In this document: positions 1 through 47,284 of the stretch, piece by piece | How positions within the stretch are numbered: the first letter of the stretch is position 1 | How the letters are laid out: every line of letters starts with the position of its first letter | DNA from: a virus | DNA: 47,284 nucleotides | Virus record (IMG/VR): IMGVR_UViG_3300025889_000194 | Span: 1 to 47,284 of that record | Reading direction: 5' to 3' (one strand) | The notes under the pieces: generated by a model | Database searches by the model: none | Told to the model about the DNA's origin: nothing | Seen by the model: the letters and a program-made list of their open reading frames with translations, nothing else | Translations under genes and position numbers: made by a program

Positions 1-1
1 C

Positions 2-70
2 GGCGACAAGTACAACGAGAATATGTTGAAAGACTTAGAAACTCGTAAATATGAATTCGCAAAGGAATAG
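2..70 (+). CDS. C-terminal end of a truncated upstream protein
   Basis: An open frame runs in from the left edge and stops at a TAG five bases before the next likely start codon. Only about 22 residues are visible, ending in a charged, helix-prone tail (…MLKDLETRKYEFAKE). This is too little to identify the protein. The close spacing to the following gene suggests both belong to one rightward operon. Confidence 0.6.
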   Translation, partial: GDKYNENMLKDLETRKYEFAKE

Positions 71-74
71 ATCA

Positions 75-2000
75 ATGCATATGATTGACGTAATGAACAA
101 ACTTAAAGAAATCGCTGAAAGCGGTTATGATAATGAAGACATCCAACGTGGCATCGACGCCGCAGCTACTCAAAAGTTTGACGAAGAGTCTGTTATGAAA
201 CGCGGCAAGCAAAAAAAGATGAAACGTGAAGATCAAAAGTTAGACAACGATGAGCAGGACGAAGAAGATATTCACCCTGAATGGGAAGCTGCTTTAGCTG
301 CCGCTGCTAAGAAACGTGCTAATGATCCTACAGTTAAAGCCAATGACGCTGCTGAAAAGGCTTTTGGTGGTACTCCTCTTTATGATCCAGAAGGAAAACC
401 GCAGTTTTCCTCAAACTGGAAACCAATACGTAAGCCAAAACCAAAAAATAGCGATGTAGCGGTAGATGCTGTTGAAGAAGTTCACGAGGAAGTTGAAGAA
501 GACACCAGCCTAGCTGATATGCTTAGACTAGCAGGTCGCAGCGGTGTAATGGGTATGAATCAGAACAACCTACTCAGTGAGAGTGTATATCATGAACTTG
601 ATGAGGCTGATCTAGAAGAAGCACGTTATGAGACAGATGAAGTAAAGGCCATCATTGCCAAGCATCTGGGTACAGCTCGCCCACTAACAGATGCTGATAT
701 GGACAACAGTGAACTCCACCAGGACCTATACGATTACTTTGTCAGCAGTGGTGATATGCCCTATGGTACAGCAAAGGCACGTGATGACGATCCATACGAG
801 TGGATCTTCAATAGACTGGATCAATTGGGTATGGTGGAATCTGTTACAGAGGCTGAAGAAGTTGAAGAAGAAGCCGTTGAAGAAGTTCACGAGGACGTTG
901 AAGAAGACACCAGCCTAGCTGATATACTTAAACTAGCAGGTCGCAGCGGTGTAATGGGCATGAGTCAGGGTAGTGTTATTATTGCTGAAGGTACAGAGCT
1001 TGATGAAGCCATATTTTCTGAAAATATGCAATCTAACGCAAGAGACGAAGCATACCAGCTCGCAGAAGATGGACTGGTCAGTTGGAAGAACTTGGCAATC
1101 ATGTGCTTGCTGTATATGAGCAACGACGATGTTGCTGATATGTTGGACAGTAACGAGCTCAGCAACCGCTTCGGAGATGACGAAGTCGATCGTCCTTATC
1201 GAAGACGAGACGAAGTTAAAGTTGATGAAGCCAGTTGCGGATCTAAAAGGAAACGCATGTCAGCACTTAGCGAACTAATGCGTCTAGCAGGTTATGAAAA
1301 CTACCAGGAAAAGGTAGAAGAATACGCTAATGATCCACAAGAGGAATACATGGACACTGAAGACCAGCTTATTGGTCTAAGTGGCGGCATGAATGGTCCC
1401 AAGAAGATGTATCCAGCCGCAGCCGGTGGTGACAACCCCATGGACCAGGAACCCAGAGAAATTGAAGAAGCACCTGTAGCAATGAAAAATACTTCAGTAC
1501 CAATGAAGAATACTGCTGTAGCAATGAAGAATACTTCAGTACCAATGAAGAATACTTCAGTACCAATGCAACCAGGTCAAAAACGTGGAGATGACGGCTG
1601 GAAACCAATTGGTGCAGGCGGAGATGACGGCTGGAAACCAATTGGCAGCACAAGCAAAGCTAATAACCAAGAACTAGACATTGCTCCCGGTGGAAACAAC
1701 AAGCCTCAAACAAAAATCGGCGGCGCAAGCAAAGCTAATAACCAAGAACTAGACATTGGTGTAGATGAGCCAGGTAGTCCAAACAACCAAGAACTAGACA
1801 TTGCCCCCGGTGGAAACAACAAGCCTCAAACAAAAGTTGTAGGTGAACCAGCTACAGGTCAAACAGCAAAAGTTCCTGTACTTAACAAGCCAAAAGCAAA
1901 AAATCCAAAAGCAAAAAATAGCGATTGGTCAAATATCTATAATGAAAGTTTTTTCAAGAAGTACGATGCTTTTGTACAAAGTCTGAAACAGGATAGCTAA
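75..2000 (+). CDS. Repeat-rich acidic protein, probably virion- or head-associated
   Basis: A 641-aa, strongly acidic protein of unknown function. I prefer the ATG at 75 over the one at 51 because it has AAGGAA just upstream and does not overlap the preceding gene. A 31-residue block containing EEDTSLAD and LAGRSGVMGM occurs twice (residues about 133-163 and 268-298), and a shorter relative (SELMRLAG) begins near residue 395. Between them lie two small helical segments, one with GDMPYGTAKARDDDP and one with MSNDDVADMLDSNE. The C-terminal third is low complexity: heptapeptides of the type V-A/P-M-K-N-T-S/A, two GDDGWKPIG units and three NNQELDI units. The end is basic and aromatic (SFFKKYDAFVQSLKQ). 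Similar acidic LAG-motif proteins are, from memory, common in marine T4-like phages. A structural or packaging role is inference. Confidence 0.7.
   Translation: MHMIDVMNKLKEIAESGYDNEDIQRGIDAAATQKFDEESVMKRGKQKKMKREDQKLDNDEQDEEDIHPEWEAALAAAAKKRANDPTVKANDAAEKAFGGTPLYDPEGKPQFSSNWKPIRKPKPKNSDVAVDAVEEVHEEVEEDTSLADMLRLAGRSGVMGMNQNNLLSESVYHELDEADLEEARYETDEVKAIIAKHLGTARPLTDADMDNSELHQDLYDYFVSSGDMPYGTAKARDDDPYEWIFNRLDQLGMVESVTEAEEVEEEAVEEVHEDVEEDTSLADILKLAGRSGVMGMSQGSVIIAEGTELDEAIFSENMQSNARDEAYQLAEDGLVSWKNLAIMCLLYMSNDDVADMLDSNELSNRFGDDEVDRPYRRRDEVKVDEASCGSKRKRMSALSELMRLAGYENYQEKVEEYANDPQEEYMDTEDQLIGLSGGMNGPKKMYPAAAGGDNPMDQEPREIEEAPVAMKNTSVPMKNTAVAMKNTSVPMKNTSVPMQPGQKRGDDGWKPIGAGGDDGWKPIGSTSKANNQELDIAPGGNNKPQTKIGGASKANNQELDIGVDEPGSPNNQELDIAPGGNNKPQTKVVGEPATGQTAKVPVLNKPKAKNPKAKNSDWSNIYNESFFKKYDAFVQSLKQDS
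471..563 (+). repeat. 93-bp direct repeat, copy 1
   Basis: This nearly identical 93-bp block recurs at 876-968 inside the same gene, in the same frame, and encodes the EEDTSLAD…LAGRSGVMGM unit. The DNA match is close enough to suggest a recent internal duplication or recombination. Confidence 0.85.
876..968 (+). repeat. 93-bp direct repeat, copy 2
   Basis: Second copy of the block at 471-563. It differs at a handful of bases, for example Glu to Asp after the EEVHE segment and Arg to Lys in the RLAG core. Confidence 0.85.
1476..1568 (+). repeat. 21-bp tandem repeat (heptapeptide repeat)
   Basis: Four complete 21-bp units and part of a fifth encode V-A/P-M-K-N-T-S/A. The pattern alternates VAMKNTS, VPMKNTS and VAMKNTS-like units. 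Unit number could vary by slippage. Confidence 0.85.
1587..1850 (+). repeat. Mixed short direct repeats (GDDGWKPIG and NNQELDI units)
   Basis: Two copies of a 26-bp unit encoding GDDGWKPIG are followed by three units with NNQELDI. Two of these carry the extension PGGNNKPQTK. Long stretches match exactly at DNA level, so this part of the gene has grown by duplication. Confidence 0.8.
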
Positions 2001-2044
2001 CGCTTACTACTGTTAGCATTCCACTAGCATATTAAGGTTTTACT

Positions 2045-2620
2045 TTGGATATTAGCCAAATTAAACAACGCTTAGAAAGCATTCAAAACAGTTGCCCTAG
2101 AACTAGGGCAACTGAATGCTTTTGCGAAAGTATTAGCAAGATACAAGAAGCAGAACAGGACATTATTGCTGTCTGCAATCTTGAACACTCAGACACAGTG
2201 ACAGGAACCATTCTGTTTATGCAGCGTGGTGACAGTCCTACCTTAATAAAAGGAACAATTAGTGGATTACAACCTGGCAAGCATGGGTTTCACATACACG
2301 AGTATGGAGACCTGAGCAAGGGGTGCGAATCTGCTGGTGCTCACTACAATCCTGACGGTGTAGATCATGGAGATCTAGAGCAGGGCCATGTGGGGGACTT
2401 AGGCAATATTGAAGCAAACGATCAAGGAATCGCAAACTTTAGTATTGTTTCAAAACGTGTTGATCTTACAGGTGATCGTAGCATCGTGGGCAGAGCCGCA
2501 GTGGTTCATACTGATGAAGACGATCTAGGTCAAGGCGGAGATGAAGAAAGCCTCAAAACCGGTAATGCTGGGGATCGATTGGCATGCGGCGTAATAGTCC
2601 TTGTCAAAACAGATACCTAA
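2045..2620 (+). CDS. sodC: Cu/Zn superoxide dismutase
   Basis: Dismutates superoxide to oxygen and hydrogen peroxide. Every key residue of the family is present: copper ligands H83 and H85 in GFHIHEYGD, bridging H100 and zinc ligands H108, H115 and D118 in the zinc loop, copper ligand H155, the substrate-guiding arginine R178 in GNAGDRLACGV, and the disulfide pair C94/C181. The first 45 residues precede the SOD fold and are not a signal peptide, so the protein probably acts in the cytoplasm or is packaged. The only plausible start upstream of the domain is TTG, with AAGG about 7 bases before it. It sits between a presumed virion gene and a small membrane-protein gene. The role, likely protection of infected cell or virion from oxidative damage, is inference. 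Confidence 0.93.
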   Translation: MDISQIKQRLESIQNSCPRTRATECFCESISKIQEAEQDIIAVCNLEHSDTVTGTILFMQRGDSPTLIKGTISGLQPGKHGFHIHEYGDLSKGCESAGAHYNPDGVDHGDLEQGHVGDLGNIEANDQGIANFSIVSKRVDLTGDRSIVGRAAVVHTDEDDLGQGGDEESLKTGNAGDRLACGVIVLVKTDT

Positions 2621-2632
2621 GGAGATATAACT

Positions 2633-2803
2633 ATGAAAATTGTAAATTGGATTAAAGATCGTCTACATGAACGTACAACATGGGACGGCGGTGTAGTAAT
2701 TGGAATCAGCGTACTAGTTCTACTTGCAAGCCCAATTATTAAGTGGGTAGCTTATGCAGGGCTAGCCTATGGTGCTTGGACACTTATTACTAGAGAAGAC
2801 TAA
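2633..2803 (+). CDS. Small membrane protein (56 aa)
   Basis: Starts with MKIVNWIKDRLHERTTWDGG, followed by a hydrophobic stretch (residues about 21-50) rich in Val, Leu, Ile and Ala, and ends TRED. It has a good ribosome site (AAGGAGAT) and lies 12 bases after the SOD gene, directly before a terminator. It resembles, from memory, a small conserved protein of T4-like marine phages of unknown function. A holin-like or membrane-anchoring role cannot be decided from the sequence. Confidence 0.75.
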   Translation: MKIVNWIKDRLHERTTWDGGVVIGISVLVLLASPIIKWVAYAGLAYGAWTLITRED

Positions 2804-2816
2804 GCATACTAGTTTT

Positions 2817-2850
2817 AAATAGGAGGGAAATCTATTCCCTCCTATTTTTT
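2817..2850 (+). terminator. Rho-independent terminator
   Basis: A 9-bp perfect stem (AGGAGGGAA with TTCCCTCCT, 5-base loop), extended to about 13 bp by flanking A/T pairs, is followed by a T run. It closes the SOD/small-membrane-protein operon before the gp17 region. Confidence 0.9.
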
Positions 2851-2855
2851 ATCTG

Positions 2856-2863
2856 TGTAAATA
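2856..2863 (+). promoter_or_regulatory. Late-promoter-like box TGTAAATA
   Basis: The box lies between the terminator and the next start codon, only 5 bases before the ATG at 2869. It departs from the T4 late consensus TATAAATA at one position. No Shine-Dalgarno sequence is visible between box and ATG. Confidence 0.4.
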
Positions 2864-2868
2864 TTATT

Positions 2869-3294
2869 ATGAGAGACGAATATACAATTACATTCAGGAA
2901 GGTTATTCAAGAAACACTAGATGAAACCGGTTATACAATACCTGATGATATAGAATTGTATATAACAGAATTGTTGGCTTATTTTATTGATAAGTCGGAT
3001 TTTTTGCCGCGAACATTTGCTGAAGAACTATATAAAATTGATAAAAGATCCGGTTTCACAGCAAAAGAATTAGGCGATACTTGTTTGTTTGTTACTGGTG
3101 TTTTCCCTAGTTATGGTAAAAAATATGGCTTAAATAAATCATATTATAAAAACATAGGCAAAGCTAGTTATGATCAAGCAAGCAAGATATTAAACTATAG
3201 TCTGTTTTCCTCTCTGTGCATGCATTATGACTTTCTAGAAAGTTTTATTACAAGAGTTACTTCTAAACCAATACCCATTATAAGGATAGGTTAA
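2869..3294 (+). CDS. Unknown protein in the small-terminase position
   Basis: A 141-aa mixed-charge protein with a segment CLFVTGVFPSYGKKYGL followed by SYYKNIGKASYDQAS. It directly precedes the large terminase and overlaps its start codon, the place T4 uses for the small terminase gp16. I see no clear gp16-like coiled-coil, and the central motif reminds me instead of small bacterial proteins of unknown function. The product is therefore left unnamed. Translational coupling with gp17 is likely from the overlap. A divergent small-terminase role is possible but unproven. Confidence 0.65.
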   Translation: MRDEYTITFRKVIQETLDETGYTIPDDIELYITELLAYFIDKSDFLPRTFAEELYKIDKRSGFTAKELGDTCLFVTGVFPSYGKKYGLNKSYYKNIGKASYDQASKILNYSLFSSLCMHYDFLESFITRVTSKPIPIIRIG

Positions 3295-4859
3295 TGTCTC
3301 GAAGTTTAGACGGTGTATTAATTAAAAAAGCCAACAGGCAAGAAAGTTACACACACAAGCAGATTCAGGAGTTTGCTGCTTGTGCAGATTCTGACACAGG
3401 ACCAATGTATTTTCTAGAAAATTATTTCTACATACAACATCCCACTAAAGGAAAGTTACTGTATAATCCCTATGAATACCAGAGTAAACTATTAGATACC
3501 TATCATAATTTTAGATTTAATATAAACATGTTACCCAGACAGACTGGTAAAACTACAACTGCTGCTGGATATTTGCTCTGGCGTGCTATGTTTATACCTG
3601 ATAGTATTATTCTTATTGCTGCTCACAAATATTCAGGCGCCCAGGAAATCATGCAGAGAATAAGATATGGTTATGAACTATGCCCTAATCATATCCGAGC
3701 AGGTGTCACAAGTTACAACAAGGGCAGCATAGAGTTTGACAATGGTAGCCGTATTATAGCACAAGCTACAACAGACAATACAGGCAGAGGTTTGAGTATC
3801 AGTTTATTATACTGTGACGAGTTTGCGTTTGTTAGACCCAGTATAGCAAAAGAATTCTGGACCAGCATTTCTCCAACACTGGCAACTGGTGGACAAGCAA
3901 TTATAACAAGCACACCAAACAGTGACGAAGACCAGTTTGCTTTAATATGGAGAGACGCAAACAAGTGTTTTGATAATCATGGCAATGAAACAGATGTGGG
4001 CATAAACGGATTTAAAGCATATCGCAGTTATTGGTGGGAACATCCTGACAGAGATGATAAGTGGAAAGACGAGGAACTGGGTCGTATTGGAGAAGAACGT
4101 TTCCGCCGCGAACACGACTGCGAATTTATTATCAATGACGAGACTTTAATTGATAGTTTAGTTTTAACAAACATGCTGGGCTCTGATCCAATACACAAAC
4201 AGGGCACAGTTCGCTGGTATAAGATGCCAGAACGTGGTTGTACGTATATTGTAGCCTTGGACCCAAGTTTAGGTACAGGCGGCGATCCAGCAGCAATACA
4301 AGTATTTGAAGCACCCAGTATGATACAAGTTGCTGAATGGTGTCATAACAAAAGTGCTATTCCCCAGCAGATTGACATACTATCAGGTATATGTAAGTTT
4401 ATAGGCGAGCAAACTGGAGATGAAACCAGTGTGTATTACAGTGTAGAAAACAATACACTGGGCGAAGCAGCTCTTATTAGCATATACGAGCGTGGAGAAG
4501 AAAACATTACAGGAATATTTTTAAGTGAAAGTAAAGCACACGGCAACAGCAGACGGTTTAGAAAAGGTTTTAACACCACTCAGCGCAGTAAACTAACCTA
4601 CTGTAGTAAACTTAAAACCATGGTAGAAACCAATAGACTTAAAGTAAAAAGCAAACTACTTGTTAGTGAGCTAAAAACATTTATAGCAAACGGCACCAGT
4701 TATGCTGCTAAGATAGGTGAAACAGACGATCTAGTAATGGCTACCCTACTGGCAGTAAGAATGGCTAGTGAAATTAAAAACTATTTGCCAGAACTTGACA
4801 GCCATATGAGAGACGGAAGCGAACAAGACATAAAACCTATGCCCTTTGTTATTGTTTAA
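3294..4859 (+). CDS. 17: Large terminase subunit (gp17-like DNA packaging motor)
   Basis: ATPase and nuclease that cuts concatemeric DNA and pumps it into the prohead. The N-terminal ATPase has a Walker A motif PRQTGKTT (residues 81-88), a Walker B LLYCDE (171-176) ending in the catalytic acid, and a coupling motif TSTPNS (205-210). The C-terminal RNase-H-like nuclease shows the three acidic positions: D323 in ALDPSLGTGGD, E385 in SVENNTLGEA and D478/D479 in GETDDLVMA. The 521-aa length is a little below T4 gp17. The start codon overlaps the preceding stop. Confidence 0.96.
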   Translation: MSRSLDGVLIKKANRQESYTHKQIQEFAACADSDTGPMYFLENYFYIQHPTKGKLLYNPYEYQSKLLDTYHNFRFNINMLPRQTGKTTTAAGYLLWRAMFIPDSIILIAAHKYSGAQEIMQRIRYGYELCPNHIRAGVTSYNKGSIEFDNGSRIIAQATTDNTGRGLSISLLYCDEFAFVRPSIAKEFWTSISPTLATGGQAIITSTPNSDEDQFALIWRDANKCFDNHGNETDVGINGFKAYRSYWWEHPDRDDKWKDEELGRIGEERFRREHDCEFIINDETLIDSLVLTNMLGSDPIHKQGTVRWYKMPERGCTYIVALDPSLGTGGDPAAIQVFEAPSMIQVAEWCHNKSAIPQQIDILSGICKFIGEQTGDETSVYYSVENNTLGEAALISIYERGEENITGIFLSESKAHGNSRRFRKGFNTTQRSKLTYCSKLKTMVETNRLKVKSKLLVSELKTFIANGTSYAAKIGETDDLVMATLLAVRMASEIKNYLPELDSHMRDGSEQDIKPMPFVIV

Positions 4860-4862
4860 AGT

Positions 4863-4870
4863 AATAAATA
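4863..4870 (+). promoter_or_regulatory. Late-promoter-like box AATAAATA
   Basis: The box lies in the 18-base gap after gp17 and 7 bases before the ATG at 4878, with no Shine-Dalgarno sequence in between. It fits the TAAATA core of T4-type late promoters. Confidence 0.45.
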
Positions 4871-4877
4871 CAGTATA

Positions 4878-7013
4878 ATGGCAGACACAACATCAAAAGA
4901 CTTATTTAATAAACTTCGAGGCAAGTTCAGCAATCTTACACTGGGTAGGGAAGATGGCCAACAAACACTCGTGCCTCAGGAAGCAGTATTTTTTGAATTT
5001 GACTATACAAACCAGGGACAAAAGCTGGGTAGTGTAGTCGTAAGTCTTGTAGATGAAGGTGCTCTTAAAGTCTATTTTAACAATGACATAGTTACAGAAC
5101 AGGATGCTGATGCTACACAAGGGTTTTATGATTTCCTAACAGGTCTAAAACATTTTGCTACAGCCAACATGTTGAACTATGAAGCAAAAAATATCAGTAA
5201 ATCCAGATTAGACAAAAAAGATTATCAGTATCTTGCCAATCAGAATAAGACAGAGGATGAACTTGCCATGGAGAGCAGATTATACGGAAGCAAGCAAAAA
5301 AGTTACCAGGATCTTAACGGTGCAAAACTTATTGTTCAACATAGTCACACAGTTGATGAAGAACGCCATGGCGCTCGCAGTAGAAACATTAAAGCAATAT
5401 ATATTGAGAACAGCGATGGCGAGCGTTATAAGTTTGAAAATAACTACCTGCCAGGCGCCAGAGCAATGGCCCGTCACGTAAGCAATGGTGGTTATCCCAG
5501 AGATGAACATGGTCAACACATTTCAGAAATCATGGCTGAAATGAGTGAGCTAAAAAACTTTGTACGTGGTGTAAAGCGTAATAATTATGTTAACGAAGAT
5601 GCTCAAGAGATTATTGAAAAGGCAACTGGTAGATACTATGGACTTAAGAGCACACTAGAAAGTATTAGTCGGCAGCGTGGCTACGCTGATTATTTTGAAA
5701 ACTTTGTTCCTGATGCTGTAGAAGTATCTGACGATGACATCAATGACATTAAATCTAAACTAACAAGATCAGTATTTGATGATACACTGGAAAGCAGTTT
5801 GTCTGCTGTAGGAAAAGCAATGAAACTTAACGAAAAGAAAAGCGGTGACTTTTATGACTGGGACGACTGGTCAAGAGCAGCCAAGAAAAATGGCGCTGAA
5901 ATAAAAGGCGATATTAACCATGCTGTAGCAGTTGTAGACGGCCGTGAAATTGGCGAATGGAACCAGGACGAACAAGATCGCACTGGTGATAAGATTGCTA
6001 GTAGATTTAAGAAACCTGGTTATGGTGAACTTAACATGGGAGATGCTGACTTAGCTGACACAGCAGAGCGTGATTTTCAGGTACCAGATGAACTTAAACT
6101 TATTCCAGGCGAGATGCCTCAAGTTAAAGCTAGAGACGGCAAAGCAGTACTTCAAATGGCACTTGTAGATATTGCTAGCAGAGCAGTTGATGATGAGGTA
6201 AGTGTCTTTGCTGCTGACATGGCAGAAAAGATTGGCAGTCAAGGTGGCCCATTTGGACAACAGGACACACCAGAATTTAAAGAGCAAAAGAAAAAAGCAA
6301 TACAGCTAGCAAAAATGTATCTAGCTCAGCATCAGAATGTAAGTGAAGCAGGAACAGGTGATGCTCCTATTAATAAGATGAGCAGAGAAGATCTTATTGA
6401 TTACTTAAACATCAGTGCCAGTGAAGCAGAAGATATGAGCACCGAAGAATTACGTGATGCTGCTGAAGAAAAAACAGCAGACATGTCAGAGTCAGGTGAC
6501 AAATACTTCAGTGCTTACGAAGACAGCATGTCAGAAATCATTGGAGAAAAGAAAAAAGTAGACCATGATGGTGACGGTGATAACGATTTTGACGACGTTA
6601 TGATCGCTCGTATGGTAGCAAGTGGCATGGATAAAGACAAAGCTATTGCTAAAGTAAAAAGTAAAAAAGAAGAAGTTGATGAAGGTAAAATGTCAGATAT
6701 CGACTCACATGTTGAAGAAATGATAGCTGACGGTGCAACAGATGAAGAAATCATGGCAATGCATCCAGGCATAGTTACACAGGAATATTTGGATCAAAAA
6801 CGAGCAGACTCAGATGAAAAATATTATGATGACATGGAAGAAACAGTAGTAGAAGGCACTGACGATTTAGACTGGATTAAACGTATGTCAGGCATAGGGT
6901 CAAGTGCAAGAAGCAATCACGGGCTTAGAGAAGGCGAACCAGGCTATCAAATTAAACCAAGAAGTGTAGTTGCTAGAGAAATGCAAAAATTAAAAGACAT
7001 TGAAAACAATTAA
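4878..7013 (+). CDS. Large acidic protein, likely virion or prohead associated (711 aa)
   Basis: Unknown function. The N-terminal ~130 residues form a beta-rich segment (VVVSLVDEGALKVYFN). The middle is charged and helical and contains HAVAVVDGREIGEWNQDEQ, a piece I associate with marine T4-like phage proteins. Around residue 490 is a SAP-like helical stretch (SREDLIDYLNI). Near residue 560 comes a calcium-loop-like run DHDGDGDNDFDD followed by a helix, and the tail has DWIKRMSGI, reminiscent of the LAG motifs in the gene at 75-2000. It follows gp17, has a late-type box just upstream and a strong terminator behind it. A structural or scaffold role is inference. Confidence 0.7.
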   Translation: MADTTSKDLFNKLRGKFSNLTLGREDGQQTLVPQEAVFFEFDYTNQGQKLGSVVVSLVDEGALKVYFNNDIVTEQDADATQGFYDFLTGLKHFATANMLNYEAKNISKSRLDKKDYQYLANQNKTEDELAMESRLYGSKQKSYQDLNGAKLIVQHSHTVDEERHGARSRNIKAIYIENSDGERYKFENNYLPGARAMARHVSNGGYPRDEHGQHISEIMAEMSELKNFVRGVKRNNYVNEDAQEIIEKATGRYYGLKSTLESISRQRGYADYFENFVPDAVEVSDDDINDIKSKLTRSVFDDTLESSLSAVGKAMKLNEKKSGDFYDWDDWSRAAKKNGAEIKGDINHAVAVVDGREIGEWNQDEQDRTGDKIASRFKKPGYGELNMGDADLADTAERDFQVPDELKLIPGEMPQVKARDGKAVLQMALVDIASRAVDDEVSVFAADMAEKIGSQGGPFGQQDTPEFKEQKKKAIQLAKMYLAQHQNVSEAGTGDAPINKMSREDLIDYLNISASEAEDMSTEELRDAAEEKTADMSESGDKYFSAYEDSMSEIIGEKKKVDHDGDGDNDFDDVMIARMVASGMDKDKAIAKVKSKKEEVDEGKMSDIDSHVEEMIADGATDEEIMAMHPGIVTQEYLDQKRADSDEKYYDDMEETVVEGTDDLDWIKRMSGIGSSARSNHGLREGEPGYQIKPRSVVAREMQKLKDIENN

Positions 7014-7035
7014 TACACTACATTAACAAAAAACT

Positions 7036-7065
7036 AAGGAGGCTTTTATAGCCTCCTTTTTTTTT
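7036..7065 (+). terminator. Rho-independent terminator
   Basis: An 8-bp GC-rich stem (AAGGAGGC with GCCTCCTT, 7-base loop) is followed by a run of T residues. It ends the gp17-711-aa operon and insulates the gp32 promoters. Confidence 0.92.
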
Positions 7066-7087
7066 CAGAAAACTTAGATTATTTTTA

Positions 7088-7117
7088 TTGACTAGATAAA
7101 TACTAATGTCATATACT
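7088..7117 (+). promoter_or_regulatory. Sigma70-like promoter for gp32
   Basis: TTGACT, an 18-base spacer, then TATACT. The -35 matches the hexamer used by the early cassettes at 33-34 kb. It lies just after a terminator and about 70 bases before the gp32 start, leaving a long leader. A late-type box (7095-7102) overlaps its spacer. Confidence 0.55.
7095..7102 (+). promoter_or_regulatory. Late promoter box GATAAATA upstream of gp32
   Basis: One mismatch to T4 TATAAATA. It is embedded in the spacer of the sigma70-like promoter, so gp32 could be transcribed both early and late, as T4 gene 32 is. Confidence 0.55.
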
Positions 7118-7133
7118 ATAAGAGTTAATGTAG

Positions 7134-7152
7134 TGTATGTCCTAGGCATACA
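7134..7152 (+). promoter_or_regulatory. Leader hairpin upstream of gp32, possible translational operator
   Basis: TGTATG and CATACA pair around a 7-base loop. The loop bases CCTA could pair with TAGG at 7166-7169 or 7181-7184, making a pseudoknot. An A-rich, unstructured stretch and AAAGGAG follow. T4 gp32 is known to bind a leader pseudoknot and unstructured RNA to repress its own translation. That this hairpin does the same is inference. Confidence 0.35.
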
Positions 7153-7188
7153 AAAGGCTAAACAATAGGCAAAAGGAGAATAGGCACT

Positions 7189-8151
7189 ATGGCATCTTTA
7201 GCAGAAATCCGTGCAAAACTAAAAGCACAAGAGACACGTTCAGAACGTGTAGGCGGCGGCGACAACGCAATCTTCCCACATTGGAATATCCCAGAAGGCA
7301 GCACAGCGGTTGTGCGTTTTCTACCAGATGGTGATGAAACAAACACCTTCTTCTGGAAAGAACGACTAATGATACGACTACCCTTTAATGGTGTAAAGGG
7401 TGAAATGGACAGCAATCAGGTTGTTGTTCAGGTTCCCTGTGTTGAAATGTGGAACGATACTTGCCCAGTATTAAGTGAAGTACGAGGCTGGTTCAAGGAC
7501 TCAAGTCTTGAAGACATGGGTCGCAAATACTGGAAAAAGCGTAGTTACATTTTCCAGGGATTTGTAACTGAAAATCCCATGGCAGAAGACAACGTACCTG
7601 AAAATCCAATTCGCAGGTTTGTTATTAGTCCCAGCATTTTTGGTATTATCAAGGATGCGCTCATGGATCCTGATATCCAGGAACTTCCCACTGACTATGA
7701 TGTTGGACTTGATTTCCGCATCACAAAGACAACCAAGGGTCAGTACGCTGACTATAGCACTAGTAAGTGGGCTCGTAAGGAGACTGCACTAACAGAGGCA
7801 CAGAAGGCAGCGATTGATTCCTTTGGCTTGCATAACCTAAACGACTTTCTACCCAAGCGTCCTAACGAGGTAGAACTAAACGCTATCAAGGAAATGTTTG
7901 AAGCAAGTGTTGATGGCGCGGCTTATGATGTTGAGCGTTTTGGACAATACTATCGTCCATATGGAGTTGATGCTCCAGCAAGTTCCTCTACAACGGCTGA
8001 CACTCCTGCACCAGCAGCAACCCCAACTGTAACTGCTCCAGTAGCAGAAGCAGCACCAGAACCTGCTCCAGTAGCAGAAGCGCCAGCAGATTCAGGTGGC
8101 AAGAGTGCTGATGACATTCTTGCAATGATCCGAAGTCGTCAAAAGGCCTAA
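7189..8151 (+). CDS. 32: Single-stranded DNA-binding protein gp32
   Basis: Coats single-stranded DNA during replication and recombination and works with UvsX and UvsY. The start (SLAEIRAKLKAQ) and the core with YWKKRSYIFQGFVTENP, RRFVISPSIFGIIKDAL and DFRITKTTKGQYADY match the marine T4-like version. T4 gp32 holds zinc with one His and three Cys. Here only C84 and C92 remain in that area (VPCVEMWNDTCPV), so the zinc site appears lost. Residues about 265-300 form an Ala/Pro-rich linker leading to a short helix ADDILAMIRSRQK. The gene has its own terminator-isolated promoter region and a strong ribosome site (AAAAGGAG). Confidence 0.93.
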   Translation: MASLAEIRAKLKAQETRSERVGGGDNAIFPHWNIPEGSTAVVRFLPDGDETNTFFWKERLMIRLPFNGVKGEMDSNQVVVQVPCVEMWNDTCPVLSEVRGWFKDSSLEDMGRKYWKKRSYIFQGFVTENPMAEDNVPENPIRRFVISPSIFGIIKDALMDPDIQELPTDYDVGLDFRITKTTKGQYADYSTSKWARKETALTEAQKAAIDSFGLHNLNDFLPKRPNEVELNAIKEMFEASVDGAAYDVERFGQYYRPYGVDAPASSSTTADTPAPAATPTVTAPVAEAAPEPAPVAEAPADSGGKSADDILAMIRSRQKA

Positions 8152-8220
8152 TACATCTGGGGGGAGAGGATAAAACTTCTCCTCCCACTTATCTTTGCCT
8201 TATGATGGAGAATATATAGA

Positions 8221-9060
8221 ATGAACTTCTTTCTTCAATTTAACAAATCAACTGATATATTGCCATTTGTTGCAAACAATAATAGTGATATTTTAGTTTA
8301 TTATGTTAATGAACTTAATTTAAAAAATAAAAATGAGTTTGGGACAAAGAAAGTTTTTATAAATCCTGCTGATATTTGCGATCTTACCAATGAAATAAAT
8401 GAATATTTTGAATATTATACAGATTGTAAATTTAACATATACAAAAATTATGAATATTTTGATCAGAATGTACTAAACAAGTTACATGCTGATTGGGCAC
8501 ACGCACAACATAATACAAAAGTAGATGTAAAGAACAAAGGACTCTTAGAATATTATTCAGATGATAATCTTTATCCTGCATGGAATGAGGTAGCTACAAA
8601 AATTAACAAAACGGATCATTATAATAGTTTAAATACTACCATACACCGCATTGAAACTCAGTTTAAGACAGTAAAATATGATGTAGGGCATTGGCTACGA
8701 ATAGACAACCCATTTCCAAAAAATCGTTGTACAAATGACGTTTGTAATTTTAGATTATCGTTCAACCATCTTGGCAGGACGCTGTATAATAAATTTATTA
8801 CTTTAGATGATAAATTAGAATTTAATGATGAGAATACCTACAACGAATTACTAGGATTTGTTGATGTTAGTCTTTCTCGCCCGCAGACTATACCACTTAG
8901 CAAAGAATACAGCAACTGGTGTAAAAAATTAAATAGACAGCCGTGCGGAGATTTTCTAAACATAGGAAATTTAGTAGACTATAAAAATAGACTGACAGAG
9001 TATAGACAAATAGTTTATAATAATAGAAATAACAGTTTTAAGATTAAAATAGAGGATTAA
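8221..9060 (+). CDS. Unknown protein, paralog of the gene at 45376-46179
   Basis: A 279-aa A+T-rich gene inserted between gp32 and UvsX. It shares a pattern with the gene before gp61: FDQ…NKLH (here YFDQNVLNKLH), then 40-60 residues later IH…E, then a hydrophobic-HL segment (RLSFNHLGRTLYNKF). Overall identity is low, so these are distant paralogs. There is no signal peptide or membrane segment. The His/Asp/Glu spacing could form a metal site, but no known enzyme family is recognised. Its codons are richer in A and T than those of the flanking core genes, which suggests separate acquisition. Confidence 0.65.
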   Translation: MNFFLQFNKSTDILPFVANNNSDILVYYVNELNLKNKNEFGTKKVFINPADICDLTNEINEYFEYYTDCKFNIYKNYEYFDQNVLNKLHADWAHAQHNTKVDVKNKGLLEYYSDDNLYPAWNEVATKINKTDHYNSLNTTIHRIETQFKTVKYDVGHWLRIDNPFPKNRCTNDVCNFRLSFNHLGRTLYNKFITLDDKLEFNDENTYNELLGFVDVSLSRPQTIPLSKEYSNWCKKLNRQPCGDFLNIGNLVDYKNRLTEYRQIVYNNRNNSFKIKIED

Positions 9061-9062
9061 CA

Positions 9063-10133
9063 ATGGCTAAAGCATTTGACGTAAGTAAATTCCGCAAGGA
9101 TATCACAAAGAGTATTGACGGACTTAGTATTGGATTCCATGATCCTACTGATTGGATCAGCACTGGTAGTTACGCACTTAACTATCTTATTAGTGGTGAC
9201 TTTCACAAAGGTGTTCCCATGGGTAAAGTTACAGTATTTGCTGGAGAGTCAGGCGCCGGCAAGAGTTACTTTGCAAGTGGAAACATTGTAAAAAATGCAC
9301 AAGAACAAGGAATCTTTGTAGTCTTGATTGACTCAGAGAACGCACTTGACGAAAGTTGGTTGCAGGCACTGGGCGTTGATACTGATGAGAGCAAACTACT
9401 TAAATTAAGCATGAGCATGATTGATGATGTTGCTAAAACAATCTCAACGTTTATGAAAGACTATCGCAGCATGGCAGAAGAAGATCGTCCAAAGGTTCTG
9501 TTTGTTATTGATAGCTTGGGCATGCTACTAACTCCAACAGATGTCGATCAGTTTGATAGAGGCGATATGAAAGGTGACATGGGTCGTAAGCCCAAGGCAC
9601 TAACAGCATTAGTGCGTAACACCGTAAACATGATTGGTAGTTATAACGTGGGTATGGTATGTACCAACCACACATATGCTTCACAGGATATGTTTGATCC
9701 TGATGACAAGATCAGTGGGGGACAAGGCTTTATCTATGCTAGCAGTATTGTAGTAGCAATGCGTAAACTTAAACTCAAAGAAGATTTAGATGGCAACAAG
9801 ACCAGTGAAGTTAATGGCATCCGTTCAGCATGTAAGGTTATGAAGACCAGATACGCAAAACCTTTTGAAGGCGTACAAGTAAAGATTCCTTATGAAACTG
9901 GTATGGATCCTTACAGTGGCCTAATGGATATGTTTGAAAAGCAAGGCCTACTCGTAAAACAAGGCAATAGGCTAAAGTATAATACTGCGGCTGGTGAAGA
10001 AATCCTAGAGTTCCGTAAAGGCTGGGATGGAGAAAAGTTAGAAGTTATCATGCATGATATATCACAAGGTTTGGTAAATAACTCCGTAGAAACTGCGTCT
10101 GAGGAAGATGCAGATATTGTAGAGGAAGAATAA
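9063..10133 (+). CDS. uvsX: UvsX RecA-like recombinase
   Basis: ATP-dependent strand-exchange protein that drives recombination-dependent replication and repair. Walker A GESGAGKS is at residues 61-68 and Walker B VLFVID at 145-150. The segment VGMVCTNHTYASQDMFDP and the DNA-binding loop region around ISGGQGF match UvsX. The length of 356 aa is close to that of other T4-like UvsX proteins, and the acidic tail (EEDADIVEEE) is typical. It starts 2 bases after the preceding stop and is followed by a small acidic ORF. Confidence 0.96.
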   Translation: MAKAFDVSKFRKDITKSIDGLSIGFHDPTDWISTGSYALNYLISGDFHKGVPMGKVTVFAGESGAGKSYFASGNIVKNAQEQGIFVVLIDSENALDESWLQALGVDTDESKLLKLSMSMIDDVAKTISTFMKDYRSMAEEDRPKVLFVIDSLGMLLTPTDVDQFDRGDMKGDMGRKPKALTALVRNTVNMIGSYNVGMVCTNHTYASQDMFDPDDKISGGQGFIYASSIVVAMRKLKLKEDLDGNKTSEVNGIRSACKVMKTRYAKPFEGVQVKIPYETGMDPYSGLMDMFEKQGLLVKQGNRLKYNTAAGEEILEFRKGWDGEKLEVIMHDISQGLVNNSVETASEEDADIVEEE

Positions 10134-10135
10134 TA

Positions 10136-10348
10136 ATGGAGGATGAACTCTTAATAGAGACCTGGATAATTTTAAGAGAGTACATCAAAGACAAACAGAA
10201 TGCAGCAGATCACTGGATTGGTGAACTTATAGACTTAGGTGTCAGTGATGAAACACTGGAAGCACTTGCTGCTGAAGACAAATATCTAGCAAAGGCCGTT
10301 GCTTATAACGATAACGAAGAAGAAGACCATGATGATGAAGACTACTGA
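10136..10348 (+). CDS. Small acidic protein downstream of uvsX (70 aa)
   Basis: A helical N-terminus (LLIETWIILREYIKDKQNAADHW is too long to be a membrane span because of its charges) is followed by a very acidic tail, NDNEEEDHDDEDY. It begins 2 bases after the uvsX stop, so it is probably coupled to it. From memory, similar small ORFs follow uvsX in T4-like marine phages. Function unknown. Confidence 0.7.
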   Translation: MEDELLIETWIILREYIKDKQNAADHWIGELIDLGVSDETLEALAAEDKYLAKAVAYNDNEEEDHDDEDY

Positions 10349-10356
10349 ATCATCAG

Positions 10357-10384
10357 TTGACAAATCAACAAAAAACTATATAAT
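10357..10384 (+). promoter_or_regulatory. Consensus sigma70 promoter before the uvsY-like gene
   Basis: TTGACA and TATAAT, both perfect hexamers, separated by 16 bases, the same spacing as the early cassettes at 32.9-34.3 kb. Transcription starting about 7 bases after the -10 element would begin at or next to the ATG at 10391, giving a leaderless transcript. Confidence 0.75.
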
Positions 10385-10390
10385 ATTAAT

Positions 10391-10849
10391 ATGACAAACT
10401 GGTATACAAAAGTTACGGATAATCTGGCCAACATACCAGATTTCATAACTTACTACGAGGCTGAGCTGGAATCAGCTAGGCGTGAAGTAGGTATACACGG
10501 CTTAGTAGAAAAGAGTATAAAAGAACTTCCTGCAATTACTGAAATTAGATTCAACCAATTGCAGGAAGTCGAAGCCGTTCTTAATTTTTTAAACATACAA
10601 CTACGCAAAATACGCCGTAAACATTTTGTTAAATATCTTGAAAACTACCCACGAGCACTCACTAGCAGAGATGCAGAAAAGTATGTGGATGGTGAAGATG
10701 AAGTGGTGGACTTTGAATCACTTATAAATGAAGTTGCCCTGTTACGCAACAAATGGTTAGGCATCATGAAGGGATTGGATTCCAAGCAGTGGATGTCTGG
10801 ACACATTGTAAAATTAAGGTGTGCTGGTATGGAAGATGTTCAAGTATAA
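10391..10849 (+). CDS. uvsY: UvsY-like recombination mediator
   Basis: 152 aa, close to T4 UvsY (137 aa). UvsY loads UvsX onto gp32-coated single strands. The C-terminal part, with NKWLGIMKGLDSKQW and HIVKLRCAG, resembles the end of UvsY (W-x-G-I-L … I-x-x-I-x-x-R/M). The middle is basic and helical (LRKIRRKHFVKYLENYPRAL). It lies in the gp32-uvsX neighbourhood, which supports the call. There is no Shine-Dalgarno sequence: a perfect sigma70 promoter ends 6 bases before the ATG. Confidence 0.6.
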   Translation: MTNWYTKVTDNLANIPDFITYYEAELESARREVGIHGLVEKSIKELPAITEIRFNQLQEVEAVLNFLNIQLRKIRRKHFVKYLENYPRALTSRDAEKYVDGEDEVVDFESLINEVALLRNKWLGIMKGLDSKQWMSGHIVKLRCAGMEDVQV

Positions 10850-11169
10850 TGGACAAACATCAGAGAAGTATTGAACTACTTAAAAAAGTGGAGACCTTCT
10901 TGGAAGATTTTGAGCAAGAAAAATACACCATGCTCAAGGCAATGCAGGAAAAAGAAACAACAAAAGAGGGTTGGGCAATATACCGAGATTGTCAAAAGTT
11001 TTATACCAATGCTAGACGTGAGCTAAACAGTGCTCATAATATTTGTTTAGACGCTGTTAAGCGGCCTACCAGTGGAAAGATCAAAAATATAGAAGGGCAT
11101 CTACAGTTATTTGATGAAACCTGGCAGTATGCCAGGCAGTACAGCATGATGGGATTATTAAGAAAATGA
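10849..11169 (+). CDS. Small helical protein of unknown function (106 aa)
   Basis: Starts at the TAATG overlap with the preceding gene; the longer open frame from 10753 is ignored. The protein is almost entirely charged helix (LLKKVETFLEDFEQEKYTML) and probably coiled-coil. It could be a partner of the UvsY-like protein given the coupled start, but there is no recognisable motif. Confidence 0.65.
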   Translation: MDKHQRSIELLKKVETFLEDFEQEKYTMLKAMQEKETTKEGWAIYRDCQKFYTNARRELNSAHNICLDAVKRPTSGKIKNIEGHLQLFDETWQYARQYSMMGLLRK

Positions 11170-11930
11170 TATTTAATAGTGAACAAGAAAGCCACGAGCA
11201 CAGTCTTCAAACACTGGAACAACTCAATGAACACTATGAATTTAAAGTTAGTGTAAAAAATGTGCTGGATATTGGCTGTGGTAAAGATTTACTAGACCTC
11301 AAGTACTGGGCTAGCATGACTGATGAGTTTGATGAGGACAATCCAGGACGGCCACTTAATATTGATTGTGTTGGATTAGATAAAATTGACATTAGTGAGA
11401 CTAGCGAAAAAAATATTAAATTAAGAAAACATGACTTTAATCTAGAACACGGCTTTGGTGAGTTTAAAGATAACTTTGATGTCGTCTGGTGTCATGATGT
11501 GATGCAGTTTAGTTGGAATCCGCTATGGTTTTTAAATAATGTTAATAGAGTAACAAATAATGGAGGTATGCTATATTTGTGCGTACCAAGTACTATCAAT
11601 GTACTGTACAATCAATTTGAAAATTATACATATTCTGGGCAATTTAGTACTTTTACCATGACGCAGTTAATATACATGCTTGCTTTAAATGGCTATGATT
11701 GTAAAGACTATTATATTAAAAAAGAACCCTATGTTGATTTATTAGAAGTAATAACTTATAAAATAAGTGATCCGCTGGACTACAACACAAGTTGGTATGA
11801 TCTATTAGAAAAAGATCTACTAACACCGAACATGAATGAAATAGTAAACAAGAAAGGTTATTTGACAAATCAAGGGTTAGTTACGATTTGGTTGGATGGT
11901 CAAGTATATGATTACAGATATGAAAATTAG
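11166..11930 (+). CDS. SAM-dependent methyltransferase-like protein
   Basis: Class I fold: motif I VLDIGCGKDLLDL near residue 36, an acidic position in CVGLDKIDIS, and a strand-4 segment FDVVWCHDVMQF followed by NNGGMLYLCVPS. The C-terminal 90 residues are a family-specific extension rich in Tyr. The substrate is unknown. Its place at the edge of the glycan island suggests a sugar or lipid acceptor, but protein or DNA cannot be excluded. The 3' end overlaps the convergent neighbour by 4 bases. A weaker relative is at 20287-21096. Confidence 0.75.
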   Translation: MIFNSEQESHEHSLQTLEQLNEHYEFKVSVKNVLDIGCGKDLLDLKYWASMTDEFDEDNPGRPLNIDCVGLDKIDISETSEKNIKLRKHDFNLEHGFGEFKDNFDVVWCHDVMQFSWNPLWFLNNVNRVTNNGGMLYLCVPSTINVLYNQFENYTYSGQFSTFTMTQLIYMLALNGYDCKDYYIKKEPYVDLLEVITYKISDPLDYNTSWYDLLEKDLLTPNMNEIVNKKGYLTNQGLVTIWLDGQVYDYRYEN

Positions 11931-12790
11931 AGTTTTTGTCTAATTCTGTGCCAGGGTATAGATATTTCATCTGCTTTGTATTCTATGTTACACATACGTA
12001 TTAGCCAGTCTTCTCGATCATAGCAGATACGTTCTTTATAGGTGCTACTCATTTCCCAAGCAAGACTATGACAGGTAGTAATAGCAGGTATACCCTGTAT
12101 AATACTGTTTACGCCTGCATTACTACTATGACTAACTGTTATGTAAGTTTCTTTTAGTTGATCTTCAAGATCAAAACTGTCATAGGTTTGCTGTACTTTT
12201 TTAGCAATATTCCATTCACAATTATGATCTTTGTACCATTGCTCGTCTTGTATTTGAAAATGCACACGTTCTCTATAGCGAGGATGCGCTCTTAGTACAA
12301 TAGGTTTGTCGTAGTATTTGCGTAAGTCTGTTACAGTTTCGCGGAAGTATGTATCCATGTCCGGCATGTCCTCCCACTGTAAACTATGTGCATGCTGCCC
12401 GCATACTAAGATGTAGGGTTTGTCCTCTAACACCCACGGTGCTTGTTCTATACCTAAATGCTTGACCCTGTCAGGATTTACACCTACATCAAGTGCAAAG
12501 TCGGCGTCACGATTGATGCCATTAATACCTAACTTCCAAGTTTCGTTACGTATCAGTCCGCCAACTTCTATCACTACAACTGGTTTACCTTGTGCACGGT
12601 ATTTGTCCCATACTTGTTTGTTGCCGCTCATTTTGCCAAACCAGAGCACACTCCAGATAAGTGCAGCGTCTGCATCAGCATTGCGGTCTCCTTCCACTAG
12701 TTCATCAGTGCTTTTTATTGCCGCCAACAACTGTGGGTATACCATCTCCTGATTGTTAGGTAAAAAATTTGGAAAGTGTGCTATTTTCAT
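11927..12790 (-). CDS. GT-B glycosyltransferase-like protein
   Basis: 287 aa. The C-terminal half has the layout of CDP-glycerol/Kdo-transferase-type GT-B enzymes: KPYILVCGQHAHS, then KPIVLRAHPRYRE, then VSHSSNAGVNSIIQGIPAITT, where the small-residue-rich loop normally holds the nucleotide donor. It is a distant relative of the tandem pair at 23328-25072. It is translated after the radical SAM gene with a TAATG overlap, so the two are coupled. Acceptor and donor are unknown. Confidence 0.65.
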   Translation of the reverse strand: MKIAHFPNFLPNNQEMVYPQLLAAIKSTDELVEGDRNADADAALIWSVLWFGKMSGNKQVWDKYRAQGKPVVVIEVGGLIRNETWKLGINGINRDADFALDVGVNPDRVKHLGIEQAPWVLEDKPYILVCGQHAHSLQWEDMPDMDTYFRETVTDLRKYYDKPIVLRAHPRYRERVHFQIQDEQWYKDHNCEWNIAKKVQQTYDSFDLEDQLKETYITVSHSSNAGVNSIIQGIPAITTCHSLAWEMSSTYKERICYDREDWLIRMCNIEYKADEISIPWHRIRQKL

Positions 12791-14301
12791 TATAGATCTC
12801 TATAAAATGGTTGTTGTGTTCTAATAACTTCCTGTTCGTGTTCGTTTACATATTCAGCATAACTGGTCATAACTGAACTCCAGTCTTCTGGTGCCTCAGT
12901 TACAGCTCTAAAAGGATACCCAAGTTCGGTTAGCAGTTTGCATGCTTCGGTGTACCTTCTTTCTCTTTCGTACATATTGAGTTCTGGATTTTCTATGTTT
13001 ATCCATCCCATAGGGTTTCTACTATTATATTTGTCTGCATACATTATATTTGGATCCAAGTACAACGGAGTATCTGGAAATATCTGACAGGTGCTACCAA
13101 CATTTACTTCGTATATAGTGCCGTTGTCACTGTACTTTTTCCAACGGCGGAATAAATCTAAACTCTCCTCGAAATCTTCTCTAGTTTCGTATGGATATCC
13201 TATTACCATAAGCATAATAAGTTTTATATTATTTTTGGACATTTGTTCAATAGTGTAGTCCATGTCGTCATTGCTAAACTTCTTCATCATGTGATTGCGT
13301 ATGCGCTCGCTACCGCTTTCTATACCAATGTTAAAAAGATTTGCTCCTGCTAGACGACTGTTCTCCCATACATACTCTGGCATTGCTCTGCGTGGTCTAC
13401 ATATAAAATAGCCGCCCCAATTCAGCTTTCTATAATTTTCTCTGCTCTTATTCTCCGCACTCATTATGTCTGTAAATTCAGTATATGCTTTCATACTACC
13501 GTTTATTAGACTGTCTGTAAAATAAAAACTATTAATCTTGTGTTTAGAACTTTGGTATATCATCTCCTCTGCAATACTCTGGCCTGTTCTATATCTAAAA
13601 CCAAATGCATTTCTGCCTTCTGTACAAAATGTACATTGTCTTACACAGCCTTTGCTGCCAGTAATAGGTATAGTTGTATGTCCAGCGTATTCATCAAATT
13701 CTATATCGTCATAATTAGGCAAAAACTTACTGTAATAGTTTATGTCTATCATAGTAGTATACTGGATGCTATTGATGTTGTCTGTCTTTTTTCCTTGTAC
13801 TATTTCTAGTATTGCTGCTTCGCCATCTCCTGTAACATATGCGTGAATTAATTCCTGGGTGTATAAATCTTCCGCATATTGACTTTTACCTACTCTACCA
13901 GCACTGCCTACGCCTGATCCGCCTAGTATTATTTTAATGTCGGAATCTGCTAGTCGTTCACATATCATTTTAGCAGTCTTTTGACTTTCATAACTAAACA
14001 AACTAATACCTAAATATTCAGGATCAACTTGTTTAATGTGATCTACCCAGCGATCTACTTCTGCATTTATAAGTGCTAGTTCCTCTTCGGTGTATTCGTT
14101 CACGCAACTGACTAAAAAGTAGTCGCTTAGGTACTCCGCATTGCCACTATCCTTAAATGTCTTATAAAACTCTATGTTACAATCATATATTTCGCAACTG
14201 TAGCCATGCTCAACGAGCACACCTTTAAGTATGGGACACGCTGCTTGAACTTGGGTAAATGTAACTTTAGGAATTGTAAGTAATAATATATCCACGGTCA
14301 T
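12790..14301 (-). CDS. B12-binding-type radical SAM protein
   Basis: 503 aa from the ATG at 14301. The longer frame adds 19 residues that do not belong to the fold, whereas MTVDILLLTIPK is a typical start of the N-terminal Rossmann domain (residues about 1-170, with IILGGSGV). The radical SAM core carries the 4Fe-4S cluster motif C219-x3-C223-x2-C226 (GCVRQCTFC) and later FNIGIESGSERIRN, a SAM-binding segment. Members of this class methylate or rearrange unactivated carbons in natural-product and lipid pathways. The substrate here is unknown; the coupled glycosyltransferase suggests a glycan or lipid. Whether cobalamin is really bound cannot be told, as no DxHxxG motif is visible. Confidence 0.85.
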   Translation of the reverse strand: MTVDILLLTIPKVTFTQVQAACPILKGVLVEHGYSCEIYDCNIEFYKTFKDSGNAEYLSDYFLVSCVNEYTEEELALINAEVDRWVDHIKQVDPEYLGISLFSYESQKTAKMICERLADSDIKIILGGSGVGSAGRVGKSQYAEDLYTQELIHAYVTGDGEAAILEIVQGKKTDNINSIQYTTMIDINYYSKFLPNYDDIEFDEYAGHTTIPITGSKGCVRQCTFCTEGRNAFGFRYRTGQSIAEEMIYQSSKHKINSFYFTDSLINGSMKAYTEFTDIMSAENKSRENYRKLNWGGYFICRPRRAMPEYVWENSRLAGANLFNIGIESGSERIRNHMMKKFSNDDMDYTIEQMSKNNIKLIMLMVIGYPYETREDFEESLDLFRRWKKYSDNGTIYEVNVGSTCQIFPDTPLYLDPNIMYADKYNSRNPMGWINIENPELNMYERERRYTEACKLLTELGYPFRAVTEAPEDWSSVMTSYAEYVNEHEQEVIRTQQPFYRDL

Positions 14302-14302
14302 A

Positions 14303-14315
14303 TATTTACTAAATA
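14303..14315. promoter_or_regulatory. Near-palindromic TAAATA boxes between divergent genes
   Basis: The 19-base gap between the divergent starts contains TATTTACTAAATA. It reads as a TAAATA box on each strand, symmetrical except at its centre. The rightward box ends 5 bases before the ATG at 14321 and the leftward one 1 base before the ATG at 14301. A shared, late-type divergent promoter is possible; chance in A+T-rich DNA is the alternative. Confidence 0.35.
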
Positions 14316-14320
14316 ATAAT

Positions 14321-15211
14321 ATGCGTACATTATCAGTATTTAGTACCTGGCACCCCACTGGTTATAAGAAATACGGGGATCACTTTATACAGGGTTTCCT
14401 ACAAAACTGGCCTAGTGAAGTAAAGTTAACAATTTATGCTGAAGACCATGAGCCAAACACATATAATGCAGATAACATAGAAGTATTGGACCAACGTAAT
14501 ACGTTACCTGATCTAAAAGCCTGGCAAGAGAGACACAAAGACAATCCACATGCTCACGGCTGGAACAAAGACAAAACAAAGAAAAGTTTCTTATGGGATG
14601 CAAGTCGCTTTGCAAATAAAACGTTTGCACTATGGCACTTTGCAAAACACACTGACGCAGATGTAATGATTTGGTGTGATGGCGATGTGCGTACACACAC
14701 TCCAATGCCCATGGAATTTTTACAAGATATTGCTCCCAGTGAAGAACAACTTACTACACATCTAGGACGCAAGACCTGGCCTGAGTGTGGTTGGATGATG
14801 TTTAACAGACGCCATCCACAGTTTGCTGATTTTATGGAACAGTGGCGCTGGATATACGAAAGTGATGATATTTTTAATCACACTGAAAGTCATGACAGCT
14901 ATATATTCGGTGAAATGGTACAAGACTTTGCAGACGCAGGACATAGAGACTTAGGTGGCCCAAGCATGGGTGGACATGTTTTTATTAATAGTATTCTTGG
15001 TAAGTATATGGATCATCTAAAAGGCTTTCGCAAGGAAGTTGGAAAAAGTTTAATTGGGGATGTTTATGCTAGAAACCAAGATCATTTCCAAACAAATGAA
15101 TGGTGGCAGGATTTAAAGCATGTTACTAAACGAGATATACAAAAAGAGAAGTTAAAAAACCCGCATGAATATGATGCGGCACAACAAGTAAAATCGAAAG
15201 GATTAAAATAA
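14321..15211 (+). CDS. GT-A glycosyltransferase-like protein
   Basis: 296 aa. The nucleotide-sugar/metal site is DGD at residues 120-122 in DVMIWCDGDVRTHTP. Other features are CGWMMFNRRHP, typical of the acceptor-side loop in phage GT-A proteins, and NHTESHDSYIFGEM. No membrane segment is present. It stands first in a rightward run, and its stop overlaps the next start (TAATG). The role in glycan building is from the fold; the sugar is unknown. Confidence 0.7.
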   Translation: MRTLSVFSTWHPTGYKKYGDHFIQGFLQNWPSEVKLTIYAEDHEPNTYNADNIEVLDQRNTLPDLKAWQERHKDNPHAHGWNKDKTKKSFLWDASRFANKTFALWHFAKHTDADVMIWCDGDVRTHTPMPMEFLQDIAPSEEQLTTHLGRKTWPECGWMMFNRRHPQFADFMEQWRWIYESDDIFNHTESHDSYIFGEMVQDFADAGHRDLGGPSMGGHVFINSILGKYMDHLKGFRKEVGKSLIGDVYARNQDHFQTNEWWQDLKHVTKRDIQKEKLKNPHEYDAAQQVKSKGLK

Positions 15212-15990
15212 TGGGATGGAACCCTTTTAAAAAGAAAAGTTGGACAGATGTTGGCAATGTAATAGAAGACACAGCAACTGACGCTGCTAATACAGTTGCA
15301 GATACTGCAACAGACGCTGCTAATACAGTAGCTGACACAGTAACCGATGTCGCTAATGAGACTGCGGACTTTGTAACTGGATTAGTAAACGACACAACAA
15401 AGGCAGTAGAGCATACAGCTAATACCTGCGCAGCACAAGCAAATGAATATGCTAAACAAGGATTTGATGTTGCCAGTAACGAATGGAAGCAAGGCACACA
15501 AGCAGCCTGTAACGCAGTAAGCCATGGCGTTGAAGCAATTGAGTGGGCTGCAACAGAAGCATATGAATGGTTAGATGCCAATGCTTGTTACCTAGGATTA
15601 AACCTAGCTCTTACGACTGGTTGTGTAATGTACTTTACACCAAAGCCAGATCCAGCAGACCCAGGTACTGTTACAAGCACAGCCATCAGTACAACTTATC
15701 TTGGTTACATTGCCACACAAGGTGCGAATGCTGCAATGGCAACCGCAGTTGGTGGACTTATTACAGAAAGTATTTTCCTCATTCCAGGTGTTAAAGGAAA
15801 CTGTAATAAGAAAATGTTAAATAATGTTATTGTTAACACTATTGCAACCTGTAATCCAGCAGTACTCAGTGTCAGTTTGGCTACACCAGCTGGTGTTGGT
15901 ATCTTTGTTGGTAGTGTTATTAGTCCTATTGTAGCTCAGCTTGTCTGTGAGAAAATTGCTCCTAAAGGCTTTACTAACGCAGTATCCTAA
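15211..15990 (+). CDS. Hendecad-repeat membrane-active protein (possible pore-forming partner 1)
   Basis: 259 aa of unknown function. After MGWNPFKKKSW come four 11-residue units of the type D-T-A-T-D-A-A-N-T-V-A (residues 20-63), an amphipathic-helix pattern like LEA or apolipoprotein repeats. From about residue 125 the protein is hydrophobic: CYLGLNLALTTGCVMYFTP, a stretch around YLGYIATQGANAAMATAVGG, and GVGIFVGSVISPIVAQLVC. FTPKPDPADPGT is, from memory, shared with bacterial proteins of unknown function that occur beside homologs of the next gene. It overlaps the glycosyltransferase stop and lies 38 bases before its partner. Possible roles: membrane insertion, toxin or lysis. Confidence 0.7.
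   Translation: MGWNPFKKKSWTDVGNVIEDTATDAANTVADTATDAANTVADTVTDVANETADFVTGLVNDTTKAVEHTANTCAAQANEYAKQGFDVASNEWKQGTQAACNAVSHGVEAIEWAATEAYEWLDANACYLGLNLALTTGCVMYFTPKPDPADPGTVTSTAISTTYLGYIATQGANAAMATAVGGLITESIFLIPGVKGNCNKKMLNNVIVNTIATCNPAVLSVSLATPAGVGIFVGSVISPIVAQLVCEKIAPKGFTNAVS
15268..15399 (+). repeat. 33-bp tandem repeat encoding 11-residue units
   Basis: Four consecutive 33-bp units at the 5' end of the gene. The first two encode identical 11-mers (DTATDAANTVA) and the next two are diverged. Confidence 0.8.
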
Positions 15991-16028
15991 ATGGTAAATA
16001 GAAATATAGTAAATCAAGGAGGTATTAG

Positions 16029-17510
16029 ATGCCAACAAGTATTCCATATGATAGTTCCCTAGTTTTGGGAAACTTAATCAGTAAAGAAAAAATTGTTGCT
16101 TTACAAGCAATCAGAGATAAACAACAGCCGGCAGACACTGCTCAAAATACTCTAAACGGTCTCATCCAGGGCAAGCGTAAAATGGATATGACACTTCAAG
16201 AGATGGTTAATATGAATGTTCCAGCAGAAGATTTGAGTACATTCAGAGAGCAAATACAAACACTGCAAAATAAAATTGCTGAAGCTGCAACAGAATACAG
16301 CAAAGCAGTCATTGCGATGTATGCAGATGGAGGTGGAGATACAGGATCAGATCCTCAGATAGCGGAAATGCCTGAAAGTCCCATTGACTGGAACAAGAGC
16401 GCTCTTAAACAAATGCCCTTGAGCAGTGATACTATGAGTACTGACGTGCAATATGTTAGGGCTGAAGAAGAAAACGACAGCAATGAAGCGCATGCCAGTG
16501 CAGTAGCAACAAATGCAAGTGCTACTATCGGCAGCATTTTTGGACCAGCATACACAGCATCAACTGCGGCAGCAATTAAAAATACCATGCTAAAGCAGTC
16601 AAGTAGCCATAATATTATAGGAACACTGGTTATTACAGCAGTTTGCACACACAAGGTTGCTGAAGTTTTTGCTCCGTTTGTTATGGATCCAGAAAAAGCA
16701 GTTTCCGCTTGGAACACTGTTTATACAGATGATTTTATTGATGTAACAGATGAAAAAAGTCTGGTAGATGCAATATATGCTGACAACAAAGCAGCGTCAA
16801 AATCAGATAAAGTATTGTCACTATTAAGCGGGCAAACTATGGGCAGCAGTTTTATTGGTATGGTTCATATTATACAAAATGAAAGTACTACTAGCAGTCA
16901 GGATAGCAAAGCAGTCAGTGCGGCTGTAGAAGCACAGTTAACCTGGGGCGGAATTTTTGCACATGGTACTGGCAAGTTTGGTGTAGACAGTGAGTTTAGT
17001 AACAACGTAAAGAACCTACTTAGTTCAAGTAATCTAACAAGTCATTGTAGTTTAATTACAATGGGTTTAATTCCAACACTTAAGAGTAACAACCTAAAAA
17101 CAAGCATTAGTCAAATGCAACCTAGTGCTAAAGAAGTTATGGGTCAGTTGGCAGCTATACAAGGCGCAACTGATACCAGCGTAAATAGCTCCATGGGTGA
17201 TGGTGGTAAATCTAAAGAAGGCCAACAGTTTATTGAACTTAATAATAGTTACATTAGTGGTGTAGTAAGCAACGTTGCTAAAGTAGATAACGACGCAAAC
17301 AAAGTAATTGACACAAACTCATTAATGACAGCGTTTGATGACTATGTGCAGAAAGCATCAGCTGGAAGTTGTGGTGTTCCCATTAATTTCATGGTAAGAG
17401 ATATTACCAAGAGTATGATTGCCAAAGCATGGCTAAAGAAATTTAGTCCATTGAATAACTGGCAGTTGACAAGTTCAGATGATAACAACACTGACAATGA
17501 CAAAACTTAA
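16029..17510 (+). CDS. Helical protein with central hydrophobic region (possible pore-forming partner 2)
   Basis: 493 aa. It begins MPTSIPYDSSLVLGN, a start I recall from bacterial proteins of unknown function that occur as a gene pair. A long helical, coiled-coil-like segment (about 30-100) is followed by a small-residue hydrophobic stretch (about 155-235, with SIFGPAYTASTAAAIKN and NIIGTLVITAVCTHKVAEVF) and a helical C-terminus ending in Asp/Asn-rich DNNTDNDK. Long helices around a hydrophobic hairpin is the layout of alpha-pore-forming toxins such as ClyA, Hbl and YaxAB; this is resemblance of layout, not detected homology. It has an unusually strong ribosome site, AAGGAGGT, suggesting high expression. 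Confidence 0.7.
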   Translation: MPTSIPYDSSLVLGNLISKEKIVALQAIRDKQQPADTAQNTLNGLIQGKRKMDMTLQEMVNMNVPAEDLSTFREQIQTLQNKIAEAATEYSKAVIAMYADGGGDTGSDPQIAEMPESPIDWNKSALKQMPLSSDTMSTDVQYVRAEEENDSNEAHASAVATNASATIGSIFGPAYTASTAAAIKNTMLKQSSSHNIIGTLVITAVCTHKVAEVFAPFVMDPEKAVSAWNTVYTDDFIDVTDEKSLVDAIYADNKAASKSDKVLSLLSGQTMGSSFIGMVHIIQNESTTSSQDSKAVSAAVEAQLTWGGIFAHGTGKFGVDSEFSNNVKNLLSSSNLTSHCSLITMGLIPTLKSNNLKTSISQMQPSAKEVMGQLAAIQGATDTSVNSSMGDGGKSKEGQQFIELNNSYISGVVSNVAKVDNDANKVIDTNSLMTAFDDYVQKASAGSCGVPINFMVRDITKSMIAKAWLKKFSPLNNWQLTSSDDNNTDNDKT

Positions 17511-17523
17511 TGATAGCTAAGTT

Positions 17524-18297
17524 ATGAACGGCAAAATAAGTGTATTGCAGAATGTGAAAACAGTTTTTAAGCATCCTTATCCTTATGTATGTGTGGAAGA
17601 TGCACTGCCTGACCATATCTACAACGAGCTGGAAGACACTTTTCCAGAAGAACTTGTTACAGATACTCCAGCACATGATGGTGGTATCACTTATAGGTAT
17701 AAAAGTAATCCAGCACTGGTAGAGGGAAAAATTCCAGCCATATGGCAAGAGTTTTTTGAATATCATACCAGTGCTGATTATTTTCATGAATGTGTTAGCT
17801 TGTTTGAACCATATATAGAGACACTGTATCCTGAATTAATAGAAGATTTATACAATAAATCAGTAACAGTTAGGGATGTTGATAACACTGGTCACTTTAT
17901 TACAGACTGTCAGTTTGTAGTACACGAACCAGTTGATGAAACTGGGACTACACGGACACCACACATTGACAATCCAGTTGAAATATATGCTGGATTATTA
18001 TACATGCGTAAACCCGGAGATGATAGTTATGGCGGAAACTTTACCATACACGAAGTAACCGGGGAAATCACAGAAGTAAACAAAACGCTGGGCCGGCAAG
18101 TTGATGATAGTCTACATAAGCCAATAAAGCAAATACCCTACAAACGCAATACCTTTTGTATGTTTCTAAATGTGAAGAATAGTGTTCACAGTGTTACACC
18201 CAGGATGCAGGCCAAGCATACTCGTAGAAGTATTAATATTATTGGCGAGTTTAACGGAACCGGACGCATGTGGAAGGTTCGGGAAATAAAAAGCTAG
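17524..18297 (+). CDS. 2-oxoglutarate/Fe(II) oxygenase-like protein
   Basis: 257 aa. The iron triad is visible: H147 and D149 in RTPHIDNPVEIYAGLLY, and distal H222 in NSVHSVTPR, with R234/R235 in HTRRSINIIGEF as the 2-oxoglutarate anchor. The preceding MRKPGDDSYGGNF is also typical. Such enzymes hydroxylate proteins, sugars or lipids. It lies 13 bases after the putative pore-former and just before a run of methyltransferases; the substrate is unknown. Confidence 0.8.
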   Translation: MNGKISVLQNVKTVFKHPYPYVCVEDALPDHIYNELEDTFPEELVTDTPAHDGGITYRYKSNPALVEGKIPAIWQEFFEYHTSADYFHECVSLFEPYIETLYPELIEDLYNKSVTVRDVDNTGHFITDCQFVVHEPVDETGTTRTPHIDNPVEIYAGLLYMRKPGDDSYGGNFTIHEVTGEITEVNKTLGRQVDDSLHKPIKQIPYKRNTFCMFLNVKNSVHSVTPRMQAKHTRRSINIIGEFNGTGRMWKVREIKS

Positions 18298-18314
18298 TGT
18301 ACAGTTTTGGAACC

Positions 18315-19541
18315 ATGGTTCAAAGTGAAAAATACAGTATTGGTAAAAGCAGCGGCGTGTTTATAAATGAAGATACTGTAACCAAGATCTTCAATATTAG
18401 AAGCAAAAGTATAAAACCAGTGAGAGGAAGTTACGAACTTTGCTGGCTAAGAGAGACAGAATGTTTAACAAGATTGTCTGGCCTTCCGCACTTTCCTCAA
18501 CTGGTACGAACAGATCCAGATAAACTTGCTATTACAATGACTAACACTGGGGAAAGTTTATTTGACACCTGGCAGGAACATAATTTAACTTTATATATAA
18601 ACCAAGCACATGCTATTGCTGACAGTTTAGAATCTGCTAATATACAATACTTTTATCCAGGAATGGATCCCAACAGTAAAAATAAACAGCATGCTAAATT
18701 TCCGCTAAGTAACTTTTGTATAGAAGATGGAGAACTTAGTCTTATAGATTTTGAACTTGCTAATCCAGTGGGTGGTGAAGCAGAAAAACAAATAAGCGAT
18801 AGAATGAAATTTTTGTATAGTCATCATGATGTTGACGATTTTAGGCAGTGTCTGGTTAACTCACTAACTAATCCAAGACAGTGTTACGAATCAGAACTTA
18901 TGGCAAAACTTATAGATAAAGACAAGTTTAGTGAAATTAAAGATAAAAATCCCAGAGAGGTATGGAAGTCAATGACAGCATTTACACAACCCAGCGAAAA
19001 AATTCTTAAAGAATGGAACAAGTATCAAAAACGCTATGGTATGAAAGATGCTGTAGATCGTGTAGAGCGTATGCAGTTAGCAGATGTTTGTAAGCCCGAA
19101 CACAAACTGATAGACATTGGTTGTAACGATGGTTATATCACTATGCTAGTTGCTCCTATGGTTGCAAGCGCAACTGGAGTTGAGCCTCATGTAAAACTTC
19201 CTGATGATAAACCTGCTAATGTTACCTGGGTTAAGTCTACATTTAATGACTTTGTAAAAGAACATACCAAACAGTACAATGTACTTCTAAGCCTGGCAGT
19301 TAGTATTCAGTTGCGTGACTTTGGCGGATTAACTGAACAAGAGATTGTTGATCGTTACTACGACTTGCTAGAACCTGGTGGCATTGTAGTGCACGAAACA
19401 CAAAAACTAGAAAACCGTCCAAATAATCAAACTCATACTGCAAACATGCTAGCAGCATTTGCTACAAAGTTTGAACAGTTAGCACACGGATCAGCACGAC
19501 CCAGCGGACAGCGAGAATACTATCATTTTAGGAAAGTATAA
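18315..19541 (+). CDS. Kinase-like / SAM methyltransferase fusion
   Basis: 408 aa from the ATG at 18315 (a GTG 45 bases upstream would overlap the oxygenase gene and adds nothing). Residues about 8-165 look like a protein or lipopolysaccharide kinase: GKSSGVF, TKIF with the likely lysine K24, ELCWLRETECL, and LSNFCIEDGELSLIDFE in place of the catalytic loop and DFG. The usual HxD is not seen, so activity is doubtful. Residues about 245-408 are a class I methyltransferase (LIDIGCNDGYITM at 265, then YNVLLSLAVSIQL and LLEPGGIVVHETQ). The fusion suggests a phospho- or methyl-capping step on a glycan. Confidence 0.75.
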   Translation: MVQSEKYSIGKSSGVFINEDTVTKIFNIRSKSIKPVRGSYELCWLRETECLTRLSGLPHFPQLVRTDPDKLAITMTNTGESLFDTWQEHNLTLYINQAHAIADSLESANIQYFYPGMDPNSKNKQHAKFPLSNFCIEDGELSLIDFELANPVGGEAEKQISDRMKFLYSHHDVDDFRQCLVNSLTNPRQCYESELMAKLIDKDKFSEIKDKNPREVWKSMTAFTQPSEKILKEWNKYQKRYGMKDAVDRVERMQLADVCKPEHKLIDIGCNDGYITMLVAPMVASATGVEPHVKLPDDKPANVTWVKSTFNDFVKEHTKQYNVLLSLAVSIQLRDFGGLTEQEIVDRYYDLLEPGGIVVHETQKLENRPNNQTHTANMLAAFATKFEQLAHGSARPSGQREYYHFRKV

Positions 19542-20287
19542 TGTCTGATCGCGATGAATACTTGGAAATGCAGCAACGTGTTTATAAACGTGGTGCAGAA
19601 AAATGGAAAAATGGCAAATATAATGCTATTGTAGGCAGTGTAGATTTGCATAATAAAAGTCCTATGTATGACAAATACCTATTCAAGGGATTAGATACAA
19701 GTAATCTAGTCGCACTTGAATATGGTTGCGGGCCTGCTAGGAACTTAATAAATTGGAATGACAGATTTTCTCGTATAGATGGAGTTGACTTTGAACCTGT
19801 AATAGAGGTCGCAAGAGAAAACTTAGTTAAGAACAATAAACCTATTCCCAATCTCTATGTTACGTCAGGCGATAGTATACCTTGCGAAGATGATATTTAC
19901 GACGTTGTTTACAGCGTAATTTGTCTACAGCATATTTGTGTGCATGAAATAAGGTATAGTATATTTAAAGAAATATATCGTGTTTTAAAACCAGGTGGTT
20001 ATTTTTGTGCTCAAATGGGAATGGGTAGGCAAGATGCAAGAGGACAAGAGTTTTATAGGGAAGGACAACTAACAAAATACTTGGGCAACAACTATAATGC
20101 ACAATTTTCAAATGGTAGTGCTGATTGTAGTGTAGAAGATGAAGATTTACTCAAAAAGGATTTAGAAAGTATAGGTTTTGTTGATTACGTAAGTGACATA
20201 ACAATACCTGTTACAAAGGAAGAAAAAATTGACTATACAACTTTTATTAAACACGATAATTGGATATGGTTCAAGGTAAAAAAATAA
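19541..20287 (+). CDS. SAM-dependent methyltransferase
   Basis: 248 aa. Clear class I motifs: VALEYGCGPARNL (motif I), DGVDFEPV (acidic residue for the ribose), YDVVYSVICLQHI (motif IV) and VLKPGGYFCAQMGMG. It belongs to the broad Methyltransf_11 type. It overlaps both neighbours by one base (TAATG), forming a coupled run of three methyltransferase-like genes. The substrate is unknown. Confidence 0.85.
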   Translation: MSDRDEYLEMQQRVYKRGAEKWKNGKYNAIVGSVDLHNKSPMYDKYLFKGLDTSNLVALEYGCGPARNLINWNDRFSRIDGVDFEPVIEVARENLVKNNKPIPNLYVTSGDSIPCEDDIYDVVYSVICLQHICVHEIRYSIFKEIYRVLKPGGYFCAQMGMGRQDARGQEFYREGQLTKYLGNNYNAQFSNGSADCSVEDEDLLKKDLESIGFVDYVSDITIPVTKEEKIDYTTFIKHDNWIWFKVKK

Positions 20288-21096
20288 TGGCATTCAATAA
20301 CATCATGCAATTGGCTACTGCTAATATTACCAAACACCTACAGCCTAACCCTAGTGTAGTAGAATGGGGTAATCAACGTTTTCGTTATACAGAAAGTTGG
20401 ACAGACAAATGTAGTCAACTAGCAGGTAAAACAATACGCAAGCCAGTCAACTATGTTTGGGAATATTTTGAGGATCTGGGATATAGTGATTACTTAGCCA
20501 TAGACATTAATACAGAGTTGCGTAGTGTGGCCATGGACCTTAACTTTATTCTCAGAGACAAGTATAACTATACAACTGAGTTTGATCTGGTAACAAATAA
20601 TGGCACAGGAGAACACGTTTTTGATCAGCGAACGGTGTTTGAAAACATGCATAATCTCTGCCGTGTTGGTGGTTTAATGTTGTGTGTTTTGCCGTTTAGT
20701 CCCTGGATTAATCATGCATTTTATAACTATCATCCAATACTGTTTAGAGACATTGCTGCGGCAAATAACTATGAGTGGAAGTTACTCTGGTTAGCACAAA
20801 ACACTGGCAAGTATGTAGAAATGCCTGTAAGTATGGATAGTTGGGCATGGTATGAACAAAAGAAACCAAGACGTCCAGTAAGTGAATTGGAACGAGCCTA
20901 TGAAGAATTATATCAACAGGATGCAGTAGCACAAAATATCAGCATTGTGGCCGCTTATGGAAAAACATCAGATAAGCCCTTCAAAATACCCATGCAAGGT
21001 CGTTATGTAAATGACGTAGTTGAAGAACTAAAAGCAGAATACAGTGATAGCAATATAGACACTAGACAAACAGATCATACTAGTGCTGGATACTAG
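20287..21096 (+). CDS. Divergent methyltransferase-like protein
   Basis: 269 aa starting at the TAATG overlap; the longer frame from 20260 is disregarded. A weakened motif I (VVEWGNQRF), YLAIDINTE with an acidic ribose-binding position, FDLVTNNGTGEHVFDQ and VGGLMLCVLPF follow the class I order. The C-terminal part (NYEWKLLWLAQNTG) is like phage-encoded relatives near glycan genes. SAM binding is probable but not certain given the motif I change. Confidence 0.6.
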   Translation: MAFNNIMQLATANITKHLQPNPSVVEWGNQRFRYTESWTDKCSQLAGKTIRKPVNYVWEYFEDLGYSDYLAIDINTELRSVAMDLNFILRDKYNYTTEFDLVTNNGTGEHVFDQRTVFENMHNLCRVGGLMLCVLPFSPWINHAFYNYHPILFRDIAAANNYEWKLLWLAQNTGKYVEMPVSMDSWAWYEQKKPRRPVSELERAYEELYQQDAVAQNISIVAAYGKTSDKPFKIPMQGRYVNDVVEELKAEYSDSNIDTRQTDHTSAGY

Positions 21097-21122
21097 AACC
21101 AACAATGTATGTATAATCTTAA

Positions 21123-21728
21123 ATGAAAGTAGCAGTGTGTATAAGTGGAGAGCCACGTGGACAAGAAGAGCTTGTTTTAGCTAGTATTAAAAAATATCTG
21201 CCCTGGGATTGTTTTACACACACCTGGCAGGAAACTCCAATGCCAGACTTGCCAGATACACAGAGTTTCGTGAGAGCTTTTAACAAATACATAGCATCCT
21301 TGTCACGGGAAAATCCAAGTAGAATTTGGTTTTCAAAAAAGTTTGATAATGGATTTAAACAACACAGCAGGATATATCAGCACTATAATCACTGGCATTG
21401 CCTACAAAAAGTTCCAGTAGAATATGACATGATTGTTCGTGTTAGACCTGATGTAGTTTTGTATGAACATGATTGGCAATCTGATATACTAACAGCATAT
21501 GAGTTAGATCTATTATTTGGTTATGGCAGCGGACAAGGTGTTGAGCAAGGATTAGTTGATAGATTTGCCAGCGATTTTGTTATACTACACAGACGAGAGC
21601 GTATGAGAAATCCCTACACTATTGATTTATGTCCAGGACATGTAGGTTGGTGGATTTGTTTACATAAACATATGCACGAACGGTTTGTAAATAATAATAG
21701 CGTAGTTAAACTAGTAAGAGAGTTATGA
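21123..21728 (+). CDS. Glycosyltransferase-like protein with an RPD motif
   Basis: 201 aa. It begins MKVAVCISGEPRGQEEL and has DMIVRVRPDVVLYEHDW, a pair of motifs found in a family of putative glycosyltransferases encoded in surface-polysaccharide clusters and phages. CPGHVGWWICLH near the end is an acceptor-side-like segment. There is no membrane span. The next start overlaps its stop by 4 bases. The donor is unknown. Confidence 0.65.
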   Translation: MKVAVCISGEPRGQEELVLASIKKYLPWDCFTHTWQETPMPDLPDTQSFVRAFNKYIASLSRENPSRIWFSKKFDNGFKQHSRIYQHYNHWHCLQKVPVEYDMIVRVRPDVVLYEHDWQSDILTAYELDLLFGYGSGQGVEQGLVDRFASDFVILHRRERMRNPYTIDLCPGHVGWWICLHKHMHERFVNNNSVVKLVREL

Positions 21729-22351
21729 CACATCAACAACAGTTTAAAGACTTCATGCTGGCAGTTAAAGACTTTGATTATGTAATATTCAGAGGCTTTT
21801 TAAGACTACCTGAACTTCCTGATACAGATGTTGACTTGACTGTTAAGCCAGAGCAGTATAATGATTTTTGTAGAGTTGCTGATAGTTATTTAAAACCAGG
21901 CACACATCAAAATTACGGTTATGCTGAATGGTGTGATATGCAATACTGGCCACACTTTACAACCGCACCCAGAGACCCTGCAATACCCAATAAGCATCAA
22001 GCATTTAGGTTAGATTTTTATAATAGTTTATATTTTAAGTCACCTCTGGAAGATTATACCACTTTTTGGACAGTAAGCAAACGCTATTTTGATAATGTTT
22101 TGTCAAGGCGTAGACTAGAAAACTTTTACTACCTTATTAGTTTACAAGATGAATTAACGCTCACTGTCTGCAGGGGTGCTCTGGACAATCAGGGCAACTG
22201 GAAAGATAAACATAAAGCCAGAGTAAAGGAACTATTAAATACAGTTGATAAACAGCTAGCGATAGACTCAATGAGTGAAGTTTTACCTGATGCAGAAAAA
22301 ATTTATGAGTTGTTAGTAGCAGAAAAGTATGGTGATATCAAATGGGATTAG
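21725..22351 (+). CDS. Nucleotidyltransferase-like protein
   Basis: 208 aa. The N-terminal segment YVIFRGFLRLPELPDTDVDL resembles the active-site strand and DxD of minimal nucleotidyltransferases of the polymerase-beta fold. A later motif, QAFRLDFYNSLYFKSP, could supply the third acid. The rest is helical. No family is recognised with confidence. It may activate or adenylylate a sugar or protein in the island. Start and stop both overlap neighbours. Confidence 0.45.
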   Translation: MTHQQQFKDFMLAVKDFDYVIFRGFLRLPELPDTDVDLTVKPEQYNDFCRVADSYLKPGTHQNYGYAEWCDMQYWPHFTTAPRDPAIPNKHQAFRLDFYNSLYFKSPLEDYTTFWTVSKRYFDNVLSRRRLENFYYLISLQDELTLTVCRGALDNQGNWKDKHKARVKELLNTVDKQLAIDSMSEVLPDAEKIYELLVAEKYGDIKWD

Positions 22352-22557
22352 TAGTAAAAAGTCTGGGCCGGGGAACATGTAATTTTCCTGCACCCGGCAA
22401 CAGTCAGTTTCATATAGAAGATAATATAGGAGATGAGTTTCCAATACACATACACTTTGGGCAACGTAAACCTAAAAAGTGGCTAGTCAGAATGCATTTT
22501 ACATATGCTGAATATGTGGAGTTTGCTAATAAAATCTTAGAAGCAGGGAAACTATAA
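22342..22557 (+). CDS. Small beta-strand protein, paralog of the next gene (71 aa)
   Basis: Starts in the last codons of the preceding gene. The core FPIHIHFGQRKPKKW followed by FTYAEYVEFANKI is a strand-loop-helix pattern shared with the next gene (MVHVHLKNLRLDLDHETYNAL). Similar short HIHF-type proteins occur, from memory, in bacterial polysaccharide clusters. Function unknown. Confidence 0.6.
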   Translation: MGLVVKSLGRGTCNFPAPGNSQFHIEDNIGDEFPIHIHFGQRKPKKWLVRMHFTYAEYVEFANKILEAGKL

Positions 22558-22754
22558 TGGGACACATTGTTAAAAAGATCATAGGTGATGTAGACACTGA
22601 TCCTGGTTATGAAAAACTCATAGTTGAAGATAACAGCAATGGCATGGTACATGTACATCTAAAAAATTTACGATTGGATCTAGATCATGAAACCTACAAT
22701 GCTTTACATGACGCTATTGCTAGCAGTATAGATGATATCCGTGCTAAAGTATGA
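22557..22754 (+). CDS. Small beta-strand protein, paralog of the previous gene (65 aa)
   Basis: Coupled to the previous gene by TAATG. It has VHVHLKNLRLDLDHETYNAL and an acidic helix at the end. The pair looks like an ancient tandem duplication. There is no catalytic motif; a subunit or acceptor-recognition role is conceivable. Confidence 0.6.
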   Translation: MGHIVKKIIGDVDTDPGYEKLIVEDNSNGMVHVHLKNLRLDLDHETYNALHDAIASSIDDIRAKV

Positions 22755-23347
22755 AACTTGTAAAAGAATTACAGTATTGGAATAAGCCTGGAGATAGAAA
22801 ATATCAAATATTAGAAGAGGCTGGCAAGTTTTATTTTAGTATACGTAACACAAATAACTTAAAGTTGCCTAACAGTGTCCTAGAATATTCCCAACAGGAA
22901 AACGATGTAGTTTGTATATATGAATGTGGAGACTGGATAGTAACAGAATACATGACGGATTATCAGCCTGTTATTATACGTGGTAGTTGTAATTTTTACA
23001 GTGATTTAAGAATTCGAGAATATAACAAATATTTCAAAAAACCTGAGAACAGCCTAGGTTATTACAAGCGAGTTGTTAAAGCGCACCTGGATTTTATGTG
23101 GGACACAGGATGGCAGTTCACAGATCGTACTGGTACTAATGTACTTGTTAACAGAGATTTTTCAGACTTACGAATTATAGATGTATGTAGTTTAGAGCAA
23201 ATTTCAGACAAAAATGAAATAATATTTACAGTAAGCGAATTTTTTTACCCAAAAGAATGGCATAAAGCAACAGGACACAAGCATGGTTTAATAAAACCTG
23301 ATATAAATCATATTAAGGAAATATTTTATGCTATCACTACATTATAA
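22751..23347 (+). CDS. Divergent kinase-like protein
   Basis: 198 aa. TDRTGTNVLVNRDFSDLRIIDVCS has the order Asp…Asn…strand-Asp of a kinase catalytic loop and magnesium site. WIVTEYMTDYQ would be the hinge and VVKAHLDFMW the following helix. The glycine loop and anchoring lysine are not clear and the protein is shorter than a full kinase. It may be a small-molecule or sugar kinase relative, or a pseudokinase. Compare the kinase-like half of the gene at 18315. Confidence 0.45.
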   Translation: MKLVKELQYWNKPGDRKYQILEEAGKFYFSIRNTNNLKLPNSVLEYSQQENDVVCIYECGDWIVTEYMTDYQPVIIRGSCNFYSDLRIREYNKYFKKPENSLGYYKRVVKAHLDFMWDTGWQFTDRTGTNVLVNRDFSDLRIIDVCSLEQISDKNEIIFTVSEFFYPKEWHKATGHKHGLIKPDINHIKEIFYAITTL

Positions 23348-24149
23348 TATTACAAATCCGGATAGTAAATGTAACTGGGTTATGGATAGTTTATTGGCGG
23401 GTTGGCCTGGAGCATACAAACCTAACTATAATGTTTACTACGGTTATCCAGCAGCGTTCTGGGGTTTTATTAACAACAACTGGCATGTTATATTACAGCA
23501 TGTAGACAATGACATGGACTGGTGGTTCTGGGACATGCCCTACTGGGGGCGTTGGAATGGACTTAAAGAGGCTCTAGTACCAGAGCAAAAGTTTTATTGG
23601 CGAGTTAGTAAAAACAGTATACACGAAACTAAAATAAAACCCAGGCCAGATGATAGGTTTAGAGAATGGAATTTAAATATTAAACCTTGGCGCAATACTG
23701 GCAGTGAAATACTAGTGTGTCCGAGCAGCGATACTATGACTAGATGGTGTACTGGCCAGGGAGAAAAAGAATGGACAGAATCTGTAGTGCAACAACTTAA
23801 ACATTATACTGACAGACCAGTTAGAGTAAGATACAAACCCCGAACAGCAAAAACAAGTGGACCAGCTGCGGCACAACTTGCTGGTTTAAAAAGTTTTCAG
23901 GAAGATATAGCAGATGCCTGGGCTGTGGTTACCAGTGTTAGTATGTGCGCTGTAGAAGCTATAAGTCAGGGTGTACCAGTATTCTGTGATCCTCATAGTT
24001 TTGCCGTGCCAGTGGCAGAAACACAGATAAGTATGATAGAACAACCCAAAAGAATTGATGTAACATCATGGTTTAACCATCTAGCTTATTGTCAGTTTAC
24101 TCAACAAGAAATAAAATCAGGACTGGCACACAGGATTTTAACAGAATGA
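23328..24149 (+). CDS. GT-B glycosyltransferase-like protein, tandem copy 1
   Basis: 273 aa. The layout is shared with the next gene: a Trp/Tyr-rich N-terminus (WWFWDMPYWGRW), then ILVCPSSDTMTRW, PVRVRYKPR, AWAVVTSVSMCAVEAISQG and VPVFCDPHSFAVPVAE, ending YCQFTQQEIKSG. The central part matches the donor-binding half of capsule/Kdo-type GT-B enzymes. It begins within the last 20 bases of the kinase-like gene and overlaps the next start (ATGA). It is probably part of one operon building or capping a glycan. Confidence 0.65.
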   Translation: MLSLHYNITNPDSKCNWVMDSLLAGWPGAYKPNYNVYYGYPAAFWGFINNNWHVILQHVDNDMDWWFWDMPYWGRWNGLKEALVPEQKFYWRVSKNSIHETKIKPRPDDRFREWNLNIKPWRNTGSEILVCPSSDTMTRWCTGQGEKEWTESVVQQLKHYTDRPVRVRYKPRTAKTSGPAAAQLAGLKSFQEDIADAWAVVTSVSMCAVEAISQGVPVFCDPHSFAVPVAETQISMIEQPKRIDVTSWFNHLAYCQFTQQEIKSGLAHRILTE

Positions 24150-25072
24150 ATCAAAAACAAAAAAAGTTAATAGTCTACGGAACTGGAAGAAGTAAGACAA
24201 GTCAAATAATGCGTGAGTTTGGAATGGGAGTAAACTTTTCAGGTTCTAATTACATAGCAGAATATAGAGAAATACAAGATTTTTTAAGTAGAAGCATCCC
24301 CCCTAGCACAGACGCTATTGCTACGCTGGGTATATTACGAGGAACCGGCTTGGCTTTACAAACTGCGGCGCAACTGGGAATCGACAGATACTATGTTGAT
24401 CACAGTTATTTTGATCCTGGTTATGGCGGAAAGTGTTGGCTAAGAATTAGTAAAAACAGACATACTATGAATTACGTTCCTGATACAGAAATTTCCAAGG
24501 ATCGCTGGAAAGCATATTTTAGTGAAACTAACCCTGTTTATCCATGGCGCACAAGACAAAACAGAGGGAACTTTATTTTAGTGTTGCCTCCTAGTCACGC
24601 TGTTCAATGGTATTTTAATGCCAATGATTGGTGTGACAAAATAATAAACAGATTAAAGGAACTTTTACCGGAAGAACAGCATAAACTCATAAAAATAAGA
24701 ATAAAACCCAACGAGCCTATTGTAGACAAAGCAGGAAATCTTATTAGAATGGATACACATGCAAACGAAAATCAGATGCCACTTGAATATGATTTGGCTA
24801 ATAGTAATATTGTAATAGCGTATAATAGTAACGTAGCATTACAGGCAACACTACTGGGTATACCTGTTATAACAAACAAACATTGTAGTGTATACCCAGT
24901 AAGTTTTACACTGGAAGATTTAAAACTTGGGGTTGATAATGAAAAGTTTGACACTGAACCACAAAGAGCAAAACTATTTCACTGGCTTAGTCAGTGCCAA
25001 TTTAAAAGACAAGAAATAAGAAATGGCAAATTTTGGAATAACATATTAGAACATCAGGAGCCAGTTGACTAA
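24146..25072 (+). CDS. GT-B glycosyltransferase-like protein, tandem copy 2
   Basis: 308 aa from the ATG in the ATGA overlap; the longer frame from 24089 is not used. Parallels to copy 1 include WLRISKNRHTM versus WRVSKNSIHET, FILVLPPSHAVQWYF, LIKIRIKPNEP, SNIVIAYNSNVALQATLLG, IPVITNKHCSVYPVS and CQFKRQEIRNG. The opening (KLIVYGTGRSKTSQIMREF) suggests a short nucleotide-binding strand-loop. The products may act in succession on the same glycan. Confidence 0.65.
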   Translation: MNQKQKKLIVYGTGRSKTSQIMREFGMGVNFSGSNYIAEYREIQDFLSRSIPPSTDAIATLGILRGTGLALQTAAQLGIDRYYVDHSYFDPGYGGKCWLRISKNRHTMNYVPDTEISKDRWKAYFSETNPVYPWRTRQNRGNFILVLPPSHAVQWYFNANDWCDKIINRLKELLPEEQHKLIKIRIKPNEPIVDKAGNLIRMDTHANENQMPLEYDLANSNIVIAYNSNVALQATLLGIPVITNKHCSVYPVSFTLEDLKLGVDNEKFDTEPQRAKLFHWLSQCQFKRQEIRNGKFWNNILEHQEPVD

Positions 25073-25073
25073 T

Positions 25074-25913
25074 ATGGTACATAAACAAACAAGTGAAATA
25101 GTTAACTCTAATCCAGAGCTTGTAAAAGCTAAAAGCCAGGTATTATATTTGCCACAGCAAAATGAATATTTTATTCATATACCAAAGTGTGGCGGTACCA
25201 GTGTCAGGGATGTTCTAATTTTAAAAAATATTCAACAAAGTTTTCAGTTAGAAACAATAGACATTGGAAACCACAGCAAGGCAAAGGAGATAGGCAAACT
25301 AATAGATTTAAAAACAAACAACTTTTTAGTTAGTGTAAGAAATCCAATTGGCAGATTTTTAAGTGCTTATAATTTTATTATAGATATTGATAAGAGAAAA
25401 GTTAAGACAAATATTTCAAAAAAACAAAAGGAATTTTATAAAAATAGATATGATGCTGTTAAGCAACTAGGATTTAGTCAATTTACAGACTTCTTGCATA
25501 ATAAAAAACAGAGACAAAATTTTTACGAAACTTGGTATCATAATGATCCTTGCCCTAATCACTTTACCTGGGCTTTTGAAAGACAAGTAGACTGGCTTAC
25601 TGGTATACCAGAGGAAAATTTAAAATTTTTTCAGATAGAAAACCAGCAAATATTTAAATATCTAGATACAGTGCTGGGCGGAAGTAAAGTAAAGCATTAC
25701 AAAAGAGAGGTTGGTTTAAAACGAAAAGATGCTATTTACTCTTACTTTGAAGAGGATTTTAAGCGTTTTGGATATACTTTAAGTGATGATTTTAATAACC
25801 TACATCCCCTGTTTTTGGAAAGAGAACGTCAGAGACAAGAAGTTCTTGAAGAATACAGAGACGCACCTCAGTGGTTACAAAACTTTATGAAAAATATTAA
25901 AACAAAAAAATAA
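25074..25913 (+). CDS. Sulfotransferase family protein
   Basis: 279 aa. The 5'-phosphosulfate-binding loop is IHIPKCGGTS (residues 34-43) and the 3'-phosphate motif VSVRNPIGRFLSAYNF (86-101), as in the Sulfotransfer_2 group that transfers sulfate from PAPS to carbohydrates. I prefer ATG at 25074 to the TTG at 25065 because it avoids overlap. The TAATG at the end couples it to the next gene. Sulfation of a surface or virion glycan is likely but inferred. Confidence 0.85.
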   Translation: MVHKQTSEIVNSNPELVKAKSQVLYLPQQNEYFIHIPKCGGTSVRDVLILKNIQQSFQLETIDIGNHSKAKEIGKLIDLKTNNFLVSVRNPIGRFLSAYNFIIDIDKRKVKTNISKKQKEFYKNRYDAVKQLGFSQFTDFLHNKKQRQNFYETWYHNDPCPNHFTWAFERQVDWLTGIPEENLKFFQIENQQIFKYLDTVLGGSKVKHYKREVGLKRKDAIYSYFEEDFKRFGYTLSDDFNNLHPLFLERERQRQEVLEEYRDAPQWLQNFMKNIKTKK

Positions 25914-26914
25914 TGTTTACTGAAACTGTAAGGCAGATTTTCCCTAATAGTATTATTGTAGACGCGGCCCTGGAATATCCTATAACTGATAAGGGCTGGA
26001 ATATTACTTTGCCTGGCGAAGGTATTTGTAGATTTAACGAACCAGACTTTAGGCTTGTGTTTAATCTTCAAGATATGCTTACAACTAAAGCCTCTGATTA
26101 TCTGGACATTCCCGTAGAATTAATTAAAATACGCAATTTCTATAAAGACTGGGCAGATATGAATCGTATTATTGTTGTTGTGTGGCCGTTAAACGTGGTA
26201 GACGTTTGGCCTGATAATGAATTTCATATAATAGAGTTTAGCACACATCAATATGAAACCTGGAAAAGTTATAAAGCAGCAGAAGATGTTTTACGTGAAG
26301 CGTTCAGCTACGAGGCAAAAGATTATGAGTTTAATTTTTTATGTATGAACAGAATAAGCAAACCGCATAGAAAAATATTACACAGTAAACTTAGCAAATT
26401 AACAGTCGGAAATGTTAGTTTGCAATGCAACGGACATGAACTTAGGTATCCAGGCTTAGATTACAAAGTATATAATGATTGTTATGATAATTTAAGCAAT
26501 TTACTAAGTCTTAAACAGAATTTTAATACAAGTATGTTTAGCGTAGTTACTGAAAGTCAGTATCATGAACGCTTTGGCATAATTACAGAAAAAACCTTTA
26601 ATGCTATAGTAGCAGGCCACCCTTTTTTAGTTGCTGGCCATCAGGGATGTTTAGATGACATAAAAAGTCTTGGATTTAAAACCTGGAATAGTATTTTCGA
26701 TGAAGAGTATCAGTACGCAAAAAATAGTTTGAGACTAGATATGATGCTTAATTCAAACGCCGGCTACTTTACAAAAATTACCAGTGCTGATCTTAAAGAT
26801 CTAGTAAATGAAAATAGAGACACTATTGATTACAATAAAGATTATTTTTTCAATGATTTTGGCCCTGACAGACTAGACTACTTTAGAGCACAATTATTAA
26901 GTATCTGGGAGTAG
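25913..26914 (+). CDS. Fucosyltransferase/exostosin-like protein
   Basis: 333 aa. FLCMNRISKPHRKILHSKL and RFGIITEKTFNAIVAGHPFLVAG resemble the C-terminal donor-binding half of alpha-1,3-fucosyltransferase (GT10)-like proteins; KSLGFKTWNSIFDEEY follows. A paralog is at 44323-45372. The N-terminal half is not recognisable. The 3' end overlaps the convergent glycosyltransferase by 18 bases. Confidence 0.6.
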   Translation: MFTETVRQIFPNSIIVDAALEYPITDKGWNITLPGEGICRFNEPDFRLVFNLQDMLTTKASDYLDIPVELIKIRNFYKDWADMNRIIVVVWPLNVVDVWPDNEFHIIEFSTHQYETWKSYKAAEDVLREAFSYEAKDYEFNFLCMNRISKPHRKILHSKLSKLTVGNVSLQCNGHELRYPGLDYKVYNDCYDNLSNLLSLKQNFNTSMFSVVTESQYHERFGIITEKTFNAIVAGHPFLVAGHQGCLDDIKSLGFKTWNSIFDEEYQYAKNSLRLDMMLNSNAGYFTKITSADLKDLVNENRDTIDYNKDYFFNDFGPDRLDYFRAQLLSIWE

Positions 26915-27655
26915 ATGCTGTTTGCCAAAATCTGTGTAATATGGATCCGGATCTCCATGAAACACCACTATACTACACTGTGTGTCTAGTATCCAGGGTT
27001 GTTCAGGATAGCAGTACATGTTTTCAGGTGCTGGCCATTTGCCATATTGATCCAGTCCAGTTCCACTCTCAATTAACCCTCCCCTAAAGACGTCCCATTT
27101 AAAACTCTGTGCCCAGGTTTTAGGCCACCATATCCAATCTGATTTTTCTCTTAGATAATGTGTCACATAATCCTGATCTCCGCGAAAACGTTTTATGTGA
27201 CCAGGTATATCCTCAACAAAATCTGTGTACAGTTTAGTGTGATCAGGAGCATGAAATCTTATAATACTGGTATTACTTACTGAATAATCTGGAATCCAGC
27301 GACTGTTAAAGTCCTGACACACAGCAAACTTTTTGGGATGATAGTTTATAAACTTATCTAGATCACCAACAATAATCATATCTAAATCTAGATAAAGTAC
27401 ATTCTTAAAGCCGTGCTCTGGATTAAACATTTGTATTTTATACCACCAATACTTTCTTAATCCATTTGCCTCTGGCCAGTCTGGAACAACGTGTACTATA
27501 GCATTTATACTATCGTAAAACTTGATATTGCTATCTGTAATAACATGAAAATTGTAGGGCAAGTTGCAGTGGCGTTTTACAGCCTGGTACAACTGCCCTA
27601 CATATAGTTCTGGAGAGTATCTGTCTCCAACACAAACGCAGACTAGATCAATCAT
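26897..27655 (-). CDS. GT-A glycosyltransferase (DxD type)
   Basis: 252 aa. VLYLDLDMIIVGDL holds the DLD metal site (residues 90-92). WWYKIQMF precedes it and VVFHGDPDP near the end supplies the later metal-binding His/Asp typical of GT8-like folds. FRGDQDYVTHYL is the acceptor-side acid segment. It is the last gene of a leftward group with two cupin genes and a small ORF; start and stop overlap neighbours. Confidence 0.8.
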   Translation of the reverse strand: MIDLVCVCVGDRYSPELYVGQLYQAVKRHCNLPYNFHVITDSNIKFYDSINAIVHVVPDWPEANGLRKYWWYKIQMFNPEHGFKNVLYLDLDMIIVGDLDKFINYHPKKFAVCQDFNSRWIPDYSVSNTSIIRFHAPDHTKLYTDFVEDIPGHIKRFRGDQDYVTHYLREKSDWIWWPKTWAQSFKWDVFRGGLIESGTGLDQYGKWPAPENMYCYPEQPWILDTQCSIVVFHGDPDPYYTDFGKQHLLPDT

Positions 27656-28022
27656 TTTCCATTAGTGTTTGTTTGGGTTTGGCACTATGACCTACTGTTT
27701 CGCGTTCAATATCATTGTGGTTGAATTCTGCCCAATAAAGTTCAAACGCAACTGTATCTTCCAGTGCTTCAAACTGGTGGTATTCACCGGGCCTTATTTG
27801 GGTAAAATCACCAGGGCCTAGTACAGTTTCATCTACTAGATCATAATCATTTTTCCAGGCCCTAATGAGTAGTTTACCAGATTCAACAAAGAAACCATTC
27901 CACTTATACTTGTGCTTGTGTTTGCTACAAACGCCGCCCTTGTGTGTTTCAATTCTATGAAACTCTAGTACACCGTTAGCGTGTATTAAGTCTGTGACTC
28001 CCCATACTTTTCCACTACGCAT
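27648..28022 (-). CDS. Cupin-domain protein
   Basis: 124 aa from the ATG overlapping the previous stop (TGATG). Cupin motif 1 is CSKHKHKYKWNGFFVESG with three His and a Gly; the second is GPGDFTQIRPGEYHQFEAL. This matches small mannose-6-phosphate-isomerase-like cupins, which act on or bind nucleotide sugars. Between a glycosyltransferase and the cytidylyltransferase-cupin gene, a sugar-epimerising or isomerising role is reasonable. Confidence 0.75.
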   Translation of the reverse strand: MRSGKVWGVTDLIHANGVLEFHRIETHKGGVCSKHKHKYKWNGFFVESGKLLIRAWKNDYDLVDETVLGPGDFTQIRPGEYHQFEALEDTVAFELYWAEFNHNDIERETVGHSAKPKQTLMEND

Positions 28023-28198
28023 CACATATTATTTTTCTTGTCTTGGATTTCAGCACGGCGTGCTTTTGATAATTTGCCCAGTTCACCTAGAGCCTTGCGG
28101 GCTCTTGCTGCCGCAGCTTTTACGCCTTTTTCTTCAAAAGCAGCATGCTCCTTGAGGTATGCTTCAAATTGTTCTACGATACTATCATGGTTTGACAT
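28022..28198 (-). CDS. Small Ala/Lys-rich helical protein (58 aa)
   Basis: Too short to have been listed among long ORFs. It begins MSNHDSIVEQFEAYLKEHAA and continues as a basic Ala/Lys/Arg helix (VKAAAARARKALGELGKLSK), histone-H1-like in composition. GGAAGGAA lies just upstream, with a late-type box 30 bases before the ATG on the same strand. From memory a near relative is common in marine T4-like phages. A nucleic-acid-binding or head-internal role is inference. Confidence 0.75.
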   Translation of the reverse strand: MSNHDSIVEQFEAYLKEHAAFEEKGVKAAAARARKALGELGKLSKARRAEIQDKKNNM

Positions 28199-28227
28199 AT
28201 ATTATTCCTTCCTGTTTGTTGATATAA

Positions 28228-28235
28228 TATTTATT
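28228..28235 (-). promoter_or_regulatory. Late promoter box AATAAATA (leftward)
   Basis: On the minus strand the box reads AATAAATA and sits 29 bases before the start of the 58-aa gene, with GGAAGGAA in between. It overlaps the very end of the upstream cytidylyltransferase-cupin gene. Confidence 0.5.
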
Positions 28236-29013
28236 CTATATTTACTCTTGTAATATCTTCTTCTACGCAGTTTTCTCCAAACTGTATTTCGATAAGTTTA
28301 AGCGGGTCAGTAGTTTCATTGGCAAGCATATGCCATTCTTTATTTTTAATGTAAAGGGTTTGATGTTTTGTATATGTACCACGAAGTTCTATATCACTGC
28401 TAGCAGGGTTAATAGTGTATACACTAGCAGTGCCTTCTACTACAAACCAAAACTCTGATCTTTTTTCATGTTTTTGCATACTCAGTGTTTTGCCGGGTGT
28501 AACATCAAGTTCTTTAACTTTAACGTGTTTTTTAACTTCATGTAGTACTGTATAGTTTCCCCAGACTCTTTCAGTCTTAGGCTTGGACCATTCTTCTAAA
28601 ATCCAACTACTGCTATTTGCTTTGTTTTCACCACCAACACCAAATTCAAACTTTACGGGGCTTGCTCCACTGTACACTATGCTCTCTGGTATGTTGTCTT
28701 TACCTCTGTCTCCACCATTGGCAAAAATAACTGTATCTCTGGGATTCTTTTCAGCCAGTACTTTGAATATTGCCTGACATGCTGTGTCATCGTCATCATT
28801 AAAATCAATAACCTGATCCACAATTTCTAAACTTTCCAGGATAAAACGTCGTTCATCATAAGGCATGAACGGTCTACCCTTTTTTCTAGTTAACCAAGCA
28901 TCACTGTTTAAACCAACAACCAGTTTATCTCCCAGTTGTTTAGCGGCTTTAAGGTATAGGATGTGTCCACTGTGAATAGGATCATATCCGCCGGTAGCTA
29001 AAACTATTTTCAT
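28231..29013 (-). CDS. Cytidylyltransferase-cupin fusion protein
   Basis: 260 aa. Residues 1-140 are a nucleotidyltransferase of the glycerol-3-phosphate cytidylyltransferase/RfaE-C type: GGYDPIHSGHILYL with the HxGH nucleotide motif (H14-H17), RKKGRPFMPYDERRFIL, and ANGGDRGKDNIPES in the usual second-motif place. Residues about 165-260 form a cupin like the C-terminus of mannose-1-phosphate guanylyltransferases (KHEKRSEFWFVVEGTASV … LYIKNKEWHML). One chain could therefore activate and isomerise a sugar or polyol phosphate. It is first in the leftward operon. Confidence 0.8.
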   Translation of the reverse strand: MKIVLATGGYDPIHSGHILYLKAAKQLGDKLVVGLNSDAWLTRKKGRPFMPYDERRFILESLEIVDQVIDFNDDDDTACQAIFKVLAEKNPRDTVIFANGGDRGKDNIPESIVYSGASPVKFEFGVGGENKANSSSWILEEWSKPKTERVWGNYTVLHEVKKHVKVKELDVTPGKTLSMQKHEKRSEFWFVVEGTASVYTINPASSDIELRGTYTKHQTLYIKNKEWHMLANETTDPLKLIEIQFGENCVEEDITRVNIE

Positions 29014-29026
29014 ATAGAATGGTCCT

Positions 29027-29034
29027 TATAAATA
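29027..29034 (+). promoter_or_regulatory. Late promoter TATAAATA
   Basis: Exact T4 late consensus, 30 bases before the ATG at 29065. An AAGG ribosome site sits between them. It drives the rightward GT-A/GT61 pair. Confidence 0.7.
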
Positions 29035-29064
29035 TGTACGTATATTATAAGGTAAAAATTAACA

Positions 29065-29748
29065 ATGTTCAATATTTATATCGGCTGGGATAGCAGAGAA
29101 GATATTGCTTACCAGGTGTGTGAACACAGTATTATTAGAAGAACTAGACGTAATAAAGTACAGGTTATTCCTGTTAAACAAAATGAAATGCGAGAGTCAA
29201 AATTCTACTGGCGAGATCATGATAAACTTAGTAGTACAGAATTTACACTAACTAGATTCCTAGTACCCTACTTAAATAATTATACTGGCTGGGCAGTATT
29301 CTGTGATTGTGATACAGTGTGGAAAGTAGACCCTGCTGAGTTATTTGACCTGGTTGATCCAGACAAAGCAGTGCAGGTTGTTAAGCATGATTACACTCCT
29401 AGCGAAGGTACAAAAATGGATAACCAAGTACAGTTGCCTTATCCACGTAAAAACTGGAGTAGCATGATACTCTGGAATTGCGAACATCCCAGTAATAAGA
29501 AACTAGACTTAAAAACTGTAAACACGGCCAGTCCACGTTTTCTACATAGGTTTGAATGGTTAGAAGACAATGAAATAGGTGAACTTGATCATTGCTGGAA
29601 CTGGCTAGTTGGTTGGTATGACGTAGAAAATGATGGTGATCCAAAAATAATACACTATACTGAAGGCGGTCCATGGTTTGAAAAAACAAGACATTGTGAA
29701 TTAGACCTAGTATGGAAACAAGAATTAATTAATCTTTATACGTCATGA
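29065..29748 (+). CDS. GT-A glycosyltransferase (IYIGWDSRED type)
   Basis: 227 aa. It starts FNIYIGWDSREDIAYQVCEHS, with the DCD metal motif at residues 81-83 (GWAVFCDCDTVWK). The later NWLVGWYDVEND and KIIHYTEGGPWF complete the site. The family is widespread in proteobacteria and phages and is annotated as glycosyltransferase. It follows a consensus late promoter, so the product is probably made late, consistent with virion decoration. The ATGA overlap couples it to the next gene. Confidence 0.8.
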   Translation: MFNIYIGWDSREDIAYQVCEHSIIRRTRRNKVQVIPVKQNEMRESKFYWRDHDKLSSTEFTLTRFLVPYLNNYTGWAVFCDCDTVWKVDPAELFDLVDPDKAVQVVKHDYTPSEGTKMDNQVQLPYPRKNWSSMILWNCEHPSNKKLDLKTVNTASPRFLHRFEWLEDNEIGELDHCWNWLVGWYDVENDGDPKIIHYTEGGPWFEKTRHCELDLVWKQELINLYTS

Positions 29749-30800
29749 TAGAAACAATTAGACAACAGTTTAACGAACAGGGTATAGCGGAATTTAAAAA
29801 CCTACAAATACTGGACTTGGCAAAAACTAAAGATGAAGTATTTGTTCAAGGAGACATTTATTATCCTGTGCTAATAGGCAAGGGAGCAAAAACTGTTCAT
29901 AAAAATTTTAAATTAAATACAGATGCTCTGGTAGAAATAAAAAGTTATAACCCGGGTAAATATTTTTATTGGTATACTAGGCCAACCTTTAATTATTATC
30001 ACATGTTTTTGGACAGTTTTGGATGTCTGCATCGCTATTTTGAATTAAAAAAACAAATTCCTGAATTACAATTTATGCTCAACCAGAGTCCTAATCCCAA
30101 GACTGGTGTTATTCAGCATCCGCCATTTGTTTTTGAATTGTTGGATTTATTAAACATTACATATCAATTTACAGATGAGCATGCTCAATATGAACTGGTA
30201 TATTTTGGGGACACACTGTGTAACGATGTAAATGGTCGTAGGATTAAACCACATCCAGAGCAGTACTATTTGTTAAAAAATCTTATTTCTCTTGCTCACG
30301 AAAAAGTAAAAATGCCCAGGATAGAACGGATATATCTTAGTAGACGTGCTCACGCTAATCCACTTGCTAATCGTAAAGATATTATCGGCGAAGACAATAC
30401 AGTAAAACGCGGCTTAACCAATGAAGATCAGGTAGTGGAAATACTGGCCAATCTTGGATACACTGAAGTGTTTGGAGAAAACTACACACTGGCAGAGAAA
30501 ATAGTCTTGTTTAACCAGATGGAAAAGTACATAAGCACAGCAGGTGCCGGCGTTACAAACATTATCTTTACCATGCCCAATACAGTTAGTGTGGGTGGTA
30601 TCCACAGTGCTGGATTTCCCTTTCCTGGTCCGGATCATAGACGGCATATAGTAACTAACACAGACTTTATAAAAGCAACTATAAGTCTCTACCCAGGAAA
30701 GGTTAGATTTGTAGACGAAACTGCTGACACTGCGGACTATAACAGGCCCTGGTATATTAACAATTTGAATGCGTTTGAGGACTGGGCTAAAACTATATAA
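29745..30800 (+). CDS. GT61-family glycosyltransferase
   Basis: 351 aa. NYYHMFLDSFGCLHRYF, IERIYLSRRAHANPLANR, GYTEVFGENYTLAEKIVLF and YISTAGAGVTNIIFTMP are the ordered signature of the GT61 (DUF563) family, whose members add xylose, GlcNAc or related sugars. It is translated from the same late transcript as the gene before it. The acceptor is unknown. Confidence 0.85.
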   Translation: MIETIRQQFNEQGIAEFKNLQILDLAKTKDEVFVQGDIYYPVLIGKGAKTVHKNFKLNTDALVEIKSYNPGKYFYWYTRPTFNYYHMFLDSFGCLHRYFELKKQIPELQFMLNQSPNPKTGVIQHPPFVFELLDLLNITYQFTDEHAQYELVYFGDTLCNDVNGRRIKPHPEQYYLLKNLISLAHEKVKMPRIERIYLSRRAHANPLANRKDIIGEDNTVKRGLTNEDQVVEILANLGYTEVFGENYTLAEKIVLFNQMEKYISTAGAGVTNIIFTMPNTVSVGGIHSAGFPFPGPDHRRHIVTNTDFIKATISLYPGKVRFVDETADTADYNRPWYINNLNAFEDWAKTI

Positions 30801-30803
30801 ATA
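30796..30803 (+). promoter_or_regulatory. Late promoter TATAAATA, 8 bases before the ATG
   Basis: Exact consensus, overlapping the end of the GT61 gene and separated from the ATG at 30812 by only 8 bases with no Shine-Dalgarno sequence. Confidence 0.6.
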
Positions 30804-30811
30804 CAGTTACT

Positions 30812-31495
30812 ATGCTGTTAAATGAACTATTAGAACCAGTTGAAGAAGGCGTTAATGATCCACATATCTTCAAAGCAGTGTTCATGGCCGGCGGTCCAGG
30901 CAGCGGCAAAAGTTATGTTGCTAAAGATTTGCTAAGTGGCACAGGCTTAAAACCAGTTAACAGTGATGATGTCTATGAATTCCTTATGCATAAACAGGAT
31001 CTAGATATGGGTGATCCTGAGGTTATTGCTAGCCCACAGGGGCAGGCAGCCCGAGAACGGGCAAAACAACTTACACTTAGCCGAGAAGAAATGTATATTG
31101 ACGGCAGGTTAGGATTAATAATAGACGGCACTGGAAAAAACTTGGAAAAATATGCTGCTAACAATCTAAACTTAAAAAATCTTGGTTATGATACAGCAAT
31201 GATTTTTGTTAATACTAGTCTAGATGTAGCACAGGAACGCAACCTACAACGTCCTAGACGTCTTAAATCAGAGTTAGTAAGTAAAATGTGGAGCTCAGTT
31301 CAGGATAATCTAATGAAGTTCCAGCAGGTATTTGGCGCTGATAAGTTCTTTATTGTAGATAATAGTAGTGGCTTAGAAGATCCAGACCGCAAGGAAAACT
31401 TTAATCAAGTATATAAGAGACTACAGGACTTTTTAAATAAACCGCCGGCAAATGCCAAAGCAAAAGCATGGATTACTAGCCAGCTGGCCAGTTAA
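30812..31495 (+). CDS. Zeta-toxin/polynucleotide-kinase-like P-loop protein
   Basis: 227 aa. Walker A GGPGSGKS at residues 27-34; VNSDDVYEFLM gives the acidic residues expected after it; GLIIDGTGKNLEKY is the zeta-toxin-like second motif; RNLQRPRRLKSE may be the lid arginines. Relatives are common in marine T4-like phages. It could phosphorylate a nucleotide sugar, nucleic acid or protein. A late box directly upstream suggests late expression. Its 3' end overlaps the convergent small gene by 20 bases. Confidence 0.8.
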   Translation: MLLNELLEPVEEGVNDPHIFKAVFMAGGPGSGKSYVAKDLLSGTGLKPVNSDDVYEFLMHKQDLDMGDPEVIASPQGQAARERAKQLTLSREEMYIDGRLGLIIDGTGKNLEKYAANNLNLKNLGYDTAMIFVNTSLDVAQERNLQRPRRLKSELVSKMWSSVQDNLMKFQQVFGADKFFIVDNSSGLEDPDRKENFNQVYKRLQDFLNKPPANAKAKAWITSQLAS

Positions 31496-31619
31496 GCCAC
31501 AGCAAAAGTACCAACCCTACAAATCCTAGTATAATTACCCAGCCAATAAAGTTTAAGACACCAGGAAACCACTGGGCTAGTAGGATAATAATAATTATAA
31601 AAAGCAATAATTGTATCAT
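31476..31619 (-). CDS. Small membrane protein (47 aa)
   Basis: Almost entirely hydrophobic: MIQLLLFIIIIILLAQWFPG, then VIILGFVGLVLLLW, giving two short spans with a Pro-Gly turn. Its ATG overlaps the stop of the previous leftward ORF (ATGA). A holin-like or membrane-signalling role is possible. No family recognised. Confidence 0.55.
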   Translation of the reverse strand: MIQLLLFIIIIILLAQWFPGVLNFIGWVIILGFVGLVLLLWLNWPAG

Positions 31620-31762
31620 TGTGTTCTGCCAAAATACCTGTTTAGAGCACAAATTACTTCTGTCCAGTAATTTTTACCCCAGTCTGTGCCACAATTATTG
31701 TATGCTCTGTAAGCATTATCAATTAATCTAAGATACTGAGCTTCATTTAGTTTACTTACCAT
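31616..31762 (-). CDS. Small conserved phage protein (48 aa)
   Basis: MVSKLNEAQYLRLIDNAYRA, then CGTDWGKNYWTEVICALNRYFG: a short helix-helix protein with Trp and Cys. From memory such proteins recur in T4-like marine phages. It is embedded in a chain of overlapping leftward ORFs. Function unknown. Confidence 0.6.
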   Translation of the reverse strand: MVSKLNEAQYLRLIDNAYRAYNNCGTDWGKNYWTEVICALNRYFGRTQ

Positions 31763-31991
31763 TGTCTACGGTACCTTGTGTTGTATTGATCGCTTGTTTC
31801 AAAGCGTCAGCAATAATTTTTAGTACCTCGGCACTGTTATCCTTTTTCTTATTGGTAATAACGCAGGATACAGTAACTTGAGGTTGTAGTATAACCTGCT
31901 TGCGAGCCTCCATACAAGACTCCATGTTGTCAAAATAAGCATTACCCACTACAGTGCCAGCAACAGCGGTAACCATAAGAACAGTGTTCAT
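31752..31991 (-). CDS. Small protein with signal-like N-terminus (79 aa)
   Basis: MNTVLMVTAVAGTVVGNAYF is a hydrophobic, signal-peptide-like start. The remainder contains two Cys (ESCMEAR and VSCVITNKKK) that could form a disulfide, and a helical end. It may be exported to the periplasm. It lies in the early leftward group. Confidence 0.6.
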   Translation of the reverse strand: MNTVLMVTAVAGTVVGNAYFDNMESCMEARKQVILQPQVTVSCVITNKKKDNSAEVLKIIADALKQAINTTQGTVDNGK

Positions 31992-31992
31992 C

Positions 31993-32046
31993 TTACTTCA
32001 TCCTTTCGTCGTCAGTGGGATAATAGTTTCCGTCTTTGTCAAACAT
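31993..32046 (-). CDS. Possible 17-aa leader peptide
   Basis: A tiny ORF (MFDKDGNYYPTDDERMK) starts in a TAATG overlap with the gene before it and ends just before the next start, with AAGGAT at its end serving as ribosome site for that gene. It may be a true small peptide or only a translational bridge. Confidence 0.3.
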   Translation of the reverse strand: MFDKDGNYYPTDDERMK

Positions 32047-32267
32047 TACGCAACTTCCATTGATTCAACTGAGGTATGGAACCCTTCGATGTACTCAACT
32101 TCATCCGCAGCCGCTTTAGCCGCTTCATAAGTTTTATAAACCAAAGCTAAGGGATTATCCCATCCATTAACAAATTCAACCTTTCCAGGCGGTGAACAAC
32201 GGTTATATGTCGGATCAATCTCCGATACAAAGTCGTTTGTTCCACCTAATCTTATTTTATATTTCAT
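32046..32267 (-). CDS. Hypothetical protein (73 aa)
   Basis: A small soluble protein: MKYKIRLGGTNDFV, a Pro/Cys turn (NRCSPPGKVEF), then an alanine-rich helix (YKTYEAAKAAADEVEYIEGF). No family recognised. Member of the leftward early operon. Confidence 0.6.
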   Translation of the reverse strand: MKYKIRLGGTNDFVSEIDPTYNRCSPPGKVEFVNGWDNPLALVYKTYEAAKAAADEVEYIEGFHTSVESMEVA

Positions 32268-32268
32268 C

Positions 32269-32493
32269 TTAGATTATCTCCTCAATCAAAAAAGTTGCCT
32301 TCAACCCACTTGTATGAATTGCCAGCAGACTTGGGCAATCCTTTGCCGGCAATCCTTTGCCAAACCTACCATCTTCGAACCAAGCTCCAGCGGGAAGGGA
32401 AAACGACTTGTTAGCAATCCCCATCGCACTGAGTGCCTTATCGGAACTGACACGAATCGTTTTACCTTCAAACGTGAAATAGAACTGTTTCAT
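32269..32493 (-). CDS. Hypothetical protein (74 aa)
   Basis: MKQFYFTFEGKTIRVSSDKAL suggests a small beta-sheet protein; the remainder has FSLPAGAWFEDGRFGKG. Coupled to its upstream neighbour by TAATG. Function unknown. Confidence 0.6.
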   Translation of the reverse strand: MKQFYFTFEGKTIRVSSDKALSAMGIANKSFSLPAGAWFEDGRFGKGLPAKDCPSLLAIHTSGLKATFLIEEII

Positions 32494-32849
32494 TACGCAA
32501 TCTCCTCAAAACCAAAACTCGCAACCATGTGGCGGTCACCGTCAGCATCCTCAACCACGTCACCAACGCTCAGGCTGTGCATGGGAAGGAACCGTTCAAT
32601 GTTCTCTTCTGGACCCATGTTACCAACGTGGAACACACCCTCAAGGCTGTCAGCAGTGATGTTGCTGACATGCTCGTAGTAGCCTTTCTCAAAGGCTTCC
32701 TTAACCAGGTGCCCTACAGGCTTACCAAACGACATTTCAATATCGAGGCGCAGTTTGTTTTTGGGAACGGCGCCGTGATCGTTTGCGGCGTTGATCGTGT
32801 CAATCTCTTCATCAGTGAGGTTGATCTGGAAAACTTTGTAAACTGCCAT
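32493..32849 (-). CDS. Hypothetical early protein (118 aa)
   Basis: The start at 32849 is chosen because it follows GAGGAGCAAGCAA, the same leader ending as in the rightward early genes; the open frame continues upstream only by chance. It begins MAVYKVFQINLTDEEIDTIN, a helix-forming, RHH- or swapped-hairpin-like start, and ends with a strand-rich VGDVVEDADGDRHMVASFGF. First gene of the leftward early group and driven by promoter cassette 1. Confidence 0.7.
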   Translation of the reverse strand: MAVYKVFQINLTDEEIDTINAANDHGAVPKNKLRLDIEMSFGKPVGHLVKEAFEKGYYEHVSNITADSLEGVFHVGNMGPEENIERFLPMHSLSVGDVVEDADGDRHMVASFGFEEIA

Positions 32850-32880
32850 TTGCTTGCTCCTCAATTTCAACTTATACTTT

Positions 32881-32908
32881 ATAATAGCACAGTTACCCAG
32901 ACAGTCAA
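32881..32908 (-). promoter_or_regulatory. Early promoter cassette 1 (leftward)
   Basis: On the minus strand TTGACT, 16 bases, TATTAT with TGC before the -10, followed by TATAAGTTGAA and a GAGGAGC ribosome site. It drives the leftward small genes from 32849. Confidence 0.8.
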
Positions 32909-32982
32909 CCAGATCTGGTAAATAATTCAACAAAAGGGTAGAAAAATGCTGTTTATATTAGCCCAAATTGCGGAAGATTCCA

Positions 32983-33105
32983 ATGAAGAAGATCCGCAGA
33001 GTACTAAAATTCATAGCCCCCTGGGCGTTTCGTGCATATATCGCTTGGTCGATATGTGCTGATATTTTTGCGATTTCAGCAATTATCTGGTATTTTTTCT
33101 TGTAG
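32983..33105 (+). CDS. Small membrane protein (40 aa)
   Basis: A basic start (MKKIRRVLKF) followed by a hydrophobic, Trp-rich stretch (APWAFRAYIAWSICADIF, then AIIWYFFL). GGAAG lies just upstream. An overlapping 38-aa frame (32946-33062) is less protein-like. A similar short membrane protein is, from memory, found in marine T4-like phages. No promoter is seen directly upstream. Confidence 0.45.
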   Translation: MKKIRRVLKFIAPWAFRAYIAWSICADIFAISAIIWYFFL

Positions 33106-33110
33106 AATGG

Positions 33111-33138
33111 TTGACTACCGCTAAATCTGTGTTACTAT
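33111..33138 (+). promoter_or_regulatory. Early promoter cassette 2
   Basis: TTGACT, 16-base spacer, TACTAT, then a leader ending AAGGAGCAAGCAA before the ATG at 33168. Confidence 0.75.
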
Positions 33139-33167
33139 ATGTATAGTTAGAAACAAGGAGCAAGCAA

Positions 33168-33350
33168 ATGGAGCACATTATGCGAGTCAAGTTTGAGAAC
33201 GGTTTTGCTATCTTCCAGGACGACACTGTGGTTTCCATGGAATCAGACTTTGGTAATGCCGCAGAGCTTGAGATGGTGCTCAGCGAGATGCATCCGGATA
33301 GCAAGTTTACTATCCGTGAATTCCGCAACTTTGGTGCAATTATCCTCTAA
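33168..33350 (+). CDS. Small early protein (60 aa)
   Basis: MEHIMRVKFENGFAIFQDDT followed by a helix (AAELEMVLSEMHPDS) and a strand-like end. Preceded by its own promoter cassette and a strong AAGGAGC site. No homolog recognised; short phage early proteins of this kind often modulate host functions, but nothing specific is visible. Confidence 0.65.
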   Translation: MEHIMRVKFENGFAIFQDDTVVSMESDFGNAAELEMVLSEMHPDSKFTIREFRNFGAIIL

Positions 33351-33356
33351 AAACGG

Positions 33357-33384
33357 TTGACTCTAGGCACTGATGTGCTATTAT
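33357..33384 (+). promoter_or_regulatory. Early promoter cassette 3
   Basis: TTGACT, 16-base spacer ending TGC, TATTAT, then TATAAGTTGAA in the leader. ATG of the next gene at 33418. Confidence 0.8.
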
Positions 33385-33417
33385 ACATTATAAGTTGAAC
33401 AATACGGAGCGCCAAGC

Positions 33418-33747
33418 ATGGCTTTTGCAGATCAGAGCACCTACTTTGGGACTGGAGACAGCAGCATCCTTGGACGCTTTAACGAGCGTGACACTGGTAA
33501 CCTGTTTGAATTCAGCAAGAATCCTGAACTCGTCCTTGCTCCGCCCGCTCACGGCGGCCGCAATATGGAATTCCCCCATCTTGTGTGGGTAACTACCCCT
33601 GTTCCGGGCATTGACTGCGGGTATCGCAGGGCTCGTGTGGGTAAGACTGTGGTACACATCATCACGGACGAGATTGAAAATGGGCGCTGGGTTGTGGAAA
33701 AGTGGTACATCAAGCAGAACAGCCACAATCTTTACAAAAACGGTTGA
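33418..33747 (+). CDS. Hypothetical early protein (109 aa)
   Basis: MAFADQSTYFGTGDSSILGR, then a central turn-rich region (APPAHGGRN) and WVVEKWYIKQNSHNLY at the end. No family recognised. The gene uses a slightly different ribosome site, CGGAGCGCCAAGC. It has its own promoter and its 3' end carries the next promoter's -35. Confidence 0.65.
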   Translation: MAFADQSTYFGTGDSSILGRFNERDTGNLFEFSKNPELVLAPPAHGGRNMEFPHLVWVTTPVPGIDCGYRRARVGKTVVHIITDEIENGRWVVEKWYIKQNSHNLYKNG

Positions 33748-33771
33748 CGATAGTAGCATACGTGCTATTAT
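33744..33771 (+). promoter_or_regulatory. Early promoter cassette 4
   Basis: TTGACG, 16-base spacer ending TGC, TATTAT, then TATAAGTTGAA and TTGAGGAGC. It overlaps the stop of the preceding gene by 4 bases. Confidence 0.8.
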
Positions 33772-33801
33772 ACGGTATAAGTTGAACTTGAGGAGCGAAA
33801 G

Positions 33802-34050
33802 ATGAATTCAGTTAGACAGGCTATTACAGCAATCCATTCACTCGAGACCAACGAAGAGCTTAATCAGGTTATTGAAGCAGTCAAACTCAAGCGTCAGTAT
33901 CTAGCTGGAGTGCCTGTAGGTGGTACACTACTCGAAAAAGTAGTTATTCGTCAAGGTGATTGTAGTATGACATTCGAAGGTGGCCACACGCACTTGATTC
34001 TTGAAGATGATACAGTAGTATATGAATATAAAGCAATGGAGAAAGTATAA
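33802..34050 (+). CDS. Small early protein (82 aa)
   Basis: A helical N-terminus (SVRQAITAIHSLETNEELNQ, then VIEAVKLKRQYLAG) followed by beta-strands (HTHLILEDDTVVYEYK). Function unknown. The TAATG couples it to the next gene. Confidence 0.65.
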   Translation: MNSVRQAITAIHSLETNEELNQVIEAVKLKRQYLAGVPVGGTLLEKVVIRQGDCSMTFEGGHTHLILEDDTVVYEYKAMEKV

Positions 34051-34244
34051 TGAAAGTTACGGTTAATATTTACAAGGGATGTTGGCCTGCAAGCCGGCCA
34101 TGGTGTGCTGATCTTAAGATTGCCAATGGCGAAATATTTCGTCAATGGCAGCACGGCTTCCGCACCAAGAAGGCGTTGTTGGCTAATGTTAAAGCCGCGC
34201 TTGATTGTGCCAGCAGTGATTATGAAATCAAAAAAGTTATTTAG
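34050..34244 (+). CDS. Small early protein (64 aa)
   Basis: MKVTVNIYKGCWPASRPWCA, then FRTKKALLANVKAALDCASS: a strand-turn-helix protein with several Cys. Coupled to the gene before it and followed within 2 bases by promoter cassette 5. Unknown function. Confidence 0.6.
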   Translation: MKVTVNIYKGCWPASRPWCADLKIANGEIFRQWQHGFRTKKALLANVKAALDCASSDYEIKKVI

Positions 34245-34245
34245 G

Positions 34246-34273
34246 TTGACTTAATAGCAGATTCTGCTATTAT
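34246..34273 (+). promoter_or_regulatory. Early promoter cassette 5
   Basis: TTGACT, 16-base spacer ending TGC, TATTAT, then a longer leader with TAAGTTAAAC and GGAGGAGCAA immediately before the ATG at 34311. Confidence 0.8.
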
Positions 34274-34310
34274 GTATGAGTAAGTTAAACAAACGCTCGT
34301 GGAGGAGCAA

Positions 34311-35360
34311 ATGAACTACGTTTTAATTAAGACAGGCACGTACCAAAAACTTCAAATTGAAGACAAGGTATTTCCTGTTATCAAAGGATTTAAGCAAGGT
34401 GCTCGTGGATCCTACATCACTGTGGATGGCTCCACACTTGGCAGCGACTATGCTCGCCCGGTGCGTATCAAATGTAGCAAGGCTGACATTGTAGATGTTG
34501 AGCAAGACGCATTTGATCGTCAATTGACAGCCCTGGATGTTAATAAAGATATCAAGTCTGGCTCAGAACCCAAGTTTACAGAAGCACAGGACGAAAAGCG
34601 CATCCAGGAGATTGAGGAGCGTTTTGAAATCCTCAATGAAATGACTGGCGCTCTTAAGAGCGGTGACATTCGTGCAATGATTGTTACTGGCCCTCCGGGT
34701 GTTGGCAAGAGCTACGGTGTTACGCAGACCCTGGAAGAGCAGAGCATCTTCGAAGATGTTGCTAGCAAGCGTCGTAAGTTTGAAGTTGTCAAGGGTGCAA
34801 TGACTGCCCTGGGCTTGTATGCTAAACTGTATGAGTATAGCGAAAAAGGCAACGTCCTGGTGTTTGACGACTGTGACAGCGTTCTCATGGACGATCTAGC
34901 ACTGAACATTCTCAAGGCAGCACTTGATAGTGGTAAGAAGCGCAAGATCTTCTGGAATGCAGATTCAGCCAAGTTGCGTAGCGAGGGTATTCCAGATAGT
35001 TTTGAGTTTAAAGGCACTGCCTGCTTTATTACTAACATCAAGTTCGAGAATGTAAAAAGCAAGCGTCTGCAGGATCACCTGGAAGCCTTGCAAAGCCGCT
35101 GCCACTACCTGGACTTGACCCTGGACACCATGCGTGACAAATACCTACGCATCAAGCAGATTGCTCGCACTGGCAAACTCTTTGGCGCTGACTACGGGTT
35201 CAGTACTGAACAGGAGCAGGAGATCCTGGACTTTATGTACGAAAACCGTAACCGGTTGCGTGAGATGAGCCTGCGTATGGCACTGAAGATTGCAGATCTT
35301 AAAAAGATCTCAGAAAAGTGGAAGTCTCTTGCAGAAAGTACTTGCATGCGACGAGCTTAA
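34311..35360 (+). CDS. AAA+ ATPase
   Basis: 349 aa from the ATG after GGAGGAGCAA. Residues 1-85 form a beta-rich N-terminal domain. Walker A GPPGVGKS is at 127-134 and Walker B VLVFDD at 182-187, with a likely sensor region CFITNIKFENVKSKRL and an arginine-rich C-terminal helical lid. Relatives occur in T4-like marine phages without known role. It is the last gene served by the early cassettes and is followed by the candidate RNA. Confidence 0.8.
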   Translation: MNYVLIKTGTYQKLQIEDKVFPVIKGFKQGARGSYITVDGSTLGSDYARPVRIKCSKADIVDVEQDAFDRQLTALDVNKDIKSGSEPKFTEAQDEKRIQEIEERFEILNEMTGALKSGDIRAMIVTGPPGVGKSYGVTQTLEEQSIFEDVASKRRKFEVVKGAMTALGLYAKLYEYSEKGNVLVFDDCDSVLMDDLALNILKAALDSGKKRKIFWNADSAKLRSEGIPDSFEFKGTACFITNIKFENVKSKRLQDHLEALQSRCHYLDLTLDTMRDKYLRIKQIARTGKLFGADYGFSTEQEQEILDFMYENRNRLREMSLRMALKIADLKKISEKWKSLAESTCMRRA

Positions 35361-35370
35361 CTGCTACAAT
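35342..35370 (+). promoter_or_regulatory. Putative promoter for a small RNA
   Basis: TTGCAT, 17-base spacer, TACAAT, with TGC before the -10 as in the early cassettes. It overlaps the 3' end of the AAA+ gene. Transcription would start near 35377. Confidence 0.45.
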
Positions 35371-35376
35371 ACAGAA

Positions 35377-35460
35377 TACGTTAGCTGTATCACTTGCTCC
35401 TCCTCTCTCCTCCAAGATACAGTTAACAAGGCGGTGTGTTTAGAAATAGACACACCGCCA
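35377..35460 (+). ncRNA. Candidate regulatory RNA with two stem-loops
   Basis: There is no good ORF in this gap. Stem 1 pairs GTTAGCTGTATC with GATACAGTTAAC (12 bp including one G-U) around a 24-base pyrimidine-rich loop. Stem 2 pairs GGCGGTGTGT with ACACACCGCC (35430-35459). The loop contains CTTGCTCCTCCTC, which is complementary to early ribosome-binding regions: 10 bases with GGAGGAGCAA before the AAA+ gene, 10 with GAGGAGCAAG before the 32849 gene, 8 with GGAGCAAG before the 33168 gene. The second stem could end the RNA, though only a weak T-rich stretch follows. An antisense or sponge role on early translation is inference. Reading the minus strand, the loop looks like a ribosome site before a 9-codon GTG frame, an alternative explanation. 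Confidence 0.4.
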
Positions 35461-35482
35461 CTCTTTGTGTTAGAATACAAGA

Positions 35483-36124
35483 ATGAAGATAGCAATCGGT
35501 GACAGTTTTACCTACGGTGAAGAGTTAAGTGACAGACGCCTAGCATGGCCTAGTCTTATAGGTTACGAGAATCTAGGACTGCCAGGCGCAAGCAATGAGT
35601 ATATTTTCCGCACTGCCGTGGACAATGCCAGCGCGGCAACCCATATGGTAGTTGGCTGGAGTGACAGTGCCAGGCATGAGATATATACTTATGATCCTGT
35701 TAGTGTTCCTGGCAGATATATGAATAAAACAGGACTGATACAGGCCAATGCAGGCAACGATTATGGCAAACCCTGGTTTAGAGATTTGTATGGTAAGTAT
35801 ACTGACCTGCGACATCAGTTTATCCGCACACTGACATATATGGTATCACTTCAAGATGTGCTAAGTATTAATGCAGTGGATTACTTCTACTGTTCAGCCT
35901 TTAGCAACCAATCCATGTTTTATAGATACAAGGATGACCCTGAGATTGTTAAATGGACAGACAGACTAGACAACACCAGGTTCATTGGATATCCATACAA
36001 GGGCTTTGTTGAGTGGGCTTATGGAGCACCACAAGGGCCAGGCGGACACCCACTTGAACAAGGTCACAAACAGATAGCAGAAAATATTGTTAGACATATC
36101 AAAGATCGTCAGCTTGCATTGTGA
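35483..36124 (+). CDS. SGNH/GDSL-like hydrolase, copy 1
   Basis: 213 aa. IAIGDSFTYGEELSDRRLAW gives the block I serine in GDSF; GLPGASNEYIF is block II-like; the end GGHPLEQGHKQIAENIV has the catalytic His in the expected C-terminal place. The family hydrolyses esters, including O-acetyl groups on glycans. Two paralogs follow at 42893 and 43551. The start lies shortly after the candidate RNA. Confidence 0.75.
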   Translation: MKIAIGDSFTYGEELSDRRLAWPSLIGYENLGLPGASNEYIFRTAVDNASAATHMVVGWSDSARHEIYTYDPVSVPGRYMNKTGLIQANAGNDYGKPWFRDLYGKYTDLRHQFIRTLTYMVSLQDVLSINAVDYFYCSAFSNQSMFYRYKDDPEIVKWTDRLDNTRFIGYPYKGFVEWAYGAPQGPGGHPLEQGHKQIAENIVRHIKDRQLAL

Positions 36125-36989
36125 GATAACCACGCACTGCAATGCACGTTGCCCACAGTGCCCACGCAACTTCTGTGGTTGGAATCAGCCTGTAAACGTA
36201 GAACTAAAGCATATGAAGCCTCTAAAGCTACGCAAAATTACGGATCAGTTGCAGCCTATCAATGCATTATTCTGTGGTAACTATGGCGATCCTATGATGC
36301 ATCCGGACCCAATGGGACTTGCATACCAGTTCAAACATGTTACTATCAACACAAATGGCAGCATGGGTGCTTTGAAGACCTATCGTCAGCTAGCTGAGAA
36401 CGGTGTTGACATTTGGTTTAGTATAGACGGGCTAGAGGATACTAACCACATCTATAGGCAGGATGTAGTTTGGGATAATATCATGGAACGAGTAGATGCG
36501 TTTATCAGTGCAGGCGGTTGTGCTACGTGGAAGTTCATTGTGTTTAGACATAACATGCATCAGATAGATCGCGCTAGAGAGTTAAGTGCGGAGTTGGGAT
36601 TTAGTAATTTTCGATTAATACGAGGCGGTAGAGACTGGGGACCTATATTAAATAACACAGGAAAGGAAGTAGGTTGGTTGTTGCCTGCTGATAGGGATGT
36701 AGAACCCTACGAGTATGATATAGATTTTGAGATAGAACTGCTTACTAATCCTATTAACTTGCATAATGATTATAGTGATGCTATAATAGATTGTGAGATG
36801 TTAAGAGACGGTACCATTTACGTAGATGTAGACTGTAACATCTTACCCTGTTGCTACCATGGTGTTAACACTCACATACAAGCACAAGGCAAAACACTAC
36901 AAGAACAGCTCAATAGTTTTGCGTTCCTGCAAGACAACTGGGGCAAAAAGGACTGTGATGAAACCTGCTATTCTGCATGTAAAAGATGA
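36087..36989 (+). CDS. Radical SAM protein with SPASM-like C-terminus, copy 1
   Basis: 300 aa if it starts at the TTG at 36087, overlapping the hydrolase; a TTG at 36114 would fit the alignment with copy 2 better. Cluster motif C18-x3-C22-x2-C25 (CNARCPQC). WFSIDGLEDTNHIYR matches a segment in copy 2 (YFALDGLADTHSIYR). The C-terminus has a Cys group (DCNILPCCY, then DCDETCYSAC) like SPASM domains that hold extra clusters. Such enzymes often modify peptides. Its 3' end overlaps uvsW by 32 bases. Confidence 0.8.
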   Translation: MLDISKIVSLHCEITTHCNARCPQCPRNFCGWNQPVNVELKHMKPLKLRKITDQLQPINALFCGNYGDPMMHPDPMGLAYQFKHVTINTNGSMGALKTYRQLAENGVDIWFSIDGLEDTNHIYRQDVVWDNIMERVDAFISAGGCATWKFIVFRHNMHQIDRARELSAELGFSNFRLIRGGRDWGPILNNTGKEVGWLLPADRDVEPYEYDIDFEIELLTNPINLHNDYSDAIIDCEMLRDGTIYVDVDCNILPCCYHGVNTHIQAQGKTLQEQLNSFAFLQDNWGKKDCDETCYSACKR

Positions 36990-38415
36990 GGTTAACGTAA
37001 AGATCGAAGGGTTGGATCTTGATACTCGCCGCAAGCTGAGTAACAAGTTCAAGTTTGAAATCCCTGGTGCTCGTTACATGCCAGCAGTCAGACTAGGACG
37101 CTGGGATGGCAAGATGGCATTTTTTCAGCTGGGTGGTAGTACATACATTAACCTGCTGCCAGAAATACTGCCTATACTAACCAGTGATGGTTACGATGTT
37201 ACGCTTAACGATATACGTGATTATCAAATGGACTATCCACTGGAGCCTGTTACAGAGGATAGTTACAGTGATCGTACCTGGCCCAAGAAACATCCAGCAG
37301 CGGGCGAACCCATCGTCCTCAGAGACTATCAGGTAGAGGTTATCAATAACTTTTTAACTAACCCGCAGAGCCTACAGGAAGTAGCAACAGGCGCGGGCAA
37401 AACACTTATAACAGCAGTACTAAGTCACAGATGCGAGGAGCATGGGCGTACTATTGTTATCGTGCCTAACAAAAGTCTGGTAACACAAACAGAAGCAGAC
37501 TACGTTAACATGGGACTTGACGTTGGTGTGTTCTATGGTGACCGCAAAGAGTTTGGGCATACACATACCATTTGTACCTGGCAGAGTCTAAACATACTGC
37601 TTAAGAATACTAAAAACCAAGTAGCACCTATTACTATACAGGAGTTCCTAGAAGACGTTGTATGTATTATGGTAGACGAAGTGCACATGGCTAAGGCAGA
37701 CGCACTAAAGACGCTGCTAACAGGTGTAATGAGTCACATACCAATACGTTGGGGACTAACAGGCACAGTGCCTAAAGAGGACTTTGAAAAGATCAGTTTG
37801 GTGTGTAGTCTAGGCCCTGTTATCAATCAGATTAGTGCAAGTGATTTGCAAGAGCGAGGAGTTCTTGCTAATTGTGAAGTGAATGTGTTACAATTAATAG
37901 ACACTAAGGAATATACAAACTATCAAAGCGAACTTAAATACTTGTTAGAGCAAACTGATAGGCTAGATTATATCAGTAGCCTTATAGATAATATAAAAGA
38001 CACTGGCAATACGCTGGTATTAGTGGATAGGATCAATGCAGGAAAAGAACTTGAAAAGAGGATTTCGGGCTCCGTTTTTGTCAGCGGTGGAACAAAAGCA
38101 CAAGAGCGTAAGGACCATTATGATGAGGTGGCTGATGCAACTGATAAAGTTATTATCGCTACTTATGGTGTTGCCAGTGTTGGTATTAATATTCCTAGGA
38201 TATTTAATCTGGTACTTCTTGAACCGGGAAAAAGTTTCGTCAGAGTCATCCAGAGTATTGGAAGAGGCATCAGACGTGCAGAAGACAAAGACTTTGTCCA
38301 GATATGGGATATTACGTCGACGTGTAGGTTTGCCAAGCGGCACCTCACAAAACGCAAAGCATTTTACACGGAAGCGAAATATCCGTTCAACATTCAGAAA
38401 GTAGACTGGCAATGA
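36958..38415 (+). CDS. uvsW: UvsW helicase
   Basis: 485 aa; T4 UvsW has about 500. An SF2 helicase that unwinds branched DNA and R-loops, shifting T4 to recombination-dependent replication. The start is ATG 36958, giving MKPAILHVKDEVNVKIEG, the usual N-terminal domain. Walker A ATGAGKT at 143-149, DEVH at 240-243, GLTGT at 266-270 and motif VI QSIGRGIRR at 432-440. It overlaps the radical SAM gene and the next ORF (ATGA). Confidence 0.95.
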   Translation: MKPAILHVKDEVNVKIEGLDLDTRRKLSNKFKFEIPGARYMPAVRLGRWDGKMAFFQLGGSTYINLLPEILPILTSDGYDVTLNDIRDYQMDYPLEPVTEDSYSDRTWPKKHPAAGEPIVLRDYQVEVINNFLTNPQSLQEVATGAGKTLITAVLSHRCEEHGRTIVIVPNKSLVTQTEADYVNMGLDVGVFYGDRKEFGHTHTICTWQSLNILLKNTKNQVAPITIQEFLEDVVCIMVDEVHMAKADALKTLLTGVMSHIPIRWGLTGTVPKEDFEKISLVCSLGPVINQISASDLQERGVLANCEVNVLQLIDTKEYTNYQSELKYLLEQTDRLDYISSLIDNIKDTGNTLVLVDRINAGKELEKRISGSVFVSGGTKAQERKDHYDEVADATDKVIIATYGVASVGINIPRIFNLVLLEPGKSFVRVIQSIGRGIRRAEDKDFVQIWDITSTCRFAKRHLTKRKAFYTEAKYPFNIQKVDWQ

Positions 38416-38912
38416 GAATATTAACACTTGAAGACACTGCTTTTGAGATGAATGAACTACCTGATGAGGTAGATGATTTACGCTTTTCTGTATTGGACAA
38501 TTCAGATCCCAGCAATCCTGATTACTTTTTTATCCCTCTTATCTTCCTGGAAAGTTTCAATGCTCCAGCCCTTGTACTTAAAATTGCAGGCAACATTATT
38601 AAAATGCCAATCGACTGGAAAATACTAATTGGTGAACCAGATCATGGTGATCTAGAAATGACTAACCTTAGTAGTTTAAATGATCGTGGTTTTAAGGCAT
38701 TTAGTTTTAATCCAATTAGCAGTTTCCTTGCAGAGTATCTTCCTATTGACATTGTAGATTTGTATACGGATGTTAAATGGTTCTTTCCTAAAATTAAACA
38801 AGGGCAAATATTGGCTATTCCTATTGAAACCGGACCCAAACCCAGATGTATCTACTGTGCCAAAGAGATAAACAAACAAAACGAGATAGTAGATATTAGC
38901 AAAGCATTATAA
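38412..38912 (+). CDS. Conserved hypothetical protein after uvsW (166 aa)
   Basis: The core is beta-rich (FFIPLIFLESFNAPALVLKI, IDWKILIGEPDHGDLEM), followed by FKAFSFNPISSF and a short CIYCAKEI that may bind a metal with other residues. From memory, this ORF accompanies uvsW and gp62 in T4-like marine phages. Function unknown. The ATGA/TAATG overlaps on both sides indicate a coupled operon. Confidence 0.7.
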   Translation: MRILTLEDTAFEMNELPDEVDDLRFSVLDNSDPSNPDYFFIPLIFLESFNAPALVLKIAGNIIKMPIDWKILIGEPDHGDLEMTNLSSLNDRGFKAFSFNPISSFLAEYLPIDIVDLYTDVKWFFPKIKQGQILAIPIETGPKPRCIYCAKEINKQNEIVDISKAL

Positions 38913-39184
38913 TGCGACTAATAAAAAAAACAGAGTACCGTAGGTATGAATTTGACGTTAGTCCCCAAAATCAAAGTCATCATGATCACATTAAAAAGAT
39001 TTATCAATTATTAGAAGATTATTTTAAAAATAGACCAGATTGTGATGCACGTCGTATAATACTTAATAGTGGTGTTAAGGGCCGCCGTCAATATACTATA
39101 AATTTTACTAGATTAGATGAGAGCCAAATGTTTGAACTTGCTTTTGCAGAATACATAGATACTGGTGGATTTAAGTATGAGTGA
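38912..39184 (+). CDS. Hypothetical protein (90 aa)
   Basis: A basic helical N-terminus, then DARRIILNSGVKGRRQYTIN and a C-terminal helix FELAFAEYIDTGG. It sits between uvsW-associated ORFs and gp62 with overlapping start and stop. No family recognised. Confidence 0.65.
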   Translation: MRLIKKTEYRRYEFDVSPQNQSHHDHIKKIYQLLEDYFKNRPDCDARRIILNSGVKGRRQYTINFTRLDESQMFELAFAEYIDTGGFKYE

Positions 39185-39617
39185 TCTAAGTTTAAATACA
39201 ATACTCAATGCGCTGGATCGCAAGGATATGAAGTTCTGGGATCAGTGTACGCCTGATCAGCAGAAAAAAATTGCGCCATTCCTGCTCAACAGATATATGA
39301 GTATTGTTAAAGGCACGGCTGATTTACAAGAATGGTATCTACGTGTAACCAACCAGCGTGTGAATGTAAACTACTTTGCACTCAACAAGCATCCTAAACT
39401 TGTGTGGCAGTTGCTATGTACGGTAAGTCCGGGTATGGGCAATCAGTTCCATCAGTGGATAGGACACAAAAAGAAAGATGGTGGCAGCAAATCAAATGAT
39501 ATTCGTAAAAAACTAGCAGAACTATACCCTAACTACAAAGAAGATGAACTAGACTTACTAGCCAGTATTACCACTAAAAAAGATCTTAAACAACTTGTCG
39601 AGGCTAGTGGTGAATGA
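39177..39617 (+). CDS. 62: Clamp loader small subunit gp62
   Basis: 146 aa from the ATG overlapping the previous stop; T4 gp62 has 187. The signature segments YLRVTNQRVNVNYFALNKHP, LVWQLLCTVSPGMG and ELYPNYKEDELDLLAS fit the shorter marine-phage gp62. With gp44 it loads the sliding clamp. gp44 is not in this window. ATGA overlap with the following ORF. Confidence 0.75.
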   Translation: MSDLSLNTILNALDRKDMKFWDQCTPDQQKKIAPFLLNRYMSIVKGTADLQEWYLRVTNQRVNVNYFALNKHPKLVWQLLCTVSPGMGNQFHQWIGHKKKDGGSKSNDIRKKLAELYPNYKEDELDLLASITTKKDLKQLVEASGE

Positions 39618-40345
39618 ATCAGTTGCGTGATGTTATAGTAGATGCTATAATAAATCAGAAGATGGAAACTAAAGATTATGTGTGCAAGTATTGCGGCAAA
39701 GGATACCGCAAGGAAAGCACACTAACAGCGCATCTGTGTGAGCCTAAACGCAGAGCACAACAGGAAAAGGAGCCCGGCGTACAGTTTGGTATGCAGGCTT
39801 ACTTGCGGTTCTATGAACTAACACAGGGCAGTGCTAAACTAAAAACATACGCTGACTTCGCAGAGTCTCCATATTATAATGCGTTTGTGAAGTTTGGCAG
39901 ACACTGCCAGAACATACGTGCAATCAACATCAGTGGCTTTGTTGACTATGTAATTAAAGAAAACAAGAAGCTAGATCACTGGTGCAAAGACGCAATATAT
40001 CAGGAGTTCCTATTCCAACATCTAAAACGTGAAAGTGTACAGGATGCACTAGAGCGTAGCATGGAAACAATGCTAGAGTGGGCTGAGGAAAAAGAGAGTG
40101 TGTACAATCACTACTTCTTATACGCCAGCACAAATCGTATTGTCAGTGACGTCACAAAAGGACGTTTAAGTAGTTGGGTAATTTATAATTGTAGTACAGG
40201 TGTAGAGATGTTAGACAAACTAAACCAAGAGCAAGTTGAAATTGCGTTTCAATATATTGAACCTGATTTTTGGCGGCGTAAGTTTCATGACTACGTTGCT
40301 GATACAGAATGGGTAAAGCATATATTAAAGGAAGCTGGACTATAA
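39614..40345 (+). CDS. Zinc-finger protein associated with gp62
   Basis: 243 aa. An N-terminal C2HC/C2H2-type finger (YVCKYCGKGYRKESTLTAHL followed by Cys) is followed by a helical body (YLRFYELTQGS, YIEPDFWRRKFHDY). This ORF is, from memory, conserved beside gp62 in T4-like marine phages; its role is unknown. DNA or RNA binding by the finger is the natural guess. Confidence 0.75.
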   Translation: MNQLRDVIVDAIINQKMETKDYVCKYCGKGYRKESTLTAHLCEPKRRAQQEKEPGVQFGMQAYLRFYELTQGSAKLKTYADFAESPYYNAFVKFGRHCQNIRAINISGFVDYVIKENKKLDHWCKDAIYQEFLFQHLKRESVQDALERSMETMLEWAEEKESVYNHYFLYASTNRIVSDVTKGRLSSWVIYNCSTGVEMLDKLNQEQVEIAFQYIEPDFWRRKFHDYVADTEWVKHILKEAGL

Positions 40346-41193
40346 TGTGGTTACATGTAGAGATTAGTAGTCGTTGTAACGCATGGTGTCCGGGATGCCC
40401 TAGAAATAAAAGTGGGTACGGACTTGCTGATAATCTAGTTGAACAAGATTTAGACCCAGCGATATTAAAATCAACATTGGAAAAATACTCCGTTACAGAA
40501 GTGCAGATGTGTGGAAACCTAGGCGACCCATGTGCGGCTAAGAATATAGATGATCATCTCAAAATAATTGCTGATAGTAGCGTGGTACGATTACAAATAC
40601 ACACAAATGGAAGTTTGCGTAAGCCGGGATGGTGGGCTAACCTTGTTAAACAGTTTGAACACTTGGAACAATTTGATGTTTATTTTGCGTTAGACGGACT
40701 GGCAGATACACATAGCATTTACAGACAAGGCACCAGTTATGCTCGTGTGATAGAGAATGCCACAGCCTTTATTGACGCCGGAGGTAATGCTACCTGGCAA
40801 TTTATTCCGTTCAAACATAACGAGCACCAGATTAAAGACTGTTTAAAATTAAGTCAAGATCTAGGATTTAAGAAGTTTGAGTTTTTAAAAAATGCTAGGT
40901 ATCAAAAAATGCCAGATAGTAAACACTACCAAACAGGTGAGTTACTAGGAATACAGCCTTGGTCTAGGGACAAACTTGGTGACAATAAATTTCATCTCAA
41001 TAAAACTCCGACTAAGGTAGACAAGCAGGATTGCATGCATTTACAAATACCTAGTCTGTTTTTAAATGCAACTGGTAAAATTAGTCCTTGCTGTTACATG
41101 GGAAATACAGTACAATATACAGACGTGGACATAGAAACAGAGTTTAACAATAATAATTATAGAAACGTTTGCTTAACAAATTGTGGAAAATGA
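40345..41193 (+). CDS. Radical SAM protein with SPASM-like C-terminus, copy 2
   Basis: 282 aa from the TAATG start. It begins MWLHVEISSRCNAWCPGCPR with cluster cysteines C11, C15 and C18. NLGDPCAAK, YFALDGLADTHSIYR and DAGGNATWQFIPFKHNEHQI align with copy 1. The C-terminus keeps ISPCCYMG and CLTNCGK. It may share a substrate class with copy 1. ATGATG overlap with the next gene. Confidence 0.82.
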   Translation: MWLHVEISSRCNAWCPGCPRNKSGYGLADNLVEQDLDPAILKSTLEKYSVTEVQMCGNLGDPCAAKNIDDHLKIIADSSVVRLQIHTNGSLRKPGWWANLVKQFEHLEQFDVYFALDGLADTHSIYRQGTSYARVIENATAFIDAGGNATWQFIPFKHNEHQIKDCLKLSQDLGFKKFEFLKNARYQKMPDSKHYQTGELLGIQPWSRDKLGDNKFHLNKTPTKVDKQDCMHLQIPSLFLNATGKISPCCYMGNTVQYTDVDIETEFNNNNYRNVCLTNCGK

Positions 41194-41759
41194 TGTTTAG
41201 AGACTTACCAGATATTGATATTGATTTTAAGGACAGATCTGATGTTTTGAAGTTTATAGAGCACACTCCAGCTAGACTAGAAACTGGTAAACAGCATAAC
41301 ACTGGTGTATACTTTACTGATATACCCAGTGGTGGCGATGGTATAAGTACCTTTGATCACAAACAAGCAGAACAACTGGGATATTTTAAGCTGGACTTGC
41401 TTAATGTTAGTGTGTATGAACAGGTCAGGGACGAAGTACATTTAGTAGAACTAATGACCACAGAGCCTAACTGGAGCAGGCTCTGGGAAGATAGAGAGTT
41501 TTGTGAACAAATTGTACACATTGGGAATCATTATGATCTAGTATGTAGCATGAAGCCTGACAGTATACCCCGAATGGCAATGTTTTTGGCAGTACTGCGG
41601 CCAGGAAAAGCACACTTGCGTAATCGACCCTGGGATGAAATTGCTAAAACAGTTTGGCAACGTCCTGAAAACGATAAATATTTCTTTAAAAAGTCGCACA
41701 GTGTAAGTTACTCACATCTTGTAGTAGTTCACGTTAATCTACTTGACTCGCTTAACTAG
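41190..41759 (+). CDS. Miniature C-family DNA polymerase palm-like protein (189 aa)
   Basis: Starts M-M-F-R-D-L-PDIDIDF. In bacterial DnaE the equivalent PDFDVDF carries two palm aspartates (here D10 and D12), and the later strand KFDFLGL carries the third (here GYFKLDLLNV, D69). HNTGVYFTDIP resembles the DnaE segment with GGVVI, and RPGKAHLR plus FFKKSHSVSYSHL resemble later DnaE pieces. At 189 aa, against about 1,100, the protein cannot be a full polymerase. It lies two genes after gp62. It may be a polymerase accessory, inhibitor or primer enzyme. Homology is judged by eye only. Confidence 0.55.
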   Translation: MMFRDLPDIDIDFKDRSDVLKFIEHTPARLETGKQHNTGVYFTDIPSGGDGISTFDHKQAEQLGYFKLDLLNVSVYEQVRDEVHLVELMTTEPNWSRLWEDREFCEQIVHIGNHYDLVCSMKPDSIPRMAMFLAVLRPGKAHLRNRPWDEIAKTVWQRPENDKYFFKKSHSVSYSHLVVVHVNLLDSLN

Positions 41760-42113
41760 TGTGATGTTTTTCCGTTTACTTCTTAATTTTGATAATTCTA
41801 GTATATTTACACTGGGACCGAATATTATTTCAACATCTTTTACATTTAATGTTGTTAAACAGTAGGCAAATTTAGCCCAATCACCTTTTAAAAACAAGTT
41901 TATAGGAATTTTTTGATTACTTTCCCACCACCAGGTTTCACCTAGTTCTAAGTATTCTTTTTTATCTTTTTCGGTTTTTAAAACTTCATAATTGTAAATG
42001 CTACATACAGTGTCGTCAGAATTCTGTATAATACCCAGATACTCTTCCCCACCATAGGAAACTAGGCTTAAAAACGGATATTTTTCTTTTATTTCGTCGC
42101 TTATTCTTGCCAT
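41739..42113 (-). CDS. Conserved hypothetical protein (124 aa)
   Basis: MARISDEIKEKYPFLSLVSY, YLGIIQNSDDTVCSIYNYE, WWWESNQKIPINLFLKGDW and a basic C-terminus (LRSKRKNITLVKRVK). This looks, from memory, like a small protein conserved in T4-like phages of marine bacteria; function unknown. It is alone on the minus strand and overlaps the mini-polymerase gene tail-to-tail by 21 bases. Confidence 0.75.
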   Translation of the reverse strand: MARISDEIKEKYPFLSLVSYGGEEYLGIIQNSDDTVCSIYNYEVLKTEKDKKEYLELGETWWWESNQKIPINLFLKGDWAKFAYCLTTLNVKDVEIIFGPSVNILELSKLRSKRKNITLVKRVK

Positions 42114-42121
42114 TAGGAAAC

Positions 42122-42129
42122 TATAAATA
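42122..42129 (+). promoter_or_regulatory. Late promoter TATAAATA, 8 bases before the ATG
   Basis: Exact T4 late consensus in the 24-base gap between divergent genes. The ATG at 42138 follows after 8 bases, with no Shine-Dalgarno sequence in the interval. Confidence 0.65.
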
Positions 42130-42137
42130 GTAGTATA

Positions 42138-42896
42138 ATGTCTACTATTACTAGTTACTTATACGAACAAAATATTAAGGTTACTACAACTGATGTAACC
42201 GTGGGGAATGTTATGAGCATGTTTTATACACCTAACATCAAAGTATACCGAGGAATAGATAATCCAGTAAGAGTAAACTTTGTTAACAGAGATCAGAAAC
42301 GGGTTAGCCTAACTGACAAAACTATTAGTTTTATTATGATAGACAAGGATACCAATAAAACACTATTACAGCGTAGTGTTAGTAGTTTAGATCCCCGGGC
42401 TGGCACTGCTGAGTTTATACTAAGAGATGTTGATTTGTATAACCTAGACAGCAAATATTATACCTATGCTTTTAAAGTAGTCAATGGTGAAGGTAGAACA
42501 CAGATTGGTTACAGTGACGACAACTACGGCGCTGGTGGTGTGCTTGAACTTGTTGAAGGTGTTTATCCTACATTTGTTGCTAGTACTCTAGAAGACTTTG
42601 GTGCTGGAGACACTGGTAGTATCATTTATATTGATCCTTATGTTAATCGAAATACTGCGCTTCACACAACACAAGTTTATTTTTCAAGTGCTTTTACAGG
42701 TACACTAACAGTTAAAGGCAGTTTAAGTCCAGCAGGAAGTGGGCTTACAGCAGATGACTTTACTACCATTACTACACAAAGTTACACTGCCCAATCTGAC
42801 AATGTAGCTTTTAGCTGGAATGGTGTTTACAGTGCTATACAATTTGTTCGCAGTACAACAACTGGAACACTCAGTAAAGTACTGTACAGGCCATGA
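42138..42896 (+). CDS. Putative virion structural protein
   Basis: 252 aa, Thr/Ser/Val-rich and probably all beta. NIKVYRGIDNPVRVNFVN then FIMIDKDTNKTLLQRSV resembles BppU-like N-terminal domains of baseplate and fibre proteins. The second half is an Ig-like repeat (TGTLTVKGSLSPAGSG). A consensus late promoter directly upstream supports a structural role. Its place in the particle is unknown. Confidence 0.7.
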   Translation: MSTITSYLYEQNIKVTTTDVTVGNVMSMFYTPNIKVYRGIDNPVRVNFVNRDQKRVSLTDKTISFIMIDKDTNKTLLQRSVSSLDPRAGTAEFILRDVDLYNLDSKYYTYAFKVVNGEGRTQIGYSDDNYGAGGVLELVEGVYPTFVASTLEDFGAGDTGSIIYIDPYVNRNTALHTTQVYFSSAFTGTLTVKGSLSPAGSGLTADDFTTITTQSYTAQSDNVAFSWNGVYSAIQFVRSTTTGTLSKVLYRP

Positions 42897-43558
42897 AACT
42901 AGTAGGGTTTGGTTGTAGTTTTACATATGGCAGTGAGTTACTTGACCCAGAACTAGAAGATAGCTGGGATCGTCATCACGAAAACACGCCCTATAGAGAA
43001 CAGAATACCTGGCTGGGTAAACTAGCATCTAGACTGAATTGTAGTTCAATAAATTTAGCAGAACCCGGTGCTAGTAATTTCTGTATACAGGAAAAATTTG
43101 CTGAATATGTTCAACAAAACAATTGTGCCGATACTATAATCTGTGTTGGTTGGACAAGTCATTTACGTACAAGCTGGTGGAGCGATGAAAGACAATTCTG
43201 GGTGCATGATGGATTTATTAGAAATGAAAATGAAGACATGTTTAGTGAAAGTTTTAGAGAATGGCTTACGCTAAGTTATCTTCGTTGCGAACAGGCCACA
43301 CTGAATGCCAAATTATTTGTCAACAGTGTATGTGAAAATCAAAAAATTAGATTTATACAATTTGATGCACTGCCTAATGTAAAAACACACTATAATAATT
43401 TCCATCAACAGGGCAGACACATGCAAGAAGTACTGCAAGAGGAAGGTAAAAGACTAGACAAAACATTTCTGGCAGAAGGTGGCCATCCTAACGAAGCGGG
43501 ACACGAGCATTATACTAAATTGTTACACACTTGGATGAGGGCAAAAAAAATTGTATAA
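42893..43558 (+). CDS. SGNH hydrolase-like protein, copy 2
   Basis: 221 aa. LVGFGCSFTYGSEL is block I, with Ser retained but Asp of GDSL replaced by Cys; NLAEPGASNFCIQ is block II; GGHPNEAGHEHY carries the terminal His. ATGA overlap with the structural gene suggests it is made late, as an enzyme for virion glycans or a tail-borne esterase. Confidence 0.75.
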   Translation: MKLVGFGCSFTYGSELLDPELEDSWDRHHENTPYREQNTWLGKLASRLNCSSINLAEPGASNFCIQEKFAEYVQQNNCADTIICVGWTSHLRTSWWSDERQFWVHDGFIRNENEDMFSESFREWLTLSYLRCEQATLNAKLFVNSVCENQKIRFIQFDALPNVKTHYNNFHQQGRHMQEVLQEEGKRLDKTFLAEGGHPNEAGHEHYTKLLHTWMRAKKIV

Positions 43559-44354
43559 AAGATTTTTCGCATTTGGTTGTAGCTTTACACTATACAAGTG
43601 GCCTACCTGGGCTGACTATTTGTACGCCGGCGGTGTAGCCCACAAGTATGAAAACTGGGCATTGCCCGGCGGTAGCAATGATTTTATCTTTCATAGTCTC
43701 ATGGAATGTGATGCCGCTAATAAAATTACCAGAGATGATCTTGTTGCTATAATGTGGAGCCAACCTTTTAGATTATCTGATTATTGGCATAATCGTGGCT
43801 GGGATATGCCAGGAAATGTTTACTTGTTTCAACCCAAAGATCGCATTGCACGGTATTGGAGTGATGATCAAAACACCTTAGAAAATTTAAGTTACATGTG
43901 GAGTGCTAAAAGATTATTAGATTTAATTGGATGTGATTACAATTTCTTTAGTATGGTAAAGTTTAGATTAAGAGATGACTACTCTGCTAAGTTTAGTCAT
44001 GTACAAAACAGTATAGAAATTAGCATGGAAGAATTTTTAGGTTATACAGACACAGAACACAGCGATACTGATTGGAGGCAAACACTGCCAGGGGACTTTC
44101 ATCCCAGTCCAATGGAACACGCAAACTTTGCTAAATCTAGAAATATTAAAATTAATTTAGATACTAGAAAAATTGATAAACTACAATCTGCTGCAGATGA
44201 TTATATATTTAACAGTAAAAATCCACACAAACAAGAAATAAATGTATTTCCAGAAAAATTTCCATTAACTAGATTACCTAATATTTCTGGCAAATTTAAC
44301 TCTGGAAGTGGAAGGTTAAGAGATGTCAATACAGTTCAGCCTTTCAACTGGTAA
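43551..44354 (+). CDS. SGNH hydrolase-like protein, copy 3
   Basis: 267 aa. Starts at a TTG overlapping the previous stop (MYKRFFAFGCSFTLYKW). ALPGGSNDFIFHSL is block II, and GDFHPSPMEHANFAK holds the His in a variant final block. It is the most diverged copy and catalysis is uncertain. It overlaps the next gene by about 32 bases. Confidence 0.7.
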   Translation: MYKRFFAFGCSFTLYKWPTWADYLYAGGVAHKYENWALPGGSNDFIFHSLMECDAANKITRDDLVAIMWSQPFRLSDYWHNRGWDMPGNVYLFQPKDRIARYWSDDQNTLENLSYMWSAKRLLDLIGCDYNFFSMVKFRLRDDYSAKFSHVQNSIEISMEEFLGYTDTEHSDTDWRQTLPGDFHPSPMEHANFAKSRNIKINLDTRKIDKLQSAADDYIFNSKNPHKQEINVFPEKFPLTRLPNISGKFNSGSGRLRDVNTVQPFNW

Positions 44355-45372
44355 CGAACATTATAAACAGAATACTCCGCAGGGTAATTTTTTAAGAGAA
44401 CTGTTAAAAGTAATACCAAAACAACCTGATGTTTGGTACGCAGATACTTTTAGTTTACCTGCATTTGGACATCTAAAAAAATATTATACTGGAACTGTAA
44501 TATTATATTGCTGGTGGGATCCTGCAGATGACAGGATTTTACAGCATCTTGACAGCATGGATCTGGACTTTATAATGGTTACCAGTGATACAGATCTGGC
44601 ACCCAAACATGAACGTGTTAAAACAATTCAGTGGAATAAACAATATGGTTTTCACATGGAACTAATAAAAAGTAACCCATGGACACCTGCTAGTACTAGG
44701 AAAAACTTTTTATGTATGATGCGTAATCATAAACCTGAGCGTTTACTGTTCCTAGAACAACTATGGCGCAATAATTTACTGGACAGCAATTTGGTAAGTT
44801 ACTTAGGTCAGGTTAATACAAAAAACATACATGGTAGAACAGCAAGACCCATATCAGACATAGTTGGAGAACAATATCAAGCAGACACGGAATTTACTTA
44901 TATACCCAGTGCAGACTTTGCTGGATGGTTAACTGATAATATACCCATATTATTACCCGAAGATCATACACAAACAAATGAACATAACACTGACTTTTTT
45001 ACTACAGGCAATCCTGACTGGTATAGTAGTACACAATACAGTGTAGTACTAGAAACATACTGGGCTAGAACAGAATTTCTAACAGAAAAATCATTTAAAC
45101 CCATAATATCAAAGCATCCATTTATAAACCTGGGAAACGCCAGTAACAAGATATTAAAAAATCTTGGGTTCGATGTCTTTGAAGATGTATTTGGCTTGGA
45201 ACACGACACACTGCCGGCACAAGAAAAAGTCCAATGTGTAATACCTAAACTAGTTAATGTTGATATAGATCCACTTCGCACTGAATACAATTATTTGATA
45301 GGACAAGATTTACTGGCTCAGGCACGATTAGAACAGAAACAACTTGCTTTACAGGTAGCAGATATATTATAA
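44323..45372 (+). CDS. Fucosyltransferase-like protein, paralog of 25913-26914
   Basis: 349 aa. FLCMMRNHKPERLLFLEQLW and TEFLTEKSFKPIISKHPFIN mirror the 25913 gene (FLCMNRISKPHRKIL, FGIITEKTFNAIVAGHPF), and NLGFDVFEDVFG is the following strand. An additional N-terminal domain (VILYCWWDPADDRILQHL) probably binds the acceptor. It is placed after the hydrolases in the late operon. Confidence 0.6.
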   Translation: MSIQFSLSTGNEHYKQNTPQGNFLRELLKVIPKQPDVWYADTFSLPAFGHLKKYYTGTVILYCWWDPADDRILQHLDSMDLDFIMVTSDTDLAPKHERVKTIQWNKQYGFHMELIKSNPWTPASTRKNFLCMMRNHKPERLLFLEQLWRNNLLDSNLVSYLGQVNTKNIHGRTARPISDIVGEQYQADTEFTYIPSADFAGWLTDNIPILLPEDHTQTNEHNTDFFTTGNPDWYSSTQYSVVLETYWARTEFLTEKSFKPIISKHPFINLGNASNKILKNLGFDVFEDVFGLEHDTLPAQEKVQCVIPKLVNVDIDPLRTEYNYLIGQDLLAQARLEQKQLALQVADIL

Positions 45373-45375
45373 TAA

Positions 45376-46179
45376 ATGATGTATTTAAATTTATTAGACA
45401 ATTCGCAATTTAAAATCATTACCAATGGTAGTAATGTTTTGCCTGATTTGCAAAAAATTTTTAAACATCTTCAACACATAGATATTCCCTTTTGCGAATG
45501 GAATAATCCATTTTATTATGAATGTAATACGCAAGAAGATAATGTAAACAAATTAATTTACTTTGCACAAATACTAGGAATAACAATTGATAAAAACAAA
45601 TGTATTAGTTTCGATCAACAATATTTTAATAAACTGCATGAAACATTTGAAAAGAATTATAATGGAGATTCACGGTGGTTAGATTTTCATGAGATGATTC
45701 ACATATGTGAATCGAAAAGTCAATCGAACAAATCTGTATTAACAATTCATTATAGACATCTGTCTGGCATGTTAGAGCCTCCATTTAATAAAGATATGAA
45801 AGATTATACAACACAGATTACAAGAGGTGATGTATACATAGAATGGGCGCAACTAGGAAAAACTCCATATACATACTGGGCAAACAAGGAACCCAACAAT
45901 ATTAATCGCCTATGTAAACTTGCAGTACCATGGATCAAATTAAAACCATTAATTAAAATATCCTTACAAGACCAAAATTTATTATATAATAAAAAAATTG
46001 ATAAGTTTAACGCATGGTGGAATTTATATAAAAAAGATTGGTGTAGTCATTGGAATTTGCAAGATTGGACTATAAAAGATATGTATAATGTCGCTGTTTT
46101 TGGTAGAATAGAAAATGTAGACAGCTTAATTTTAAAACTAAAAAGTAAAATACATCCTAAAAGGATTACTTTAAAGTAA
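45376..46179 (+). CDS. Unknown protein, paralog of the gene at 8221-9060
   Basis: 267 aa. SFDQQYFNKLHETFE, WLDFHEMIHICES and VLTIHYRHLSGMLEPPF form the pattern FDQ…NKLH…IH…E…HL shared with the 8221 gene. Two Met codons at the start are possible (45376 or 45379). Rich in Lys, Asn and Ile with A+T-rich codons. It sits directly before gp61, with a TAATG overlap. No family recognised. Confidence 0.65.
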   Translation: MMYLNLLDNSQFKIITNGSNVLPDLQKIFKHLQHIDIPFCEWNNPFYYECNTQEDNVNKLIYFAQILGITIDKNKCISFDQQYFNKLHETFEKNYNGDSRWLDFHEMIHICESKSQSNKSVLTIHYRHLSGMLEPPFNKDMKDYTTQITRGDVYIEWAQLGKTPYTYWANKEPNNINRLCKLAVPWIKLKPLIKISLQDQNLLYNKKIDKFNAWWNLYKKDWCSHWNLQDWTIKDMYNVAVFGRIENVDSLILKLKSKIHPKRITLK

Positions 46180-47147
46180 TGAACTCTATTCAGCAAGCAG
46201 TGTTTAACCATTTGCCCAGACAGAAGCGTAGTCCAGCCGGCTGGTATACCTTTAATGCTGTTTGCTGTCATCACAATGGCGAAAGTCAGGATAAGAGAGG
46301 CAGGGGAGGTGTTATCACTGATGGCGAGGCTGTAACCTATCACTGCTTTAATTGTGGGTTCAAGAGTGGCTGGCGTCCCGGTAGACATATTAGTTACAAG
46401 TTTCGCAAGTTGCTTGATTGGTTAGGCGTAGAAGAGAATGAACGTCAACGCCTAGTAGTAGAAGCATTACGCATCAAAGAAACAGTTGTTCTAGAAGATG
46501 ATGATGATCTAGAGCCAGAATTTACGATCGAGTTTCCTGATCGTAAACTGCCAGAGGGTTGTGTGCCATTGGCAGACGCTCCACAAGAAATACAGGATTA
46601 CGCACAGGCACGGTGTATGCCGGGAGGAGAGCTACTGTGGAGTAATACTCGTCCTGGCAGGATGTATCGTCGTATTATTATACCCTGCACTTGGAATGGG
46701 CGTGTTATAGGATCAACAGCAAGAGGTATAGACGACGATACTCGCCCCAAATACTTTAACAACTATGAAGCAAACTACGTGTATGGAATAGATAGACAGG
46801 TGGCTGATGGAAAGTTTAGTGTAGTATGCGAGGGTATTATTGATGCACTAACAATAGGCGGTGTTGCCACACTTACAAATCGCTGTAACGAAACACAAGC
46901 ACAGATTATTGATACACTGGGTAGGGAGATAGTACTAGTACCTGACAGAGATCGAGCTGGTCAAGCACTTATAGATGACGCACTTGAATATGGTTGGAGT
47001 GTAAGTTTTCCTGAATGGGAATCAGATGTAAAAGATATCAATGCAGCAGTTATACGTTACGGTAAACTGTACACATTAAAGAGTATTATAGACGCTAAAC
47101 AAACAAGTAGGTTGAAGATAAACTTGATGAGGAAGAAACTTGGCTAG
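46179..47147 (+). CDS. 61: Primase gp61
   Basis: 322 aa; T4 gp61 has 342. It makes RNA primers with helicase gp41. Zinc-ribbon ligands are C29/C30, H31/H32, C56 and C59 (AVCCHHNG, YHCFNCGFKSGW). The TOPRIM catalytic acids are E218 (VVCEGIIDALTIGG) and D256/D258 (VLVPDRDRAG). The next gene starts inside its end. Confidence 0.95.
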   Translation: MNSIQQAVFNHLPRQKRSPAGWYTFNAVCCHHNGESQDKRGRGGVITDGEAVTYHCFNCGFKSGWRPGRHISYKFRKLLDWLGVEENERQRLVVEALRIKETVVLEDDDDLEPEFTIEFPDRKLPEGCVPLADAPQEIQDYAQARCMPGGELLWSNTRPGRMYRRIIIPCTWNGRVIGSTARGIDDDTRPKYFNNYEANYVYGIDRQVADGKFSVVCEGIIDALTIGGVATLTNRCNETQAQIIDTLGREIVLVPDRDRAGQALIDDALEYGWSVSFPEWESDVKDINAAVIRYGKLYTLKSIIDAKQTSRLKINLMRKKLG

Positions 47148-47284
47148 AGAATATACACCAGATTTACAAAAACTGTTTTTAGAAATGATGATGCAGGATG
47201 CACAAAACTACGTCAGAGTGCAGAACATCTTTAACGCAGAGAACTTTGATCGCAGTTTGCGTGACGCAGCAGAGTTTATCAAGG
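47140..47284 (+). CDS. 41: Replicative helicase gp41, N-terminal part only
   Basis: Truncated by the window edge. Starts TTG, overlapping the gp61 stop: MAREYTPDLQKLFLEMMMQD, then YVRVQNIFNAENFDRSLRDA and AEFIK. The helical N-terminal domain and its place after gp61 fit DnaB-like gp41, although the P-loop lies beyond the edge. Confidence 0.8.
   Translation, partial: MAREYTPDLQKLFLEMMMQDAQNYVRVQNIFNAENFDRSLRDAAEFIK

Follow-up and report, generated by a model that had tools for sequence, protein, structure and literature searches.

A covarying hairpin at the 3' end of an early AAA+ gene, a putative RNA off-switch for early translation in large uncultured phages

In T4-type phages, the shut-off of early translation is known to be carried out via proteins, RegB and RegA. 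RegB cuts GGAG in early ribosome-binding sites (PMC3014915). In the icaR mRNA of Staphylococcus aureus, the motif UCCCCUG of the 3' untranslated region (3' UTR) pairs with the Shine-Dalgarno (SD) region of the same mRNA and blocks initiation (PMC3868564). The alphaproteobacterial small RNAs (sRNAs) cuckoo/alpha-r14 (NfeR1) carry an ultraconserved anti-SD motif, CCUCCUCCC, in loops borne by very different stems, and broad targeting has been predicted for them (PMC10746234). In Vibrio cholerae, OppZ and CarZ are sRNAs from the 3' end of an operon that repress this same operon; of these, OppZ depends on Hfq, is generated by RNase E and has its site of action between oppA and oppB (PMC9438474).

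The element described here lies 3' of an AAA+ ATPase gene of a phage and occurs in three sequence classes, R1, D, and E. By sequence, it resembles icaR in that a motif in the 3' UTR complements the SD region of its own mRNA. It differs from icaR in being a phage element, in its covarying hairpin loop, in its longer match to the leader, in its three sequence classes and in the many early genes concerned in class D. As in cuckoo/alpha-r14, constant anti-SD loops are carried by variable stems; however, these sRNAs have three hairpins each with CCUCCUCCC, whereas one or two anti-leader hairpins are found here, with no Rfam match above the gathering score (the best sub-threshold hit reaches 18.6 bits vs. 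36 needed, and a lenient scan gave nothing usable). Also, unlike a bacterial sRNA, the phage element follows its own early leaders. Like OppZ and CarZ, the class E element has a target within its parental operon as judged from complementarity, but this target would be the first leader of the operon and, in class D, a regulon. Finally, RegB is a protein endonuclease, whereas a complementary RNA is proposed here. Models of RegB (PF10715) and RegA (PF01818) matched none of 16 records, an absence that is not firm for records that are fragments; in cultured relatives, used as positive controls, both models match. No earlier description of such an element was found by a term search of a review of phage-derived sRNAs or by searches of open-access papers.

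The window, that is, the whole stretch of DNA analyzed, is a 47-kb virus record (47,284 nucleotides). Its layout appears to be T4-like, because the late-promoter-like sequence TATAAATA and weak SD sequences precede the left-hand genes while strong SD sequences and early-type promoters are found at 32-35 kb. Most early genes of the window have their own early promoter (TTGACT-N16-TG.TATTAT). That of the AAA+ gene has counterparts before neighboring early genes, at 33111, 33357, and 33744 on the + strand and at 32908 on the - strand. Since most early genes are equipped in this way, the AAA+ gene is expected to be early, with the hairpins as the 3' end of its mRNA; from the positions of promoter and terminator, both ends of the unit would be carried by one transcript. 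The features of the locus are as follows.

34246-34273, + strand: AAA+ early promoter, TTGACT-N16-TATTAT, its -10 box preceded by TG
34301-34310, + strand: AAA+ leader GGAGGAGCAA, 10 nt complementary to the loop of hairpin 1
34311-35360, + strand: AAA+ ATPase gene, relative of T4 NrdC.10 (phrog_1250 match, 5.6e-80)
35342-35370, + strand: promoter-like TTGCAT (35342-35347), 17-nt spacer, TACAAT (35365-35370)
35380-35427, + strand: stem-loop 1, 12-bp stem (35380-35391 / 35416-35427)
35430-35469, + strand: stem-loop 2, terminator-type, 13 bp closing GAAA (35430-35459), weak T tail

Both hairpins lie in the 122-nt gap that separates the AAA+ stop codon (35360) from the following ATG (35483). The 24-nt loop of stem-loop 1 (ACTTGCTCCTCCTCTCTCCTCCAA, 35392-35415), accessible by computation, holds the anti-SD/anti-leader sequence CUUGCUCCUCCUCUCUCCUCC and contains CTTGCTCCTCCTCTCTCCTCC. 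A reading made beforehand from the sequence only had placed TTGCAT-N17-TACAAT before two stem-loops in this gene-free gap, and all its coordinates are right. This second promoter could start an independent RNA near 35377, with the caveat that its -35 hexamer falls within conserved AAA+ codons. The arrangement TTGCAT-N17-TA(T/C)AAT is kept in a single clade, made up of the window and eight near relatives, and many other members are devoid of it. The spacer is always 17 nt long, and the -10 box reads TATAAT in L002, L003, L007, L009, L010, L073, and L075 and TACAAT in L008. Hence, the free RNA with its own promoter that had been suggested finds support in one clade only; elsewhere the promoter is absent and a 3' UTR route is possible.

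The AAA+ leader is the strongest leader match of the loop in the window: 10 nt, with an energy of -19.9 kcal/mol, as compared to -9.3 for the 16S anti-SD sequence with the same leader. Other early leaders are predicted to be targets in trans.

32853-32862, - strand: leader GAGGAGCAAG of the leftward early gene 32493-32849, predicted trans target (10 nt, -18.8 kcal/mol)
33156-33164, + strand: leader AGGAGCAAG of the early gene 33168-33350, predicted trans target (9 nt, -16.2 kcal/mol)
33790-33801, + strand: leader GAGGAGCGAAAG of the early gene 33802-34050, weaker predicted trans target (-15.8 kcal/mol)

The two 10-nt matches announced by the sequence-only reading, with the AAA+ and 32849 leaders, are both found; that with the 33168 leader is confirmed as well, with a length of 9 nt instead of 8. 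The comparison with shuffled controls also came out in favor of this reading, as only 0-0.7% of mononucleotide shuffles of leader or loop reach the energies observed for these three leaders. Across the window, the 8 genes called at 32.0-34.4 kb have a mean duplex energy with the loop of -14.4, vs. -6.1 for the 56 remaining ones. The pattern GGAGCAA with an ATG no more than 8 nt further on (ORF of at least 30 aa) occurs at only three sites of the 47 kb, which are the three leaders just named, and the reversed-pattern control occurs nowhere in the window. A complementarity of at least 10 nt between a leader and its own 120-nt 3' flank was observed for 3 of about 1,320 genes (13 records), two of which are AAA+ genes, one in the window and the other in G001; the AAA+ genes of G005 and G015 belong to the group reaching 9 nt.

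In order to follow the element in other genomes, 75 IMG/VR relatives of the AAA+ protein were collected. Both hairpins follow the AAA+ stop codon in 27 of these relatives and in the window (28 strong matches to the covariance model), and by this model each genome has a single strong copy, in every case 3' of AAA+. Seventeen distinct copies of this class, named R1 after its model, were aligned. Despite wide sequence divergence, 95.4% of the stem cells are paired. Compensatory changes are abundant, with 19 of the 25 pairs altered on both sides (107 cells), 11 of 12 in stem-loop 1 and 8 of 13 in stem-loop 2. The covariation score is 0.694, vs. 0.261 after shuffling and 0.056-0.136 in slid controls. 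This strongly positive outcome in related phages marks the element as a structured non-coding RNA element in all likelihood. All relatives bearing it are uncultured. No significant leader/3' UTR match was found in eight cultured NrdC.10 homologues (PA5oct-like, FBB1, VAP7, Atu_ph07, CZ01, VR5, S13, and TSW001), and a nucleotide search of cultured phages gave no match. A search of genome contigs for the AAA+ protein retrieved no relative, and hence no clue to the host.

In the R1 loop, CUCC repeats persist while the length varies between members. The loop CTTGCTCC is usually found with the leader GGAGCAAG, and the loop CTCTCTCC with the leader GGAGAGAG; the swap test shows a modest effect (7.3 vs. 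6.7 nt). Some members keep the SD core alone, with 6 nt in L002 and L003 and 7 nt in L009/L013, where the leaders have GCAAG or GCAAA, and the AAA+ gene of L006 has a different leader. L020 and L024 show a simpler form: after the stop codon comes TTACTCCT or TTGCTCCTT, with a match to AGGAGTAA or AAGGAGCAA. Cross-matching of whole genomes gave a weak signal for a many-target R1 regulon, because few leaders match per genome and gene calls miss small early genes; the local count of the GGAGCAA pattern and class D provide a clearer picture of candidate targets than this cross-matching.

Distinct from these comparisons, some features of the R1 hairpins themselves can be mentioned. The apex of hairpin 2, UUUAGAAAUAGA with its GAAA tetraloop (35438-35451), is near-constant in most R1 members while the remaining stem varies, which seems unusual for a plain terminator. 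A second, weaker anti-SD hairpin having its own terminator-like hairpin lies in tandem upstream of the element in L025 (6777-6862), L026 (2216-2312), L027 (866-962), and L037 (681-768).

With queries from more distant homologues, 153 distinct AAA+ loci were gathered in all. Class E leaders read CATTCCACGCAAAGGA or a variant of it, and a hairpin with the loop TATTTGCGTGGAATG or a variant closes the operon, 0-1.7 kb after AAA+. Leader and loop match over 9-13 nt in 27 distinct pairs. The changes are matched on both sides, as in CATTCC/GGAATG, in CATCC/GGATG (where a 1-nt indel is matched) and in CACGCGAA/TTCGCGTG. The match adjoins the SD sequence on its upstream side, outside the SD core. The class E stems covary too (14-row alignment, three rows of which are out of register). 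In 6 of 10 whole class E records, CCACGCAAA is found exactly once per orientation, at the leader and at the loop. No permutation out of 20,000 reaches the native class E total (p < 5e-5), and the loop-leader association in R1 gave a permutation p of 0.009, two values that overstate certainty, since the sequences compared are relatives and not independent. A stronger argument than these values is that the same gene carries three unrelated loop sequences, each of which matches its own leader.

Class D is characterized by a 15-nt loop, CCGATTCGCTCCCGG, invariant in 28 hairpins on widely different stems. There are usually two copies after AAA+, the second being the loop of the terminator, and a T run follows the terminator hairpin in 32 of 38 cases, from which the strand of the element is known. 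In records of 95-383 kb, TTCGCTCCC is rare outside the class D site. The loop matches GGAGCGAA leaders, which are grouped just upstream of AAA+ and on its strand. In G029, such leaders precede 13 of the 34 called genes of the early cluster (19 of 34 when GGAGCG is counted) vs. 0 of 27 in two other stretches of the same record; in G033, they precede 10 of 28 (13 of 28 with GGAGCG) vs. 0 of 25 elsewhere. The class D RNA lies at the end of the early cluster and is complementary to a leader common to a third to a half of this cluster. In addition, class D early genes share an extended SD leader, AAGGAGCGAAC (G029:C1 26-39 kb, G033:C1 2-11.5 kb), a candidate for a phage-specific translation signal.

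These relatives bear on what had been put forward for the window. The match past the SD core is borne out, since loop and leader still match in relatives whose sequences have changed, and the match lies outside the core in class E. Action either in trans or on the RNA's own leader had been envisaged, and each finds its counterpart by sequence, many early leaders in class D and the operon's own leader alone in class E. On the whole, the sequence-only reading of a structured RNA whose loop would pair with early ribosome-binding sites is supported.

The element looks like an RNA off-switch for early proteins, because its loop complements early ribosome-binding sites and relatives with different loops keep the match. 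We consider it probable that it is a 3'-end riboregulator that pairs with early leaders, blocks the 30S subunit and ends early translation and, in one clade, is perhaps also made as an independent small RNA. Transcription would yield the element as the 3' end of the AAA+ (NrdC.10-like) mRNA and, in members that have the extra promoter, as a separate RNA of about 90 nt as well. Hairpin 1 would then expose a loop complementary to the extended SD leader of early genes, above all that of AAA+. Once the RNA has accumulated, possibly after processing, the loop may invade early leaders beside or over the SD sequence, its pairing energy being about double that of the 16S tail. Such a pairing, in cis within the mRNA that carries the loop or in trans on the mRNAs of other early genes, would prevent 30S binding. 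The resulting delayed negative feedback would close early translation and spare late genes, the leaders of which are without the sequence. Leader and loop would co-evolve as an address and its matching eraser, and the single-target class E and the multi-target class D would differ solely by the number of genes bearing the address.

The main competing explanation is a purely cis control of the AAA+ mRNA by pairing of its 5' and 3' UTRs, as in icaR (PMC3868564), the other leader matches being by-products of a shared leader. We find it plausible though less probable than not, as it accounts for the AAA+ match being the strongest in the window and for class E, where the complementary leader belongs to the same operon and is the sole such site in 6 of 10 records; it sits poorly with the complementary leaders on a third to a half of the class D early cluster and with a promoter that, in one clade, would make the RNA alone. 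As the sign of an effect cannot be read from sequence, the same evidence is compatible with a positive role, in which pairing circularizes the early mRNA or shields it from nucleases. Such a role is unlikely, because the duplex covers or abuts the SD sequence, exceeds SD/16S pairing in the window by about 10 kcal/mol, and has its best precedents in repressors.

A still less likely reading takes the element as a global anti-SD RNA directed against host mRNAs, leading to host translation shut-off. The several CUCC/CCUCC copies of R1 loops do resemble the 16S tail, and loops of this kind serve cuckoo/alpha-r14 sRNAs against many mRNAs (PMC10746234), but the loops of classes D and E are specific to leaders of the phage, the class E loop pairs beside the SD core, and host targets would not be expected to produce co-variation of the loop with leaders of phage genes. 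An ordinary terminator with a pyrimidine-rich hairpin, its SD complementarity being incidental, is strongly disfavored. Any CUCC-rich loop will match purine-rich SD sequences, and the SD core explains part of the pairing; however, loops are constant while stems turn over, the gene-wide and shuffled controls speak against chance matches, and class E matches lie outside the SD core with their changes matched. Apart from these, a small coding gene is ruled out by loop lengths that differ by non-multiples of three while the stems covary, and an SD decoy on the opposite strand by the T runs that class D terminators carry on the element strand.

If the riboregulator reading is true, the element would be an RNA counterpart of T4 RegB. 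It would point to a widespread RNA-based early shut-off in uncultured large phages, with target sets predictable from sequence. Three loop/leader codes at one gene would also offer natural co-evolution data on RNA-RNA recognition, and early regulons of other phages could be sought by scanning for strong 3'-end complementarity. The broader proposition seems evenly balanced to us: large T4-related environmental phages would possess an undescribed class of RNA switch, in which early genes share a leader address, a complementary hairpin RNA at the end of the last early-cluster gene brings early translation of the whole set to a close, and loop and targets are rewritten together.

Some observations concern the surrounding genes. 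The AAA+ homologue of phage VR5 carries the annotation "similar to T4 NrdC.10." In phage records (e.g., MK797984.1, MT920315.1, and MF403008.1), NrdC.10-like AAA+ ATPases are frequently annotated as thioredoxin, a label possibly derived from the T4 gene name. Downstream of the element (window 35483-38415), a first gene having no Pfam or PHROG match is accompanied by genes for a radical SAM protein (PF04055, weak match) and a phage DNA helicase (phrog_16). Gene 35483 has a -10-like TGTTATAAT / TGTATAAT about 8-12 nt upstream of its ATG and is devoid of SD sequence (window 35470-35485). The same arrangement is found at the same place in L001-L010, L018, L022, and L028, and suggests a start of the leaderless or late type, which would be out of reach of an anti-SD RNA.
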